Assembly (NCBI RefSeq): GCF_001941865.1
Contig: NZ_CP016162.1
Location: 1,798,001 to 1,862,000, forward strand
Length of the DNA stretch: 64,000 nucleotides
From: Pseudomonas alcaliphila JAB1
GTDB lineage: Bacteria; Pseudomonadota; Gammaproteobacteria; Pseudomonadales; Pseudomonadaceae
Direction of reading: 5' to 3'
The position numbers and the translations under genes were made by a program. The notes under the pieces are model-generated. The model had not been told where the DNA came from, searched no databases, and saw nothing but the letters and a program-made list of their open reading frames with translations. This document shows positions 1 through 64,000 of this stretch, piece after piece. Numbering within the stretch: position 1 is the first letter of the stretch; every line of letters starts with the position of its first letter.

Positions 1-1
1 C

Positions 2-529
2 ATGTCCGATCTCGATTTACTCCATATCTCCATTGCCGACCAGGCGCTTTACGGCTTTCGTGCTGGGCGGCTGCTGCTGAGCTTGCCTGTCTCCACGGCG
101 TTCAATGGGGTGGGTGAACTTAACGGTTCAGGCTGTACGCCGCGCGGGCTGCATCAGGTACGCGCGAAGATCGGCGCAGGTTTGCCTCTGGCCGCCGTAT
201 TGCGCGGTCGTCGCTGGACAGGGGAGGTGTGGTCACCTGAGCTGCACGAGCAGTTTCCTGGCCGCGACTGGATTCTCACCCGTATTCTCTGGCTAAGCGG
301 TCTTGAGCCGGGGCGCAATCGCCTGGGCGAGGTCGATACCTTTCGCCGTTACATTTATCTGCATGGCACACCGGATACGGAACCCATGGGGACGCCGTTG
401 TCCCATGGCTGCATTCGTTTGCGTAACGCCGACATGCTGGCGCTTTTCGAGCGCGTACCGCCGCACTGCAAGGTGCGTATCGATGAGGCGCCCTGCCCGC
501 AGTGGGCTGCAGACCAAGACTTCACGTAA
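2..529 (+). CDS. L,D-transpeptidase (YkuD domain)
   Basis: Predicted L,D-transpeptidase of 175 residues that would form or exchange peptidoglycan cross-links or anchor proteins to the wall. The C-terminal half carries the YkuD signature: a histidine in YLHGTPD, then the catalytic SHGCIR motif (Cys around residue 137) followed by RNAD. The N-terminal part (LHISIADQ, LLLSLPVST) is the usual start of the YkuD beta sandwich, so the gene looks complete. No signal peptide is visible, which is odd for a wall enzyme; the true start could lie before the window, since only one base precedes this ATG. It is followed by nagZ 12 bp downstream, so the two are probably co-transcribed and share a peptidoglycan theme. 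The paralogue cannot be named. Confidence 0.85.
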   Translation: MSDLDLLHISIADQALYGFRAGRLLLSLPVSTAFNGVGELNGSGCTPRGLHQVRAKIGAGLPLAAVLRGRRWTGEVWSPELHEQFPGRDWILTRILWLSGLEPGRNRLGEVDTFRRYIYLHGTPDTEPMGTPLSHGCIRLRNADMLALFERVPPHCKVRIDEAPCPQWAADQDFT

Positions 530-541
530 GGAAATACTCTC

Positions 542-2288
<1,747 letters not shown>

Positions 2289-2345
2289 CTGCTCTACAAA
2301 GACAGCGCTCAATGCCCGTCAGTCAGGCGCCGACGCGCCGAATCT

Positions 2346-2418
2346 GTAGGAGCAGCGCCCCGCCGCGAATCAGGGCGGCGCGCACTTGAAAAACTTCGCC
2401 TTGGGGCGAGGCTCCTAC
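2346..2418. repeat. REP-like palindrome
   Basis: Long imperfect inverted repeat. GTAGGAGC (2346-2353) pairs with GCTCCTAC (2411-2418), and just inside them CGCCCC pairs with GGGGCG. GTAGGAGC/GCTCCTAC ends are typical of Pseudomonas intergenic REP elements; a second one lies at 58682-58743. It falls between the convergent methylthioinosine phosphorylase and csiV genes and may protect or terminate both messages. Confidence 0.7.
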
Positions 2419-2445
2419 GCAAGGCTGGCGGCATCAGGTTTCCGC

Positions 2446-2967
2446 TCAGAGCGGGCTGATGCGTACCAGTGCGCCCAGGCTGCCATGGTCCAGGTAGGTC
2501 AGGCTGTTGTCCTTCAGGCGCTGGGCCACTTTCATGTGCTCGCTGCTCTCGAGCAGGCCGTCGACGCTGAATTGGTTGATCCACAGCTCCAGGTCCAGGT
2601 CGGCAAAGCGCTCCTGAGTAAAGCTCAGGGTGCCTTCGATCACATGATGGCCGAAGCGCTCTTCACCGCTGCTGACGGCCACTCGGCTCGGCGAGCTGCC
2701 GATGGTCTGGCTCCAGGCCTTGTGCAGCAATACCTGATAACCGCTGCCCGGATTGAGCTTGGCCGCCTCGCCATCTAGCGTTGTCGGGCGTTCGTTGCCG
2801 GTGATCGGCAATGCCGTGCCCGCCCAGTCGTCCGGTGCCACCTTGGGGGCGAAGACGGGCTCGCCGGCCTGGCGGAAGACCAGCAGTTCGACCTGGTAAA
2901 GACGTTCGGCAAAAGCACTCGGTGCCAACAGGCAGAGCAGCAGGGCGATCAGGTGCAATGGGCGCAT
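2446..2967 (-). CDS. csiV: CsiV-family periplasmic protein
   Basis: Exported protein of 173 residues with a clear signal peptide (MRPLHLIALLLCLLAPSAFA, cleavage after AFA). The mature part begins RLYQVELLVFRQ, the hallmark of the CsiV family, known in Vibrio as a partner of carotenoid-regulated cell-shape and peptidoglycan functions. It also has the family-style GYQVLLHKAW and IEGTLSF segments. The Pseudomonas function is not established. The gene begins 11 bp after the mfd stop codon on the same strand and is surely translated from the mfd message or a promoter inside mfd. The family assignment is good; the symbol is by homology. Confidence 0.75.
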   Translation of the reverse strand: MRPLHLIALLLCLLAPSAFAERLYQVELLVFRQAGEPVFAPKVAPDDWAGTALPITGNERPTTLDGEAAKLNPGSGYQVLLHKAWSQTIGSSPSRVAVSSGEERFGHHVIEGTLSFTQERFADLDLELWINQFSVDGLLESSEHMKVAQRLKDNSLTYLDHGSLGALVRISPL

Positions 2968-2978
2968 GTGTGAGTCCT

Positions 2979-5900
2979 TCAGGTGGTGGGCGCGAGGCGC
3001 TCGAGCAGGGCTTCCAGGGTGTTGAAGCGTTCTTCCGCACGCTCCATCGGCACCTGGATCTTGAAGACGGTGGCGCCTTCGAACTTGTAGCGTTTTGGCT
3101 GGGCCTGGATCAGTTTGATCAGGGTCAGCGGGTCAACGCAGGTTTCCGCAGCGAACTCGATTCGTCCACCCTGCGGGCCGGCGTCGACCTTGCTGATGCC
3201 GAGCTTGTCGGCCTGCAGCTTGAGCAGGGTCAGGCGCATGAGGTTCTTGGTCGGCTCCGGCAGCAGGCCGAAACGGTCGATCATCTCTACCTGAAGCTCC
3301 TTCAGACCGTCCTCGTCGCTGGCGTTGGCGATGCGTTTGTAGAGGATCAGGCGGCTGTGCACATCGGGCAGGTAGTCCTCGGGGATCAGCGCCGGTACGC
3401 GCAGGTTGATCTCCGGGCCGCCGCCCAATGGCTGGTCGAGGTTCGGCTGCTCGCCTTTCTGGATAGCCTTGACCGCGCGTTCGAGCATTTCCATGTAGAG
3501 GGTGAAGCCGACCGCCTGAATCTGCCCGCTCTGGCCGTCGCCAAGCAGTTCGCCAGCGCCGCGGATTTCCAGGTCATGGGTAGCGAGGACGAAGCCGGCG
3601 CCGAGATCCTGAGCGCCCGCGATGGCCTCCAGGCGTTTTTCCGCATCCGGGGTCATCTGCTTGCGCGGTGGCGTGAGCAGGTAGGCGTAGGCCTGGTGGT
3701 GGCTACGACCGACACGGCCGCGCAACTGGTGCAGCTGGGCCAGGCCGAACTTGTCGGCGCGGTCGATGATGATGGTGTTGGCGCTAGGCACGTCGATACC
3801 GGTCTCGATGATGGTCGAGGCCACCAGCACGTTGAAGCGCTTGTGGTAGAAGTCGCTCATCACCTGCTCGAGATCGCGTTCGCGCATCTGCCCGTGGCCG
3901 ATGCCGATACGCGCCTCGGGCACCAGCTCCGCCAGCTCACTGGCGCATTTCTCGATGGTCTTTACATCGTTGTGCAGGTAGTAGACCTGGCCACCGCGCA
4001 GCAGCTCGCGCAGCAGCGCTTCCTTGATGGTCGGCTTGTTGCTTTCCATGACGAAGGTGCGCACCGACAGACGCCGCGCTGGTGGCGTGGCGATGATCGA
4101 CAGGTCGCGCATGCCGGCCACGGCCATGTTCAGCGTGCGCGGGATCGGCGTGGCAGTCAGGGTGAGGATGTCGACCTCGCTGCGCAGGGCCTTGAGCTGT
4201 TCCTTCTGGCGCACGCCGAAGCGGTGTTCCTCGTCGATGATGGCCAGGCCGAGGTTGTGGAACTTGACGTCGTCCTGCAGCAGCTTGTGCGTGCCGATGA
4301 CGATATCCACCTTGCCTTCGGCCAGTTGCTGCACGGCCTCGCCGACTTCCTTGGCGCTCTTGAAGCGGCTCATCACCTCGACCTTCACCGGCCAGTCGGC
4401 GAAGCGGTCGCGGAAGCTGTTGTAGTGCTGCTGGGCGAGCAGGGTGGTGGGCACCAGCACGGCGACCTGCTTGCCGCTGTGCACGGCGATGAAGGCGGCG
4501 CGCATGGCCACCTCGGTCTTGCCGAAGCCGACGTCGCCGCAGACCAGGCGATCCATCGGCTTGCCGGCCAGCATGTCGGCGCGCACGGCATCGATGGCGG
4601 CCTGCTGGTCCGGGGTTTCCTCGAAGGGGAAACCGGCGCTGAAGGTGGCGTAGTCCAGTGCCGGGTCCTGGAAGGCGAAGCCTTCACGAGCGGCGCGGCG
4701 GGCGTAGATGTCGAGCAGCTCGGCGGCAACATCGCGCACCTGTTCGGCCGCCTTGCGCTTGGCCTTCTGCCAGACCTCCGAGCCGAGGCGATGCAGCGGC
4801 GCCAGGGCATCGTCACTGCCGGTGTAGCGGGCGATCAGATGAAGGCTGGCCACGGGGACATAAAGCTTGGCTTCGTCGGCATATTGCAGGGCGAGGAATT
4901 CGGCGGCCTGGCCGTCGAACTCCATGGTCACCAGGCCCAGGTAGCGGCCGACGCCGTGATCGATATGCACCACCGGCGCGCCTTCGCGCAGCTCGGTGAG
5001 GTTCTTGATCACGTTGTCGCCGCCTTCTCGGCCTTTTTCGCGGCGGCGACGCTGCATCACGCGCTGGCCGAACAGCGGGCTTTCGGCGATCAGTGCCAGG
5101 TCGTCGAGCAGCAGGCCTTCATCCAGTGGTGCGATGCAGATGTTGAGGCGTTCAGGGCTGGCGACGAAGGCCGGCCAGCCCTCGACTTCCCGGGGCTTGA
5201 GCTTGAGGCGGGCGAGCAGTTCCAGCAGCACTTCGCGGCGACCGGCTGATTCGGCGCAGAACAGCACGCGGCCTGGATATTCTTCGATAAAGCGGCGCAA
5301 CGCCGCCAGCGGCTCGCCGGCCTTGGCCTGAATCGCCAGGTCGGGCAGGGCGCGTGCGTCAAAACGGGTCTGGCCGACGCCGGGCTCGATATCGTCCTGA
5401 TTGACCACTACTCGCGGCCAGCTCTTCAGGCGGGCGAAGCAGTCCTCGACCGGCAGGAAGATGTCGGCGGGTGGCAGCAGCGGGCGCTCCGGGTCGACTC
5501 GGCGGTCCTCATAGCGGCTACGCGCATCTGTCCAGAAATGCTCGGCAGCCTTTTCGATGCCGGGCAGGGAGAACACCTGGGTGTCGCCTGGCAGGTAGTC
5601 GAACAGGGTGTCTGTCTCATCGAAGAACAGCGGCAGGTAGTACTCGATGCCGGCGGGGGTGATGCCGGTGGAAAGGTCCTGATAGATCGGGCAGCGACGG
5701 AAATCCACGTCGAAGCGCTCGCGGAAACGCCCGCGGAAATCGGTGACAGCCTTCTTTTCCAGCGGAAATTCACGCGCCGGCAACAGACGGATCGACTCGA
5801 CCTTGTCCACCGAGCGCTGGGTCTCGGGGTCGAAGGTGCGCAGGGTTTCGATTTCGTCGTCGAACAGGTCGATACGGTAGGGCGTGTCACTGCCCATCGG

Positions 5901-6416
5901 GAACAGGTCGATCAATGCGCCGCGCACGGCGAACTCGCCGTGTTCGTAAACGGTGTCGACGCAGCGGTAGCCAGCGGCCTCCAAGCGGCCGCGCATCTGC
6001 TCCACATCGAGTTTCTGGCCGACATCCAGCACCAGGCTGCCACCCAGCAGGAAGCGCTTCGGTGCCAGGCGGTGTAGGGCGGTGGTGATCGGCACTACGA
6101 GGATGCCGCGGCTCAGCTGCGGCAGGCGATAGAGCGCTGCGATGCGTTGCGAGATGATGTCCTGGTGTGGCGAGAAGACATCGTAGGGCAGGGTTTCCCA
6201 GTCGGGAAAGTGCAGCACTGGCAGGTCGGGGGCGAAGAACGCCAGTTCTTCCTGCAGGCGCTCGGCGCTCTGGCTGCCTTCGGTGAGCACCAGCGTGAAG
6301 CGTCCGGCATTGCTGGCCGCTTCGGCGATAGTCAGGGACAGCGCGGCGCCGGGCAGGTTGCCCCACTGTTGTTTGCCGGCGCTGGCCGGTAGAGACGGAA
6401 GACGCAGTACGGACAC
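2979..6416 (-). CDS. mfd: Transcription-repair coupling factor Mfd
   Basis: ATP-dependent DNA translocase of 1145 residues that removes RNA polymerase stalled at lesions and recruits UvrA. The order of parts matches the family: UvrB-homology module at the N terminus (HFPDWETLPYD, then YEHGEFAVRGALIDLFP), the RNA-polymerase interaction domain around HIDHGVGRYLGL, the helicase domain with Walker A GDVGFGKTE and the DEEHRFGVRQKE box, TATPIPRTLNMA, and the translocation motif region with QLRGRVGRS. The C terminus covers the UvrA-masking domain. The start is GTG without a strong ribosome site. It is transcribed away from gapB across a 149-bp divergent gap and followed closely by csiV. Confidence 0.97.
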   Translation of the reverse strand: MSVLRLPSLPASAGKQQWGNLPGAALSLTIAEAASNAGRFTLVLTEGSQSAERLQEELAFFAPDLPVLHFPDWETLPYDVFSPHQDIISQRIAALYRLPQLSRGILVVPITTALHRLAPKRFLLGGSLVLDVGQKLDVEQMRGRLEAAGYRCVDTVYEHGEFAVRGALIDLFPMGSDTPYRIDLFDDEIETLRTFDPETQRSVDKVESIRLLPAREFPLEKKAVTDFRGRFRERFDVDFRRCPIYQDLSTGITPAGIEYYLPLFFDETDTLFDYLPGDTQVFSLPGIEKAAEHFWTDARSRYEDRRVDPERPLLPPADIFLPVEDCFARLKSWPRVVVNQDDIEPGVGQTRFDARALPDLAIQAKAGEPLAALRRFIEEYPGRVLFCAESAGRREVLLELLARLKLKPREVEGWPAFVASPERLNICIAPLDEGLLLDDLALIAESPLFGQRVMQRRRREKGREGGDNVIKNLTELREGAPVVHIDHGVGRYLGLVTMEFDGQAAEFLALQYADEAKLYVPVASLHLIARYTGSDDALAPLHRLGSEVWQKAKRKAAEQVRDVAAELLDIYARRAAREGFAFQDPALDYATFSAGFPFEETPDQQAAIDAVRADMLAGKPMDRLVCGDVGFGKTEVAMRAAFIAVHSGKQVAVLVPTTLLAQQHYNSFRDRFADWPVKVEVMSRFKSAKEVGEAVQQLAEGKVDIVIGTHKLLQDDVKFHNLGLAIIDEEHRFGVRQKEQLKALRSEVDILTLTATPIPRTLNMAVAGMRDLSIIATPPARRLSVRTFVMESNKPTIKEALLRELLRGGQVYYLHNDVKTIEKCASELAELVPEARIGIGHGQMRERDLEQVMSDFYHKRFNVLVASTIIETGIDVPSANTIIIDRADKFGLAQLHQLRGRVGRSHHQAYAYLLTPPRKQMTPDAEKRLEAIAGAQDLGAGFVLATHDLEIRGAGELLGDGQSGQIQAVGFTLYMEMLERAVKAIQKGEQPNLDQPLGGGPEINLRVPALIPEDYLPDVHSRLILYKRIANASDEDGLKELQVEMIDRFGLLPEPTKNLMRLTLLKLQADKLGISKVDAGPQGGRIEFAAETCVDPLTLIKLIQAQPKRYKFEGATVFKIQVPMERAEERFNTLEALLERLAPTT

Positions 6417-6494
6417 GGGCGGCTCACGGTCGTGACGAAAGGCCGGGAATTGTAGCGGGGCTTGGTGGTCAATGTCAGTCGCGACAGGCGCGCA

Positions 6495-6523
6495 TTGCTC
6501 ATGCCCGCGCGCGCCGTCATAAT
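6495..6523 (+). promoter_or_regulatory. Candidate sigma-70 promoter of gapB
   Basis: TTGCTC (6495-6500), a 17-bp spacer and CATAAT (6518-6523), 42 bp before the chosen GTG of gapB. The -10 matches consensus at five of six positions, the -35 at three. It is the best match in the mfd/gapB divergent gap. Confidence 0.5.
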
Positions 6524-6565
6524 GTAGCCCCTTTTTTCAGCCCCTACATGTGGAAGGTACTGCCC

Positions 6566-8014
6566 GTGACTCAGAAGCCCGACCAGTGTCTCGGTGAATG
6601 GATCGATCGTGAAGCCCTCGCGGAAGCGATGATTCCGCTGATTGGTCAGCTCTATCGCAACAACAATGTGGTGACCTCGATCTATGGCCGTGGCCTGATC
6701 AACCGTTCGGTCATCGACATCCTCAAGGCTCACCGTTTCGCTCGCCATCGCCTTGCCGATGAGGCTGAACTGTCGGTGCACGACACCTTCCCCATGCTCA
6801 AGGCCATGAGCGAGCTCAAGCTGGGCGCCGCCTCCGTGGACCTGGGCAAGCTGGTTGCCAAGTTCAAGGCCGAAGGCGCTGGTCGCAGCGTCGAGCAGTT
6901 CGTCAAGGACGAGCTGGCCGAGGTGGTCGGCAAGCAGAACGGTTCCGGTCGTGAAGGCACCGACGTGGTCCTCTACGGCTTTGGTCGTATCGGCCGCCTG
7001 CTGGCGCGCATCCTGATCGAGAAGACCGGTGGTGGCGACGGCCTGCGCCTGCGTGCCATCGTTGTGCGTAAAGGCGCCAGCAACGATCTGGTCAAGCGTG
7101 CCAGCCTGCTGCGTCGTGACTCGGTACACGGCAAGTTCAACGGCACCATCACCATCGATGAAGAGAACAATACCCTGACGGCCAACGGCAACCTGATCCA
7201 GGTGATCTATGCCAAGGACCCGAAGGAAGTCGACTACACCCAGTACGGCATCAAGAATGCACTGCTGGTGGACAACACCGGTGTGTGGCGTGACGCCGAG
7301 GGCTTGGGTCAGCACCTGGCCTGCCCGGGCGTCGATCGCGTCGTCCTCACCGCACCTGGCAAGGGCGCGCTGAAGAACATCGTGCACGGCATCAACCACA
7401 GTGAAATCACCGCCGAGGACAAGATCATCTCCGCGGCTTCCTGCACCACCAACGCCATCGTGCCGGTGCTCAAGGCGGTCAATGATCAGTACGGCATCGT
7501 CAACGGTCACGTCGAGACCGTTCACTCGTACACCAACGACCAGAACCTGATCGACAACTTCCACAAAGGCAGTCGTCGTGGTCGTAGCGCCGCGCTGAAC
7601 ATGGTCATCACCGAAACCGGCGCTGCTACCGCTGCGGCCAAGGCGCTGCCGGTTCTGAAAGGCAAGCTGACCGGCAACGCCATTCGTGTGCCGACGCCGA
7701 ACGTGTCCATGGCCATCCTCAATCTGAACCTGGAGAAGGCCGCCACTCGCGAGGAGATCAACGAGTACCTGCGCCAGATGGCCATGCACTCGGATCTGCA
7801 GAAGCAGATCGACTTCGTCAGCTCGCAGGAAGTGGTATCGACCGACTTCGTCGGTTCGCGCCATGCCGGCGTGGTGGATGCCGAAGCCACCATCGCCAAC
7901 GATAACCGCGTTGTGCTGTACGTCTGGTACGACAACGAGTTCGGTTACAGCTGCCAGGTGGTGCGCGTGATGGAAGACATGGCTGGGGTCAACCCGCCTG
8001 CCTTCCCGCACTAA
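6566..8014 (+). CDS. gapB: Long-form glyceraldehyde-3-phosphate dehydrogenase
   Basis: GAPDH of 482 residues, about 140 longer at the N terminus than the classical enzyme. The nucleotide-binding GFGRIGR lies near residue 138-144; the catalytic SCTTNAIVPVL motif (Cys) and the YDNEFGYS segment near the C terminus are intact. The N-terminal extension (DREALAEAMIPLIGQLYRNN) has no motif I recognise. I chose GTG 6566 over ATG 6548 because GGAAGG lies 8 bp before the GTG, while nothing like a ribosome site precedes the ATG. Pseudomonads lack phosphofructokinase, so the enzyme would act in Entner-Doudoroff or gluconeogenic flow. Cofactor use is not readable. The symbol follows P. putida usage as I recall it. 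Confidence 0.88.
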   Translation: MTQKPDQCLGEWIDREALAEAMIPLIGQLYRNNNVVTSIYGRGLINRSVIDILKAHRFARHRLADEAELSVHDTFPMLKAMSELKLGAASVDLGKLVAKFKAEGAGRSVEQFVKDELAEVVGKQNGSGREGTDVVLYGFGRIGRLLARILIEKTGGGDGLRLRAIVVRKGASNDLVKRASLLRRDSVHGKFNGTITIDEENNTLTANGNLIQVIYAKDPKEVDYTQYGIKNALLVDNTGVWRDAEGLGQHLACPGVDRVVLTAPGKGALKNIVHGINHSEITAEDKIISAASCTTNAIVPVLKAVNDQYGIVNGHVETVHSYTNDQNLIDNFHKGSRRGRSAALNMVITETGAATAAAKALPVLKGKLTGNAIRVPTPNVSMAILNLNLEKAATREEINEYLRQMAMHSDLQKQIDFVSSQEVVSTDFVGSRHAGVVDAEATIANDNRVVLYVWYDNEFGYSCQVVRVMEDMAGVNPPAFPH

Positions 8015-8034
8015 GCGTCAAGGTTGCAAAAAAA

Positions 8035-8059
8035 ACGGGAGCTTCGGCTCCCGTTTTTT
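8035..8059 (+). terminator. Rho-independent terminator after gapB
   Basis: CGGGAGC (8036-8042), TTCG tetraloop, GCTCCCG (8047-8053), then six T residues. An A run before the stem extends the pairing. Confidence 0.92.
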
Positions 8060-8159
8060 ATGCCCGGAATCTGGCCTAGCGAGGTTGTCGAGTTGATCTC
8101 GAGCCGCATCGAGTTGTTGCGCCCTGTTACCGAAAGGCCAAAAAAAGCAAGCGCTTGGG

Positions 8160-8188
8160 TGGTCAGTGCCGGGGGGCGTCTCTATAAT
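8160..8188 (+). promoter_or_regulatory. Candidate sigma-70 promoter of the nqr operon
   Basis: TGGTCA (8160-8165), 17-bp spacer, perfect TATAAT (8183-8188). It would start transcription near 8195 and leave an untranslated leader of about 125 nt before nqrA. Confidence 0.65.
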
Positions 8189-8212
8189 CAAGCGGATTTT
8201 TTACCCAGGTTT

Positions 8213-9659
<1,447 letters not shown>

Positions 9660-9662
9660 TCC

Positions 9663-10874
9663 GTGGGCATTCGTGCATTCCTCGACAAGATCGAGCACAA
9701 CTTCGAAAAGGGCGGCAAGTACGAGAAGTGGTATGCCCTCTACGAGGCCATCGACACCTTCTTCTATCGTCCTGGCAGCGTGACCAAGACCACCGCTCAC
9801 GTGCGCGACGGCATCGACCTCAAGCGCATGATGATCACCGTGTGGCTGTGCACCTTCCCGGCCATGTTCTTCGGCATGTGGAACACCGGCTACCAGGCCA
9901 ACCTGATCTTCGCTCAGAGCCCCGAGCTGCTGGCGAGTCAGGAAGGCTGGCGCTTCGCCCTGATCGGCTCGCTGGCCGGTTTCGATCCGAACAGCCTGTG
10001 GGACAACTTCATCCAGGGCGCAGCCTACTTTCTGCCGGTGTACGCGGTGACCTTCATCGTCGGCGGCTTCTGGGAGGTGCTGTTCGCTTCGATCCGCAAG
10101 CATGAAGTCAACGAAGGCTTCTTCGTCACTTCCGTGCTGTTCGCCCTGATCCTGCCGCCGAGCATTCCGCTGTGGCAGGTGGCCCTGGGCATCAGCTTCG
10201 GTGTGGTGATCGGCAAGGAAGTGTTCGGTGGTACCGGCAAGAACTTCCTCAACCCGGCACTGACCGGCCGTGCCTTCCTGTTCTTCGCCTATCCGGCGCA
10301 GATGTCCGGTGATGCGGTCTGGACGGCGGTCGATGGTTTTGCCGGCGCCACTTCGCTGAGCCTGGCGGCCTCCGGCGGCATCGAGAACGTGATCAACAAT
10401 GGCATCACCTGGATGGACGCCTTCGTCGGCACCATTCACGGCTCGCTCGGCGAGACCAGCACCCTGGCGATTGCCATCGGCGGTCTGGTCCTGCTGATCA
10501 CCAAGATCGCCGCTTGGCGCATCGTCGCCGGCGTGATGCTGGGCATGATCGGCCTGAGCCTGCTGTTCAACGTCATCGGTTCCACCACCAACCCGATGTT
10601 CGCCATGCCCTGGTACTGGCATCTGGTAGTGGGCGGCTTTGCCTTCGGCATGTTCTTCATGGCCACCGACCCGGTGTCGGCCTCCATGACCAACACCGGC
10701 AAGTGGATCTTTGGTGCTCTGATCGGTGTGATGGTGGTGCTGATCCGTGTGGTCAACCCGGCCTTCCCCGAGGGCATGATGCTGGCGATCCTGTTCGCCA
10801 ACCTGTTTGCACCGCTGATCGACCACTTCGTCGTTCAAGCCAATATCAAGCGGAGGCTGGCACGCAATGTCTAG
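9663..10874 (+). CDS. nqrB: Na+-NQR subunit B
   Basis: Integral membrane subunit of 403 residues with about ten hydrophobic segments. It carries covalently bound FMN: the flavinylation motif DGFAGAT ends in Thr230, the expected attachment residue for ApbE. It also holds riboflavin and takes part in the sodium channel and quinone site. The start is GTG, placed 3 bp after nqrA, with the GAGAAGGAGGG run at the nqrA end as ribosome site. It overlaps nqrC by 8 bp. Confidence 0.97.
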
Positions 10875-11655
10875 TCAAAAAGAATCCACTGCCCGCACCC
10901 TGGCGGTGGCCCTGTTGGTGTGTCTGGTGTGCTCGGTGTTTGTCGCCGGCGCTGCCGTGGCACTGAAACCGACCCAGGTGGAAAACCGCCTGCTCGACAA
11001 GCAGCGCAGCATTCTGGCGATTGCCGGGCTGGGCGACCCGGGAATGAGCGCGGCGCAGGTCAAGGCGCTGTTCGATGAGCGCATCAATGCGCGTATCGTC
11101 GACCTGGAAAGCGGCACCTTCAGCGACGCTCAGGACCCCCTTACCTTCGACCCGCTGGTGGCCTCCAAGGACCCGCAGCTTTCCAAAGCCCTGCGCGGCT
11201 CCGAAGACATCGCCTCGATCAAGCGCCGCGAGCGCTACACCACGGTGTACCTGGTCGAACGCGACGGCGAACTGGAAACCCTGATCCTGCCTGTGCGCGG
11301 TTATGGCCTGTGGTCGACTTTGCACGGTTTCATGGCGCTCAAGGGCGACCTCAACACCGTTCAGGGGCTGGGCTTCTACCAGCATGCCGAGACCCCCGGT
11401 CTGGGCGGCGAGGTGGACAACCCGAAATGGCGAGGCCACTGGCCGGGCAAGACCCTGTTCAACGAGCAGGGCGATTTGGTCATCCAGATCATCAAGGGCA
11501 ACGTCGACGCGCAGAGTTCGCAGGCTAAGCACCAGGTCGATGGCCTGGCGGGTGCAACCCTGACCCAGAATGGCGTGAATAATCTGTTGCATTTCTGGCT
11601 CGGTGAGAACGGCTTCGCGCAGTTCCTCGCCAACTTGCAGAAAGGGGAGGCCTGA
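10867..11655 (+). CDS. nqrC: Na+-NQR subunit C
   Basis: Subunit of 262 residues with one N-terminal membrane anchor ([19 protein letters not shown]) and a large periplasmic domain. The second covalent FMN is attached to Thr231 in DGLAGAT, the same motif as in NqrB and the substrate of the flavin transferase encoded three genes downstream. [11 protein letters not shown] is a conserved NqrC/RnfG segment. It overlaps nqrB by 8 bp and leads into nqrD by 2 bp, which points to tight co-translation. Confidence 0.97.
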
Positions 11656-11657
11656 TC

Positions 11658-12325
11658 ATGTCGCAGCCAACCATTAAAGAAGTCCTGCTCAACCCGATCT
11701 TCAACAACAACCCCATCGGCCTGCAGATCCTGGGGATCTGCTCGGCCTTGGCGGTGACCTCGAACCTGAAGACCGCGCTGGTGATGTCGATCGCCCTGAC
11801 TCTGGTGACCGGCTTCTCCAACCTGTTCATCTCGATGATTCGTAGTCAGATCCCCAACTCGATCCGCATGATCGTGCAAATGGTGATCATCGCCTCGCTG
11901 GTCATCGTGGTCGACCAGGTGCTCAAGGCCTACGCCTTCAGTCTGTCCAAACAGCTATCGGTGTTCGTCGGCCTTATCATCACCAACTGCATCGTGATGG
12001 GCCGTGCCGAAGCCTTCGCCATGCAGAATCCACCAGTGGTGTCGTTCTTCGACGGTATCGGCAACGGTCTGGGCTATAGCGCCATGCTGATCGCTCTGGG
12101 TGTGATCCGCGAGCTGTTCGGTGCCGGCAAGCTGATGGGCTACGAGGTCTTCTCGGTGGTCAACGACGGTGGCTGGTACCAGCCCAACGGCATGCTGCTG
12201 TTGCCGCCTTCGGCGTTCTTCCTGATCGGCCTGTTCATCTGGGCCATCCGTAGTTGGAAGAAGGATCAGATCGAGCAGCCGAGCTTCAAGATGGCGCCTC
12301 AGGTATCGAACAAGGAGGCCTACTA

Positions 12326-12326
<1 letters not shown>
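11658..12326 (+). CDS. nqrD: Na+-NQR subunit D
   Basis: Membrane subunit of 222 residues with about six hydrophobic segments. NqrD and NqrE are inverted-topology homologues that together hold an iron centre inside the membrane; the conserved half-site [14 protein letters not shown], with its Cys, is visible near residue 110. [20 protein letters not shown] is also typical. The TAATG junction makes nqrE start on the last base of this gene. Confidence 0.97.
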
Positions 12327-12934
<608 letters not shown>

Positions 12935-12949
12935 GGAAAGGATGAACAG

Positions 12950-14173
12950 ATGAATTACGAAATCTTCCTCGCCATCGGCATGTTTACCGCCATCGTCCTG
13001 GCGCTGGTGCTGATCATTCTCGCCGCTCGTGCCAAGCTGGTTTCCAGCGGTGACGTGAGCATCGAGATCAATGGCGAAAAAACCATCGTGGTGCCGGCCG
13101 GCGGCAAGCTGCTGCAGACCCTGGCCAACAACGGCATCTTCCTGTCCTCCGCGTGCGGCGGCGGCGGCACTTGCGCGCAGTGCAAGTGCGTCGTCGAATC
13201 CGGCGGCGGCGAGATGCTGTCCACCGAAGAGTCGCACTTCACCAAGCGTGAGGCCCGTGAGGGCTGGCGCCTGTCTTGCCAGACCCCGGTCAAGCAGGAC
13301 ATGAAGATCGAAGTCCCGGAAGAGGTCTTCGGCGTTAAGAAGTGGGAATGCACCGTCGAGTCCAACCCCAACGTCGCTACCTTCATCAAGGAGCTGACGC
13401 TGAAGCTGCCGGAAGGCGAGAACGTCGACTTCCGCGCCGGTGGTTATGTGCAGCTGGAATGCCCGCCGCACACCGTGTACTACAAGGACTTCGACATCCA
13501 GGAGGAGTATCGCGGCGACTGGGACAAGTTCAACCAGTGGAAGTACGTGTCCAAGGTCGACGAGACCGTGATCCGTGCCTATTCCATGGCCAACTACCCG
13601 GAAGAGCGCGGTCTGGTGAAGTTCAACATCCGTATCGCCTCGCCGCCCCCCGGCAAGGACGATCTGCCGCCGGGCAAGATGTCGTCCTACGTGTTCAGCC
13701 TCAAGCCGGGCGACAAGATCACCGTGTACGGGCCCTTCGGTGAGTTCTTCGCCAAGGACACCGATGCCGAGATGGTCTTCATCGGTGGCGGTGCCGGCAT
13801 GGCGCCGATGCGTTCGCACATCTTCGACCAGCTCAAGCGCCTGAAATCCAAGCGCAAGATCAGCTTCTGGTACGGCGCGCGATCCATGCGCGAGTCGTTC
13901 TACAACGAAGAGTACGATCAGTTGGCCGCGGAAAACCCGAACTTCCAGTGGCACCTGGCGTTGTCCGACCCACAGCCGGAAGACAACTGGACCGGCCTCA
14001 AGGGCTTCATCCACAACGTGCTGTACGAGAACTACCTGAAGGACCACCCGGCTCCGGAAGATTGCGAGTTCTACATGTGCGGCCCACCCATGATGAACGC
14101 CGCGGTGATCAAGATGCTGACCGACCTGGGTGTCGAGCCGGAGAACATCCTCCTCGACGACTTCGGCGGCTAA
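12950..14173 (+). CDS. nqrF: Na+-NQR subunit F (NADH entry)
   Basis: Catalytic NADH-oxidising subunit, 407 residues. In order: one N-terminal membrane helix, a 2Fe-2S ferredoxin domain with [10 protein letters not shown] and the fourth Cys in WRLSCQT (about residues 70-112), an FAD-binding domain with [11 protein letters not shown], and an NADH-binding domain with [11 protein letters not shown] and FYMCGPPMM near the end. All expected ligands are present. Electrons go from NADH through FAD and 2Fe-2S to the membrane iron and flavins. Confidence 0.98.
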
Positions 14174-14176
14174 CGC

Positions 14177-15202
14177 ATGAGGTCTGCTGTACTCCAGCCC
14201 GTTATCGCTGTCGCCCTGGCGGCAGCCCTAACGGGCTGCTTACATTCTGAACGGATCGAAGAGTTCGGCGGCCCTACCATGGGCAGCACTTATTCGATCA
14301 AATACGTCCGCAGTGAAGGTGTCGCGCCGCAAGCCGAACTCAAGGCCGCGACCGAGGCGATCCTCGCCGAGATCGATCTGCAGATGTCCACCTATCGCGA
14401 TGATTCGCTGATCGAGCAATTCAACCGTGCGCCAGCGGGTACCTGCCAGGCCATGCCCAAGGGCGTGCTGGATCTGGTGCGTGCCGGCGATCGTCTGCAC
14501 CAGGAGAGCCAGGGCTATTTCGACCTGACGCTGGAGCCCTTGCTCGACCTCTGGGGCTTCGGTCCCAAAGGGCAGGGCGAGGCGGTGCCGGATGCCGAGC
14601 GTTTGGCCGAAGTGCGACAGCGGGTCGGTCAGCAGCACCTGAAGATCGACGGCGAGCAGCTGTGCAAGGATGCGGATGTTCAGGTCGACTTCAATAGCAT
14701 TGCGGCCGGTTACGCCGTCGATCTGATCGTGGCGCGTCTGGGCGAGTTGGGCGTCACCAGTTATCTGGTCGAGGCCACCGGCGAGCTCAAGGCGGGCGGC
14801 TTCAAGCCCGATGGCAGCCACTGGCGCATCGGTCTGGAGGCCCCGCGCGACGATCAGCGGGTGGCCCAACGCATTCTGCAGCTCGATGGTTACGGTATCT
14901 CCACCTCAGGTGACTACCGCAACTACTTCGAAGAGAACGGCCAGCGCTACTCGCATACGCTCGATCCGCTGAGCGGCAAGCCGGTCAACCACAAGCTGGC
15001 GGCGGTGACGGTGGCAGATCCATCGACCTTGCGCGCCGATGGCTTGTCTACCCTATTGATGGTGCTTGGACCGGATGCCGGCATGGCCTTCGCCGAGCGC
15101 AACGGTATCGCGGCGTTTTTCGTGACGCGTGAGGGCGAGGGCTTCGTCACACAGGGCACGACCGCATTCGAGCAGCTATTCGCTGCAGGAGATGAGCAAT
15201 GA
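14177..15202 (+). CDS. apbE: FAD:protein FMN transferase ApbE
   Basis: Lipoprotein of 341 residues (signal peptide ending in the lipobox LTGC, Cys about residue 21) that transfers FMN from FAD onto threonine. Conserved features are GGPTMGSTYSIKY, DLWGFGPKG, VDFNSIAAGYAVD and the Mg-site segment STSGDYRNYF with HTLDPLSGKPV. Its position 3 bp after nqrF says its substrates are NqrB Thr230 and NqrC Thr231. The stop overlaps the start of nqrM. Confidence 0.95.
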   Translation: MRSAVLQPVIAVALAAALTGCLHSERIEEFGGPTMGSTYSIKYVRSEGVAPQAELKAATEAILAEIDLQMSTYRDDSLIEQFNRAPAGTCQAMPKGVLDLVRAGDRLHQESQGYFDLTLEPLLDLWGFGPKGQGEAVPDAERLAEVRQRVGQQHLKIDGEQLCKDADVQVDFNSIAAGYAVDLIVARLGELGVTSYLVEATGELKAGGFKPDGSHWRIGLEAPRDDQRVAQRILQLDGYGISTSGDYRNYFEENGQRYSHTLDPLSGKPVNHKLAAVTVADPSTLRADGLSTLLMVLGPDAGMAFAERNGIAAFFVTREGEGFVTQGTTAFEQLFAAGDEQ

Positions 15203-15429
15203 CTTTTCTGGTTGTATTTCTGGCCATGATTCTGGTCGTCGGCATGATGGCCATTGGCGTGATCATGGGGCGCAAACCCATCGCCGGTTCCTGCGGTGGC
15301 ATCGCCAACCTGGGTATCGAGAAGGAATGCTCGATTTGCGGCGGTAGCCGTGAAAAGTGCGAGGAGGTCAATCGCGACCAGAGCGAAGCGCCGAACACCG
15401 ACCTGGCTTACGACGCGAGCAAGCGTTAA
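15199..15429 (+). CDS. nqrM: Na+-NQR maturation protein NqrM
   Basis: Small protein of 76 residues with one N-terminal membrane segment (LVVFLAMILVVGMMAIGVIMG) followed by a cysteine-rich tail: SCGG, ECSICGG and KCEE give four Cys. This is the NqrM (former DUF539) pattern, a factor needed to assemble the iron centre of NqrD/NqrE. It overlaps the end of apbE by 4 bp and closes the operon; the next gene starts 96 bp later. Confidence 0.95.
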   Translation: MTFLVVFLAMILVVGMMAIGVIMGRKPIAGSCGGIANLGIEKECSICGGSREKCEEVNRDQSEAPNTDLAYDASKR

Positions 15430-15525
15430 GCCGGGTGGTAGCTTTGATAGCCGGTGGCTATTATCCGCTGCCGGCCCCGCCGAGGGTGCGCCACAAGCGC
15501 TCCGGCCTGATCTGAAGGAGTAAAC

Positions 15526-16920
15526 ATGGCGGTCTACAACTACGATGTGGTGGTGCTGGGCTCCGGCCCGGCGGGCGAGGGCGCGGCGATGAACGCGGCC
15601 AAGGCCGGGCGCAAGGTAGCCGTGGTGGACAACCGTCCGCTGGTCGGCGGCAATTGCACCCACCTGGGCACCATTCCGTCCAAGGCGCTGCGCCATTCGG
15701 TGCGGCAGATCATGCAGTTCAATACCAACCCGATGTTCCGCCAGATCGGCGAGCCACGCTGGTTCTCGTTCCCCGACGTGCTGAAAAGCGCGGAGAAGGT
15801 GATCGCCAAGCAGGTCACCTCACGCACCGGCTACTACGCGCGCAACCGCATCGACACCTATTTCGGCACCGCCAGCTTCGCTGACGAGCAGACCGTCGAA
15901 GTCGTCTGCCTCAATGGTGTGGTGGAAAAGCTGGTGGCCAAACAGATCGTCATCGCCACCGGTTCGCGTCCGTACCGCCCGGCCGATGTCGATTTCCGCC
16001 ACCCGCGTATCTACGATAGCGACACCATTCTCAGCCTGGGTCACACACCGCGTCGTCTGATCATCTACGGAGCGGGAGTGATCGGTTGCGAGTACGCCTC
16101 GATCTTCAGTGGCCTGGGTGTGCTGGTCGACCTGATCGACAACCGCGATCAACTGCTCAGCTTCCTCGACTCGGAAATCTCCGACGCGCTTTCCTACCAC
16201 TTGCGCAACAACAACGTGCTGATTCGTCACAACGAAGAGTACGAGCGCATCGAGGGTGTGGAGAACGGTGTGGTCCTGCACCTGAAGTCGGGCAAGAAGA
16301 TCAAGGCCGACGCCCTGCTGTGGTGTAACGGCCGGACCGGCAATACCGATCAGCTGGGCCTGGAAAACATCGGCATCGCGGTCAACAGCCGTGGTCAGAT
16401 TCAGGTCGACGAGCATTACCGCACCGAGGTCAGCAACATCTACGCCGCCGGTGACGTGATCGGCTGGCCGAGCCTGGCCAGCGCCGCCGCCGACCAGGGG
16501 CGTTCCGCCGCCGGCAGCATCGTCGACAACGGCAGCTGGCGCTTCGTCGATGACGTGCCGACCGGCATTTACACCATTCCGGAGATCAGCTCGATCGGCA
16601 AGACCGAGCGTGAGCTGACCCAGGCCAAGGTGCCTTACGAAGTGGGCAAGGCCTTCTTCAAGGGTATGGCCCGTGCGCAGATCTCGGTGGAACCGGTGGG
16701 TATGCTGAAGATCCTCTTCCATCGTGAAACCCTGGAAGTGCTGGGTGTGCATTGCTTCGGCTATCAGGCCTCGGAGATCGTCCACATTGGCCAGGCGATC
16801 ATGAACCAGAAGGGTGAAGCCAACAGCATCAAGTACTTCATCAACACCACCTTCAACTACCCGACCATGGCCGAGGCCTATCGGGTTGCCGCGTTCGACG
16901 GCCTCAACCGGCTTTTTTGA
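15526..16920 (+). CDS. sthA: Soluble pyridine nucleotide transhydrogenase
   Basis: FAD flavoprotein of 464 residues that interconverts NADPH and NADH, chiefly oxidising excess NADPH. It belongs to the disulfide-oxidoreductase family: [17 protein letters not shown] for [19 protein letters not shown] for the nucleotide, IYAAGDV and a C-terminal dimer domain. The redox-active disulfide is absent as expected for this enzyme: [14 protein letters not shown] keeps the first Cys and has Thr for the second. GGAG precedes the ATG. Its placement after nqr groups two NAD(P)H-balancing systems; whether they share a transcript is unclear. Confidence 0.96.
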
Positions 16921-17029
16921 GCGGCTCCGGCCGGCGGCCTGAGCCGGTCGGGGAGACAGGCTGGGTAGTGGCTTCCGAGTGGCGCTGGCCGAATCGGGAG
17001 AGCTTCTAGCGTCTCAGGCGGCAGCAACG

Positions 17030-17057
17030 AAAAAACCGGCTCTTGGGCCGGTTTTTT
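17030..17057. terminator. Bidirectional terminator after sthA
   Basis: CCGGC (17036-17040) pairs with GCCGG (17047-17051), flanked by an A run on the left and six T on the right, so it can serve sthA on plus and, more distantly, readthrough from glpQ on minus. Confidence 0.8.
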
Positions 17058-17076
17058 CGTTCTCGGGCGTTGTGTT

Positions 17077-17138
17077 CGTAGCCCGGATGCAATCCGGGAA
17101 TGCTCTCTCTCCAGCTCCCGGATTGCATCCGGGCTACG
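17077..17138. repeat. CGTAGCCCGGATGCAATCCGGG inverted pair
   Basis: Left arm 17077-17099 and its reverse complement 17116-17138, separated by 16 bp. Each arm contains a shorter perfect palindrome (CCCGGAT and ATCCGGG). The same unit recurs as a half copy at 29845-29867 and as a full pair at 47502-47562, so it is a dispersed intergenic element. Confidence 0.85.
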
Positions 17139-17162
17139 CGCGGGCTGCTCTGGCTTGCTCGC

Positions 17163-17182
17163 CTCTCCCGCTTGCGGGAGAG
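17163..17182. repeat. Perfect hairpin near the glpQ 3' end
   Basis: CTCTCCCGC, TT, GCGGGAGAG: a 9-bp perfect stem 25 bp past the glpQ stop codon. There is no T run on either side, so it is more likely an intergenic repeat or RNA-stabilising stem than a classical terminator. Confidence 0.5.
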
Positions 17183-17207
17183 GGGCCGGGGGAGAGGGCG
17201 CTAAGGC

Positions 17208-17927
17208 TCAGCCGCGCAGCGTCTGCACCGCGATGCCGGGGAAGTCGGTGATGATGCTGTCGACACCGAAGTCGGCCAGGCGGCGCATCAGTGCCGGCTC
17301 GTTGACCGTCCATACCGACACGTGCAGCCCTTGCTTCTGCGCCTTGAGCAGGCGCTCCGGGGTGCACAGCGTCCAGTTCAGCGCCAGCAGGTGGCAGTCG
17401 TAATGCGCCGCTACTTTCAGTGGGTCGAGCCAGGCGTACTCGGCAACCAGACCGAGCTGCAACTGCGGGGTCAGTTCGCGCGCGGCCTTGAGTACCTCCC
17501 GCGAGCTGGAGGTGATGGTGATCTGCTCGCGCAGACCAAAGCGTTCGACCAGCTCCGAGATGGCCAGCACGGTGCGCGCGGCGCGCACTTTCGAGGCGCT
17601 TTTCACCTCCAGTTGCCAATGCTCGAACTTGCACTGCTGGAACAATTCTTCCAGGCGCGGAACGGGGCATGGGCGCACCCAGCCAGGGCCGCCCTTGCGT
17701 GCATCGTATTTGATCAACTCGGCAGCGTCGTGTTCGACCACCTTGCCGCGCAGGCCGGTAGTGCGCTTGAGCGTCGGGTCGTGGATCACCATCAGTTCGC
17801 CGTCGCGCGACAGATGCAGATCCAGCTCGCAGCGGTCGACGCCGTGTTCCAGGCAGCGCTGGAAACTGGCCAGGGTATTTTCCGGGGCTTCGCCTTTGGC
17901 GCCGCGATGGCCGTAGATGAGAGTCAC
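17208..17927 (-). CDS. glpQ: Glycerophosphodiester phosphodiesterase
   Basis: Enzyme of 239 residues of the GDPD TIM-barrel family, which hydrolyses glycerophosphodiesters from phospholipid turnover to glycerol-3-phosphate and an alcohol. The metal/catalytic residues are visible: HRG near residue 7, ENT, ELDLHLSRDGELMVIHD (Glu, Asp, His), LEVK and the C-terminal VWTVNEP and ITDFP. No signal peptide, so it is cytoplasmic and closer to UgpQ than to periplasmic GlpQ. The start is GTG with AAGGAG before it and overlaps the stop of the upstream small gene (GTGA). Confidence 0.9.
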   Translation of the reverse strand: MTLIYGHRGAKGEAPENTLASFQRCLEHGVDRCELDLHLSRDGELMVIHDPTLKRTTGLRGKVVEHDAAELIKYDARKGGPGWVRPCPVPRLEELFQQCKFEHWQLEVKSASKVRAARTVLAISELVERFGLREQITITSSSREVLKAARELTPQLQLGLVAEYAWLDPLKVAAHYDCHLLALNWTLCTPERLLKAQKQGLHVSVWTVNEPALMRRLADFGVDSIITDFPGIAVQTLRG

Positions 17928-18232
17928 TGTTGCTCCTTGACGGTGTCGAGGTGGCGTGGCTGGTGATGGCGCACGCTGTTGATCACGTGATCGTATTCGA
18001 AATAGACACTGAATTCGCGGTAGTCCCAGCGTGTGATCGGCGGCTGGCCGACGGGCTTGTGCTCTTCATCGGCCAGGCCGAAACGCTCCAGTACCGAACG
18101 CTTGGACTGGCCTTTGTGCGGCAGGTTGCTGGCGTCGAGATCGGCGCCCTGGCTGCCCAGGGGAATGGTCAGGGTATCGGCGAAGAGAGCGGTAGGGGCG
18201 AGCAGGGTGAAAAGCAGAGCGAGACGATACAT
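17924..18232 (-). CDS. Small exported protein of unknown function
   Basis: Protein of 102 residues with a signal peptide (MYRLALLFTLLAPTALFA). The mature part has KRSVLERFG and VGQPPITRWDYREFSVYFEYDHVINSV, somewhat like periplasmic proteins that pair a short helical start with a two-strand sheet (BamE/SmpA style), but the match is too weak to name. AAGGAA precedes the ATG. Translationally coupled to glpQ by a 4-bp overlap, so it may act with phospholipid turnover. Unknown function. Confidence 0.75.
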   Translation of the reverse strand: MYRLALLFTLLAPTALFADTLTIPLGSQGADLDASNLPHKGQSKRSVLERFGLADEEHKPVGQPPITRWDYREFSVYFEYDHVINSVRHHQPRHLDTVKEQQ

Positions 18233-18251
18233 GGCGGTTCCTTGGCGACTG

Positions 18252-18818
18252 TCATTCGCGGGCTTGGCGACGCTCCAAAGCCTGCTTTTGCAGGATATGC
18301 CGAGCCAGCAACTGGCGCTGTGCGTCGGTCAACGCTTCGAACTCGGTGCCGATCTCGAATTGGCCATCCGCGCGCTGGCTGCAGTGCACCACTTGGCCAC
18401 GCAGCAAGAGACCGAGCGCCTGCGGCATCAGCACCATCTTGATCGCCAGATGGCTGCCCGGCGCTACGGCCTGGGCGTTATTGAAGCTGATGCCGCCTTC
18501 GGACAGCGATACCTGGCGTGGCGCGCCGATGTCGCGCAGCAGGCTCTGCGCCACGGCCTGGCCGAGTAGGTCGACGCGCTTGTTGATCACCTTCAGGTAG
18601 TTGGCCAGGGTACGGTCGCGCTCAGTGATATGGCGCAGCAGATGCTGGGATTCGAAGTCCATCAGGTGCAGATCGCTGAGCAGGTTGAACAGCGGCGATG
18701 GATCGTGAAGCGCGTCGCTGGCATGGGCTTCTGCCCCCGACAGCAGGCTGAATTCCAGTGCGATCGTATCGTCGATACGATAGTATTCGCGGCGATCATC
18801 TACATCGTTAGTCGACAT
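18252..18818 (-). CDS. PilZ-domain protein
   Basis: Soluble protein of 188 residues. It opens with DRREYYRIDD, the RxxxR half of a PilZ cyclic-di-GMP site, but the second half (VSLSEGGISF, an S-x-x-G box) comes about 110 residues later, after a helical insert rich in FNLLSDLHLMDFESQHLLRHI. The position normally Asp or Asn in the second motif is Ser. I recall PA2989 of P. aeruginosa as a PilZ protein at this place. I take ATG 18818 rather than an in-frame ATG 24 codons earlier, because the family starts with the DRRE segment. Role unknown. Confidence 0.75.
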   Translation of the reverse strand: MSTNDVDDRREYYRIDDTIALEFSLLSGAEAHASDALHDPSPLFNLLSDLHLMDFESQHLLRHITERDRTLANYLKVINKRVDLLGQAVAQSLLRDIGAPRQVSLSEGGISFNNAQAVAPGSHLAIKMVLMPQALGLLLRGQVVHCSQRADGQFEIGTEFEALTDAQRQLLARHILQKQALERRQARE

Positions 18819-18920
18819 GGCGAACCCATGAAAGCGGTGGTGGTCGAAGACCCTGTTGAAAGTCTCGCGAACTGGATGCGTGCCAGGCAAGCGTCGTCGA
18901 ACAAGCCTCGGTTACGAATG

Positions 18921-19030
18921 GTAAACGAGCATTGCTCGCTTCGCTCGCCCCTTCGGGGCCACACTGAAGCGCGCTGGTCATAAGCGGCTTTCCAAGTGTC
19001 TTTAACGCAGCATGCCCGATACGCAGCAGA
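18921..19030. repeat. Intergenic repeat family, copy 1
   Basis: Within the 293-bp PilZ/lolC divergent gap. It shares GTAAA(C/T)GAGCA, CGCTTCGCTC, CCCCTTCGGGGCC, (A)AAGCGCG and TTTAACGC with 37036-37150, in the same order and spacing. A shorter relative lies at 47865-47930. Confidence 0.65.
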
Positions 19031-19111
19031 CTTTGAGTTGCTTCTGAGTGTAAGGCTGCTGACTTGGCCCTGCCACAAGGACGTTTTTTCTTTCCCCCGA
19101 ATCTCTCCGAC

Positions 19112-20359
19112 ATGTTCAGACCTCTGTTCGTATTTATCGGTACGCGCTACACGCGGGCCAAGCGTCGCAACCACTTCGTCTCCTTCATTTCCCTGACGTC
19201 CATGCTCGGCCTCACCCTCGGGGTGATGGTAATGATCCTGGTGCTGTCGGTGATGAATGGTTTCGACCATGAAATGCGCACTCGGGTGCTGGGGATGATT
19301 CCTCACGCCACGGTCGAATCGCCGACCCCGGTCAGCGACTGGCCGGCATTGGCGCGACAGGTCGAGCGCCATCCGCGAGTCGAGGCGCTGGCACCCTTCA
19401 CTCAGATGCAGGGCCTGCTGACACACGATGGCAAGGTGCAGAAGGTGCTGATCAATGCCATCGACCCCGAGCAGGAGCGCAAGGTGTCGATCATCGACGG
19501 CTTCTTCCAGCAGGGCAGTCTCGACAGCCTGCAGCCAGGTGATTTCGCCATGGTCATCGGTGACAAGGCGGCGGCCAAGCTGGGCCTGAAGTTGGGTGAC
19601 AAGGTCACCTTTGTCGCGCCCGAGGTCACCGTGACCCCCGCCGGCATGTTCCCGCGTCTGAAGCGCTTTACCGTGACCGGCATCTTCCACGTCGGCGCCG
19701 GCGAGATCGACGGTGCACTGGCCCTGGCCAACATCAGCGACCTGGCGCGCCTGCAGCGCTGGAAGCCGGATCAGGTACAGGGCCTGCGCCTGAAGTTCGA
19801 TGATCTGTTCCAGGCGCCGCGCAGCGCCTGGGAGATCGCCCAGACCCTCGACGGTGATTTCTACGCCCGCGACTGGACCCGTACCCACGGCAACCTGTAC
19901 CAGGCCATTCGCATGGAGAAGACCATGATCGGTCTGCTTCTGCTGCTGATCGTCGCGGTGGCCGCGTTCAACATCATTTCCACCCTGGTGATGGTGGTGA
20001 CCGACAAGAAGGGCGACATCGCCATCCTGCGCACCCTCGGCGCCACGCCGCGGCAGATCATGGCCATCTTCATGGTGCAGGGCACGGTGATCGGTGTGGT
20101 CGGCACCTTGATCGGCGCCGTGCTGGGGATTCTCGCGGCGCTCAACGTCAGCAGCCTGATCGCCGGCATCGAACGTCTGCTGGGCATCAAGTTTCTCAAT
20201 GCCGATGTCTACTTCATCGATTACCTGCCCTCGCAACTGCAGAGCGCCGACGTGGTGATGGTCTGTACCGCGGCGTTGCTGCTGAGCTTCTTCGCCACCC
20301 TGTATCCAGCCTGGCGCGCTGCGCGTACCCAGCCGGCCGAGGCCCTGCGCTATGAGTGA
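19112..20359 (+). CDS. lolC: Lipoprotein-releasing permease LolC
   Basis: Inner-membrane permease of 415 residues of the LolCDE exporter, which hands mature lipoproteins to LolA. It has the LolC/LolE start [26 protein letters not shown], one N-terminal membrane helix, a large periplasmic domain and three C-terminal helices with [32 protein letters not shown] and [22 protein letters not shown] start at ATG 19112, not at an upstream in-frame ATG, because the family always starts with this segment. It overlaps lolD by 8 bp. LolC and LolE are close paralogues, so which is which follows gene order. Confidence 0.93.
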
Positions 20360-21065
20360 GTCCATGAACCAGAACGCCATGAAACAGCACAATGCCGTGC
20401 TCAGCTGTCGCAACCTGAGCAAGCGTTACGACGAGGGCCCCGAGTCGGTGGTGGTGCTCGATGGCCTCGAGCTGGAACTCTTTCCCGGTGAACGTGTGGC
20501 CATCGTCGGCAGCTCCGGTTCCGGCAAGAGCACCCTTTTGAACATGCTCGGCGGCCTGGATACGCCCAGCGAGGGCAGCGTCTGGCTGGCCGGCGAGCAA
20601 CTCTCGGCGCTGAGCGAGACCGCTCGAGGTCTGCTGCGCAACCGCGCGCTGGGCTTTGTCTACCAGTTTCACCACCTGCTGGCCGAGTTCACTGCGCTGG
20701 AGAATGCCTGCATGCCGCTGTTGATCGGCAAGACGTCGATCAGCGAGGCGCGCGAGCGTGCCACCAAGCTGCTCGAGCGAGTCGGGCTTGGCCATCGCCT
20801 CAATCACAAACCGTCCGAACTGTCCGGTGGTGAGCGTCAGCGTGTGGCCATTGCCCGTGCCCTGGTCAACCGCCCCGGGCTGGTGTTGCTCGATGAACCC
20901 ACCGGCAACCTCGACCAGCACACCGCTGAAGGCATTCAGGAGCTGATGCGTGAGCTCAGCCGTGACTCCAACACCGCGTTCCTGGTGGTGACCCACGACA
21001 TGCAGCTGGCGCGGCAGATGGATCGCGTGCTCAGCCTGCAGGACGGCAAACTGGTGACCCTCTGA
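20352..21065 (+). CDS. lolD: Lipoprotein-releasing ATPase LolD
   Basis: ABC ATPase of 237 residues that powers the LolCE permeases. Walker [10 protein letters not shown], the LolD-type [15 protein letters not shown]-loop, signature [15 protein letters not shown] and Walker [13 protein letters not shown] are all present, with THDMQLA as H-loop. It overlaps the lolC stop by 8 bp and shares TGATG with the lolE start, so the three subunits are translationally coupled. Confidence 0.96.
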
Positions 21066-22309
21066 TGTTTCGTCCGCTGAGTATCTTCATCGGCGCTCGC
21101 TACACACGGGCCAAGCGCCGCAACCATTTCATCTCCTTCATTTCGCTGACCTCGATGATCGGCCTGGCGCTTGGCGTGCTGGCGATGATCGTGGTGCTAT
21201 CGGTGATGAACGGTTTCCAGAAGGAAATGAGCTCGCGCATTCTCGGCATGGTGCCGCACGCCATGCTCTACGGCGTCGAGCCGGTCGCCGACTGGCGCGC
21301 CCTGGCGGACAAGGCCATGGCCAATCCGCAGGTACAGGCCGCGGCGCCTTATGCCGAGCTGGAGGGCATGCTCTCGCATCGCGGGCTGATGCAGCCGATC
21401 CAGATCCACGGCATCGACCCAGTGGAGGAGGGCAAGGTATCGATCCTGCCCGAGCACATCCGTCAGGGCAGCCTGAACAATCTGCAGCCGGGTGAGTTCG
21501 GCGTGGTGATCGGTGATATCACCGCGCGCCGCTTCGGCCTGCAGGTGGGCGACAAGCTGACCCTGATCATCCCCGAGCTGAGCAGCGCGCCTGGTGGCGT
21601 CACCCCGCGCATGCAGCGGCTGAACGTGGCGGCGGTGTTCAAGGTCGGTGCCGAGCTGGACAGCTCACTGGCACTGATCAACGTCGTCGATGCCGCTGCC
21701 ATGCAGCGCTTGCCGGAAGGTACGCTGCCGGGTATTCGTCTGGCGCTGAAGGATCTCTACCAGGCGCCGCAGGTATCCAAAGCGCTGGTCGCCGAACTGG
21801 GCGCAGGTTATCGCGCCGATGACTGGACCCACACCCAGGGCAGTCTGTTCAGCGCGATGAAGATGGAGAAGACCATGATCGGTCTGCTGCTCTTGCTGAT
21901 CGTCGCGGTGGCAGCATTCAACATCATCGCCACGCTGATCATGGTGGTCGCCGATAAGAGCGGCGACATCGCCATCCTGCGTACCCTGGGCGCCACACCG
22001 CGGCAGATCATGGCGATTTTCATGGTGCAGGGCTCGGTCATCGGTCTGGTCGGTACGCTGATCGGCACGGGACTCGGTGTGCTGGCGGCGCTCAATGTCA
22101 GTGCGCTGGTGGCCTGGCTGGAGTCGTTTGCCGGGCAGCAGGTGATGAGCTCCGATGTGTATTTCATCAGCAGCCTGCCGTCTGATCTGCAGTGGTTGGA
22201 CGTGGCGTTGATCTGTTCGGCGGCATTGATCCTGAGTTTCCTCGCCACGCTCTACCCCTCATGGCGGGCGGCGCAGGTGCAGCCGGCCGAGGCGCTACGC
22301 TACGAGTAA
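21065..22309 (+). CDS. lolE: Lipoprotein-releasing permease LolE
   Basis: Second permease of the Lol exporter, 414 residues, with the same topology as LolC (one plus three membrane helices around a periplasmic domain). The stretch [20 protein letters not shown] and the [20 protein letters not shown] region are almost identical to LolC at protein level and similar at DNA level (about 19914-20110 against 21864-22060). The start codon overlaps the lolD stop. A bidirectional terminator follows immediately. Confidence 0.93.
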   Translation: MFRPLSIFIGARYTRAKRRNHFISFISLTSMIGLALGVLAMIVVLSVMNGFQKEMSSRILGMVPHAMLYGVEPVADWRALADKAMANPQVQAAAPYAELEGMLSHRGLMQPIQIHGIDPVEEGKVSILPEHIRQGSLNNLQPGEFGVVIGDITARRFGLQVGDKLTLIIPELSSAPGGVTPRMQRLNVAAVFKVGAELDSSLALINVVDAAAMQRLPEGTLPGIRLALKDLYQAPQVSKALVAELGAGYRADDWTHTQGSLFSAMKMEKTMIGLLLLLIVAVAAFNIIATLIMVVADKSGDIAILRTLGATPRQIMAIFMVQGSVIGLVGTLIGTGLGVLAALNVSALVAWLESFAGQQVMSSDVYFISSLPSDLQWLDVALICSAALILSFLATLYPSWRAAQVQPAEALRYE

Positions 22310-22314
22310 GAACG

Positions 22315-22342
22315 AAAAAGCCGTCGACTTTGACGGCTTTTT
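22315..22342. terminator. Bidirectional terminator after lolE
   Basis: AAAAAGCCGTC (22315-22325) pairs with GACGGCTTTTT (22332-22342) around a 6-nt loop. It serves lolE on plus and the DUF2062 gene on minus. Confidence 0.88.
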
Positions 22343-22346
22343 CTTT

Positions 22347-22874
22347 TCAGTGGCGCTCCAGGCGGCGCTTTTCCTGACGCTTGCGCCAGCTACGCTGTAC
22401 CCACCAGCGCCAGTAGAGCATGGTCAGCACGTAGCCCAGTATCGCGAGGATGACCCCCGCGACGAAGGAACCCAGGTACAGCGGCTTCCACAGCACCGCT
22501 ACCTCGGCCGTGATCCATTCCAGGCTCAGCGTCTCCGGCATGCGCACGGGCGGTGTCTGCATGATCCACGCGCCCAGTTTGTAAGTGCAGTAGAAAACCG
22601 GTGGCATGGTGATGGGGTTGGTCAGCCACACCAGGCCGATGGAAATCGGCAGGTTGGCGCGCAACGGGATGGCGACGGCTGCGGCGGCCAGCATCTGCAT
22701 GGGCATGGGGATCATCGCCCAGAACAGGCCGATGGCCATGCCGCGGGCTACCGAATGGCGATTGAGATGCCAGAGATTGGGATCATGAATGAGTTTGCCG
22801 AGAAAGCGCAGGGACTTGTTACCCTTGATGCTGTCGGGGGTGGGCATGTAGCGCTTGAATAAACGACGCGGCAT
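22347..22874 (-). CDS. DUF2062 membrane protein
   Basis: Membrane protein of 175 residues with the DUF2062 pattern: HSVARGMAIGLFWAMIPMPMQM, then LPISIGLVWLTNPITMPPVFY and a final hydrophobic pair before a basic tail (WVQRSWRKRQEKRR). I chose ATG 22874, where the MPRRLFKRYMP start fits the family, over an in-frame ATG 39 codons earlier that would run into the comEC leader. It is divergent from comEC across a 126-bp gap. Function unknown; homologues are common next to comEC and exbB-like genes in Pseudomonas. Confidence 0.82.
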   Translation of the reverse strand: MPRRLFKRYMPTPDSIKGNKSLRFLGKLIHDPNLWHLNRHSVARGMAIGLFWAMIPMPMQMLAAAAVAIPLRANLPISIGLVWLTNPITMPPVFYCTYKLGAWIMQTPPVRMPETLSLEWITAEVAVLWKPLYLGSFVAGVILAILGYVLTMLYWRWWVQRSWRKRQEKRRLERH

Positions 22875-23000
22875 GAAGAGTCTCTGGGCAGGCAAAAGCG
22901 CCGATATTATGCACGGATTCAGCCTGGCCAGCGTTTCCATATTGTGACCAGAGGTGAGCGCTGGACGCGCTCGCCGCAGCTCGATGAGCAAGGAGAAACC

Positions 23001-25226
23001 ATGCGAACAGGGATGTTGGCGCTGGCCCTGGGGCTATTGATGCTGCGCTTTCTGCCGAGTTTGCCGCCGGGCTGGCTGTTGCTGGTGGCGGTCGGTGCCG
23101 GCCTGGGGTTGCTGTTCTCGCGCCTCTATCCGTTGGGGTTCTTTCTGTTGGGGCTGGCCTGGGCCTGCAGTTCGGCGCAATCGGCACTGGATGACCGCCT
23201 CGATCCGCAACTCGATGGCCGCACCCTGTGGTTGGAGGGCCGCGTGGTCGGTCTGCCGGAGGTGTCCGATGGCGTGGTGCGCTTCCAGTTCGAAGAGGCG
23301 CACTCCCGACGTGCCGAGCTGCCGAAAAGGTTACGCCTGGCCTGGTATGGCGGGCCGCCGGTGCAGGGCGGCGAGCGCTGGCGGGTGGCGGTCAACCTGA
23401 AGCGTCCACACGGATTGGTCAATCCACAGAGTTTCGACTATGAGGCCTGGCTGCTGGCCCAGCGCATTGGCGCTACGGGCACGATCAAGTCTGGCCAGCG
23501 GTTATCCGCCGCGACGGGCTTGGGGAGTTGGCGCGACGGCCTGCGTCAGCATCTGCTGGCGGTGCCGGCTTTTGAGCGAGAGGGCGCCATTGCCGCTCTG
23601 GTCCTGGGTGATGGTTCCGGCCTGAGTGCGAGCGACTGGCGCCTGCTGCAGCACACGGGCACGGTGCATCTGATGGTCATCTCCGGCCAGCATATCGCCC
23701 TGCTGGCCGGCTTTCTTTACGGACTGGTGGCGTTGCTGGCGAGAGTCGGCGCCTGGCCAAGGCGCTGGCCCTGGTTGCCCTGCGCCTGTGCGCTGGCCCT
23801 GAGTGGGGCTCTGGTCTACGGGATGTTGGCTGGTTTCGAGGTGCCGGTGCGCAGGGCCTGCGTGATGGTTGCGCTGGTGCTGCTCTGGCGCATGCGCTTT
23901 CGTCATCTGGGCGCCTGGTGGCCATTGTTGCTGGCCCTGCTCGTGGTGCTGCTACTCGAGCCATTGGCGTCCTTGCAACCGGGCTTCTGGCTATCGTTCT
24001 CGGCCGTGGCGATTCTCGCGTTGGTGTTCGGTGGCCGGCTTGGCGTCTGGGGTTGGTGGCGCGGGTTGACGCGTGCGCAGTGGACCATGGCCATTGGTCT
24101 GTTGCCGATGATGCTGATTCTCGGTTTGCCGGTCAGCAGTAGCGGGCCGCTGGCTAATCTGGTTGCCGTGCCCTGGGTGGGGCTGGTGGTCGTACCCCTG
24201 GCCTTGCTGGGCACTCTGCTGCTACCCGTTCCCGTGGTTGGGGAGGGCCTGTTGTGGCTGGCCGGCGGTGCGCTGTATCTGTTATTCGAATTGCTCAGCG
24301 TGATCGCGGCTTGGCTGCCTGCCTGGCTGCCCAGCAATCTGCCGCTCTGGGCCTGGCTACTGGCAGCGGCAGGCGCCTTGTTGCTCCTGCTGCCTGCTGG
24401 CGTACCGTTGCGTCTGCCTGGCCTCGCGCTGTTGTTGCCTGCATTGCTGTTGCCCACACAGCACCTGGACGATGGTCGTGCCGATGTTTGGGTGCTGGAC
24501 GTGGGGCAAGGGCTGGCGGTGCTGGTGCGTACCCGAGAGCACAGCCTGCTGTACGACGCGGGGCCGCGCTTCGGCGATTTCGATACCGGGGAGCGTATCG
24601 TCCTGCCTTCCTTGCGGGCAATGAACCTCAGGCGGCTCGACCTGATGCTGCTCAGCCATGCGGATAACGATCATGCTGGCGGTGCAGCGGCGATCAGGGC
24701 CGGGATGCCGGTGGCCCGGGTCATCAGTGGCGAGCCGCAGCGTCTGGCTAGGACGCTTGGCGCTGAGGATTGCGAATCGGGGCAAAGCTGGCAATGGAAC
24801 GACGTGACGTTCAGGTTGTGGCAGTGGGACCAGGCCGTATCCGGCAATCAACGTTCTTGTGTATTGCAGATCGAGGCGGCGGGTGAGCGCCTGTTGCTGA
24901 CCGGTGATATCGATGTCCGCGCCGAACGCGCGCTGATGCAGACCGACTTTCCCCTGGCCTCGCGGTGGCTGCTGGCGCCCCATCACGGCAGTCGCACCTC
25001 ATCCAGCCAGGCTTTTATCGATGCGGTCGGTGCGCAGCATGTGCTGATCACCCGCAGCCGCCACAATGCCTTTGGACATCCTCACCCGCAGGTGTTGGCG
25101 CGCTATCAGGCGGCAGGCGTCGAGGTGCATGACACGGCGTTGCGCGGCGCTCTGCATTTACGTCTGGGCGAACAGGTCGCGCCTCGCGGGTTGCGAAGCG
25201 AGCCACGTTTCTGGCGGGAAAAATGA
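23001..25226 (+). CDS. comEC: DNA uptake channel ComEC/Rec2
   Basis: Polytopic inner-membrane protein of 741 residues for passage of single-stranded DNA during natural transformation. The order is N-terminal hydrophobic helices with a DUF4131-type segment, the Competence domain (VMVISGQHIALLAG, near residue 230), and a C-terminal metallo-beta-lactamase fold with LDVGQGLAVLVRT, LSHADNDHAGG (HxDxDH metal motif), LLTGDID and HHGSRTS. The gene looks intact. AAGGAG lies 5 bp before ATG 23001; an earlier in-frame ATG lacks a ribosome site. Confidence 0.93.
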   Translation: MRTGMLALALGLLMLRFLPSLPPGWLLLVAVGAGLGLLFSRLYPLGFFLLGLAWACSSAQSALDDRLDPQLDGRTLWLEGRVVGLPEVSDGVVRFQFEEAHSRRAELPKRLRLAWYGGPPVQGGERWRVAVNLKRPHGLVNPQSFDYEAWLLAQRIGATGTIKSGQRLSAATGLGSWRDGLRQHLLAVPAFEREGAIAALVLGDGSGLSASDWRLLQHTGTVHLMVISGQHIALLAGFLYGLVALLARVGAWPRRWPWLPCACALALSGALVYGMLAGFEVPVRRACVMVALVLLWRMRFRHLGAWWPLLLALLVVLLLEPLASLQPGFWLSFSAVAILALVFGGRLGVWGWWRGLTRAQWTMAIGLLPMMLILGLPVSSSGPLANLVAVPWVGLVVVPLALLGTLLLPVPVVGEGLLWLAGGALYLLFELLSVIAAWLPAWLPSNLPLWAWLLAAAGALLLLLPAGVPLRLPGLALLLPALLLPTQHLDDGRADVWVLDVGQGLAVLVRTREHSLLYDAGPRFGDFDTGERIVLPSLRAMNLRRLDLMLLSHADNDHAGGAAAIRAGMPVARVISGEPQRLARTLGAEDCESGQSWQWNDVTFRLWQWDQAVSGNQRSCVLQIEAAGERLLLTGDIDVRAERALMQTDFPLASRWLLAPHHGSRTSSSQAFIDAVGAQHVLITRSRHNAFGHPHPQVLARYQAAGVEVHDTALRGALHLRLGEQVAPRGLRSEPRFWREK

Positions 25227-25298
25227 GAACGGCGGCGGTCGGCGGGCGTTACACCCTGTGCTAGAGTGGCGCGACTTTTTCGAGGGGGATTCTCTACC

Positions 25299-25931
25299 GT
25301 GTGGGAACTGGTCAAAGCTGGCGGCTGGATGATGCTGCCGATCATTCTCTGTTCCATCGCTGCTGCCGGCATCGTCGCCGAGCGCCTGTGGACCCTGCGG
25401 CCCGCCCGCGTCACCCCGGCCAATCTGCTGGCTCAGGTATGGCGCTGGATCAAGGACAAGAAACTCAACAACCAGAAGCTCAAGGAGCTGCGCGAGGATT
25501 CGCCGCTGGGGCAGATTCTCGCCGCCGGCCTGGCCAACTCCAAGCATGGTCGCGAGATCATGAAAGAGTGCATCGAGGAGGCCGCGGCTCGTGTCATCCA
25601 CGAGCTGGAACGCTACCTCAATGCCCTCGGCACCATTGCCGGCATCGCGCCGCTGCTCGGCCTGCTCGGCACCGTGCTGGGCATGATCGAGATCTTCAGC
25701 TCCTTCATGGGCTCGGGCATGGCCAATGCGCCGATGCTCGCCGGCGGTATCTCCAAGGCCCTGATCACCACAGCAGCCGGCCTGATGGTGGCGATCCCGG
25801 CACTGTTCTTCCACCGCTACCTGCAGCGTCGCGTCGACGAGCTGGTGGTTGGCATGGAGCAGGAAGCGATCAAGCTGGTGGAAATGGTGCAGGGTGATCG
25901 CGACGTCGACCTGGGTGAGGGCAAGGCGTGA
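25299..25931 (+). CDS. ExbB/TolQ-family proton channel
   Basis: Membrane protein of 210 residues of the MotA/TolQ/ExbB family. An N-terminal helix (MMLPIILCSIAAAGIVAERLW) is followed by a cytoplasmic loop and two helices: the conserved GIAPLLGLLGTVLGMIEIF and ALITTAAGLMVAIPALFFHRYL. It would form the proton channel with the ExbD-like protein encoded next (GTGA overlap). The start is GTG 25299 with GAGGGGG 10 bp upstream. The pair heads the lpxK-kdsB-murB envelope operon. Whether it energises a TonB protein or something else is not readable. Confidence 0.88.
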   Translation: MWELVKAGGWMMLPIILCSIAAAGIVAERLWTLRPARVTPANLLAQVWRWIKDKKLNNQKLKELREDSPLGQILAAGLANSKHGREIMKECIEEAAARVIHELERYLNALGTIAGIAPLLGLLGTVLGMIEIFSSFMGSGMANAPMLAGGISKALITTAAGLMVAIPALFFHRYLQRRVDELVVGMEQEAIKLVEMVQGDRDVDLGEGKA

Positions 25932-26356
25932 AATTCCGGCGCAAACCGCGGGAGAACGTCGAGATCAACCTGGCCTCGTTGATCGACGTGGTATTCATCC
26001 TGCTGCTGTTCTTCGTGGTCACCACCACCTTCACCCGCGAGACCCAGCTCAAGGTCGACCTGCCCGAGGCAGCCAGTGGCACGCCGCCCGAGCAGACCGA
26101 ACTGAAGCAGGTCGAGGTGCTGATCGGCGCCGATGGCGCCTACTCGGTCAATGGCAAGGCGCTGCTGGAAAGCAACCTGAGCAATCTCATGGCGGCGCTG
26201 CAGAAGGAGTCCGACGGCGACAACAGCCTGCCGTTGATCCTCAGCGCCGATGGCAAGACCCCACACCAGGCGGTGATCACCGCCATGGATGCGGCCGGCA
26301 AGCTGGGCTTCTCGCACCTGCGCATTACCACGGTGGAAGCACAGGAAAATCCTTAA
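25928..26356 (+). CDS. ExbD/TolR-family protein
   Basis: Protein of 142 residues with a single membrane helix (ASLIDVVFILLLFFVVTTTF) carrying the essential membrane Asp, and a periplasmic ExbD/TolR domain ending in AVITAMDAAGKLGFSHLRI. It partners the ExbB-like channel just upstream; the GTG start overlaps that stop codon. lpxK begins directly after its own stop codon. Confidence 0.9.
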   Translation: MKFRRKPRENVEINLASLIDVVFILLLFFVVTTTFTRETQLKVDLPEAASGTPPEQTELKQVEVLIGADGAYSVNGKALLESNLSNLMAALQKESDGDNSLPLILSADGKTPHQAVITAMDAAGKLGFSHLRITTVEAQENP

Positions 26357-27358
26357 GTGAGCGCTGCCGATCGCTTGCTCGAGGCCTGGTACCGCGGCCA
26401 CCCGGCGCTGGCGCTGCTGCGCCCGCTGGAGTGGCTGTACCGTCGCGTGGTGCAGAGCAAGCGCAGGCGCTTCCTGGCCGGCGAGGGTGATATCTACCGC
26501 GCCCCGGTACCGGTGCTGGTGGTGGGCAATATCACCGTGGGCGGCACTGGCAAGACGCCGCTGATCCTCTTTCTCATCGAACATTGCCGCGCCCGTGGCC
26601 TAAAGGTCGGCGTGGTCAGTCGTGGCTATGGCGCCACGCCGCCGAGCCTGCCGTGGCGGGTGCGTGCCGATCAATCGGCCGCACAGGCCGGCGACGAGCC
26701 GCTGCTGATCGTCCAGCGCACGGGCGTGCCCTTGATGATCGACCCGGATCGCAGTCGCGCCGTGCGTGCGCTGCTGGCCGAAGAAGCATTGGATCTGATC
26801 CTCTGCGACGACGGCCTGCAGCACTACCGCCTGGCGCGCGATCTGGAACTGGTGCTGATCGATGCCGCGCGCGGCCTGGGCAATCGCCGCTGCCTGCCGG
26901 CCGGACCACTGCGTGAGCCGGTCGAGCGTCTGGCTGAGGTGGATGCGGTGCTGTTCAACGGCGCCGAAGCCGACCGCGCCGATGGCTACGCCTTTCGCTT
27001 GCAGCCGAGCGCACTGGTCAATCTGGCCAGCGGTGAGCGCGTCGGCCTCGATCATCTGCCGCCCGGTCAGGCCGTGCATGCGGTGGCCGGTATCGGTAAT
27101 CCGCAACGTTTCTTCAATACCCTCGAAGCGCTAAACTGGCGGCCGGTTCCGCACCCCTTCGCCGACCATGCCCAGTACGATGCCGCGCAGCTCAGTTTCG
27201 AGCCGTCGCTGCCCCTGCTGATGACGGAAAAGGATGCGGTGAAATGCCGGGCCTTCGCCGCCGCCGACTGGTGGTACCTGGCCGTCGATGCCGCGCCCAC
27301 GCCGGCATTCGTCGACTGGCTGGATGGAGAGCTGGCCCGCCTCATATCGGGGTCCTGA
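26357..27358 (+). CDS. lpxK: Tetraacyldisaccharide 4'-kinase LpxK
   Basis: Inner-membrane-associated lipid A kinase of 333 residues, adding the 4'-phosphate to the disaccharide precursor. The Walker A is [14 protein letters not shown] near residue 60; also visible are [31 protein letters not shown] and [11 protein letters not shown] start on the base after the ExbD-like stop. It leads towards kdsB, so two LPS enzymes are in one operon. Confidence 0.96.
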
Positions 27359-27380
27359 TGACCCCAGCAAGGATTCCACC

Positions 27381-27566
27381 ATGGACCTTAAACTGCTCGA
27401 CATTCTCGCCTGCCCGATCTGCAAGGGCCCGCTGCAGCTCTCCGAAGACAAGACCGAACTGATCAGCAAGGGCGCTGGCGTGGCCTACCCGATCCGCGAC
27501 GGCATTCCGGTGATGCTGGAAAGCGAAGCGCGCACCCTGACCACCGACGAGCGTCTGGACAAGTAA
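27381..27566 (+). CDS. Trm112-family small protein
   Basis: Protein of 61 residues, start [18 protein letters not shown] with a CxxC pair, then [17 protein letters not shown]: the bacterial Trm112/UPF0434 pattern. In eukaryotes and archaea Trm112 activates methyltransferases; the bacterial role at lpxK-kdsB is unknown. AAGGA lies upstream of ATG 27381, 22 bp after lpxK. kdsB starts directly at the base after its stop codon. Confidence 0.9.
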
Positions 27567-28331
27567 ATGAGCGCAGCCTTCACCGTCGTCATTCCTGCTC
27601 GTTATGCCTCCACCCGCCTGCCCGGCAAGCCGCTGCAGGACATCGCCGGCAAGCCCATGGTGCAGCATGTCTGGGAGCAGGCGAAGAAGAGTTCGGCCCA
27701 GCGCGTGGTCATCGCCACTGACGATGCACGTATCGTCGAGGCCTGCCAGGCCTTCGGCGCCGAGGTGCTGCTGACCCGCGAGGATCACAACTCCGGCACC
27801 GACCGCCTGGCCGAAGTCGCCACGCAGCTCGGTTTGCCGGCCGATGCCATCGTGGTCAACGTGCAGGGCGACGAGCCGCTGATCCCGCCTGTGATCATCG
27901 ATCAGGTGGCGGCCAACCTGGCGGCCAACCCGCAGGCCGGTATCGCCACCCTGGCTGAGCCCATTGAGGACGTCACCGCGCTGTTCAATCCCAATGTGGT
28001 CAAGGTGGTCGCCGACAAGACTGGCCTGGCCCTGACCTTCAGTCGTGCGCCGTTGGCTTGGGCGCGCGATGCCTTCGCCAAGAGCCGCGATGTGCTGCCG
28101 CAGGGCGTGCCGTATCGCCGGCATATTGGTATCTACGCCTACCGCGCGGGTTTTCTGCATGACTTCGTTGCCTGGGGCCCGTGCTGGCTGGAAGACACCG
28201 AGTGCCTGGAACAGCTGCGCGCGCTGTACCACGGTGTGCGCATCCACGTCGCCGATGCCCTTGAAGCGCCGGCTGCGGGTGTCGATACCGCCGAAGACCT
28301 GGAGCGGGTGCGCCACCTGCTGGGGGCCTGA
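27567..28331 (+). CDS. kdsB: 3-deoxy-manno-octulosonate cytidylyltransferase KdsB
   Basis: Enzyme of 254 residues that makes CMP-KDO for the LPS inner core. It has the cytidylyltransferase start [52 protein letters not shown] and HIGIYAYR. It shares TGATG with the phosphatase gene that follows. Confidence 0.97.
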
Positions 28332-28795
28332 TGAAGGTTCTGTTCGTCTGCCTGGGCAACATCTGCCGTTCGCCCACGGCCGAGGGCGTTTTTCGCCACA
28401 AGCTGCGCGCGGCTGGTCTGGATGATCGGGTACAGGTGGATTCCGCTGGCACCGGCGACTGGCATGTCGGCAAGGCGCCGGACAGTCGTACGCGCCAGGC
28501 TGCGCTGCGCCGTGGCTATGATCTGTCCGCACAGCGTGCGCGCCAGGTCGAGGCCGCCGATTTCCAGCGCTTCGACCTGATCCTGGCCATGGACCAGAGC
28601 AACCTGAGCAACCTCAAGGCGCTGCGCCCGGCCGACGCGCGTGCCGATCTGGATCTGTACTTGCGCCGGTATGAGCTGGCGCTGGATGAGGTGCCCGATC
28701 CTTACTACGGCGGCGAGGATGGCTTCGAGCAGGTGCTGGACCTGATCGAGCAGGCCAGTGACGCGTTGCTGATCGAGATCAGGGGGCGCCTGTGA
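28331..28795 (+). CDS. Low-molecular-weight protein-tyrosine phosphatase
   Basis: Cytoplasmic phosphatase of 154 residues. The P-loop VCLGNICRSPTAEG (CX5R, Cys about residue 7) is at the N terminus and the general-acid loop DPYYGGEDGF is near residue 120. Homologues dephosphorylate tyrosine-autokinases or other regulators; here no tyrosine kinase gene is near. Located between kdsB and murB with overlaps on both sides. Substrate unknown. Confidence 0.9.
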   Translation: MKVLFVCLGNICRSPTAEGVFRHKLRAAGLDDRVQVDSAGTGDWHVGKAPDSRTRQAALRRGYDLSAQRARQVEAADFQRFDLILAMDQSNLSNLKALRPADARADLDLYLRRYELALDEVPDPYYGGEDGFEQVLDLIEQASDALLIEIRGRL

Positions 28796-29811
28796 GTCTG
28801 AATCTGCAGAGCGACGTTTCGCTCAAGGCCTTCAACAGCTTTGGTGTCGATGTGCATGCGCGGCGTTTCGCCGAAGCCCACGATGATGACGATGTACGCG
28901 AGGCGCTGAACCTGGCAAATCAGCAGGGCTTGCCGCTGCTGGTGATCGGCGGTGGCAGCAACCTGCTGTTGACCCGCGATGTCGAAGCGTTGGTGCTACG
29001 CATGGCCAGCCGTGGTATTCGCATTCTGGAGGACGACGGCGAGCAGGTGCTGGTGGAGGCCGAAGCCGGCGAGCCTTGGCATCCGTTCGTGCAGTGGAGC
29101 CTGGCGCAGGGCCTCAATGGCCTGGAAAACCTCAGCCTGATTCCCGGTACCGTGGGCGCTGCGCCGATGCAGAACATCGGCGCCTATGGTGTGGAGATCA
29201 AGGATCTGTTCGCCGGCCTGACCGCTCTGGATCGGCACACCGGCGAGCTGCGCGACTTCACGCTGGAAGAATGCGCCTTCGCCTACCGCGACAGCCTATT
29301 CAAGCGCGAAGCCGGGCGCTGGTTGATCCTGCGCGTGCGCTTTCGTCTGAGCCGTCTGGCTTCGCTGCGTCTGGATTACGGTCCGGTACGTCAGCGCCTG
29401 GCTGAGATGGGCATCGAGGCACCGACTGCAAGCGATGTCAGCCGGGCAATCTGCGCCATTCGCAGCGAAAAGCTGCCAGATCCCGCCGAGCTGGGTAACG
29501 CCGGCAGCTTCTTCAAGAATCCGGTGGTGCCATTCGAACTGGCCGAGCGCATTCGCGCCGAGCATGCCGATCTGGTCAGCTATCCGGCTGGAGCTGGCCT
29601 GGCCAAGCTGGCCGCCGGTTGGCTGATCGAGCGGGCAGGGTGGAAGGGGGCGCGTGAGGGCGATGCTGGCGTGCATCGTTTGCAGGCGCTGGTACTGGTC
29701 AACTATGGCAACGCTACGGGCGCGCAACTGCTGCAGCTGGCGCAGCGTATCCAGAGCGATGTATTCGAACGCTTCGGTGTTGAGCTGGAGATCGAGCCCA
29801 ACGTGCTCTGA
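28792..29811 (+). CDS. murB: UDP-N-acetylenolpyruvoylglucosamine reductase MurB
   Basis: FAD enzyme of 339 residues for the second step of UDP-MurNAc synthesis. Type I (E. coli-like) length and motifs: NSFGVDVHARRF, VIGGGSNLLL, the flavin site NIGAYGVEIKDL, YRDSLFK, GSFFKNPVV with catalytic Ser, and a C-terminal LEIEPNVL. The GTG start overlaps the phosphatase stop by 4 bp. Last gene of the envelope operon, followed by a strong terminator. Confidence 0.96.
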   Translation: MSLNLQSDVSLKAFNSFGVDVHARRFAEAHDDDDVREALNLANQQGLPLLVIGGGSNLLLTRDVEALVLRMASRGIRILEDDGEQVLVEAEAGEPWHPFVQWSLAQGLNGLENLSLIPGTVGAAPMQNIGAYGVEIKDLFAGLTALDRHTGELRDFTLEECAFAYRDSLFKREAGRWLILRVRFRLSRLASLRLDYGPVRQRLAEMGIEAPTASDVSRAICAIRSEKLPDPAELGNAGSFFKNPVVPFELAERIRAEHADLVSYPAGAGLAKLAAGWLIERAGWKGAREGDAGVHRLQALVLVNYGNATGAQLLQLAQRIQSDVFERFGVELEIEPNVL

Positions 29812-29844
29812 TCTGTAGGCAGGGCGTGATCCGCTGCCTGCCGC

Positions 29845-29867
29845 TCCCGGATTGCATCCGGGCTACG
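29845..29867. repeat. Half copy of the CCCGGATTGCATCCGGG element
   Basis: TCCCGGATTGCATCCGGGCTACG, the right arm of the element at 17077-17138, without an opposite arm. It lies between murB and its terminator. Confidence 0.8.
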
Positions 29868-29893
29868 CTTCTGCAGCGCCAGACACGGAAATG

Positions 29894-29923
29894 AAAAAGG
29901 GGATGCCTAGGCATCCCCTTTTT
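29894..29923. terminator. Bidirectional terminator between murB and rne
   Basis: Perfect 14-bp palindrome: AAAAAGGGGATGCC (29894-29907), TA, GGCATCCCCTTTTT (29910-29923). It serves murB on plus and rne on minus. Confidence 0.93.
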
Positions 29924-29939
29924 ACTTACCGCAGGAGGA

Positions 29940-32900
29940 TCAAGCCTGAGGCTTGACCTCCTCCTTGTCGGCTGGCGTTTCTTCTTCCGGCTGCGCTTGC
30001 TCTACCGCTTCGCTCACGCTTTGCTCGCTGACGACAGAGGTGGCTTCGGCTTCAGCGACCGGCTCGACTACAGGCGCTGTTTCGACTACAGCGGCTTCGG
30101 CTTCTGCCGGGGCGCTTGCTTCAGCGACCGGAGCAGCGTCGACTACTGCGGCAGCCTCTACAGCCGGGGCTGCAGCGGCGGCCTGTGCAGCTTCGCGCGC
30201 CAGGCGCTCAGCTTCACGCTGACGACGACGCACTTCGCGCGGGTCGTTCGGGGCACGGCCAGTGGCATTTGCCGGAACCGCTGCGGCAGCAGGTGCTTGC
30301 TCGACCGGTGCCGGAACAGGCTCCTGGGCGACGTCGACAGTCGGCTCAGCTTGAGCGACCGGTTCGGCAACTGGCGCTTCAACGGCAGCAGGGGTTTCGA
30401 CTGGGGCCGGTTCTGCCTCAACTGCTTTCTCTGTGACCGGAGCGGCTTCGACCACTTCACTCACAGCAGCCTCGGCTTGCGCCTCGACCGGTTGAGCAGC
30501 AGGGGCTTCTTCAACCTGAGCAGCCGGTGCTTCGACGACCGGGGCTTCGCTGACCGGAGCCTCGCTGGCAACGGCTTCGCTGCTATCAACGCTTTCTGCA
30601 ACCACGGCTGCAGCAGTGGCTACGGCAGCTGGAGCGGCGGCTTGAGCTTCGTTGCCTGCAGCTTCGCTGTTCTCGGCGCTCTCGATCAGGTTGCCATCGG
30701 CATCACGCTGACGTTCGCGACGATTGCTGCGACGACGCTGACCGCGGGAACGGCGACGTGGACGCTCGCCATCGTTGCTGTCCTGCTCGTCGTCCTGCAG
30801 CTGCTCTTCGTTCGGCAGTGCTTCGTCCTGCAGGGCCTCGGTTTGCTCGGCACGCGGCTGACGCTCTTCACGCGGTTGACGCTGACGCTCCTGACGTTCA
30901 CCACGCGGCTGGCGCTCGGCACGCTCTTCGCGTTGCTCGTTACCAGCATCGGCATCGGTATCGGCTGCGATAGGTTCACGCAGTTCACGCACGCGCTCTT
31001 CACGCGGGGCGCGTTCTTCGCGCGGCTTGCGCTCACGGCGATTTTCCTGACCTTCGCGCGGCTCACGTGGGGCGCGCTCTTCACGCGGTTGACGCTCTTC
31101 ACGCGGTTGACGCTCTTCGCGAGGTTGGCGTTCTTCACGCGGTTCACGGGCCTGACGTTCTTCACGCGGGGCGCGCTCTTCACGAGGTTTGCGCTCGTCA
31201 TCGCGGCGACCGCCACGGTTACGGCTCTGCTGACGACCGTTGCGGCGCTCTTCGCGCGGCGGACGCTCGTTGCTCTTCTTCTCGACTGCTGCGGGCTGGG
31301 CTTCTTCTTCCTTGCCGGCGAACAGGCTGACCAGAGACTTCACCAGGCCCTTGAACAGGCTCGGTTCAGGCGCCTTGGTCGGAGCCAGCGGTGCTTGAGG
31401 CTCGGCAGCGACCGGGGCGCTGCTGCGCGGTGCGGCCTTGATCGCAGCTTCCTGGCGAACCAGAGTGCGCGTGGCAGCGGCCGGCTGGGCAGCGGTTTCT
31501 TCGGTTTCCGCAGTGGCGGCGATTTCGTAGCTGGTCTGGCCGCTCAGGGCTTCCGGGCTATCGTCACGCAGGCGTTGCACTTCGAAATGCGGGGTTTCCA
31601 GGTGATCGTTCGGCAGGATCACGATACGCGCACGGGTACGCAGTTCGATCTTGGTGATCGAGTTGCGCTTCTCGTTGAGCAGGAAGGCGGCGACCGGGAT
31701 CGGTACCTGAGCGCGGACTTCGGCGGTGCGATCCTTCAGCGCTTCTTCTTCGATCAGGCGCAGGATGGCCAGCGACAGGGATTCGACGTCGCGGATGATG
31801 CCCTGGCCGTTGCAACGCGGGCAGACGATGCCGCTGGTCTCGCCGAGGGACGGACGCAGGCGCTGACGGGACATTTCCAGCAGGCCGAAGCGCGAGATGC
31901 GGCCGACCTGTACACGGGCGCGGTCGGCTTCCAGGGCTTCACGCACCTTCTCTTCGACGGCGCGCTGGTTCTTCGCCGGGGTCATGTCGATGAAGTCGAT
32001 GACTATCAGGCCGCCGATGTCGCGCAGGCGCAGCTGGCGGGCGATTTCCTCGGCCGCTTCCAGGTTGGTCTGCAGCGCAGTTTCCTCGATGTCGCTGCCC
32101 TTGGTGGCGCGCGCCGAGTTGATGTCGATGGAAACCAGGGCTTCGGTCGGGTCGATGACGATGGAACCACCGGACGGCAGTTTCACTTCACGCTGGAAGG
32201 CGGTTTCGATCTGGCTTTCGATCTGGAAGCGGTTGAACAGCGGCACGCTGTCTTCGTACAGCTTGATCTTACTGGCGTACTGCGGCATCACCTGCTGGAT
32301 GAAGCTCAGCGCTTCTTCCTGGGCTTCGACGCTGTCGACCAGCACTTCGCCGATGTCCTGGCGCAGGTAGTCGCGGATGGCGCGGATGATGACGTTGGAT
32401 TCCTGGTAGATCAGGAACGGGGCAGGGCGGCTGGTGGAGGCTTCCTTGATGGCGCTCCACAGTTGCAGCAGGTAGTCGAGGTCCCACTGCATTTCTTCGC
32501 TGGAGCGGCCGAGGCCGGCAGTGCGCACGATCAGGCCCATGTCGGCCGGAGCGTTGAGGCCATTCAGCGCCTCGCGCAATTCGTTGCGCTCTTCGCCTTC
32601 GATACGGCGGCTGATGCCGCCGGCACGCGGGTTGTTCGGCATCAGCACTAGGTAACGACCAGCCAGGCTGATGAAGGTGGTCAGGGCTGCGCCCTTGTTG
32701 CCGCGTTCTTCTTTCTCGACCTGGACGATGACTTCCTGGCCTTCCTTGAGCACGTCCTTGATGTTGACGCGGCCGCCTTCAGGAGACTTGGAGAAATATT
32801 CGCGGGAGATTTCTTTGAGGGGGAGGAAGCCGTGGCGTTCGGAGCCGAAGTCGACGAAAGCGGCTTCGAGGCTGGGTTCAACGCGGGTGATGCGGCCTTT

Positions 32901-33026
32901 GTAGATGTTGGCCTTTTTTTGTTCACGGGCGCCGGACTCGATGTCCAGGTCGTAGAGTTTTTGGCCATCTACCAGGGCAACACGCAACTCTTCAGGCTGA
33001 GTTGCGTTAATTAGCATTCTTTTCAT
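29940..33026 (-). CDS. rne: Ribonuclease E
   Basis: Endonuclease of 1028 residues, core of the RNA degradosome. The N-terminal catalytic half has the [21 protein letters not shown] start, an S1 domain, the DNase I-like site with VIDFIDM (metal Asp), [14 protein letters not shown] and the Zn-link CPRCNGQG. The C-terminal half is low-complexity: a very arginine-rich block of repeated PREERQ units, then a long Ala/Val/Glu/Pro-rich tail, the usual RNA-binding and scaffold region. I start at ATG 33026 (MKRML); an earlier in-frame ATG lacks conservation. A leader of several hundred nt precedes it, divergent from rluC. Confidence 0.96.
31078..31150 (-). repeat. 18-bp tandem repeat inside rne
   Basis: On the plus strand the unit GACGCTCTTCACGCGGTT recurs about four times with small changes. 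It encodes consecutive PREERQ hexapeptides in the arginine-rich RNA-binding segment of RNase E. Copy number may vary between strains through slippage. Confidence 0.8.
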
Positions 33027-33605
33027 GTGGTACCAATGGGTTCCGGGGCTAGCGGAAGCCACGTTAGGCACACACGACTCTCAGGGTCGGTGTCAGGCGC
33101 GTCAGAAACGGTCGTAAATCGTTCCACTGTCTAGCGACGGTCAGCCATTATCAGGCCGCGGTCGCGACGGACGTCTCCTGCTTGCTGTGGTGACAGAAAG
33201 CACTCAGTCAGGAAGAGGAATCAACTGGCGGTAGCGGACGAGATGAGGCGTCTTTGATCAAGCGATATGCTACGCAGTCCGACAGTTGTACATCTCCACC
33301 CTACACGTATCGCTGAAAATCGGGTGCCGCGCGCGGATTCCGCAGCGGTTGTCAGTTACCGCGACCGCCCGGTGGGCGAATCGCGCATCATACTCAAGGC
33401 TTTATTTCCGAAGTCTTCGTGGCCTTTTGCGGCCTTTCTAACCTGAAGAATCCGTCGGACGGCCTCACGTCCAAATACGTTTGCACGGGCAGGGGATGGC
33501 AAGTTTGGCATTCATCCGCAAGCCAGGCCGCTTTTGGCGGCGTTCGCGACTATAGCAGCAATGATTAAGTGCTTCAATTCCATAAAAAATTGTTATGATT
33601 GCGCG
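33027..33605. promoter_or_regulatory. rne/rluC divergent control region
   Basis: A 579-bp gap without a credible gene. On minus, TATGAT (complement of 33387-33392) is a possible -10 for rne, which would give a leader of about 350 nt, as in enterobacterial rne where the leader mediates autoregulation. On plus, TATGAT at 33594-33599 is a likely -10 for rluC. Neither has a good -35. Confidence 0.4.
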
Positions 33606-34559
33606 ATGACTACTCCTGCCTCTCCAACCTCCGGCGTTCAGCTGATCGAGGTTGCACCGGAACTCGCCGGCCAACGCATCGACAACTTCCTCAGGACACA
33701 GCTCAAAGGCGTGCCCAAGACCCTGATTTACCGCATTCTGCGCAAGGGCGAAGTGCGGGTTAACAAGGGGCGGATCAAGCCCGAGTACAAGCTCCAGGCT
33801 GGTGACGTGGTGCGCGTGCCGCCGCTGCGTCTGGCCGAGCGCGATGAGCCCGAGCCGCTGGCGCAGGGGCTGCTGCAGCGCCTCGAAGCCGCCATCGTTT
33901 ATGAGGACAAGGCGCTGATCGTGCTGAACAAGCCGGCCGGTATCGCCGTGCATGGTGGCAGCGGCTTGAATTACGGTGTGATCGAGGCGTTTCGCCAGTT
34001 GCGTCCCGATGCCAAGGATCTGGAACTGGTGCACCGCCTCGATCGCGATACCTCTGGCCTGCTGATGATCGCCAAGAAGCGCAGCATGCTGCGCCACCTG
34101 CACGAAGCGCTGCGCGGCGATGGCGTGGACAAGCGCTATATGGCGTTGGTGCGTGGCCACTGGGCGACCGCCAAGAAGCAGATCGCCGCGCCGCTGCTGA
34201 AAAGCAACCTGCGCTCCGGCGAGCGTATGGTCGAGGTGAATCCCGAGGGCAAGGAGGCGCTCACGGTATTTCGCGTGCTGCGCCGTTTCGGTGAATTCGC
34301 CACGCTGGTCGAAGCCAGGCCGATCACTGGTCGTACCCATCAGATTCGTGTGCACGCCCAATATGCGGGCCATGGTATCGCCGGCGACAGTAAATACGGC
34401 GACGACGACTTCTCCCGCGAGATTCGCGAGCTGGGCGGTAAACGCCTGTTCCTGCATGCCTATGAGTTGCACGTGCCGCTGCCCGATGGTGGCGTGCTGA
34501 AGCTCGAGGCGCCAGTTGACGAAGTATGGGCGCGAACGCTGGAGCGTCTGAGTGCCTGA
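33606..34559 (+). CDS. rluC: Ribosomal large-subunit pseudouridine synthase RluC
   Basis: Enzyme of 317 residues making pseudouridines in 23S rRNA. It has an N-terminal S4 domain ([28 protein letters not shown]), then the RluA-type catalytic domain with [15 protein letters not shown] (catalytic Asp) and GRTHQIRVH. The ATG has no ribosome site and sits 7 bp after a TATGAT box, so translation may be leaderless. In-frame upstream starts add residues not found in the family. The stop overlaps the next gene by 8 bp. Confidence 0.94.
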
Positions 34560-35247
34560 TTATCAGCTACTGATTTTCGATTGGGACGGCACGCTGGTGG
34601 ATTCCATCGGCCGTATCGTCGAGGCCATGCACCGTGCTGCCGATGTGGCGTGCGTGCCGCGCTGCACTGATGTCGCGGTGCGCGGGATCATTGGTCTGGA
34701 GCTGCTTGTGGCGATTCGCACGCTTTACCCGGAACTCGATGAGCCGCTGCGAATCGAAACCATCCGGCGTGCCTACAGCGAGCAGTATCTGGCGCTGGAA
34801 ACCGAGCCGTCGCCACTGTTCGAGGGTGTGCGCGAGTCGCTCGAGGTGTTTCGTGATCAGGGTTATCGTCTTGCCGTGGCCACTGGCAAGGGGCGCAAGG
34901 GGTTGCATCGGGTGCTGGCTGACAAGGGTTGGCTGGATTACTTCGATATCACCCGTTGCGCTGACGAGACGGCGAGCAAGCCCGATCCGCTGATGCTGCA
35001 TGAGATTCTTGCGCATTGCCGGGTGCAGCCCGAACGCGCGCTGATGGTGGGGGATTCGACCTTCGACCTGCTGATGGCGCGCAATGCCGGGATGGATGCC
35101 GTGGCGGTAGGTTTCGGTGCGCAGCCGTTGTCGGTGCTGCGCGAGTGCTCGCCGCGTTTGGCGATCAATGAATTCAATGAGCTGCGTGCATGGCTGGAAG
35201 GCCGTCAGGCGCAGCGTCCTGCAGAGGTGAGTGAGCATGTCGGATGA
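34552..35247 (+). CDS. HAD-family phosphatase (GPH-like)
   Basis: HAD hydrolase of 231 residues. Motif I is [10 protein letters not shown] with both Asp, motif II is [10 protein letters not shown], and motif IV is [16 protein letters not shown]. The cap is of the phosphoglycolate phosphatase/beta-phosphoglucomutase type. Substrate unknown. GTG start overlapping rluC; the end overlaps sppA. Confidence 0.88.
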
Positions 35248-36214
35248 GTGGAAGTCATCGTCTTCGTCGGGCGAGGATGCCAAAAGCTGGAAGTTGCTGG
35301 AGAAGGCACTGCTTTCCAGTGTTCAGGAGCAGCGTCGCTCGCGTCGCTGGGGCATCTTTTTCAAGCTGCTGACCTTTATCTATCTGTTCGGTGCGCTGGC
35401 GCTGGTGTTGCCGGTGCTTGATTTGAAAAAAGCCTCGACCACTGAGGCGCATACCGCGCTGATCGAAATTCGCGGCATGATCGCTGATCGTGAAGAGGCC
35501 AGTGCTGACAAGGTGGTGGGCAGTCTGCGCGCCGCCTTCGAGGACACCAATACCAAAGGTGTGATCCTGCGCATCAATAGCCCGGGCGGCAGCCCGGTGC
35601 AGTCCGGCTACATCTATGACGAGATCCGTCGTTTGCGCGGCGAATATCCGCAGACCAAGGTCTATGCGGTAATCAGTGATCTGGGTGCCTCTGGTGCCTA
35701 CTACATTGCCAGTGCGGCTGATGAGATCTATGCCGACAAGGCCAGTCTGGTCGGCTCCATTGGTGTCACGGCGGCCAGCTTTGGCTTTGTCGAAGTCATG
35801 CAGAAGCTCGGTGTCGAGCGTCGCGTCTACACCTCGGGTGAGCACAAGGCGTTTCTCGATCCGTTCCAGCCGCAGAAGGAAGAGGAAACTCGCTTTTGGA
35901 AAGGGGTGCTGGACACCACGCATCGCCAGTTCATCGAAAGCGTGAAGCAGGGGCGCGGTGAGCGTCTCAAGGCGGACGAGTATCCCGAGTTGTTCTCGGG
36001 GTTGGTCTGGTCTGGTGAGCAGGCGCTGCAGTTGGGTTTGGTCGATGCGCTGGGCAGTGCCAGCTATGTGGCGCGCGAGGTGATTGGCCAGAAAGAGATG
36101 GTCGACTTCACTCAGCGTGATACGCCATTTGATCGCTTCGCCAAACGCCTGGGTACCAGTGTGGCGGATCGAATCGCGTTGTGGATGGGCTTTCAGGGGC
36201 CGACGCTGCGCTGA
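35237..36214 (+). CDS. sppA: Signal peptide peptidase SppA (short form)
   Basis: Membrane-bound serine protease of 325 residues that clears signal peptides. One N-terminal membrane helix after a basic segment (FFKLLTFIYLFGALALVLPV), then the S49 domain: INSPGGSPVQSG, the nucleophile Ser in DLGASGAYYIASAADEI and the base Lys in YTSGEHKAF. Single-domain (36K) type. I prefer ATG 35237, with GAGGTGA 8 bp before, over GTG 35231. It ends the rluC-HAD-sppA operon and is followed by a terminator. Confidence 0.92.
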   Translation: MSDEWKSSSSSGEDAKSWKLLEKALLSSVQEQRRSRRWGIFFKLLTFIYLFGALALVLPVLDLKKASTTEAHTALIEIRGMIADREEASADKVVGSLRAAFEDTNTKGVILRINSPGGSPVQSGYIYDEIRRLRGEYPQTKVYAVISDLGASGAYYIASAADEIYADKASLVGSIGVTAASFGFVEVMQKLGVERRVYTSGEHKAFLDPFQPQKEEETRFWKGVLDTTHRQFIESVKQGRGERLKADEYPELFSGLVWSGEQALQLGLVDALGSASYVAREVIGQKEMVDFTQRDTPFDRFAKRLGTSVADRIALWMGFQGPTLR

Positions 36215-36224
36215 CAGGTAAAAG

Positions 36225-36250
36225 GAAGGCCCGCTGAGCGGGCCTTCTTC
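36225..36250 (+). terminator. Terminator after sppA
   Basis: GAAGGCCCGC (36225-36234), TGA loop, GCGGGCCTTC (36238-36247), then a mixed T/C tract. The mirror stem may also serve maf on the other strand. Confidence 0.75.
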
Positions 36251-36259
36251 GTTGAGGGC

Positions 36260-36841
36260 TCAAGGAATCTCGATGCCTTCGTTCTGCAGCATGTCCACCA
36301 GGCGAATCAGCGGCAGGCCGATCAGGCTGGTGGCGTCCTCGCCTTCGGTGCTGCGAAACAGGCTGATGCCCAGGCCTTCCGATTTGAAGCTGCCGGCGCA
36401 GTCGAACGGCTGTTCGCGCTGCAGGTAGCGCAGGATTTGCTCGTCGCTAAGTTGGCGGAAGTGCACGGTGAAAGGCACGCAGTCCACCTGGCACCTGCCA
36501 CTGCTGGTGTTGAGCAGTGCCAGGCCAGTCAGGAAGGTGACACTGCTGCCGCTGGCGGCGCGTAGCTGTTGTTGGGCTCTCGGCAGATCGTGGGGTTTGC
36601 CGAGTATTTGTCCATCGCCGAGTACGGCGACCTGGTCCGAGCCGATGATCAGATGCTCAGGATGGCTGGCGGCGAGGGCGCGGGCCTTTTCTTCGGCCAG
36701 GCGCTTGACCAGGTCGATGGCTGCTTCACCGGGCAGGCGGGTTTCGTCGATGCTCGGCGATTGCCAGGTAAAGGGCAGTTGCAGGCGTTCGAGCAGCTCG
36801 CGACGGTAGGGTGAGCTGGAGGCGAGCAGCAGCGCGGGCAT
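36260..36841 (-). CDS. Maf-family nucleotide pyrophosphatase (YceF type)
   Basis: Protein of 193 residues of the Maf/HAM1 superfamily. Start LLLASSSPYRRELLERL, then SIDETRLPGE, VKRLAEEKARALA, IGSDQVAVLGDGQILGKP and CAGSFKSEGLG. The SDQVA and GKP boxes with FKSEG place it in the YceF group, which hydrolyses 7-methyl-GTP in E. coli. It is transcribed opposite to its neighbours, upstream of the fatty-acid cluster as in other gammaproteobacteria (maf/yceD/rpmF/plsX). Confidence 0.92.
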   Translation of the reverse strand: MPALLLASSSPYRRELLERLQLPFTWQSPSIDETRLPGEAAIDLVKRLAEEKARALAASHPEHLIIGSDQVAVLGDGQILGKPHDLPRAQQQLRAASGSSVTFLTGLALLNTSSGRCQVDCVPFTVHFRQLSDEQILRYLQREQPFDCAGSFKSEGLGISLFRSTEGEDATSLIGLPLIRLVDMLQNEGIEIP

Positions 36842-36894
36842 GTTCTCTTCCTTTATATAGGTGGGCGGGGAATTCTACTGATCGCCGCTACTTG

Positions 36895-37169
36895 TGGGCG
36901 CCTCTAAAAACGTAGGCGACGACTGCAAGGATGCAGGAGGTAGAGCGAAGCAGGAAGCCCGAGCCGAGGCAGTCAGCGCAATACCGATGGCGGCCCCACA
37001 AAAGCAGGCGAAAAACGACCGGGGTCGCGCCCGACTTTACGCGCTGTAAATGAGCACTTGATTCGCTTCGCTCACCCCTTCGGGGCCGCGCTAAAGCGCG
37101 TTCAGCCTTCGGCCGTGAGTCTGTTTTTAACGCCGCGATGGCAACGCAGGTAATTTTTAGAGGTGCCCC
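36895..37169. mobile_element. MITE-like 275-bp element
   Basis: Bounded by TGGGCGCCTCTAAAAA (36895-36910) and, in inverse orientation, TTTTTAGAGGTGCCCC (37154-37169): 14 of 16 positions match as terminal inverted repeats. The inside has no usable ORF. Its right half (37036-37150) is copy 2 of the intergenic repeat also found at 18921 and 47865. I see no clear target-site duplication, so the mobile origin is inference. It fills the maf-yceD gap and ends 21 bp before the yceD -35 box. Confidence 0.5.
37036..37150. repeat. Intergenic repeat family, copy 2
   Basis: Fullest copy. TTTAC (37036-37040) and GTAAA (37046-37050) form a small palindrome; then come TGAGCA, CGCTTCGCTC, CCCCTTCGGGG hairpin, CTAAAGCGCG, CAGCCTTCGGCCGTG and TTTTTAACGCCGC. 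Confidence 0.7.
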
Positions 37170-37190
37170 TGAAGACAGGCTGAATTTCCT

Positions 37191-37219
37191 TTGACATGGG
37201 CAGGGTGCATCCCTAGAAT
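37191..37219 (+). promoter_or_regulatory. Strong sigma-70 promoter of yceD-rpmF-plsX-fab
   Basis: Perfect TTGACA (37191-37196), 17-bp spacer, TAGAAT (37214-37219). Predicted start near 37226, only 2-3 nt before the yceD ATG. Confidence 0.85.
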
Positions 37220-37228
37220 GCTGCGCCT

Positions 37229-37756
37229 ATGTTGAATGGGCCGATTCCACCTCACGTTGATCCGCGCAAGCTCGCCGACCGCGAAGCTACCCTTGAAGGG
37301 CAGCTCGAACTGGCCAGCCTGCCGCGTCTCTGCGACCCGCTTTCCGATACGGTTGGCGCGGTGCAGGCGAAGTTTCATTTCGCCCGTGACGAGCAGAAAA
37401 CTGTGGTTATCCGCAGTGAGCTCGAGGTTGAGGTCAGAATGGTCTGCCAGCGTTGTCTGGAGCTGGTCGCGCTACCCATCCGCAGCGAATGTGAATACGC
37501 CGTGGTTCGGGTTGGAGCGAACACTCAGTCCTTGCCTAAGGGCTACGACGTGCTGGAAGTGGGCGAAGAGCCGCTGGAGCTGCTTGGTCTGGTCGAGGAA
37601 GAGTTGCTTCTCGCCTTGCCCATCGTTCCTGCTCATGCCCCAGGTGATTGCCAGCAGCCGGACGGTCTCGATGAGCCCGAGCCAGGCGAGGACGAGGTAT
37701 CGCGGTCCAACCCGTTCAGTGTATTGGCGCAGTTAAAGCGTGACCCAAACGTTTAG
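37229..37756 (+). CDS. yceD: YceD (DUF177) protein
   Basis: Protein of 175 residues; start MLNGPIPPHVDPRKLADR, then a DUF177 core with RMVCQRCLE-type CxxC (VRMVCQRCLELVALP) and the acidic C-terminal part with DEVSRSNPFSVLAQL. The family is needed for normal 23S rRNA levels and always precedes rpmF. No ribosome site: the ATG lies 9 bp after the -10 box of a consensus promoter, so the message is probably leaderless. Confidence 0.92.
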   Translation: MLNGPIPPHVDPRKLADREATLEGQLELASLPRLCDPLSDTVGAVQAKFHFARDEQKTVVIRSELEVEVRMVCQRCLELVALPIRSECEYAVVRVGANTQSLPKGYDVLEVGEEPLELLGLVEEELLLALPIVPAHAPGDCQQPDGLDEPEPGEDEVSRSNPFSVLAQLKRDPNV

Positions 37757-37769
37757 GAGTTAATCAATT

Positions 37770-37952
37770 ATGGCTGTTCAGCAGAACAAAAAATCCCGTT
37801 CCGCCCGCGACATGCGTCGTTCGCACGACGCCCTCGAGGCCAGCACCCTGTCCGTAGAGAAGAGCACCGGTGAAGTTCACCTGCGCCACCACGTTTCTCC
37901 GGAAGGCGTGTACCGCGGTCGCAAAGTGATCGACAAGGGCGCTGACGAGTAA
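37770..37952 (+). CDS. rpmF: 50S ribosomal protein L32
   Basis: Ribosomal protein of 60 residues with the canonical start [20 protein letters not shown] and no zinc-binding Cys set (the C-minus form). AGGAG precedes the ATG. In operon with yceD (13-bp gap) and plsX (3-bp gap). Confidence 0.98.
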
Positions 37953-37955
37953 TCC

Positions 37956-38966
37956 TTGTCTGCCTCGATCATCGCGATTGATGCAATGGGTGGGGACTTC
38001 GGTCCCCACTGCATTGTTCCGGCCTGCATTTCTGCGCTGGCCGAATTCCCCTCGCTGCACCTGGCACTCGTCGGCCAAGCTCCCCTTATCGAAGAACAGC
38101 TCGCTCGCCAGTCCGGCGTCGATCGCTCGCGCCTGCAGGTTCATCACGCCAGTGAAGTGATCGCCATGGACGAACGTCCAGCTCAGGCCCTGCGCGGCAA
38201 GCCCGATGCCTCGATGCGCGTGGCGCTGGAGCTGGTGCGTCAGCGCCAGGCGCATGCCTGCGTCAGTGCCGGCAATACCGGTGCGCTGATGGCGCTGTCG
38301 CGTTACGTGCTGAAGACGCTACCGGGTATCGATCGGCCGGCCATGGTCAGTCCGATTCCCACCGAGCGCGGTCACTGCTACCTGCTGGATCTGGGCGCCA
38401 ACGTCGATTGCAGTGCCGAGCACCTCTATCAGTTCGCGATCATGGGCGCCGTGGCGGCCGAGACGCTGGGCGTTTCTCGGCCGCGGGTCGCCTTGCTCAA
38501 TGTCGGTACCGAAGACATCAAGGGCAATCAGCAGGTCAAGCTGGCGGCCAATATGTTGCAGCAGGCGCATGGGCTGAACTTCATCGGCTACATAGAGGGC
38601 GACGGCATGTATCGCGGCGAAGCCGATGTCGTGGTGTGCGACGGTTTCGTTGGCAATATCCTGCTCAAATCCAGCGAAGGCCTGGCCAAGATGATCACCG
38701 GACGGGTCGAGACGCTGTTCAGCGATGGGTTGTTCGCCCAGGCGATAGGTGCCCTGGCGATGCCGTTGTTGCGACGCCTGAAGGCTGATCTGGCGCCGGC
38801 GCGGCACAATGGTGCGAGCTTTCTCGGTCTGCAGGGCATCGTGGTCAAGAGTCATGGTGCGGCTGGCCAGGAAAGCTTTCAGAGCGCCATTCGCTGTGCG
38901 CTGCGCGAGGTGCAGGAGAATTTGCCGCAGCGACTGCATGGTCGCCTCGAGGACTTGTTACTGTAA
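37956..38966 (+). CDS. plsX: Phosphate acyltransferase PlsX
   Basis: Peripheral enzyme of 336 residues that converts acyl-ACP to acyl-phosphate for phospholipid synthesis. Motifs: [13 protein letters not shown] at the N terminus, [30 protein letters not shown]-like GTEDIKGNQ and [17 protein letters not shown]. The start is TTG 37956, 3 bp after rpmF; no ATG or GTG is available before the conserved AIDAMGG, so the rare TTG seems real. Confidence 0.93.
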
Positions 38967-38969
38967 ACT

Positions 38970-38993
38970 CGTCACGTTTTTCGGGGCGTGACG
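38970..38993 (+). other. Hairpin between plsX and fabD
   Basis: CGTCACG (38970-38976) pairs with CGTGACG (38987-38993) directly after the plsX stop, without a T run. It could be a processing or partial attenuation site within the operon. Confidence 0.4.
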
Positions 38994-39093
38994 TGCGGCG
39001 GAATGTGACCGCTGCGCGTAGCCTGTCATCCAACTGTCAGTTTGCTGCGCCAGGCTCGCCTGGCGTTGGTTTTTCGACTCAAGGGACTTATTC

Positions 39094-40032
39094 ATGTCTG
39101 CATCCCTCGCATTCGTCTTCCCCGGTCAAGGCTCGCAAGCCCTGACCATGCTTGCCGACCACGGTGCCCAGCAGAAGCTGGTGCTCGATACTTTCGGCGA
39201 AGCTTCCGAAGCGCTCGGCTATGACCTTTGGGCACTGACCCAGCAAGGCCCGGAAGAGCAACTGAACCAGACCGACAAGACCCAGCCGGCCATTCTCACT
39301 GCGTCCATCGCCCTGTGGCGTCTGTGGCAGGCCGAGGGTGGTGCCAAGCCGGCTTTCGTTGCTGGTCACAGCCTGGGTGAATATTCCGCGCTGGTCGCTG
39401 CTGGCAGCATCGCCTTTGTCGATGCGGTGAAACTGGTGGAGCGTCGTGGTCAATTGATGCAACAGGCCGTGCCGGCCGGGCAGGGCGGCATGGCCGCCAT
39501 CCTCGGTCTGGAAGATGCCGACGTGCTGGCCGCCTGCGCCGAAGCGGCGCAGGGTGATGTGGTCAGTGCGGTGAATTTCAACGCCCCAGGCCAGGTGGTG
39601 ATCGCCGGTAGCGCCGCTGCCGTCGAGCGCGCCATCGAGGCGTGCAAGGCCCGTGGCGCCAAGCGCGCCATGGCGCTGCCGGTCAGCGTACCGTCGCATT
39701 GCGCGCTGATGAAGCCGGCCGCCGAGCGTTTCGCCGAGTCGGTCGAGGCGCTGAGCTGGCAGGCACCACAAATCCCGCTGGTGCAGAACGTCAGTGCCGC
39801 CGTGGTGTCCGATCTGACCACCCTGAAGGCTGATCTGCTGGCGCAGCTGTACAGCCCGGTACGCTGGGTCGAGTCGATGGTGCGTCTGTCCGAACAGGGC
39901 GTGACCGATCTGATCGAATGCGGCCCTGGCAAGGTGCTGAGCGGCCTGAACAAGCGCTGCGTCAAAGGCATCAATACTCACAACCTGGATACCCCGGATG
40001 CTTTTGCTGCCGCTCGCGCAGCCCTGGCTTGA
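39094..40032 (+). CDS. fabD: Malonyl-CoA:ACP transacylase
   Basis: Enzyme of 312 residues loading malonate onto ACP. FVFPGQGSQ at the N terminus, the nucleophile Ser93 in AGHSLGEYSALVAAG, VVIAGSAAAVERA, SVPSHCALM with the catalytic His, and IECGPGKVLSGL near the end. It follows plsX after 127 bp and precedes fabG by 15 bp. Confidence 0.98.
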   Translation: MSASLAFVFPGQGSQALTMLADHGAQQKLVLDTFGEASEALGYDLWALTQQGPEEQLNQTDKTQPAILTASIALWRLWQAEGGAKPAFVAGHSLGEYSALVAAGSIAFVDAVKLVERRGQLMQQAVPAGQGGMAAILGLEDADVLAACAEAAQGDVVSAVNFNAPGQVVIAGSAAAVERAIEACKARGAKRAMALPVSVPSHCALMKPAAERFAESVEALSWQAPQIPLVQNVSAAVVSDLTTLKADLLAQLYSPVRWVESMVRLSEQGVTDLIECGPGKVLSGLNKRCVKGINTHNLDTPDAFAAARAALA

Positions 40033-40047
40033 GCAAGGAGAACGAAC

Positions 40048-40791
40048 ATGAGTCTGCAAGGTAAAGTCGCACTGGTCACCGGCGCCAGCCGTGGTATCGG
40101 TCAGGCAATCGCTCTGGAACTGGGTCGTCAGGGCGCCATCGTCATCGGCACCGCGACCAGTGCCTCGGGGGCCGAGCGTATCGCCGAAACCCTCAAGGCC
40201 AATGGCGTCGAAGGCGCCGGTCTGGTGCTCGACGTCAGCAACGACGAATCGGTTGCCACCACCCTCGAACACATCCAGCAACATCTTGGTCAGCCGTTGA
40301 TCCTGGTCAATAACGCCGGTATCACCCGTGACAATCTGATGCTGCGCATGAAGGACGACGAGTGGCATGACGTCATCAACACCAACCTGAACAGCCTCTA
40401 CCGTCTGTCCAAGGCCGTGCTGCGTGGCATGACCAAGGCACGTTTCGGGCGCATCATCAACATCGGCTCCGTGGTCGGTGCGATGGGCAATGCCGGTCAG
40501 GTCAACTACGCTGCAGCCAAGGCTGGTCTGGAAGGTTTCAGCCGCGCGCTGGCACGTGAAGTCGGTTCGCGCGGTATCACGGTCAATTCGGTGGCCCCAG
40601 GTTTCATCGACACCGATATGACCCGTGAGCTGCCGGAAGGCCAGCGCGACGCGCTGCTGACGCAGATTCCGCTGGGCCGTTTGGGGCAGGCCGAAGAGAT
40701 CGCCAAGGTAGTCGGTTTCCTGGCTTCCGATGGCGCAGGCTACGTCACTGGGGCTACTATTCCGGTGAACGGCGGTATGTACATGAGTTAA
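40048..40791 (+). CDS. fabG: 3-oxoacyl-ACP reductase
   Basis: Short-chain dehydrogenase of 247 residues, NADPH-dependent reduction of beta-ketoacyl-ACP. GASRGIGQAIALELG cofactor loop, NNAGITRDNLMLRM, the Ser-Tyr-Lys set in NIGSVVG and YAAAKAGLEGF, and the C-terminal VTGATIPVNGGMYM. AAGGAG before ATG. A hairpin follows at 40799. Confidence 0.98.
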   Translation: MSLQGKVALVTGASRGIGQAIALELGRQGAIVIGTATSASGAERIAETLKANGVEGAGLVLDVSNDESVATTLEHIQQHLGQPLILVNNAGITRDNLMLRMKDDEWHDVINTNLNSLYRLSKAVLRGMTKARFGRIINIGSVVGAMGNAGQVNYAAAKAGLEGFSRALAREVGSRGITVNSVAPGFIDTDMTRELPEGQRDALLTQIPLGRLGQAEEIAKVVGFLASDGAGYVTGATIPVNGGMYMS

Positions 40792-40798
40792 AAAGGGC

Positions 40799-40818
40799 GC
40801 CTCCGAATGCCCGGAGGC
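40799..40818 (+). other. Hairpin after fabG
   Basis: GCCTCCG (40799-40805) and CGGAGGC (40812-40818) around AATGCC. No T run; likely a partial stop or stabilising stem that lets acpP be expressed separately. Confidence 0.5.
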
Positions 40819-40940
40819 TCTCGAATGTGACGCGAGCCATCAGAAAACTGTCATAGTGGCTGTCTAAAATCCGTTATAAAGCTGCAACAGGTTTATAGAC
40901 AGATCGTTGAAGTGTTCCTGGGGGCTCCCCGGCATTCAGC

Positions 40941-40968
40941 TTGAAATGCTAAAAACCCTTTCTATACA
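40941..40968 (+). promoter_or_regulatory. Candidate acpP promoter
   Basis: TTGAAA (40941-40946), 16-bp spacer, TATACA (40963-40968). Start near 40975, 45 nt before the acpP ATG. A separate strong promoter fits the very high need for ACP. Confidence 0.6.
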
Positions 40969-41019
40969 CTTGGCCGCTACCAGCTGCCTGGATTTGTCCA
41001 ATAGGAGTGAAAACAAGGT

Positions 41020-41256
41020 ATGAGCACCATCGAAGAACGCGTCAAGAAAATCGTTGCTGAGCAACTTGGCGTCAAGGAAGAGGAAGTAACCAACAGCGCT
41101 TCCTTCGTTGAAGACCTGGGTGCCGACTCTCTTGACACCGTTGAGCTGGTGATGGCTCTCGAGGAAGAATTCGAGACCGAGATCCCGGACGAGCAAGCTG
41201 AGAAAATCACCACCGTTCAAGAAGCTATCGACTACGTGACTGCCCACGCGCAATAA
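41020..41256 (+). CDS. acpP: Acyl carrier protein
   Basis: Acidic protein of 78 residues. The phosphopantetheine site is Ser37 in [19 protein letters not shown]. Close to the E. coli protein throughout ([30 protein letters not shown]). It has its own promoter and terminator inside the fab cluster. TAGGAG precedes the ATG by about 14 bp, with AAGG closer. Confidence 0.98.
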
Positions 41257-41285
41257 GTCACCGTCAGCTTTCTGATCGAGAAAAG

Positions 41286-41316
41286 CCGCACTGCCCTAAT
41301 CAGGCGTGCGGTTTTT
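41286..41316 (+). terminator. Terminator after acpP
   Basis: CCGCAC (41286-41291), with GCC/GGC inner pairs, and GTGCGG (41306-41311), followed by five T. Probably partial, as fabF follows 111 bp after acpP. Confidence 0.8.
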
Positions 41317-41367
41317 CTTTACGTGCAGGGCGCATGTGGCGCCTGAGTAGAACAAGAGGAGATTGCT

Positions 41368-42612
41368 GTGTCGCGTAGACGCGTCGTGGTTACCGGTATG
41401 GGCATGCTGTCGCCACTGGGTAACGATGTGCCGAGCAGCTGGCAGGGCATTTTGGCCGGGCGCAGTGGCATCGGTCTGATCGAGCATATGGACCTGTCCG
41501 CCTACTCCACCCGTTTTGGCGGGTCGCTCAAGGGCTTCAATGTCGAGGAATATCTCTCCGCCAAGGAGGCGCGCAAGCTCGACCTGTTCATCCAGTACGG
41601 TCTCGCTGCCTGCTTCCAGGCCGTGCGTGATTCCGGGCTGGACATCACTGACGCCAATCGTGAGCGTATCGGTGTGGCCATGGGCTCTGGTATCGGCGGC
41701 CTGACCAATATCGAGAACAACTGCAAATCGTTGCACGAGCAAGGGCCGCGGCGCATTTCGCCGTTCTTCGTGCCTGGCTCGATCATCAACATGATTTCCG
41801 GCTTCCTGTCGATCCACCTGGGTCTGCAGGGGCCGAACTACGCCATCGCCACGGCGTGCACTACCGGCACGCACTGCATCGGCATGGCCGCGCGCAACAT
41901 CGCCTATGGCGAAGCCGATGTGATGGTCGCCGGCGGCGCCGAGATGGCAGCCTGCGGCCTGGGCATGGGCGGCTTCGGTGCCGCGCGTGCGCTGTCGACG
42001 CGTAACGACGAGCCGACCAAGGCCAGCCGTCCGTGGGACAAGGGCCGTGACGGCTTCGTGCTGTCTGACGGTTCCGGCGCCCTGGTGCTGGAAGAGTTGG
42101 AACACGCCAAGGCGCGTGGCGCCACTATCTACGCCGAGCTGATCGGCTTTGGCATGAGTGGCGATGCCTTCCACATGACCTCGCCGCCCGAAGATGGCGC
42201 CGGTGCAGCGCGCTGCATGGCCGCCGCCCTGCGTGATGCCGGTATCAATGCCGATCAGGTGCAGTACATCAACGCGCACGGCACCTCGACGCCTGCGGGC
42301 GACAAGGCTGAAGTCGCCGCGGTGAAAAGCGTGTTCGGTGATCATGCCTACAAGCTGTCGGTCAGCTCGACCAAATCCATGACTGGCCACCTGCTCGGTG
42401 CTGCCGGTGCGGTCGAGGCGATCTTCAGCGTGCTGGCGCTGCGCGACCAGGTAGCGCCGCCGACCATCAACCTCGACGAGCCGGACGAAGGCTGCGACCT
42501 GGACTTCGTGCCGCATCAGGCCAAGGCCATGCCGATCGAAATCGCCCTGTCGAACTCCTTCGGCTTCGGCGGCACCAACGGCTCGCTGCTGTTCCGTCGG
42601 TATCACGGCTGA
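41368..42612 (+). CDS. fabF: 3-oxoacyl-ACP synthase II
   Basis: Condensing enzyme of 414 residues. [12 protein letters not shown] at the start, the nucleophile Cys in [12 protein letters not shown], His in [11 protein letters not shown] and Lys/His in [15 protein letters not shown], ending [16 protein letters not shown] start with AGAGGA upstream. It shares the TGATG junction with pabC. Confidence 0.97.
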
Positions 42613-43427
42613 TGCTGAGCTGGGTCAATGGCGCACCCGGCGAGCAGTTGTCGGTTCGCGACCGTGGCCTGGCTTACGGCGATGGTCTGTTCGAGACCAT
42701 CGCCGTGCGCGGCGGGCGCATCCCGCTGCTGGCGCGGCATATGGCGCGCCTGGCCGATGGTTGTCGGCGCCTGTCCATTCCCCTCGATCTGGTTCTCATT
42801 GAGCACGAGCTGCAGGCGTTCGCCGGGCAGCTGGGCGAGGGTGTGGCCAAGCTGATCGTCAGTCGCGGTGAGGGACAGCGCGGCTACGCGCCGCCGCAAC
42901 CCTGTCAGCCGCTGCGCATCCTGCAGGCGGCGCCGCTGCCGCAGTATCCCGCTGCGCATGCCGAGCAGGGCGTGCGTCTGTTTCCCTGTGAGACGCGTCT
43001 GGCCGAGCAACCGCTGCTGGCCGGGCTCAAGCACCTCAATCGCCTGGAACAGGTACTGGCGCGCGCCGAATGGCAGGATGCCGAGTGCGCCGAAGGCCTG
43101 ATGCGCGACAGCAGTGGCTGGGTCATCGAGGGCGTGTACAGCAACCTGTTCCTGGTCGTCGACGGCGGGTTGGTCAGTGCGCAGTTGTCACGTTGTGGTG
43201 TGGCCGGGGTGATGCGTGCGGAGATCCTGCAGCAGGCGCAGTTGCTCGGGCTGTCTGTCGAGTTACGCGATGTTTCCTTCGACGAACTGCTGGATGCCGA
43301 TGAAGTCTTTCTCTGCAACAGCCTTTACGGCATATGGCCTGTACGGGCGCTGCAAGAGCGACACTGGTCGGTCGGGCCGCTCACCCGTAAACTGCAGGAC
43401 ATCGTCTGCGACCTACTGAGTAAATAA
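42612..43427 (+). CDS. pabC: Aminodeoxychorismate lyase
   Basis: PLP fold-type IV enzyme of 271 residues making 4-aminobenzoate for folate. The start has DRGLAYGDGLFETIAV; the PLP Lys is in GLKHLNRLEQVLAR near residue 140; EGVYSNLFLV and GVMRAEIL are typical. It overlaps fabF by one base and leads to mltG by 3 bp, as in many gammaproteobacteria. Confidence 0.95.
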   Translation: MLSWVNGAPGEQLSVRDRGLAYGDGLFETIAVRGGRIPLLARHMARLADGCRRLSIPLDLVLIEHELQAFAGQLGEGVAKLIVSRGEGQRGYAPPQPCQPLRILQAAPLPQYPAAHAEQGVRLFPCETRLAEQPLLAGLKHLNRLEQVLARAEWQDAECAEGLMRDSSGWVIEGVYSNLFLVVDGGLVSAQLSRCGVAGVMRAEILQQAQLLGLSVELRDVSFDELLDADEVFLCNSLYGIWPVRALQERHWSVGPLTRKLQDIVCDLLSK

Positions 43428-43430
43428 CTG

Positions 43431-44486
43431 GTGCTACGCAAGATCTTGGTGCTGCTTGAGTGCGGCGTGCTACTGGCTGCGCTGCTAGTCGTGGGTGCCG
43501 CCTGGCAGCAGCAGAGAGCGCTGGAGCAGCCTCTGCATCTGACTGAAGAAATGCTCCTGGAGGTGCCTTCCGGCGCCACGCCGAGCGGCCTGCTCAATCG
43601 CCTGGAGGCGGAGGGCGTGATCGACAACGCCTTCTGGTTGCGTCTGTACTGGCGCTTCAATCTACGTGCGCCTGCCATGCACAGCGGCGAATACCGCTTG
43701 CTGCCCGAATACAACGCCCGCGACATGCTCGGCCTGTGGCAGCGCGGTGAGGTGGTGCAGTACAGCCTGACCCTGGTCGAGGGCTGGAACTTCCGCCAGG
43801 TGCGCGCCGCTCTGGCTCGCCAGGAGCGTCTGGAGCAGCGCCTGGCCGATCTCAGCGATGCCCAGCTGATGGAGCGCCTGGGCCTGGCCGGGCAGAACCC
43901 GGAAGGGCGTTTCTTCCCCGATACCTATCGCTACGTGCGTGGCATGAGCGACGAGGACCTGCTCAAGCAGGCCAACGTCCGTCTTGAGAGCGTATTGGCC
44001 GAGGAGTGGCAGAAGCGCGCCGAGGGTTTGCCCTATCGCGAGCCGTACGACGCGCTGATCATGGCCTCGATGATCGAGAAGGAAACCGGTGTACCCGAAG
44101 AGCGCGGCGAGATTGCCGGCGTGTTCGTGCGCCGGCTGCGCATGGGCATGCGCCTGCAGACCGACCCCACCGTCATCTACGGTATGGGCGAGCGCTACAA
44201 CGGCCGCATCACCCGCGCCGACCTGCGTACGCCAACGCCCTACAACACCTATACCATCGACGGCATGCCGCCGACGCCGATCGCCATGGTTGGCCGCGAG
44301 GCGATTCACGCGGCGCTCAACCCGCTTGATGGCACCACCCTGTATTTCGTCGCGCGAGGCGACGGTAGCCATGTGTTCTCCAACACCCTGGCCGAGCACA
44401 ACCGCGCGGTGCGCGAATATCAGCTCAAGCGTCGCGCCGACTACCGCTCCAGCCCCGCGCCACGCGCGGCGGCCGAAACCGAATAA
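43431..44486 (+). CDS. mltG: Endolytic murein transglycosylase MltG
   Basis: Membrane-anchored lytic transglycosylase of 351 residues that cuts nascent glycan strands. N-terminal helix (ILVLLECGVLLAALLVVGAAW), a LysM-like part (VPSGATPSGLLNRLEAEGVI), and the YceG catalytic domain with MIEKETGVPEERGEIAGVF (catalytic Glu), LQTDPTVIYG and DGMPPTPIA. GTG start, 3 bp after pabC. Confidence 0.95.
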   Translation: MLRKILVLLECGVLLAALLVVGAAWQQQRALEQPLHLTEEMLLEVPSGATPSGLLNRLEAEGVIDNAFWLRLYWRFNLRAPAMHSGEYRLLPEYNARDMLGLWQRGEVVQYSLTLVEGWNFRQVRAALARQERLEQRLADLSDAQLMERLGLAGQNPEGRFFPDTYRYVRGMSDEDLLKQANVRLESVLAEEWQKRAEGLPYREPYDALIMASMIEKETGVPEERGEIAGVFVRRLRMGMRLQTDPTVIYGMGERYNGRITRADLRTPTPYNTYTIDGMPPTPIAMVGREAIHAALNPLDGTTLYFVARGDGSHVFSNTLAEHNRAVREYQLKRRADYRSSPAPRAAAETE

Positions 44487-46113
<1,627 letters not shown>

Positions 46114-46239
46114 CTGGCGCGAGAGCCGGATTCGGCAGGGCGTCACATTCTGCTGGCTGCCTGCCGCCCGGTTGTTTGCGCATGAGCATGAACAAGCCCT
46201 AGAATCAGCCATTAAGCAATAAACGCTAGGAATGCGCTG

Positions 46240-46596
46240 ATGAGCCTGCCACCCAATCTGGGGCCCCGTAACGGAATTCTGTCCCTGACCATCAAGGACA
46301 AGTCCGTGCTGTACGCGGCCTACATGCCTTTCATCAAGAATGGCGGTCTCTTCATTCCCACCAACAAGAGCTACAAGCTCGGTGACGAAGTGTTCATGCT
46401 GCTCAACCTGATGGATGAGCCGGAGAAGATTCCGGTGGCCGGCAAGGTGGTGTGGATCACCCCTAAAGGCGCTCAGGGCAACCGCGCCGCCGGTGTCGGC
46501 GTACAGTTCAACGACGGCGATAACACCGCTCGCAACAAGATCGAAACCTACCTTGCTGGCGCGCTGAAGTCCGACCGCCCGACTCACACCATGTAA
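46240..46596 (+). CDS. pilZ: Type IV pilus assembly protein PilZ
   Basis: Founding PilZ protein of 118 residues, needed for type IV pilus biogenesis with PilB and FimX. LSLTIKDKSVLYAAYMPFIKNGGLFIPT, VAGKVVWITP and GVGVQF give the PilZ barrel. It lacks the RxxxR motif, in line with the known failure of this member to bind cyclic-di-GMP. Between holB and tatD, its conserved location. Confidence 0.95.
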   Translation: MSLPPNLGPRNGILSLTIKDKSVLYAAYMPFIKNGGLFIPTNKSYKLGDEVFMLLNLMDEPEKIPVAGKVVWITPKGAQGNRAAGVGVQFNDGDNTARNKIETYLAGALKSDRPTHTM

Positions 46597-46649
46597 CCCG
46601 CTGGCCGCGCGCGTACTGTCTTCGCGGCCGAAGCATCTCCTCCAGAGCG

Positions 46650-46678
46650 TTCAGGCGCCTGCCACTTTCGATTACAAT
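46650..46678 (+). promoter_or_regulatory. Possible tatD promoter
   Basis: TTCAGG (46650-46655), 17-bp spacer, TACAAT (46673-46678). Good -10, poor -35; 32 bp before the tatD GTG. Confidence 0.35.
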
Positions 46679-46710
46679 TCGGGCTTTCCCTTTGCCCGAG
46701 TTCTCCCGCT

Positions 46711-47493
46711 GTGCTGATTGACTCCCATTGCCACCTTGATCGTCTCGACCTCGCTGCCCACGGTGGCTCGCTGGATGCTGCCCTGGATGCGGCGCGCGCC
46801 GCCGGCGTCGGGCATTTCCTGTGTATTGGCGTCAGCGCCGACAACGCCGCCACGGTCAAGGGCCTGGCCGAGCGCTATGCCGATGTCGATTGCTCGGTGG
46901 GCGTGCATCCACTGGATCTCGAGCCGGGCACCGAGCCGGCGTTGGACTGGCTACTGGGCGAGCTGGCGCATCCAAAGGTGGTAGCCATCGGTGAGACCGG
47001 TCTGGATTACCACTACGAGCCGGAATCCGCTGCGCTGCAGCAGGCCTCCTTCCGTCTGCATCTGGAGGCGGCGCGCATCACGGGCAAGCCGGTAATCGTG
47101 CACACCCGCGAAGCCCGCGCCGACACCCTGACGTTGTTGCGCGAAGCGGCGCTACCGCAGGCTGGTGTGCTGCATTGCTTCACCGAAGACTGGGAGATGG
47201 CCAAGGCCGCGCTGGACATCGGTTTTTATATTTCCCTGTCCGGCATCGTCACCTTCCGCAATGCCGAGGCGCTGCGCGATGTGGCGCGCCAGGTGCCGGC
47301 TGACCGTCTGCTGGTGGAAACCGACTCGCCTTACCTGGCGCCCGTGCCGCATCGTGGCAAGCCCAACCTGCCGCAATACGTGCGTGAAGTGGCCGAGTAC
47401 CTGGCCGTACTACGTGGCGTCAGCTACGAGAGCCTGGCCGAACAGACCTCGAGTAACTTCAAGCGTTTGTTCCCGTTGGCTGGTGTGGCTTGA
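46711..47493 (+). CDS. tatD: TatD-family metal-dependent deoxyribonuclease
   Basis: TIM-barrel hydrolase of 260 residues. Metal ligands: IDSHCHLDRLDL at the N terminus, GETGLDYHYE, VIVHTREA, LHCFTEDW and VETDSPYLAPVPHRGKPN. The family shows 3' exonuclease/deoxyribonuclease activity; TatD itself is not needed for Tat export. This is the YcfH-type copy usually next to holB/pilZ. GTG start. Confidence 0.92.
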   Translation: MLIDSHCHLDRLDLAAHGGSLDAALDAARAAGVGHFLCIGVSADNAATVKGLAERYADVDCSVGVHPLDLEPGTEPALDWLLGELAHPKVVAIGETGLDYHYEPESAALQQASFRLHLEAARITGKPVIVHTREARADTLTLLREAALPQAGVLHCFTEDWEMAKAALDIGFYISLSGIVTFRNAEALRDVARQVPADRLLVETDSPYLAPVPHRGKPNLPQYVREVAEYLAVLRGVSYESLAEQTSSNFKRLFPLAGVA

Positions 47494-47501
47494 AACTATG
47501 G

Positions 47502-47562
47502 CGTAGCCCGGATGCAATCCGGGGGCGTCGGTAAATATTTCCCGGATTGCATCCGGGCTACG
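47502..47562. repeat. CGTAGCCCGGATGCAATCCGGG inverted pair
   Basis: Left arm 47502-47523 and right arm 47541-47562 around a 17-bp spacer; the same element as 17077-17138. It lies between tatD and the rgsA terminator. Confidence 0.85.
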
Positions 47563-47589
47563 GTTCGCGCTTCTGTCATCAGGCCAGGC

Positions 47590-47709
47590 AAAAAAAACCC
47601 GGACTCTGGGGGATGAATCCGGGTTAAGACCATTAGGAGTAAATCAAGGTACGCGGTCCACGGTACCTTGGCTGGCGGGGCACTTGGGGGGAGATGCCGT
47701 ACACCAGTA
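47590..47709 (-). ncRNA. rgsA: RgsA (P16) small RNA
   Basis: Minus-strand transcript of about 120 nt. Reading 5' to 3' it has a C-rich start (CUCCCCCCAAGUGCCCCGCC), a perfect 8-bp stem CAAGGUAC/GUACCUUG (complement of 47645-47670), a single-stranded UUUACUCCUAAUGGUCUU, and a strong terminator (AACCCGGA/TCCGGGTT stem, then an eight-base U run at 47597-47590). Upstream, CTAATACT (complement of 47715-47722) resembles a sigma-S -10. From memory RgsA of P. aeruginosa lies beside tatD (PA2959), is about 120 nt and is RpoS- and GacA-dependent. I do not see the GacA upstream box here. Exact 5' end inferred. Confidence 0.8.
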
Positions 47710-47864
47710 AGTTCCAGTATTAGCCATGATCAGCGAGCGTCCAGGCCAAAGCCTGAGTTTTTTAAACGGATTTGGAATACCGCGGACGCTGCTGAGTCCG
47801 CCGAATCTGTTCACGGCGTTGCGAGCTAGAGTCCTGCAAGGCAAAAAAAAGCGGGGGCGGGGAG

Positions 47865-47930
47865 TTTACGAGTTGTAAATGAGCCGCCCGAGCTTGTTTT
47901 TAACGCGGCAGGGCCGACGCGCAGCAGGCC
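47865..47930. repeat. Intergenic repeat family, copy 3 (short)
   Basis: TTTAC (47865-47869) and GTAAA (47875-47879), then TGAGC and TTTTTAACGCGGC. It lacks the CGCTTCGCTC...CCCCTTCGGGG middle part of copies 1 and 2. Confidence 0.6.
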
Positions 47931-47942
47931 GTGCGCAGATTC

Positions 47943-49076
47943 TCATCCTTTTGCCAGCTGGGTTAGCAGGCCCAAGGTCTCTTCGATCACCTGCTCGCTG
48001 GTATAGAAATGTGGCGACAGGCGCACGCCTGGCCCGCGCTGCACGCAGATCACCTGTTCCTCGCGCAGACGTTGATACAGCGCGGGGTTATGCCAGCCTG
48101 CCAGGCTGAAGTTGAGGATGCCGGCACGGCGCGCCGGGTCGAGCGGACTATGAATCACCGCACCGGGTAATGCGCGAATACCGTCGTCGAGGCGCTGCAC
48201 CCGTTCCTCCAGTAAGGCGCCGACCCGCTCCATACCCACTTCTTCGAGCAACGACAAACTCGCCTCCAGGGCGAAGGCGCCGAGCATGTTCGGGCTGCCG
48301 CATTCAAAGCGCCGCGCACTGCGGGCCGGTTGCCAGTCCTGGCGGGTGTAATCGCCGGCGTGCTCCAGCATGTGCCAGCCGTACTCGTGCAGTTTCAGCT
48401 GGTCGCGTACCGCACTGCGGCAATAGAACACCCCCAGGCCCTCCGGGCCGAGCATCCATTTGTGGCCGTCGGCCATGGCGAAGTCGCAGTCGTAGGCCTG
48501 GACGTCGAAGGGCAGGGCGCCCAGCTGCTGGATGGCATCGATGCAGAACAGCACGCCGTGCTGACGGCAACCGCGGCCGAGGCGCGGCAGGTCCAGGCGC
48601 AGGCCGCTGGCGAACTGCACGGCGCTGATCGACAACAGGCGCGTACGCGGCGTGAAGGCGGCGAGCAGCGCTGCTTCTGGATCGTCGCCCTTGAGACTGA
48701 CTTCGATCACTTCCACGCCCTGGGCGGCCAACGCCAGCCAGACGATGCGGTTGGAAGGGAATTCCTCGTCGCTGATGATCACCTGGTCGCCAGCGCGCCA
48801 GTCCAGGCCGAATGCCACGAAGGACAGTGCCTCGGAGGTATTCTTGACCAGCGCAATATCACCGGTGCTTGGTGCGTTCATCAGGCGCACAAGGCGTTCG
48901 CGTAGGCTACGCTCCAGTTTCAGCCAGTCGGGATAGTCACGCGCGCCGCTGGTCACGTTCGCTTCCGAGAACCGCCGCACCGCTTCAGCGCTGCGTTTCG
49001 GCCAGGGGGCGACCGCCGCATGGTTCAGATAGCGCAGTCCATTTTCCAGGGGGAACTCATCATGAAACACGTACAT
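47943..49076 (-). CDS. Class V aminotransferase-fold PLP enzyme
   Basis: Enzyme of 377 residues, fold type I, related to cysteine desulfurases and isopenicillin-N epimerases. Start YLNHAAVAPWPKRSAEAVRRF, VKNTSEALSFVAFG, DEEFPSNRIVW, CIDAIQQLGALPFDV and the PLP Lys in MADGHKWMLGPEGLG. No desulfurase Cys loop is evident near the C terminus. I use ATG 49076; a longer reading frame upstream is antisense to the tetR gene. It is divergent from that TetR regulator, which may control it. Substrate unknown. Confidence 0.85.
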   Translation of the reverse strand: MYVFHDEFPLENGLRYLNHAAVAPWPKRSAEAVRRFSEANVTSGARDYPDWLKLERSLRERLVRLMNAPSTGDIALVKNTSEALSFVAFGLDWRAGDQVIISDEEFPSNRIVWLALAAQGVEVIEVSLKGDDPEAALLAAFTPRTRLLSISAVQFASGLRLDLPRLGRGCRQHGVLFCIDAIQQLGALPFDVQAYDCDFAMADGHKWMLGPEGLGVFYCRSAVRDQLKLHEYGWHMLEHAGDYTRQDWQPARSARRFECGSPNMLGAFALEASLSLLEEVGMERVGALLEERVQRLDDGIRALPGAVIHSPLDPARRAGILNFSLAGWHNPALYQRLREEQVICVQRGPGVRLSPHFYTSEQVIEETLGLLTQLAKG

Positions 49077-49099
49077 GGTCGGATGATCCGTGCAATTTG

Positions 49100-49124
49100 G
49101 CCGCATTTGGGCATAATAAGCGGC
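49100..49124. promoter_or_regulatory. Possible operator in the aminotransferase/tetR gap
   Basis: Inverted repeat GCCGC (49100-49104) and GCGGC (49120-49124) with further AT/AT symmetry inside, over a CATAAT box. Its place in a 75-bp divergent gap suits a TetR operator. Weak evidence. Confidence 0.3.
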
Positions 49125-49151
49125 TTCGATTTTTGACCCCGTAGTCCCTTT

Positions 49152-49775
49152 ATGCAGAAAGAACCCCGTAAGGTCCGCGAATTCCGTCGCCGCGAGCAAG
49201 AAATTCTCGATACCGCGCTGAAACTCTTCCTCGAACAAGGAGAAGACAGCGTTACTGTCGAGATGATCGCTGATGCGGTCGGTATCGGCAAAGGCACTAT
49301 CTACAAGCACTTCAAGTCCAAGGCGGAGATCTACCTGCGCCTGATGCTCGACTACGAGCGCGATCTCAACGAGCTGCTGCATTCGGCCGACGTGGATCGT
49401 GACAAGGAAGCACTGTCGCGTGCGTACTTCGAATTCCGCATGCGCGATCCGCAGCGCTATCGCCTGTTCGACCGCCTGGAAGAGAAGGTGGTCAAGGGTA
49501 ATCAAGTGCCGGAAATGGTCGAGCAGCTGCACAAGATCCGTGCTTCCAACTTCGAGCGTCTGACCCAGCTGATCAAGGGCCGCATCGCCGAAGGCAAGCT
49601 GGAAGACGTGCCGCCATACTTCCACTATTGCGCAGCCTGGGCCCTGGTGCACGGTGCCGTGGCGCTGTATCACTCGCCGTTCTGGAGCAACGTGCTCGAG
49701 GATCAGGAAGGCTTCTTCCAGTTCCTCATGGATATCGGCGTACGCATGGGTAACAAGCGCAAGCGCGACGCCTGA
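49152..49775 (+). CDS. TetR-family transcriptional regulator
   Basis: Repressor-type protein of 207 residues. N-terminal helix-turn-helix: ILDTALKLFLEQGEDSVTVEMIADAVGIGKGTIYKHFKSK-like pattern, with KGTIYKHF as recognition helix. The ligand domain (EFRMRDPQRYRLFDRLEEKVV) is of the PA2957 kind, as far as I recall. Divergent from the aminotransferase. Ligand unknown. Confidence 0.88.
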   Translation: MQKEPRKVREFRRREQEILDTALKLFLEQGEDSVTVEMIADAVGIGKGTIYKHFKSKAEIYLRLMLDYERDLNELLHSADVDRDKEALSRAYFEFRMRDPQRYRLFDRLEEKVVKGNQVPEMVEQLHKIRASNFERLTQLIKGRIAEGKLEDVPPYFHYCAAWALVHGAVALYHSPFWSNVLEDQEGFFQFLMDIGVRMGNKRKRDA

Positions 49776-49825
49776 TGCCTGGCATGTCGGCCACGGTACT
49801 GTGCCGTGGCTGACATAGCGATATA

Positions 49826-49848
49826 CTCCGGTTCTTAACGAACTGGAG
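49826..49848 (+). promoter_or_regulatory. Palindrome over promoter and ribosome site of the moaA-like gene
   Basis: CTCC, G, GTTC (49831-49834), TTAAC, GAAC (49840-49843), T, GGAG (49845-49848). The GGAG is the ribosome site. A TATACT -10 candidate at 49822-49827 overlaps the left end, so the palindrome spans the expected start point. The same core occurs at 54335-54364. Confidence 0.4.
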
Positions 49849-49854
49849 CTCTCA

Positions 49855-50823
49855 ATGATCGTCGACCGCCAGGGCAGACGCTTTCGCAACCTCCGCGTCA
49901 GCCTGACCGCCGCCTGCAACTACGCCTGCACCTACTGTGTGCCGAACGGCAAGCGTCTGGTCGCCGCTCAGGACGAACTCTCCGCCGACGCCATGGCGCG
50001 TGGCGTGGCTTATCTGATCGAAGCAGCCGGCATCGAGCGCTTGCGCATCACCGGTGGTGAACCGCTGGTCAGCACGCGTCTGGAGCCTTTCCTGCGCCAG
50101 GTCAGCCAGCTCGGCCTCGACGATATCAGCCTGACCACCAATGGCCAGTTGCTCGAGCGCAAGCTACCGCTGCTGGTCGAATGCGGTATCCGCCGTCTCA
50201 ATGTTTCCCTCGATACCCTCGACGCCGACGCCTTCCGCAGCATCGCCCGCGGCGGCGACCTGGCCACCGTGCTGGCCGGCATGGAAGCGGCGCGCGAAGC
50301 TGGGATGAAGATCAAGGTCAACATGGTGCCGTTGCGCGGGCAGAACCTCGACCAGGTGCTGCCGCTGCTCGAGTACTGCCTGGAACGCGGTTTCGAGCTG
50401 CGCTTCATCGAGCTGATGCGCATGGGCCACCTGGCGCGCGACCCCAATGCCTTTAACCAGCAATTCGTCGGCCTGCCGGAGCTGCTCGAGCTGATCGGCA
50501 GCCGTTACCAGTACGTTCAGGCCAGCGCTCCGGTGGATGCCACGGCGATGCGCTACGCCATTCCCGGTGCCGGTCATTTCGGCGTGATCGCCAACGAAAG
50601 CGTGCCGTTCTGCCGTACCTGCTCGCGCCTGCGCCTGTCGTCTACCGGTTGGTTGCACGGCTGCCTGTCGTCGAGCAACCGCCACTTCGTTGGCGACCTG
50701 CTGGACAAGCCCCGTCACCAGGCCTTGCCGGCGCTGCAGCGTCTGCTGGTCAAGGCCCTCGGCGACAAGCAGGATCTGGCCTTCTCCGGCGGCGTCACCG
50801 TGATGAAGATCATCGGCGGCTGA
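49855..50823 (+). CDS. moaA: MoaA-like radical SAM GTP cyclase
   Basis: Protein of 322 residues with both MoaA clusters: CNYACTYC (radical SAM, about residue 21-28) and the C-terminal set CRTCSRLRLSSTGWLHGC (Cx2Cx13C) near residue 259. LRITGGEPLV and NVSLDTLDADAF are typical, and the protein ends in GG, the C-terminal tail that is important for catalysis in MoaA. So it should make the 3',8-cyclo-GTP molybdopterin precursor. No moaC or other cofactor gene is near; pseudomonads have several moaA copies, so this may be a paralogue with a specialised role. Confidence 0.85.
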   Translation: MIVDRQGRRFRNLRVSLTAACNYACTYCVPNGKRLVAAQDELSADAMARGVAYLIEAAGIERLRITGGEPLVSTRLEPFLRQVSQLGLDDISLTTNGQLLERKLPLLVECGIRRLNVSLDTLDADAFRSIARGGDLATVLAGMEAAREAGMKIKVNMVPLRGQNLDQVLPLLEYCLERGFELRFIELMRMGHLARDPNAFNQQFVGLPELLELIGSRYQYVQASAPVDATAMRYAIPGAGHFGVIANESVPFCRTCSRLRLSSTGWLHGCLSSSNRHFVGDLLDKPRHQALPALQRLLVKALGDKQDLAFSGGVTVMKIIGG

Positions 50824-50917
50824 CCCGCGCGGCTTTGCTGGGGGATTTGGTCCAGGTCTAGCATCGTTGGTGGGCTGGAGCTGAGCTCCGCCCGGCCCCG
50901 AAGAGTAGGGCTGTAGG

Positions 50918-50933
50918 GTGGGCTTCAGCCCAC
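50918..50933. repeat. GTGGGCTTCAGCCCAC palindrome
   Basis: Perfect 7-bp stem with a TC loop inside the 270-bp gap after the moaA-like gene. Preceded by GTAGG; similar GTAGGGTGGGCTTCAGCCCAC units are common intergenic repeats in related genomes as I recall. The rest of this gap holds nothing I can name. Confidence 0.5.
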
Positions 50934-51093
50934 GGCCATCATTGTCGATGGGTTGAAACAGAGCGCCGCGCCACCCGACCTCAGCGCAAACTGAGCGATG
51001 TGCAGCAGCTTGGGGCCAAGGCCTAAGTGGCTCGGCAGTCACGCCAGGCCCGGATAAACTGCCGGGGCGCCAACCAACCGAGTGACTGCCTGC

Positions 51094-51987
51094 ATGTCTG
51101 CCACCTTTCCCATCGCCTACATCGAACCAGTGTTTCGTCCGCCGAGCGAGGCGCAGTCGCTGATTCTGCCGGTTACCAACGGCTGCTCCTGGAACCAGTG
51201 CACCTTCTGCGAGATGTACACAGCGCCGCAGAAGAAATTCCGCGCCCGTGATGAGACGCAGGTGCTGGAGGAGATTCGTCGCGCGGGCGAGCAGTTGATC
51301 GTTAACCGCGTATTCCTCGCCGACGGTGATGCTCTGGTGCTGCCGACTCGGCGTCTGCTGGCCATCCTGCAAGCCATTCGCGAATACATGCCCGAGGTGC
51401 GTCGGGTCTCGAGCTATTGCCTGCCGCGCAACCTGCGCAAGAAGTCGGTGGATGAGCTCAAGGAACTGGCCGATGCCGGGTTGAAGATGGCCTATGTCGG
51501 CTGCGAATCCGGCGATGACGAGGTGCTGGCGCGGGTCAACAAGGGTGAAACCTTCGAGTCCAGCCTTAGCGCTCTGGACAAGCTTGGCCAGGCCGGCATC
51601 ACTCGTTCCGTGATGATTCTCAACGGGCTCGGTGGTCAGGTGCTCAGCGATCAGCATGCGGACAACTCGGCGCGCCTGATGAACGAGGCCCAACCTGAGT
51701 ACCTCTCCACTCTGGTGGTCAGTTTCCCCATGGGTGAGGCGCGCTTTCGCGAGCAATTCGCCGATTACCAGCCGCTGACGCAACTGCAGCTATTCGGGGA
51801 GGTTGAGCGCCTGCTGCAGGGGCTCGAATTGCAGCAGACGGTGTTTCGCAGTGATCACGCTTCCAACTATCTGGTGCTCAAGGGCAATCTGGGGCGTGAC
51901 AAGGCGCGTCTGCTGGCGCAGGTGCGTGAGGCCATTGAGCGGCCGCAACAGGCCAATCTACGTCAGGAGTGGCAGCGCGGACTTTGA
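51094..51987 (+). CDS. Radical SAM protein, CX4CX2C type
   Basis: Protein of 297 residues. The N-terminal cluster motif is NGCSWNQCTFC, i.e. C-x4-C-x2-C instead of the usual C-x3-C-x2-C. DGDALVLPTRRLLAIL, GCESGDDEVLARVNKGET and SRSVMILNGLGG-like ITRSVMILNGLGG follow the radical SAM barrel. Reaction unknown; such proteins are sometimes labelled coproporphyrinogen-oxidase-like but HemN features are missing. I take ATG 51094; GTG 51082 is possible. Neither has a strong ribosome site. Confidence 0.82.
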   Translation: MSATFPIAYIEPVFRPPSEAQSLILPVTNGCSWNQCTFCEMYTAPQKKFRARDETQVLEEIRRAGEQLIVNRVFLADGDALVLPTRRLLAILQAIREYMPEVRRVSSYCLPRNLRKKSVDELKELADAGLKMAYVGCESGDDEVLARVNKGETFESSLSALDKLGQAGITRSVMILNGLGGQVLSDQHADNSARLMNEAQPEYLSTLVVSFPMGEARFREQFADYQPLTQLQLFGEVERLLQGLELQQTVFRSDHASNYLVLKGNLGRDKARLLAQVREAIERPQQANLRQEWQRGL

Positions 51988-52060
51988 CGAGGCTGGCGCA
52001 AAATCTGCATCTATCCCTTATCCGCCGGTTTTCCGTCACCGGCATGAGGAGGATGGATTC

Positions 52061-52663
52061 ATGCGTAACCTGCTTCTACTGGTCGCGCTGCTGGGCCTGA
52101 CCGGCTGCATGAAGGTCAGCGATCTGGCCAGCGGCGCCGAGTACCACCTGAGCGATGCCGGGTTTCTCGACCACGGCCGTACCGAGCGCATGGCCTCGCG
52201 GCGTCTGCAGCAGGACTCCTTCATCTATATCGCCCAGGGCCATTTCGTACCGCCAGGCCATGGTTATCCGCGGCCCAATGTGGTGGCCGAGGAGGCGTTC
52301 AAGGGCTTCGTCGAATACTTCCCGCTGGTGCGCCGCGCACGTCAGCCGGCAGGCCTGGATGAAGCCATGGCCGAGGCGCGCAGCGCTGGCGCTCACTACC
52401 TGCTGTACACCCGTTTCGCCTACAGCGATGACCGCATCGGCACCCTGGAGGAGTGGGAGGATCAGGAGGCTGCGGATCGCCTCGGCACTGACCGGGCCTC
52501 GATCCAGCTGATGCTGATCGAAACCAACACGCGTTATCTGGTGGACACTGCACGCATTCGCAGCCGTGGCGGATTCCTGACGTTTTACGACGCCCAGCCG
52601 CAGGACCTGATCGGCCCGCCGCTGCACGACTATGCGCGCAGCCTGCTGGGTGTCGGGCGCTGA
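52061..52663 (+). CDS. DUF4823 lipoprotein
   Basis: Lipoprotein of 200 residues with a lipobox LTGC (Cys about 16) after a short hydrophobic stretch, then MKVSDLASGAEYHLSDAG. The body (DEAMAEARSAGAHYLLYTRF, MLIETNTRYLVDTARI) matches the DUF4823 pattern, thought to resemble parts of outer-membrane assembly or stress lipoproteins; no proven function. GAGGAGG ribosome site. Met after the Cys suggests outer-membrane sorting. Confidence 0.82.
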   Translation: MRNLLLLVALLGLTGCMKVSDLASGAEYHLSDAGFLDHGRTERMASRRLQQDSFIYIAQGHFVPPGHGYPRPNVVAEEAFKGFVEYFPLVRRARQPAGLDEAMAEARSAGAHYLLYTRFAYSDDRIGTLEEWEDQEAADRLGTDRASIQLMLIETNTRYLVDTARIRSRGGFLTFYDAQPQDLIGPPLHDYARSLLGVGR

Positions 52664-52936
52664 GCTGAGAGGAGCAGGCAGTCCCCGGGTGTGCATGAGT
52701 GCAGCCAGGAAAGTTGAGACACCGTCGAGAGATTTCCCCCATGGCGGCTTTCGCTGCGGGAAACGCGGGTATCATGCCCGGCGTAATATCAGGGACGACC
52801 CACAAGTGCCAAGGAAGGGCTGCCTTTTTGCCGCCTGAACGCTTTCCTTCGCCAAACCCGCGCATCACCTCTTTGTGGTCAATGGATCGTATCTGACATT
52901 CGGTTTGTGTCCCTCATCCACACCGAGATTGTCGCC

Positions 52937-54307
52937 ATGTCGAAACTGCCCATTGCCCTATGCCTCAGTTTGTTTCTCACGCAGGCTGTCCATGCAGCCG
53001 ATCTGGAGGAACTGTTCGATGAGAGTCGTTACGGCGAGTTTTTGCCAAAGGCCGAGCGTGCAGCAGCAACAGGCGATGCGCTAGCCTTGTTCTTGCTCGG
53101 CAAGGCTTATCACCTTGGGCGCGGTGTGGATGAGAACGAGGCGCTTGCCAGGAGCTATTACGAAAAGGCCCGCGCCAGCGGTTCTGCTCGAGCCAGCCAC
53201 AACCTTGGCTCCATGCTGATGAGTGAAAAGCGGATCAAGGATGCAATTCCTCTGTTTGAAGAGGCTCTGCAACGCGGTCTGTTGATGCCGACGCTGATCA
53301 ATCTCGGCAAGGCTCACAGCCCGTCCGATCTTGACTATCAGAACGAGCATTATGGCTCGATTAAAAAAGCGGAGCAGGCGGGTGACTACTTTGCCCAGGC
53401 TTATGAGCAGGATCCGCATATCGCCTCGCTGATGGATGCTGCGCGAAATTATCTGCAAGCTTATCTAGCGCTGCACAACCACTACTTCAGCCCGTCGACA
53501 ACAGATGACCACACCCGGCTGCGCGCCAAGGCACTGACCTGGCTGGAGAAGGGCATGGCCCGCGATAGCGCGCAGGCATGGACCAACTACGGTGTGATGT
53601 TGCTGGAAGAGTGGGATTTTGATGGCGCCCGCCAGGCTTTGCAGCAAGGGGCTGATCGCAACATTGCTGCGGCGCACTATCACTTGGCGCGAATGGCCGC
53701 CAATGGTTCAGGGCTGCCCGCAGCTGACCGCCAGGCAGAGGCGTATCACTACGAGCAGGCCGCTTTGTTGGGGCTGGAGGAGGCCACTCGGCCTGCAGTC
53801 TATCGCCTCGTGGAATTGCTTCGTTCCGAGACGGATCTGGCCATTCTCGAAGATGGCGTAAACAGGTTGGCCGTGTTGCAGGTTGCTGAAGACAGTAGCT
53901 CCCAGACTCGCTCAGTGGCAGCCCGCCTGGAGTGGGGACGCTTTCTGCAGAACCAGCGCGAGCAGGCCAGAACCTTGTCGGATAAGCCGCTGTACCTGCA
54001 CGCCTGTGGCCTGGATCTGAACCAGCTGTATGGCAGCATTTACAATCTCGGTATCAATACCTCGTGGCGATTGCAGGTTCACCGCTCGCTGGAAGAGCCC
54101 GAGCGTCTTTCCATCGAAGGGCTTGTCGATGGAGATGGTTGTGCCACGCTCTCCGATCCGTTGCCGGAATCTGTTCGAGCAAGCCTGAATGAAGGTGCGG
54201 TGCTGGCGCTTGCCTTCCCCAACTTCACCTTGCCGCTGGCGCTGAAGGAAGCCGATAACGGCTTGCGCCTCGATATGCAGGCCATAGAGCTGCCGATCCC
54301 TCAGTGA
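52937..54307 (+). CDS. Exported Sel1-repeat protein
   Basis: Protein of 456 residues with a signal peptide ([19 protein letters not shown]). Sel1-like repeats follow: [29 protein letters not shown], then [36 protein letters not shown] and [15 protein letters not shown]. The C-terminal third (from about 340, [22 protein letters not shown]) is not a repeat and is unlike anything I recognise. I start at ATG 52937 for the signal peptide. Periplasmic scaffold role likely; partner unknown. The 273-bp gap before it shows no clear signal beyond ordinary sequence. Confidence 0.78.
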
Positions 54308-54334
54308 TGATCGCCGCGCCTGGATCGGGTGTAT

Positions 54335-54364
54335 CCTCGTCCGTTCGAATAGAACTGGACGAGG
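54335..54364 (+). promoter_or_regulatory. Palindrome over the DUF1285 ribosome site
   Basis: CCTCGTCC (54335-54342), GTTC, GAATA, GAAC (54352-54355), T, GGACGAGG (54357-54364). Twelve pairs with a single bulge. The GAGG of the ribosome site (GAGGAAAG, 54361-54368) is in the right arm, so an RNA hairpin would mask it; a repressor operator is the alternative. Confidence 0.5.
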
Positions 54365-54371
54365 AAAGAGC

Positions 54372-54941
54372 ATGAGCGATCCAGGCAAGGCCGGCGACCT
54401 GCTGGCGCAGATCCCCAAGGGCGAAGGCAAGGGCCTGCCCCCTGTGCACCTGTGGAACCCCGATTTCTGTGGCGATATCGACATGCGTATCGCCCGCGAT
54501 GGCACCTGGTATTACCTGGGCACGCCCATCGGCCGCAAACCCATGGTGCGGCTGTTTTCAACCATCATCCGCCGTGACGGCGACGATTATTTCCTGATCA
54601 CGCCGGTGGAGAAGGTGGGCATCAAGGTAGACGACGCGCCCTTCGTTGCCGTGACCCTGCAGGTGGAAGGTGAGGGTGAGGCGCAGGTGCTGCGCTTTAC
54701 CACCAACGTCGAGGACGAGGTCGTGGCCGGCGCCGAGCACCCGATTCGGGTGGAGATCGACCCTGTGACACTCGAACCCTCGCCCTACATTCTGGTGCGG
54801 CGTAACCTTGAAGCGCTGATTCATCGCAACGTGTTCTACCAACTGGTGGAACTGGCGGTGGAGCGCGAAGTGGACGGCAAGCCTTGGCTGGGGGTGTGGA
54901 GTGCCGGGCAGTTCTATCCCATCGGGCCGTCCCCGGTCTGA
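54372..54941 (+). CDS. DUF1285 protein
   Basis: Cytoplasmic protein of 189 residues. [46 protein letters not shown] and [18 protein letters not shown] are the DUF1285 hallmarks. Two-barrel fold family of unknown function, common in proteobacteria. Its ribosome site lies in a strong palindrome (54335-54364). Confidence 0.88.
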
Positions 54942-55005
54942 GTGGGCAATTCGGGATAAGCGCCGGTGCGCGCAGCGCACCCTGCGGGTTTGACAGGAGA
55001 CGCAG

Positions 55006-55536
55006 ATGGATGAGCATCGCATCGAAACCGAACGCCTGACGCTGCGCCCACCGCAGCCGCAGGATGCTGCCGAGGTGCAACGTCTGGCTGGTGATTTTCG
55101 CATTGCCGATGTCACCAGCAGCATTCCCCATCCTTATCCGCCCGAGCTGGCGCAGCAGTGGATCGAGCGCTGCGCACAGGACTGGGCCAGTGGCACGGCG
55201 GCCAACTTCATCATCACCGAGTCGGCCAGCGGCAAGCTGGTCGGCAGCATGGCGCTGAAGGACATCGGCCGCGGCGAGGCCGAGGTGGGCTATTGGATCG
55301 GCGTGCCTTACTGGAGCCGTGGCTACGCCAGCGAAGCCTGCAATGCCCTGGTGGATTTCGCCTTCCAGCAACTGCGTCTGCGTCGCCTGCACGCCAGCCA
55401 CCTGGCGCGCAATCCGCAATCCGGCCGAGTGCTGTTCAAGGCCGGCTTCCGCCATCTGGGCCTGGGCCACAGCCAGTGCGGCAGCCAGGGCAAGGTCGAA
55501 CCAGTCGAACTCTACGAGCGAGTTTCCGGCGAGTGA
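55006..55536 (+). CDS. GNAT acetyltransferase (RimJ/RimL type)
   Basis: Protein of 176 residues. ETERLTLRPPQPQDAAEV at the start, GEAEVGYWIGVPYWSRGYASEA (acetyl-CoA loop) and RRLHASHLARNPQSGRVLFKAGF, typical of the RimJ/RimL-like group acetylating N termini or small molecules. GGAG precedes the ATG. Target unknown. It converges on the subtilase with a 12-bp gap. Confidence 0.88.
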   Translation: MDEHRIETERLTLRPPQPQDAAEVQRLAGDFRIADVTSSIPHPYPPELAQQWIERCAQDWASGTAANFIITESASGKLVGSMALKDIGRGEAEVGYWIGVPYWSRGYASEACNALVDFAFQQLRLRRLHASHLARNPQSGRVLFKAGFRHLGLGHSQCGSQGKVEPVELYERVSGE

Positions 55537-55548
55537 CCTGAACGGCCC

Positions 55549-57321
55549 TCAACGCACCCGATCACGACTCTGTACCGCCAGGTCCAGCGCCTTCTGCATA
55601 TCCAGCCGCGCCGAGCGGCCCACGTCCTTGTCACTCATCTTGTAGTTGCGCTCCGATGGCAGGATCGGCGCGGTCAGGTCTTCGGCGTCCATCGGTTCGA
55701 AGTCGTAATCACCGCCGATGGTCATGGCGCTGCGCCGTAGCAGCATGCGTACCTGTTCCGGCTGCAGGCGCGGATTGATCGACAGCATGGCGGCGACCAC
55801 ACCGGTGACCAGGGGCGTGGCGTATGAGGTGCCACAATGCACCTCGCCGGTCGCATCGACCTCTTGGGTGGAAGCGCGGGCACAGGCGGCGGCGGTGATG
55901 TCGACGCGCATGTCGACGTTCGATGAGTCGCGTTTGACCACGTAAGTCGGGTCGTCGATTTCGGCCTCTTTTTCCTTGCTGCGCTGATGCCCGCCGACCA
56001 CCAGCAACTGCTCGGTAATGAACGAGGAGGGCAGGCGGTACTCGTCCCGACCGGAGAAGGACGAACCGTTGCCGGCGGAGTTGATCACCAGCACGTCCGG
56101 GTGTTCCTCGCGCAGCCACAGGAAGAACTCCTCCAGCAATTCTTCGTAGCCGCTCATGGCGATGCCGGAGCGCACCAGCGAATCGATCTCGTCGCCTTCG
56201 ACGTTGCGCGTGCCAACGCGGTGGATGCCCCAGCTCCAGTTGAGTACGCGTACGCCGTCTTCCACCAGGTTCACCGACGCGGCGATGTTGGCGGTGATGC
56301 CGGCGTCCGAGTTGCGCTCGACGATGATTTCGAAGCCCTGGCTGGCTTTGTCCAGGCCGCGCAGGAAGCCGGTGTTGCCGCCCTTGTCCCAGTGCGCGGC
56401 GAGAATCCCGGTCACGGTGCTGCCGTGGTTGTCGGGCTCGTCGGCATCACGCGCATAGACGCAGGTACGCGGTTTACCGTCGGGGCAGGCGCCGAGGTAG
56501 TCGGCGAAGTCGGGCGAATCGAAATCGACGTTGCGCTCGATCACGCCGACGCGAATCGGCTCGGCTTCGATGGGCGTCTCACCCGCCGGGATGCGTCGCT
56601 GGTAATAGTTCACCGCATCCATGAAGCGGTTCGCCGCCCACTCTTCGGAGTTCTTTTCCGGTTTATGTGCCGGCTGGCGGGCGGCCTCGCTTTCTTCGCC
56701 ACGCTCCGGTGCGCTTTCTTCCACCACCACAGCATCGACGCTGACTTCGTTGCCGATGCGCAGCACCAGCGCGTCACGTTCGGTCAGGTTCTTCACCGGC
56801 AGGCGCAGTTGGTAGACGTTCAGCGGTGGGATGGCGCCGACCACCTTGGCGTTGTATTTCTTCGCCAGACGCCTGGCCTCGTCGAGACCATCGTGGCTTT
56901 CCTCGATCAGCAGGCTGACCAGATCGACATAGGTGGTCAGGCCATCCATGTTCTTCGCCACTTCATCCGGGCCGGCAGCGAGCACATGGCTGCGATGCAG
57001 CGACAACCAGACCGGATTGCTGGCGCGCGAGCCGTCCTCCAGCCACAGCGGTGCGCTGCGATGTTCGTTGCTGTTCAACTGTAGGCGCAGGCCATCGCCA
57101 GTGCGCTTGACCGCCGAAGCGGGCAGGGTGTCATCGCCGAGCCGCAGCCTGGGCAGCTTCGCGCCAAGGCCACGCACCTGCATGCACCATTCCTGCTTTT
57201 CACTGGCGAGCAGGTCGCCGCAGCGTTGCAGGCTCTGGATGCGCAGCGGTTCCTGCGCGCTGGCAAGAGGGCTCAGCACGGCCATGACCAGGGCAGCGAG
57301 AAGGGGGCGGTTGAGCAGCAT
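55549..57321 (-). CDS. Exported subtilisin-like protein with Asp-to-Glu catalytic change
   Basis: Protein of 590 residues. Signal peptide LLNRPLLAALVMAVLSPLASA; a region of about 230 residues (pro- or accessory domain); then the S8 domain. His299 (NHGSTVTGILAAH), the oxyanion Asn (INSAGNGS) and the nucleophile Ser499 (GTSYATPLVTGVVAAML) are intact, but the catalytic Asp is Glu262 (VGVIERNVDFDSPDF where VIDTGVD is usual). I read the GAG codon at 56536-56538 directly. Start at ATG 57321. It may be a weakened or specialised protease, or non-catalytic. Divergent from the DUF1624 gene. Confidence 0.85.
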   Translation of the reverse strand: MLLNRPLLAALVMAVLSPLASAQEPLRIQSLQRCGDLLASEKQEWCMQVRGLGAKLPRLRLGDDTLPASAVKRTGDGLRLQLNSNEHRSAPLWLEDGSRASNPVWLSLHRSHVLAAGPDEVAKNMDGLTTYVDLVSLLIEESHDGLDEARRLAKKYNAKVVGAIPPLNVYQLRLPVKNLTERDALVLRIGNEVSVDAVVVEESAPERGEESEAARQPAHKPEKNSEEWAANRFMDAVNYYQRRIPAGETPIEAEPIRVGVIERNVDFDSPDFADYLGACPDGKPRTCVYARDADEPDNHGSTVTGILAAHWDKGGNTGFLRGLDKASQGFEIIVERNSDAGITANIAASVNLVEDGVRVLNWSWGIHRVGTRNVEGDEIDSLVRSGIAMSGYEELLEEFFLWLREEHPDVLVINSAGNGSSFSGRDEYRLPSSFITEQLLVVGGHQRSKEKEAEIDDPTYVVKRDSSNVDMRVDITAAACARASTQEVDATGEVHCGTSYATPLVTGVVAAMLSINPRLQPEQVRMLLRRSAMTIGGDYDFEPMDAEDLTAPILPSERNYKMSDKDVGRSARLDMQKALDLAVQSRDRVR

Positions 57322-57450
57322 GGGGCAGGGCCTCCGTGGCAAGTGTTCTGCCTTTTTCCGACTTTCTCCGCCGCGCTTCGTTCAGATGGGTTATGCCGTG
57401 TCGGTCGCGTGAGAATGTGCGCATCGGTCACAGCGCTTCGTCGATAAATC

Positions 57451-57463
57451 GTTATATTATTAC
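57451..57463. promoter_or_regulatory. Zur-type box before the DUF1624 gene
   Basis: GTTATATTATTAC agrees at all but one defined position with the zinc-repressor core GTTATANTATAAC. It is 32 bp before the DUF1624 ATG in the divergent gap with the subtilase, so it could serve either gene. A second box lies at 60972. Confidence 0.55.
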
Positions 57464-57494
57464 GTTTATTCACGCCCATAATTCGAAGCCTTTC

Positions 57495-58634
57495 ATGTCC
57501 TCCAATCGTCTGCTCTCGATCGACGCCCTGCGCGGCCTGGTCATCCTCTTCATGTTGCTCGATCACGTTCGTGAAACCTTCTACCTGCACCAGCAGGTCG
57601 GCGACCCAATGGACGTGACCGCTACTGATCCTGCGCTGTTCTTCAGCCGTACCCTGGCACATCTGTGCGCGCCGGTGTTCATCCTGCTCACCGGGCTTTC
57701 GGCGTTTCTCTATGGCGAGAAGCAGATGAGCCGAGCAGCGACCAGCGCCTTCCTGTTCAAGCGCGGGCTGTTTCTGGTGGTGCTGGAGTTCACCCTGGTC
57801 AACTTCGCCTGGACCTTCCAGTTCCCGCCCACGGTGATCTACCTGCAGGTGATCTGGGCCATCGGCCTGAGCATGCTGGCGCTCGCCGTGCTGCTGTGGC
57901 TGCCGCGAACGCTGCTGGCCGTGCTGGGCCTGGCGCTGGTGGCCGGGCACAACCTGCTCGATGGGCTGCACTTCGGCCCGGAGTCGGCGATGCACATCCC
58001 CTGGGCGGTGCTGCATGACCGCGGCTGGATCGAGTTTTCCGACACGCTGCGCCTGCGCACGTCGTACCCGGTGCTGCCGTGGATCGGGGTGATCGCCCTG
58101 GGCTATGTGATCGGCCCGTGGTTCCGCTGGACCAATGCGCCCGAGCAGCGCCTGCAATGGTTGCGTCGCGCCGGTTTCTCTGCGCTGGCGCTGTTCGTGA
58201 TACTGCGCCTGCTCAACGGCTATGGCGAAAAACCCTGGGCCGTGGAAGAAACCGCACTGCAAACGCTGATGGGCCTGTTCAACATCACCAAGTATCCGCC
58301 GTCGCTGCTGTTCCTGGCGCTGACGCTGGGCGTCGGCCTGTTGCTGCTGGCCTACTTCGAGCGCCGCAACGATGGACGCATGGTGCGCACCCTGGCTGTG
58401 TTCGGCAGCGCGCCGATGTTCTTCTACCTGCTGCACCTGTACGTGCTGAAGCTGCTCTACATCGCCGCCTTCGCCATCTGGGGCGCGAACCAGGGGCATT
58501 ACTTCGGCTTCGACTCGATGGGCTGGGTCTGGGTAGCGACGCTGGTGCTGACGCTGCTGCTGTTTGCGCCCACGCAGTGGTTCGCGCGGCTCAAGGCGCG
58601 GCGTCGCGACATTCGCTGGTTGAAGTACCTCTGA
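57495..58634 (+). CDS. DUF1624 multi-pass membrane protein
   Basis: Membrane protein of 379 residues with about ten helices. The start RLLSIDALRGLVILFMLLDHVRETFY is the DUF1624/heparan-alpha-glucosaminide N-acetyltransferase-like signature, with the conserved DALRG and DHVR. A later PVFILLTGLSAFLYG and FGSAPMFFYLLHLY also fit. Likely acyl transfer across the membrane, acceptor unknown. I chose ATG 57495; in-frame upstream starts have no family support. A Zur-like box just upstream suggests zinc-starvation control. Confidence 0.85.
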   Translation: MSSNRLLSIDALRGLVILFMLLDHVRETFYLHQQVGDPMDVTATDPALFFSRTLAHLCAPVFILLTGLSAFLYGEKQMSRAATSAFLFKRGLFLVVLEFTLVNFAWTFQFPPTVIYLQVIWAIGLSMLALAVLLWLPRTLLAVLGLALVAGHNLLDGLHFGPESAMHIPWAVLHDRGWIEFSDTLRLRTSYPVLPWIGVIALGYVIGPWFRWTNAPEQRLQWLRRAGFSALALFVILRLLNGYGEKPWAVEETALQTLMGLFNITKYPPSLLFLALTLGVGLLLLAYFERRNDGRMVRTLAVFGSAPMFFYLLHLYVLKLLYIAAFAIWGANQGHYFGFDSMGWVWVATLVLTLLLFAPTQWFARLKARRRDIRWLKYL

Positions 58635-58665
58635 GAGCGGCCGTCGTAGAGTGCGCTCGACATTG

Positions 58666-58679
58666 GCACGATGTCGTGC
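58666..58679. other. Short perfect palindrome
   Basis: GCACGA, TG, TCGTGC just after the DUF1624 gene. No T run. Unknown. Confidence 0.3.
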
Positions 58680-58681
58680 GT

Positions 58682-58743
58682 TGTAGGAGCCCGCTTGCGG
58701 GCGATGGCTGACTGACGCGATCGCCGGCAAGCCGGCTCCTACA
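58682..58743. repeat. REP element
   Basis: TGTAGGAGCC (58682-58691) and GGCTCCTACA (58734-58743) with inner CGCTTGCGGGCGA and TCGCCGGCAAGCC arms: a classical Pseudomonas REP, between two convergent genes. Confidence 0.88.
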
Positions 58744-58779
58744 GGTCGAGTTGCGGAGTCTTTTCCGCGCGGCTGCGGC

Positions 58780-60834
58780 TTACAGCTTCATGTTCACCGA
58801 CAGATAGGCCGAGCGACCTGGGGCAGGGGAGAACATCGGTTGTTCGTCGCCAGCGGCCCAGAAGAAGTTGTCGAACCACACGTATTCATAGTCGCGGTCG
58901 GTCAGGTTCTTCATCTGCAGGTCAAGGCTGGTGGTGGCCGAAACCTGATAGCGCACGTTGGCGTCGAGCACCGCGAAGCCGCCGTACTTGCCTTGCTGGT
59001 TCAGCTCATCAATGTAGTAGTCGCCCTGGGCGCGGGCCGACAGGCCGAAGCGCCAGGCATCGTTGAACTGATAGTCGACGCCTGCATTGCTGATGTAGCG
59101 AGGCGTGGAGAACACCTCCTTGCCCGCCAGCGACTGCCCGCCAGCGGTGAACGCGCTGACCACCTTGGCTTCCTGGATGGCGTGCGAGCCCCACACCGTC
59201 CACTGGTCATTCAGTTGTGCGGTGAGTTGCATGTCGATGCCGCGACGCTTGGTTTCACCCAGGCCGACGGTGGTGCCGGTGCTGGGCATGTTGGCCACTT
59301 CGTCGGTGGCTTCCTGTTGCCACACGGCGATGCGCGCCTCCGAGCCGGCGAAGGGTTTGAACTTCACCCCCACTTCCTTGCCGGTGTTGATCGACGGTTT
59401 ATACGAGGCCTGGCCGGCTGTCATGTAGGCCGGTGCGGTGGAGCCGGTGAGGATCTGGAAGGTGCGCCCCCAGTTGGCGTAGACGTTGATATCCGGGGTG
59501 ATGCTGTACACCACGCTGAGCTTGGGCTGCTCGATCCAGCCGTAGTCCTGCAGTTCGGCCTTCTCGCCGTTCATCAGCTCGGTATTACCGGAGAACTTGT
59601 CGACGCGGTACGCCGGAATGATCTTGAGCTGCTCGATGGGCTGGATGATCGCCTGGGCATAGGCGCCAGTGTTGTACAGCGTGTAGCTGTCGTCGTTTTG
59701 TGTGCGTGCCGGCGGCGCATCGAAATCAGTGGGGATGCCGAAGTTGTAGCGATAGCGGCGGTATTCGTTGTTCTGCTGCTCGTAGTTGATGCCGCCGTCG
59801 AGGGTCAGCATCTCGTGGGCGCGCCAGGTCAGGTTGCTCAGCACGCCGGTCTGGCGCTCTTCCCACTGGCGGCGCTGACGCGGGGCATTGCCGACCGGGT
59901 AGCTGGTGAAGGTCACGGTGCGGTCATCGTCGTAGCTGTTGTAGTACAGCTTGTTGCTCAGGCTCAGGTCGTCGCTGAGCTGGAAGTCGGCATGCGCGCT
60001 AAGGTGCTTCATGTCGCGGTCGTCGCCATCGTTGGCGTTCTTCTCCGGCGACTGCGAGCGGCTCGCGGCCAGCTCCTGCGCGGTGAGAAAACCCGGCTCC
60101 TCGGCCTGGTGGTGGTAGAGGCGGGCGATCACGCCGAGCTTCATGGTCTGCTCGTCATCGGTGACGAACCATTTGCCGCCCAGGGAATACTTGTTGGAGT
60201 TGCTGTGGTCGCGGAAACCGTCGGAATCCTGCTTGGCCAGAAAGTAGTTTTGCGCGAAGTTGCCTTCCTCGTGGCCGATGGCCAGCTTCAATTCACGGGT
60301 GTTGAAGCTGCCGTAGGTCAGGCGGCCGTCGGTGTAGTTGCCGCCCTGACGGGTGACGAAATTGATGTTGCCGCCGATGTTGTGCAGGCCGTAGCGCGGG
60401 TCATTGGTGCCGCGCACCACCTCGATGTAGTCGATGTCCAGCGGGAAGATCATGTCGATGAAGCGCTGGTTGCCGCTGTTGACGTTGCTCGGCACGCCGT
60501 CGATCAGCGTCTTGATGCCATTGATGTAGCCCTCGCCGTTGAAGGCGCGGAAGGTCACCTTGCCGGATTCGGCGCCCATACGCGTCTCGGTCAGCTGGAT
60601 GCCGGGCATCTGGCCTACCAGCTCCCAGCTGTTCATCACGTTCTTATCCTCGATCTTGTCACTGCCCATGATGTCGACCGAACTCAGGATGCTGTCGGTG
60701 CGTAGCGTGCCGCTGGCCTCGGGGGTGACGTAGACCGAGCCGAGCGAAACGGTGGAGTTGCCGGAGGAGGCGGCGTGAATCTGAGGCGTGACCAGGGCGG
60801 TCATGACGGCGAGGGAGGCCGAAGTGGCTTTCAT
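58780..60834 (-). CDS. TonB-dependent outer-membrane receptor
   Basis: Receptor of 684 residues. Signal peptide (MKATSASLAVMTALVTPQIHA), a TonB-box-like VYVTPE, a plug with NSWELVGQMPGIQLTETR, IKTLIDGVPSN, IDYIEVVRGTNDPRYGLHNIGGNI, then a beta barrel with NVYANWGRTFQI, and a last strand AYLSVNMKL. Substrate is not readable from motifs. A Zur-like box about 140 bp upstream suggests uptake of zinc or a zinc chelate; I recall a zinc-repressed receptor of this general type in P. aeruginosa (PA1922). AGGA ribosome site on minus. Confidence 0.88.
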   Translation of the reverse strand: MKATSASLAVMTALVTPQIHAASSGNSTVSLGSVYVTPEASGTLRTDSILSSVDIMGSDKIEDKNVMNSWELVGQMPGIQLTETRMGAESGKVTFRAFNGEGYINGIKTLIDGVPSNVNSGNQRFIDMIFPLDIDYIEVVRGTNDPRYGLHNIGGNINFVTRQGGNYTDGRLTYGSFNTRELKLAIGHEEGNFAQNYFLAKQDSDGFRDHSNSNKYSLGGKWFVTDDEQTMKLGVIARLYHHQAEEPGFLTAQELAASRSQSPEKNANDGDDRDMKHLSAHADFQLSDDLSLSNKLYYNSYDDDRTVTFTSYPVGNAPRQRRQWEERQTGVLSNLTWRAHEMLTLDGGINYEQQNNEYRRYRYNFGIPTDFDAPPARTQNDDSYTLYNTGAYAQAIIQPIEQLKIIPAYRVDKFSGNTELMNGEKAELQDYGWIEQPKLSVVYSITPDINVYANWGRTFQILTGSTAPAYMTAGQASYKPSINTGKEVGVKFKPFAGSEARIAVWQQEATDEVANMPSTGTTVGLGETKRRGIDMQLTAQLNDQWTVWGSHAIQEAKVVSAFTAGGQSLAGKEVFSTPRYISNAGVDYQFNDAWRFGLSARAQGDYYIDELNQQGKYGGFAVLDANVRYQVSATTSLDLQMKNLTDRDYEYVWFDNFFWAAGDEQPMFSPAPGRSAYLSVNMKL

Positions 60835-61178
60835 GGGTATTCCTAGCGTTGCATTTTCTAAGTGGGGGGAGGGTGTTGCGCTGGCTTGCTGCGCGGGCTG
60901 GCGCGTCTCCAGGCGGCAGCGGGTTGTCCGGTCGGCCGGAACGTATCGACGAATTATCTCTAATTCAAGACGTTATATCATAACAATTCTGATACGCTCG
61001 ACCAGTTCGAAATCAAGCTATGGGGCCGTAAGGGCTCTGGCTAGGGCCGTCTGAGGCTGAGCAATCGGCGCAACGGCCGATGAGCATTGGCCTGACCTGC
61101 ACGAACGATTAGACGCCAGCCCGCCAATGGCGTATCAATATCAGACGTCTTCCGCGTTTCTATCCAAACAGAATCACT
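60835..61178. other. Divergent gap, receptor/cyclase
   Basis: 344 bp between the receptor and the cyclase gene. It holds the Zur-like box (60972-60984) and, 5 bp to its left, a second palindrome GAATTA, TCTC, TAATTC (60951-60966). I see no convincing -35/-10 pair for either gene and no ORF. Confidence 0.5.
60972..60984. promoter_or_regulatory. Zur-type box before the TonB receptor
   Basis: GTTATATCATAAC, one mismatch to GTTATANTATAAC and with full GTTAT/ATAAC symmetry. It lies 138 bp before the receptor ATG on minus. Confidence 0.6.
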
Positions 61179-62846
61179 ATGCTGCCCCTGTGTTCGGTCA
61201 ATGCGCCCAGCAGTGCCAATGATGAGCGGCTCGATGGCTTAGTGCGCCTGCTTGGCCGGTATTTCGATTCGGCCGCCGTGCTGGTTTCCGGTGCCGGCTC
61301 TGCGCGCCATATCTGGGCCAGCCCTGGCCTGAGCGATGTGGCGAAGATCATCGGCATCAGCGAAACCACGCCCACCACGCTCGTCTGGCCACTGCAGGCG
61401 CAAACAGGCGCCCGGCTCGGCACGCTGTACCTGCATTTCGACCGGCCACATACACTCGATGCCAAACAGCGCGAAGCTCTGCTGGATTTCGCCGCCCTGG
61501 CCCTCGATCTACTGGCACGCGAGACCGACGAAGCCCGGCAGCGTCATGAGATCGCCGCCCTGCGCGATAGTGAACGACGCATGGCGCTGGCCATCGCCGG
61601 TAGTGGCACCGGGATCTGGGACCGCGACATCAGCAGCGGCGAGATTTACTACTCCAGCAGTTGGAAGGCGCTGCTCGGCTATGCCGACCACGAAATCGGC
61701 AATCGCATCGAAGAGAGCTATACCCGCGTACATCCAGCCGACCTCGACTACGTGCGCGCGACCATCCAGGCACACCTGGATCAGCGTACCGATGCCTATG
61801 AAGTGGAGCACCGCCTGCGTTGCCGCAACGGCCAGTACAAATGGGTGTGCAGCCGCGGCAAGGTGGTCGAGCGCGACAAGCATGGCAAACCGCTGCGAAT
61901 GATCGGCACCACCACCGACATCACCGCCATGCGCCGCCTGTCCGAGCAGGTACAGCAGACCGCTACCCTGATGACCGACCTGACCAATGAAATCCCCGGC
62001 ATGGTCTTCCAGGTCCGCCGGCAGAGCGATGGCAAGTACGCCGTTACCTACGCCAGCGCCGGCGCGCAAGCCATCTGTGGCCTCAGCGCCATGCAACTGA
62101 TGCAGGACGCTGAGGCGCTGACCACCATCGTTCACTCGGATGACCGCATGGCCTTCATCGATTCCCTGCAGCTATCGGCCGAGGAGTTGACGGACTGGTA
62201 TCTGGAGTTTCGCGTGCAGGTGCCGGGGCGTGAAGTCGCCTGGTGCCAGGGTGAAGCCTGCCCGCGCCGCGAAGCAGACGGCAGCGTGATCTGGCATGGC
62301 TTCATGACTGACGTGACCGAACGCAAGCAGATCGAGGCCGAGCTGCAGGCCTTCGCCACCACCGACTTCCTCACCCAGCTCGCCAACCGCAGGCACTTCA
62401 TGTGTCAGCTCGAGGCAGAGCTGGCGCGCCTGCAACGCAGCCCTGAACAGAGTGCGGCGATCCTGATGTTCGACCTGGACTACTTCAAGACCATCAACGA
62501 CCGCTGGGGCCACGATGTCGGCGACCAGGCGCTGCGCCATTTCGCGGGAATTCTAAGCAGCCAGCTGCGCAAGACCGACACCGCCGGGCGCCTCGGTGGC
62601 GAAGAGTTCGCCGTGGTGCTCAGCGACGCGAATCTGGACAAGGCCATGCACTTCGCCACGCGCATCCAGAGCGAACTGGCCAGGGCGCCGATCCTGCATG
62701 CCGGGGAACCGATCTTCCTCGCCGTCAGCGTCGGCATCTCCTCGCTCAATGCCAGCGATGCCAGCGTCGAGGCCGCCCTGTCGCGCAGCGATATCGCCCT
62801 GTACTGCGCCAAGCGCGGCGGGCGAAATCGCATCGAGCATCATTGA
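61179..62846 (+). CDS. Diguanylate cyclase, GAF-PAS-PAS-GGDEF
   Basis: Soluble sensor of 555 residues. N-terminal GAF-like part (about 15-115), a PAS_3 domain (about 130-250; SGTGIWDRDISSGEIYYSS, VCSRGKVVERDKHGKPLRMIGTTTDIT), a second PAS (about 265-385), and a GGDEF domain with the active GGEEF at 473-477 and DLDYFKTINDRWGHDVGDQ. The inhibitory I-site RxxD is present (Arg464-Asp467), five residues before the active site. No membrane helix and no EAL. It should make cyclic-di-GMP with product feedback. The signal is unknown. No strong ribosome site. Confidence 0.9.
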   Translation: MLPLCSVNAPSSANDERLDGLVRLLGRYFDSAAVLVSGAGSARHIWASPGLSDVAKIIGISETTPTTLVWPLQAQTGARLGTLYLHFDRPHTLDAKQREALLDFAALALDLLARETDEARQRHEIAALRDSERRMALAIAGSGTGIWDRDISSGEIYYSSSWKALLGYADHEIGNRIEESYTRVHPADLDYVRATIQAHLDQRTDAYEVEHRLRCRNGQYKWVCSRGKVVERDKHGKPLRMIGTTTDITAMRRLSEQVQQTATLMTDLTNEIPGMVFQVRRQSDGKYAVTYASAGAQAICGLSAMQLMQDAEALTTIVHSDDRMAFIDSLQLSAEELTDWYLEFRVQVPGREVAWCQGEACPRREADGSVIWHGFMTDVTERKQIEAELQAFATTDFLTQLANRRHFMCQLEAELARLQRSPEQSAAILMFDLDYFKTINDRWGHDVGDQALRHFAGILSSQLRKTDTAGRLGGEEFAVVLSDANLDKAMHFATRIQSELARAPILHAGEPIFLAVSVGISSLNASDASVEAALSRSDIALYCAKRGGRNRIEHH

Positions 62847-62858
62847 CGGGAGGCTGGC

Positions 62859-63419
62859 TCAGGCCGCCAGCAACGCCTGGCTGATGGCCTCGTTGAACGC
62901 AGGAATATCGTCGGGGTTGCGCGAGGTGATCAGCGTCCAGTTCTGCCCTGGGCAAACTTGCACCTCGGCGTCTACCCAGCTCGCACCGGCATTGGCCAGA
63001 TCCAGGCGTACGCTGGCATACGACGTCAGCACCTTGCCCGGCCCCACGCCAGCATCGATCAGCAGCCAGGGGCCATGGCAGATCGCCGCGACCGTCTTGC
63101 CGGCGTCACGAAACTCCTGCACCAGACGCTGCGCGTCCTCATCCTGGCGCAGGTTGTCGGCGTTCACCGTACCGCCGGGGATCACCAGCAGATCGTAGTC
63201 CGCCGCGCCCACTCCCTTGAGCTGGGTGTCGGACTGCACGCTGACGTCCTTCTTGCTGTCCTGCAGCCAGGTTTCGGCCTCGCCGCCCTTGACGCTTGCG
63301 TGGGTGACGCTGGCGCCCTGATCCTTCAACGCCTGCATCGGCTTGAGCAGCTCGTCGCGCTCGATACCCGTGTTGGCGGTGATGAACAGCACCTTCTTGC
63401 CTTGCAGATTCGAACTCAT
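62859..63419 (-). CDS. DJ-1/PfpI-family protein
   Basis: Protein of 186 residues. KVLFITANTGIERDELLKPM at the start, DLLVIPGGTVNADNLR and the nucleophile elbow TVAAICHGPWLLIDAG with Cys about residue 114. This is the YhbO/PfpI type linked to stress survival and deglycation or glyoxalase activity. GGAGG lies before the ATG. Convergent to the cyclase gene. Confidence 0.92.
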   Translation of the reverse strand: MSSNLQGKKVLFITANTGIERDELLKPMQALKDQGASVTHASVKGGEAETWLQDSKKDVSVQSDTQLKGVGAADYDLLVIPGGTVNADNLRQDEDAQRLVQEFRDAGKTVAAICHGPWLLIDAGVGPGKVLTSYASVRLDLANAGASWVDAEVQVCPGQNWTLITSRNPDDIPAFNEAISQALLAA

Positions 63420-63540
63420 GATCGATACCTCCGCTGATGCGCCGCACGGGCGCAGTGAATGGTCGCGTTGGCGAACGCGGCATGTATCAGGATTGAAAGG
63501 TGTAAGAAGCAGAAGTTCGACTTGATTGGCAGGCGAGTAT

Positions 63541-63984
63541 TCAGTTGCTGGTTTTTTCGACGGTATTGGTTGGCAGCGGATAGATCACTTCATGCGTGTT
63601 CAAATCACGAATTTCGGAATTGATGGTAATGGTCGAGACCTCACGTCCCGGCGGCCCGCTGATATCTTCGCGAGTAGAAAAGTCCAACACGTAGCGCTGT
63701 CCCGCGCGGAACTCGACATCCTTCGCACCAAAGCCACACTTTGCTCCGCCCGTACCCAGTGCACTTATGGATACCCAGCACCAGCTCAGGGAGTGTTTGC
63801 CTGGCGTCAGCCGTAGAGCCTGCTTGCCGGAAACATCGAGGGTTGAGTGGCGCCCGGCGTCCGGCAGTTGCTGGCCATCTACATGCGTGGCCAGCAGCAG
63901 ACGGTGAAAAGGCACGCCCAGCGCGGTATCGCGTGGTTGCAAAGTACACAACGGGTGCGTCGGGCGTGTTGTTGGACAGGTCAT
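63541..63984 (-). CDS. Hypothetical protein, start uncertain
   Basis: Frame of 147 residues that I cannot assign. The C-terminal two thirds (LRLTPGKHSLSWCWVSI, VEFRAGQRYVLDF, STITINSEIRDLN) looks like a real beta-rich, probably exported domain. The N-terminal part (TCPTTRPTHPLCTLQPRDT) does not look like a signal peptide, and an in-frame stop precedes the first ATG within the window. A different start or a damaged N terminus is likely. No ribosome site. Confidence 0.5.
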   Translation of the reverse strand: MTCPTTRPTHPLCTLQPRDTALGVPFHRLLLATHVDGQQLPDAGRHSTLDVSGKQALRLTPGKHSLSWCWVSISALGTGGAKCGFGAKDVEFRAGQRYVLDFSTREDISGPPGREVSTITINSEIRDLNTHEVIYPLPTNTVEKTSN

Positions 63985-64000
63985 CAGGCGTCATCGCCTC

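Follow-up and report, generated by a model that had tools for sequence, protein, structure and literature searches.

A gene for a predicted transmembrane acyltransferase of the DUF1624/HGSNAT_cat family (PF07786) and a convergent gene for a TonB-dependent receptor each lie behind a box that resembles the binding site of the zinc repressor Zur. The comparisons lend strong support to the original prediction of zinc-starvation (Zur) control for both genes, through the scores of the sites as well as the conservation of the boxes. We consider it probable that this is a Zur-controlled zinc-starvation locus, in which the receptor would import a metal chelate and the DUF1624 protein would acylate an acceptor on the periplasmic side.

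Results

The window, that is, the whole stretch of 64,000 nucleotides of Pseudomonas alcaliphila JAB1 DNA that was analyzed, carries the DUF1624 gene on the plus strand at 57495-58634 (ATG at 57495, 379 codons) and the receptor gene on the minus strand at 60834-58780 (ATG at 60834, 684 codons). The Zur box of the DUF1624 gene, GTTATATTATTACG, occupies 57451..57464 on the plus strand, in a gap flanked on one side by a divergent subtilase gene (minus strand) and on the other by DUF1624; 31 nt separate its 13-mer, GTTATATTATTAC (57451-57463), from the ATG. The palindromic box of the receptor, assigned to the minus strand and reading GTTATATCATAACA in plus-strand letters, occupies 60972..60985 in the gap between the receptor and a PAS-GGDEF gene (plus strand), and the receptor ATG lies 137 bp downstream of its 13-mer, GTTATATCATAAC (60972-60984). 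Scans for promoters and terminators did not exceed chance, with one promoter-like site against 0.8 expected and five terminator-like sites against 3.7 expected.

Both boxes had been predicted to be Zur-like, to differ from the zinc-repressor core at one position each, and to be an improbable pair to arise by chance, and each of these points held. Each box has a single mismatch against GTTATANTATAAC, and both fit the degenerate Pseudomonas Zur consensus GWWAYWNNNTWHCR, as given in the available text of PMC10393844, which matches nowhere else in the window and which the DUF1624 box fits on both strands. When the whole window was ranked with a Zur matrix trained on seven recognised Zur sites, neither locus box being among them, the receptor box came first (24.5) and the DUF1624 box second (20.8), with the third site at 8.6. 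The training sites themselves score between 15.3 and 27.1, and the two sites of the locus score like those of znuA/zur, folE2 and zrgA.

Across the genome, GTTATANNATAAC occurs exactly at three places, namely the box of this receptor, the folE2/CobW gap and another TonB receptor, and at nine further places with one mismatch. Recognised Zur-type genes account for four of these 12 places (folE2, znuA/zur, zrgA and a second znuA), two are this locus and one is the other TonB receptor, while at the remaining five (L004, L006, L008, L009 and L011) no adjoining zinc gene was recognised. The genome contains three FUR-family genes, with a FUR-family gene adjoining znuA, and boxes are present at folE2, zrgA and two znuA genes. 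By itself the degenerate consensus is unspecific: it matches the genome 76 times, and its reversed form 79 times. The case for the boxes rests on the quality of the core, on position and on conservation. The box type is the same as that of the Pseudomonas Zur regulon described for P. aeruginosa Np20/Zur (Ellison 2013, Pederick 2015), and in this genome it is shared by znuA/zur, folE2, zrgA and the locus; a DUF1624/HGSNAT gene, however, is not named in the available text of PMC4542158, PMC10393844 and PMC6103462.

Both boxes are conserved at orthologous loci. In a pattern test, a Zur box was found for DUF1624 at 76 of the 79 named loci (58 with a box of their own and 18 via folE2) and for the receptor at 27 of 30 receptor loci, although the compared genomes are related, which makes the loci non-independent, and the named and handle sets share species. 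The own-box pattern compares with 1/79 when the pattern was reversed, and the matrix placed a site at rank 1 or 2 in 59 of 60 loci, a figure that did not exceed 27 in any of 40 permutations; the permuted matrices, too, showed some preference for the upstream region, with on average 7.4 of 60 at rank 1. In the mendocina-group loci the DUF1624 box is retained at about -30. The pattern test was failed by three of the 79 named loci (L051, L070 and L097) and by five of the 54 handle loci (L144, L173, L194, L198 and L201); among these, the matrix located sites at -120 in L051, at about -395 in L070 and L144, and at -314 in L201, and it found no site in L173 and L198. Among four orthologs from outside the family, the site was absent in one at 37-39% identity (L207/L211). 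The syringae-type loci had been candidates for loci lacking such control, which was ruled out by the Zur box ahead of folE2, downstream of which their DUF1624 gene lies.

The DUF1624 protein had been read as a membrane acyltransferase, and structure prediction supports this assignment. The match to PF07786 reached 57.4 bits against a curated cut-off of 22 (Pfam), and fold comparison found an HGSNAT fold, with the match confined to residues 265-660 of human HGSNAT at 18% identity; this likeness came from fold comparison alone, since neither a sequence search of the PDB (E up to 1) nor a profile search of it (E up to 10) returned a match. Human HGSNAT, a lysosomal acetyltransferase, is the longer protein and belongs to a different biology. 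His32, a candidate for the catalytic histidine, is shared by all 44 alignment rows and is absent from L203, a distant homolog at 44% identity; a residue-range offset, the only means by which it was placed, puts it close to His297 of HGSNAT. The same Pfam domain occurs in NagX, a putative transmembrane transacetylase of 309-395 aa, compared with 379 aa here, but NagX is described in the available text of PMC9007349 as a glucosamine-use gene that is often found in chitin operons, whereas the DUF1624 gene here appears to be under Zur-like control. A NagX-type glucosamine role finds no support among the neighbours in the window, as nag and chitin families were absent among the nine window proteins scanned (Pfam), which included the DUF1624 protein and the receptor.

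The receptor contains Plug (PF07715, 63.5 bits) and TonB_dep_Rec_b-barrel (PF00593, 147.8 bits) domains (Pfam), and its sequence weakly matches siderophore, citrate and haem receptors in the PDB. The ZnuD model NF038289 was absent from the 18 NCBIfam models that matched the receptor at E up to 0.001, and its AlphaFold2 model was poor (pLDDT 50.8). In one relative, a NikA-like importer gene lies downstream of the receptor, which links this little-described TonB receptor to chelate uptake. In kind, the locus may be likened to PA2911-PA2914, a Zur-regulated TonB receptor and ABC importer reported for cobalt-pyochelin in the available text of PMC11481552: a chelate receptor is Zur-regulated there, as is predicted here, and some DUF1624 loci adjoin a PBP-FecCD importer.

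The original prediction also held that the DUF1624 protein works with the receptor, and on this point the evidence is divided. DUF1624 was present in 24 of 25 receptor-bearing genomes, and 20 of these 24 have it next to the receptor, in one or other of two arrangements; conversely, 93 of 117 genomes with DUF1624 were without this receptor at at least 71% identity.

Discussion

We infer that Zn-Zur would occupy both boxes when zinc is plentiful, keeping both genes off, and that both would be derepressed when zinc is low. The receptor would then carry a metal chelate across the outer membrane, and the DUF1624 protein, acting in the inner membrane as an HGSNAT/NagX-type acyltransferase, would draw on cytoplasmic acyl-CoA to acetylate (or otherwise acylate) the amino or hydroxyl group of an acceptor on the periplasmic face. 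Our guess is that this acceptor is most likely either a metal ligand that has been imported or an amino-sugar of the envelope. The imported ligand is the one to examine first because the recognised zinc or transport neighbours of DUF1624 are often parts of import systems, including two receptor types, OprD porins and a PBP-FecCD importer, although the folE2 neighbourhood, being one of zinc sparing and not of transport, gives it no support; the envelope sugar is favoured by family precedent.

There is a real possibility that the acyltransferase modifies the envelope during zinc starvation, for example the amino-sugars of peptidoglycan or LPS, and that its proximity to receptors reflects shared Zur control only. 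Glucosamine amines are the substrate of HGSNAT and the proposed substrate of NagX (PMC9007349 and PMC11357348, available text), and one member of the zinc-starvation cluster of P. aeruginosa, AmiA, is an envelope enzyme (PMC4542158, available text). Furthermore, at many DUF1624 loci the receptor, importer and porin probes were all absent nearby, and at 19 named loci the gene lies behind folE2. The frequent import parts among the recognised neighbours argue in the other direction.

Within the preferred reading of a zinc-starvation locus that combines import and acylation, an unlikely version is that acylation drives metal release, in that, once a zinc chelator had been imported, the DUF1624 protein would N-acetylate its amine donors in the periplasm and thereby destroy the chelate. 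Reduction frees iron from chelates, but zinc is not releasable by reduction. If true, such release would supply zinc to ZnuA/ZrgA, and it would explain the recurrence of the gene near receptors, porins and chelate importers.

It is very improbable that the boxes mainly serve the subtilase and PAS-GGDEF genes with which they share their gaps, because the DUF1624 box persists beside differing upstream neighbours and the receptor keeps its box where it lies apart from DUF1624 (L151, L153, L155 and L157). We give equally little credence to control of both genes by Fur or a further FUR-family member with a similar palindrome, even though three FUR-family genes are present and short AT-rich palindromes serve many regulators. 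With a matrix built from recognised Zur targets only, the sites reach scores like those of the targets themselves, a Zur box precedes folE2 and the DUF1624 gene after it in other lineages, and the P. aeruginosa folE2 is zinc-responsive with a putative Zur site (PMC4542158, available text). That the AT-rich gaps contain both boxes by chance is hardly conceivable given the reversed-pattern and permutation results, despite the unspecific consensus, the five core matches at no recognised zinc gene and the upstream preference of permuted matrices.

With Zur control of both genes as the preferred reading, an HGSNAT-like membrane enzyme appears, from these genome comparisons, to be induced when zinc runs short in many Pseudomonas and their relatives, often near an outer-membrane receptor. 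The Zur boxes have been kept through several changes of neighbourhood, and such retention usually signals a genuine role in zinc starvation. Such induction suggests that zinc-starved cells chemically modify an envelope component or imported zinc carriers. An additional enzyme class, the transmembrane acyltransferase, would thereby join the response to zinc starvation that is predicted for many Pseudomonadaceae, raising the questions of whether acylation remodels the envelope of zinc-starved Pseudomonas and how zinc, which is not open to reduction, is released from imported chelates.

Zur-like boxes at the DUF1624 and TonB receptor genes

The first Zur-like box (57451-57464, plus strand) lies 31 bases before the ATG of the DUF1624/HGSNAT_cat gene (57495-58634, plus strand; 379 codons), and the second (60972-60985, minus strand) precedes the ATG of the TonB receptor gene (58780-60834, opposite strand; 684 codons) by 137 bases, both as placed by the original prediction. 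These two boxes are the only matches in the 64-kb window to the Pseudomonas Zur consensus GWWAYWNNNTWHCR as given in a review (PMC10393844). On its own this consensus is weak evidence for Zur sites, since it has 76 matches genome-wide versus 79 for the reversed pattern. Each box could also act on a divergent neighbor, namely a subtilase gene (55549-57327) opposite DUF1624 and a PAS-GGDEF gene (61179-62846) opposite the receptor.

We searched the genome (5.34 Mb, a single contig), which looks like that of a mendocina-group Pseudomonas (Ectopseudomonas); among the best 80 of 271 DUF1624 loci in named genomes, the nearest are those of P. chengduensis, P. toyotomiensis and Pseudomonas sp. ZH-FAD (96-97% protein identity). 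The core GTTATANNATAAC occurs at 3 exact and 9 one-mismatch places. Recognised Zur-type genes account for four of these 12 (in the gaps folE2/CobW and znuA/zur, at the zrgA promoter and at a second znuA), two are the window's boxes, one is at another TonB receptor, and five have no zinc gene recognisable from the adjoining ORFs. The gene taken as zur is the FUR-family gene beside znuA; there are two further FUR-family genes in the genome. A 17-bp Zur matrix was built from seven recognised sites (four from this genome and three folE2 boxes of relatives), excluding both window boxes. In the window, the receptor box scored 24.5 and the DUF1624 box 20.8, compared with 8.6 for the next site; the boxes thus rank with recognised sites such as that of znuA, the training sites themselves scoring 15.3 to 27.1.

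Several other places in this genome were noted. The second znuA, with the box GTTACAAGATAAC (G000:C1:2512697-2512709), adjoins ORFs that by eye resemble conjugation genes, and may be a zinc-uptake gene carried by a mobile element. Another TonB receptor gene has an exact GTTATAACATAAC box in its start region (G000:C1:5290839-5290851). GTAATAACATTACA (G000:C1:989270-989283) adjoins an ORF that reads by eye like a siderophore-type TonB receptor, resembling a second receptor type which other lineages have near DUF1624 behind a Zur box (as in locus L183).

Conservation of the DUF1624 box

In the first set (the best 80 of 271 DUF1624 loci, 79 with enough upstream sequence), a Zur box was found by pattern within 160 bp upstream of DUF1624 in 58/79 loci, and a further 18 sit behind a Zur-boxed folE2; neither was found by pattern in three (L051, L070, L097). 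The reversed pattern gave one boxed locus of the 79, and mono-shuffled upstream regions a mean of 0.78 and a maximum of 3. Among the 60 first-set loci without folE2, the site within 150 bp upstream of DUF1624 was the top matrix site of the locus in 42 and the second-best in 17; in the remaining one, L070, the best site was at -397. Column-permuted matrices on these loci placed a mean of 7.4 and at most 20 at rank 1, and at most 27 at ranks 1 and 2 combined, so they also favour the AT-rich upstream region, yet far less than the Zur matrix does.

The second set comprised 60 stretches, chosen non-randomly from the 117 family genomes with DUF1624; in 54 of them the gene was present at 50% identity or more. 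An own box was present in 49/54 (reversed control, 0); by matrix, 49 were at rank 1, one at rank 2 and four at neither, L144 and L201 having a site farther upstream and L173 and L198 no site upstream. The counts of the two sets are not independent, because species overlap and the genomes are related. Where DUF1624 has its own box, this sits roughly 22 to 118 bp ahead of the aligned start of the gene, and its sequence varies while the Zur-like palindrome is retained. Outside Pseudomonadaceae, DUF1624 was found (E<=1e-60) in 4/369 genomes of the class draw, the window's own apart. In three of these, the highest-scoring matrix site in the 13-kb locus was just upstream of DUF1624 (scores 18.5, 14.3 and a weak 11.6, the next site there scoring 9.6); the most distant had no matrix site upstream of the gene in its 13-kb locus.

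Shifting neighborhoods of DUF1624

DUF1624 lies downstream of folE2 in 19 first-set loci, which we take to be mostly of the syringae group; folE2 has a Zur box in 18 of them. An extra gene intervenes in 15/19, the sole copy scanned (L044) encoding a hexapeptide-repeat protein, and the two genes are directly adjacent in 4/19. In PAO1, the gene after folE2 encodes a putative gamma-carbonic dehydratase, and loss of zinc uptake strongly induces both genes (PMC4542158). The second TonB receptor type is near DUF1624 in 10/19 folE2 loci and in L183, Zur-boxed in all 11.

Among the same best 80 loci, a PBP-FecCD-ABC importer is beside DUF1624 in six and an OprD-family porin (at least 63% identity to the probe) nearby in ten, these being partly the same loci. 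In the five divergent OprD/DUF1624 pairs the box is within the gap between both genes; same-strand OprD and PBP genes near DUF1624 have no own Zur box. In L088, L089 and L098-L100, a cluster of PBP, FecCD permease, ABC ATPase and OprD, with a cupredoxin in some, follows DUF1624 at a distance of about 1.4-5 kb from its start; no Zur box was found ahead of the binding-protein gene. Other first-set loci had none of the receptor, importer or porin probes nearby. In P. khorasanensis (L050:5157-5753, minus strand), a pqiA-like gene (PF04403) is divergent to DUF1624 with a Zur-like box in the shared gap, and the same control might extend to this envelope gene. These varied neighbors, together with the retained boxes, indicate that DUF1624 has moved among several neighborhoods while mostly staying behind a Zur box.

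The TonB receptor and its candidate ligand

The receptor was matched (E<=1e-150) in 65/298 family genomes, 25 at 71% identity or more and 40 only at about 44-46%. DUF1624 is present in 24 of these 25 versus 117/298 overall (Fisher 6e-10, kinship ignored), and among those 24 genomes the two genes converge in 14, diverge from a shared gap in six and lie apart in four. The receptor box lies within 260 bp upstream in 27/30 loci, the misses being L070, L144 and L146, the last having a box at -253 when counted from the receptor's own end; receptors standing apart from DUF1624 are still boxed (L151, L153, L155, L157). Both boxes are conserved in relatives, as the original prediction proposed to check.

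The sole genome with a receptor of at least 71% identity and no DUF1624 (G159) has, after the receptor gene, same-strand genes for a NikA-like binding protein and a NikB-like permease (L159:1224-4952). The binding protein is more weakly CntA-like, and the importer scores under NCBI equivalog cut-offs. This NikA-like family occurs in 22/298 genomes (L159 and L215-L235; E<=1e-120), with a matrix site of at least 14.9 within 400 bp upstream in 18 and a receptor-like gene directly upstream in the other four. Because NikA-like and NikB-like genes adjoin the receptor in that one genome, and Zur-like sites precede most genes of the binding-protein family, a metal chelate is the likely ligand of the window's receptor type, and the NikA-like family is a candidate zinc-chelate importer.

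Implications

Among the matches listed, no paper tied a DUF1624/HGSNAT-type gene to Zur, and no DUF1624 paper concerned zinc, as judged by title or abstract start; the gene is absent from the excerpted parts of two reviews of Pseudomonas Zur targets (PMC10393844, PMC6103462), and the P. protegens zinc transcriptome may already include it. The prediction of Zur-like boxes at both genes is confirmed, more strongly than the sequence alone could show. In our judgement, DUF1624 is very probably under Zur control, and the receptor gene nearly as probably so. The predicted acyltransferase activity of the DUF1624 protein is probable; that it and the receptor act in one pathway is conceivable at somewhat less than even chance, and it is rather unlikely that the imported ligand would be the acceptor.
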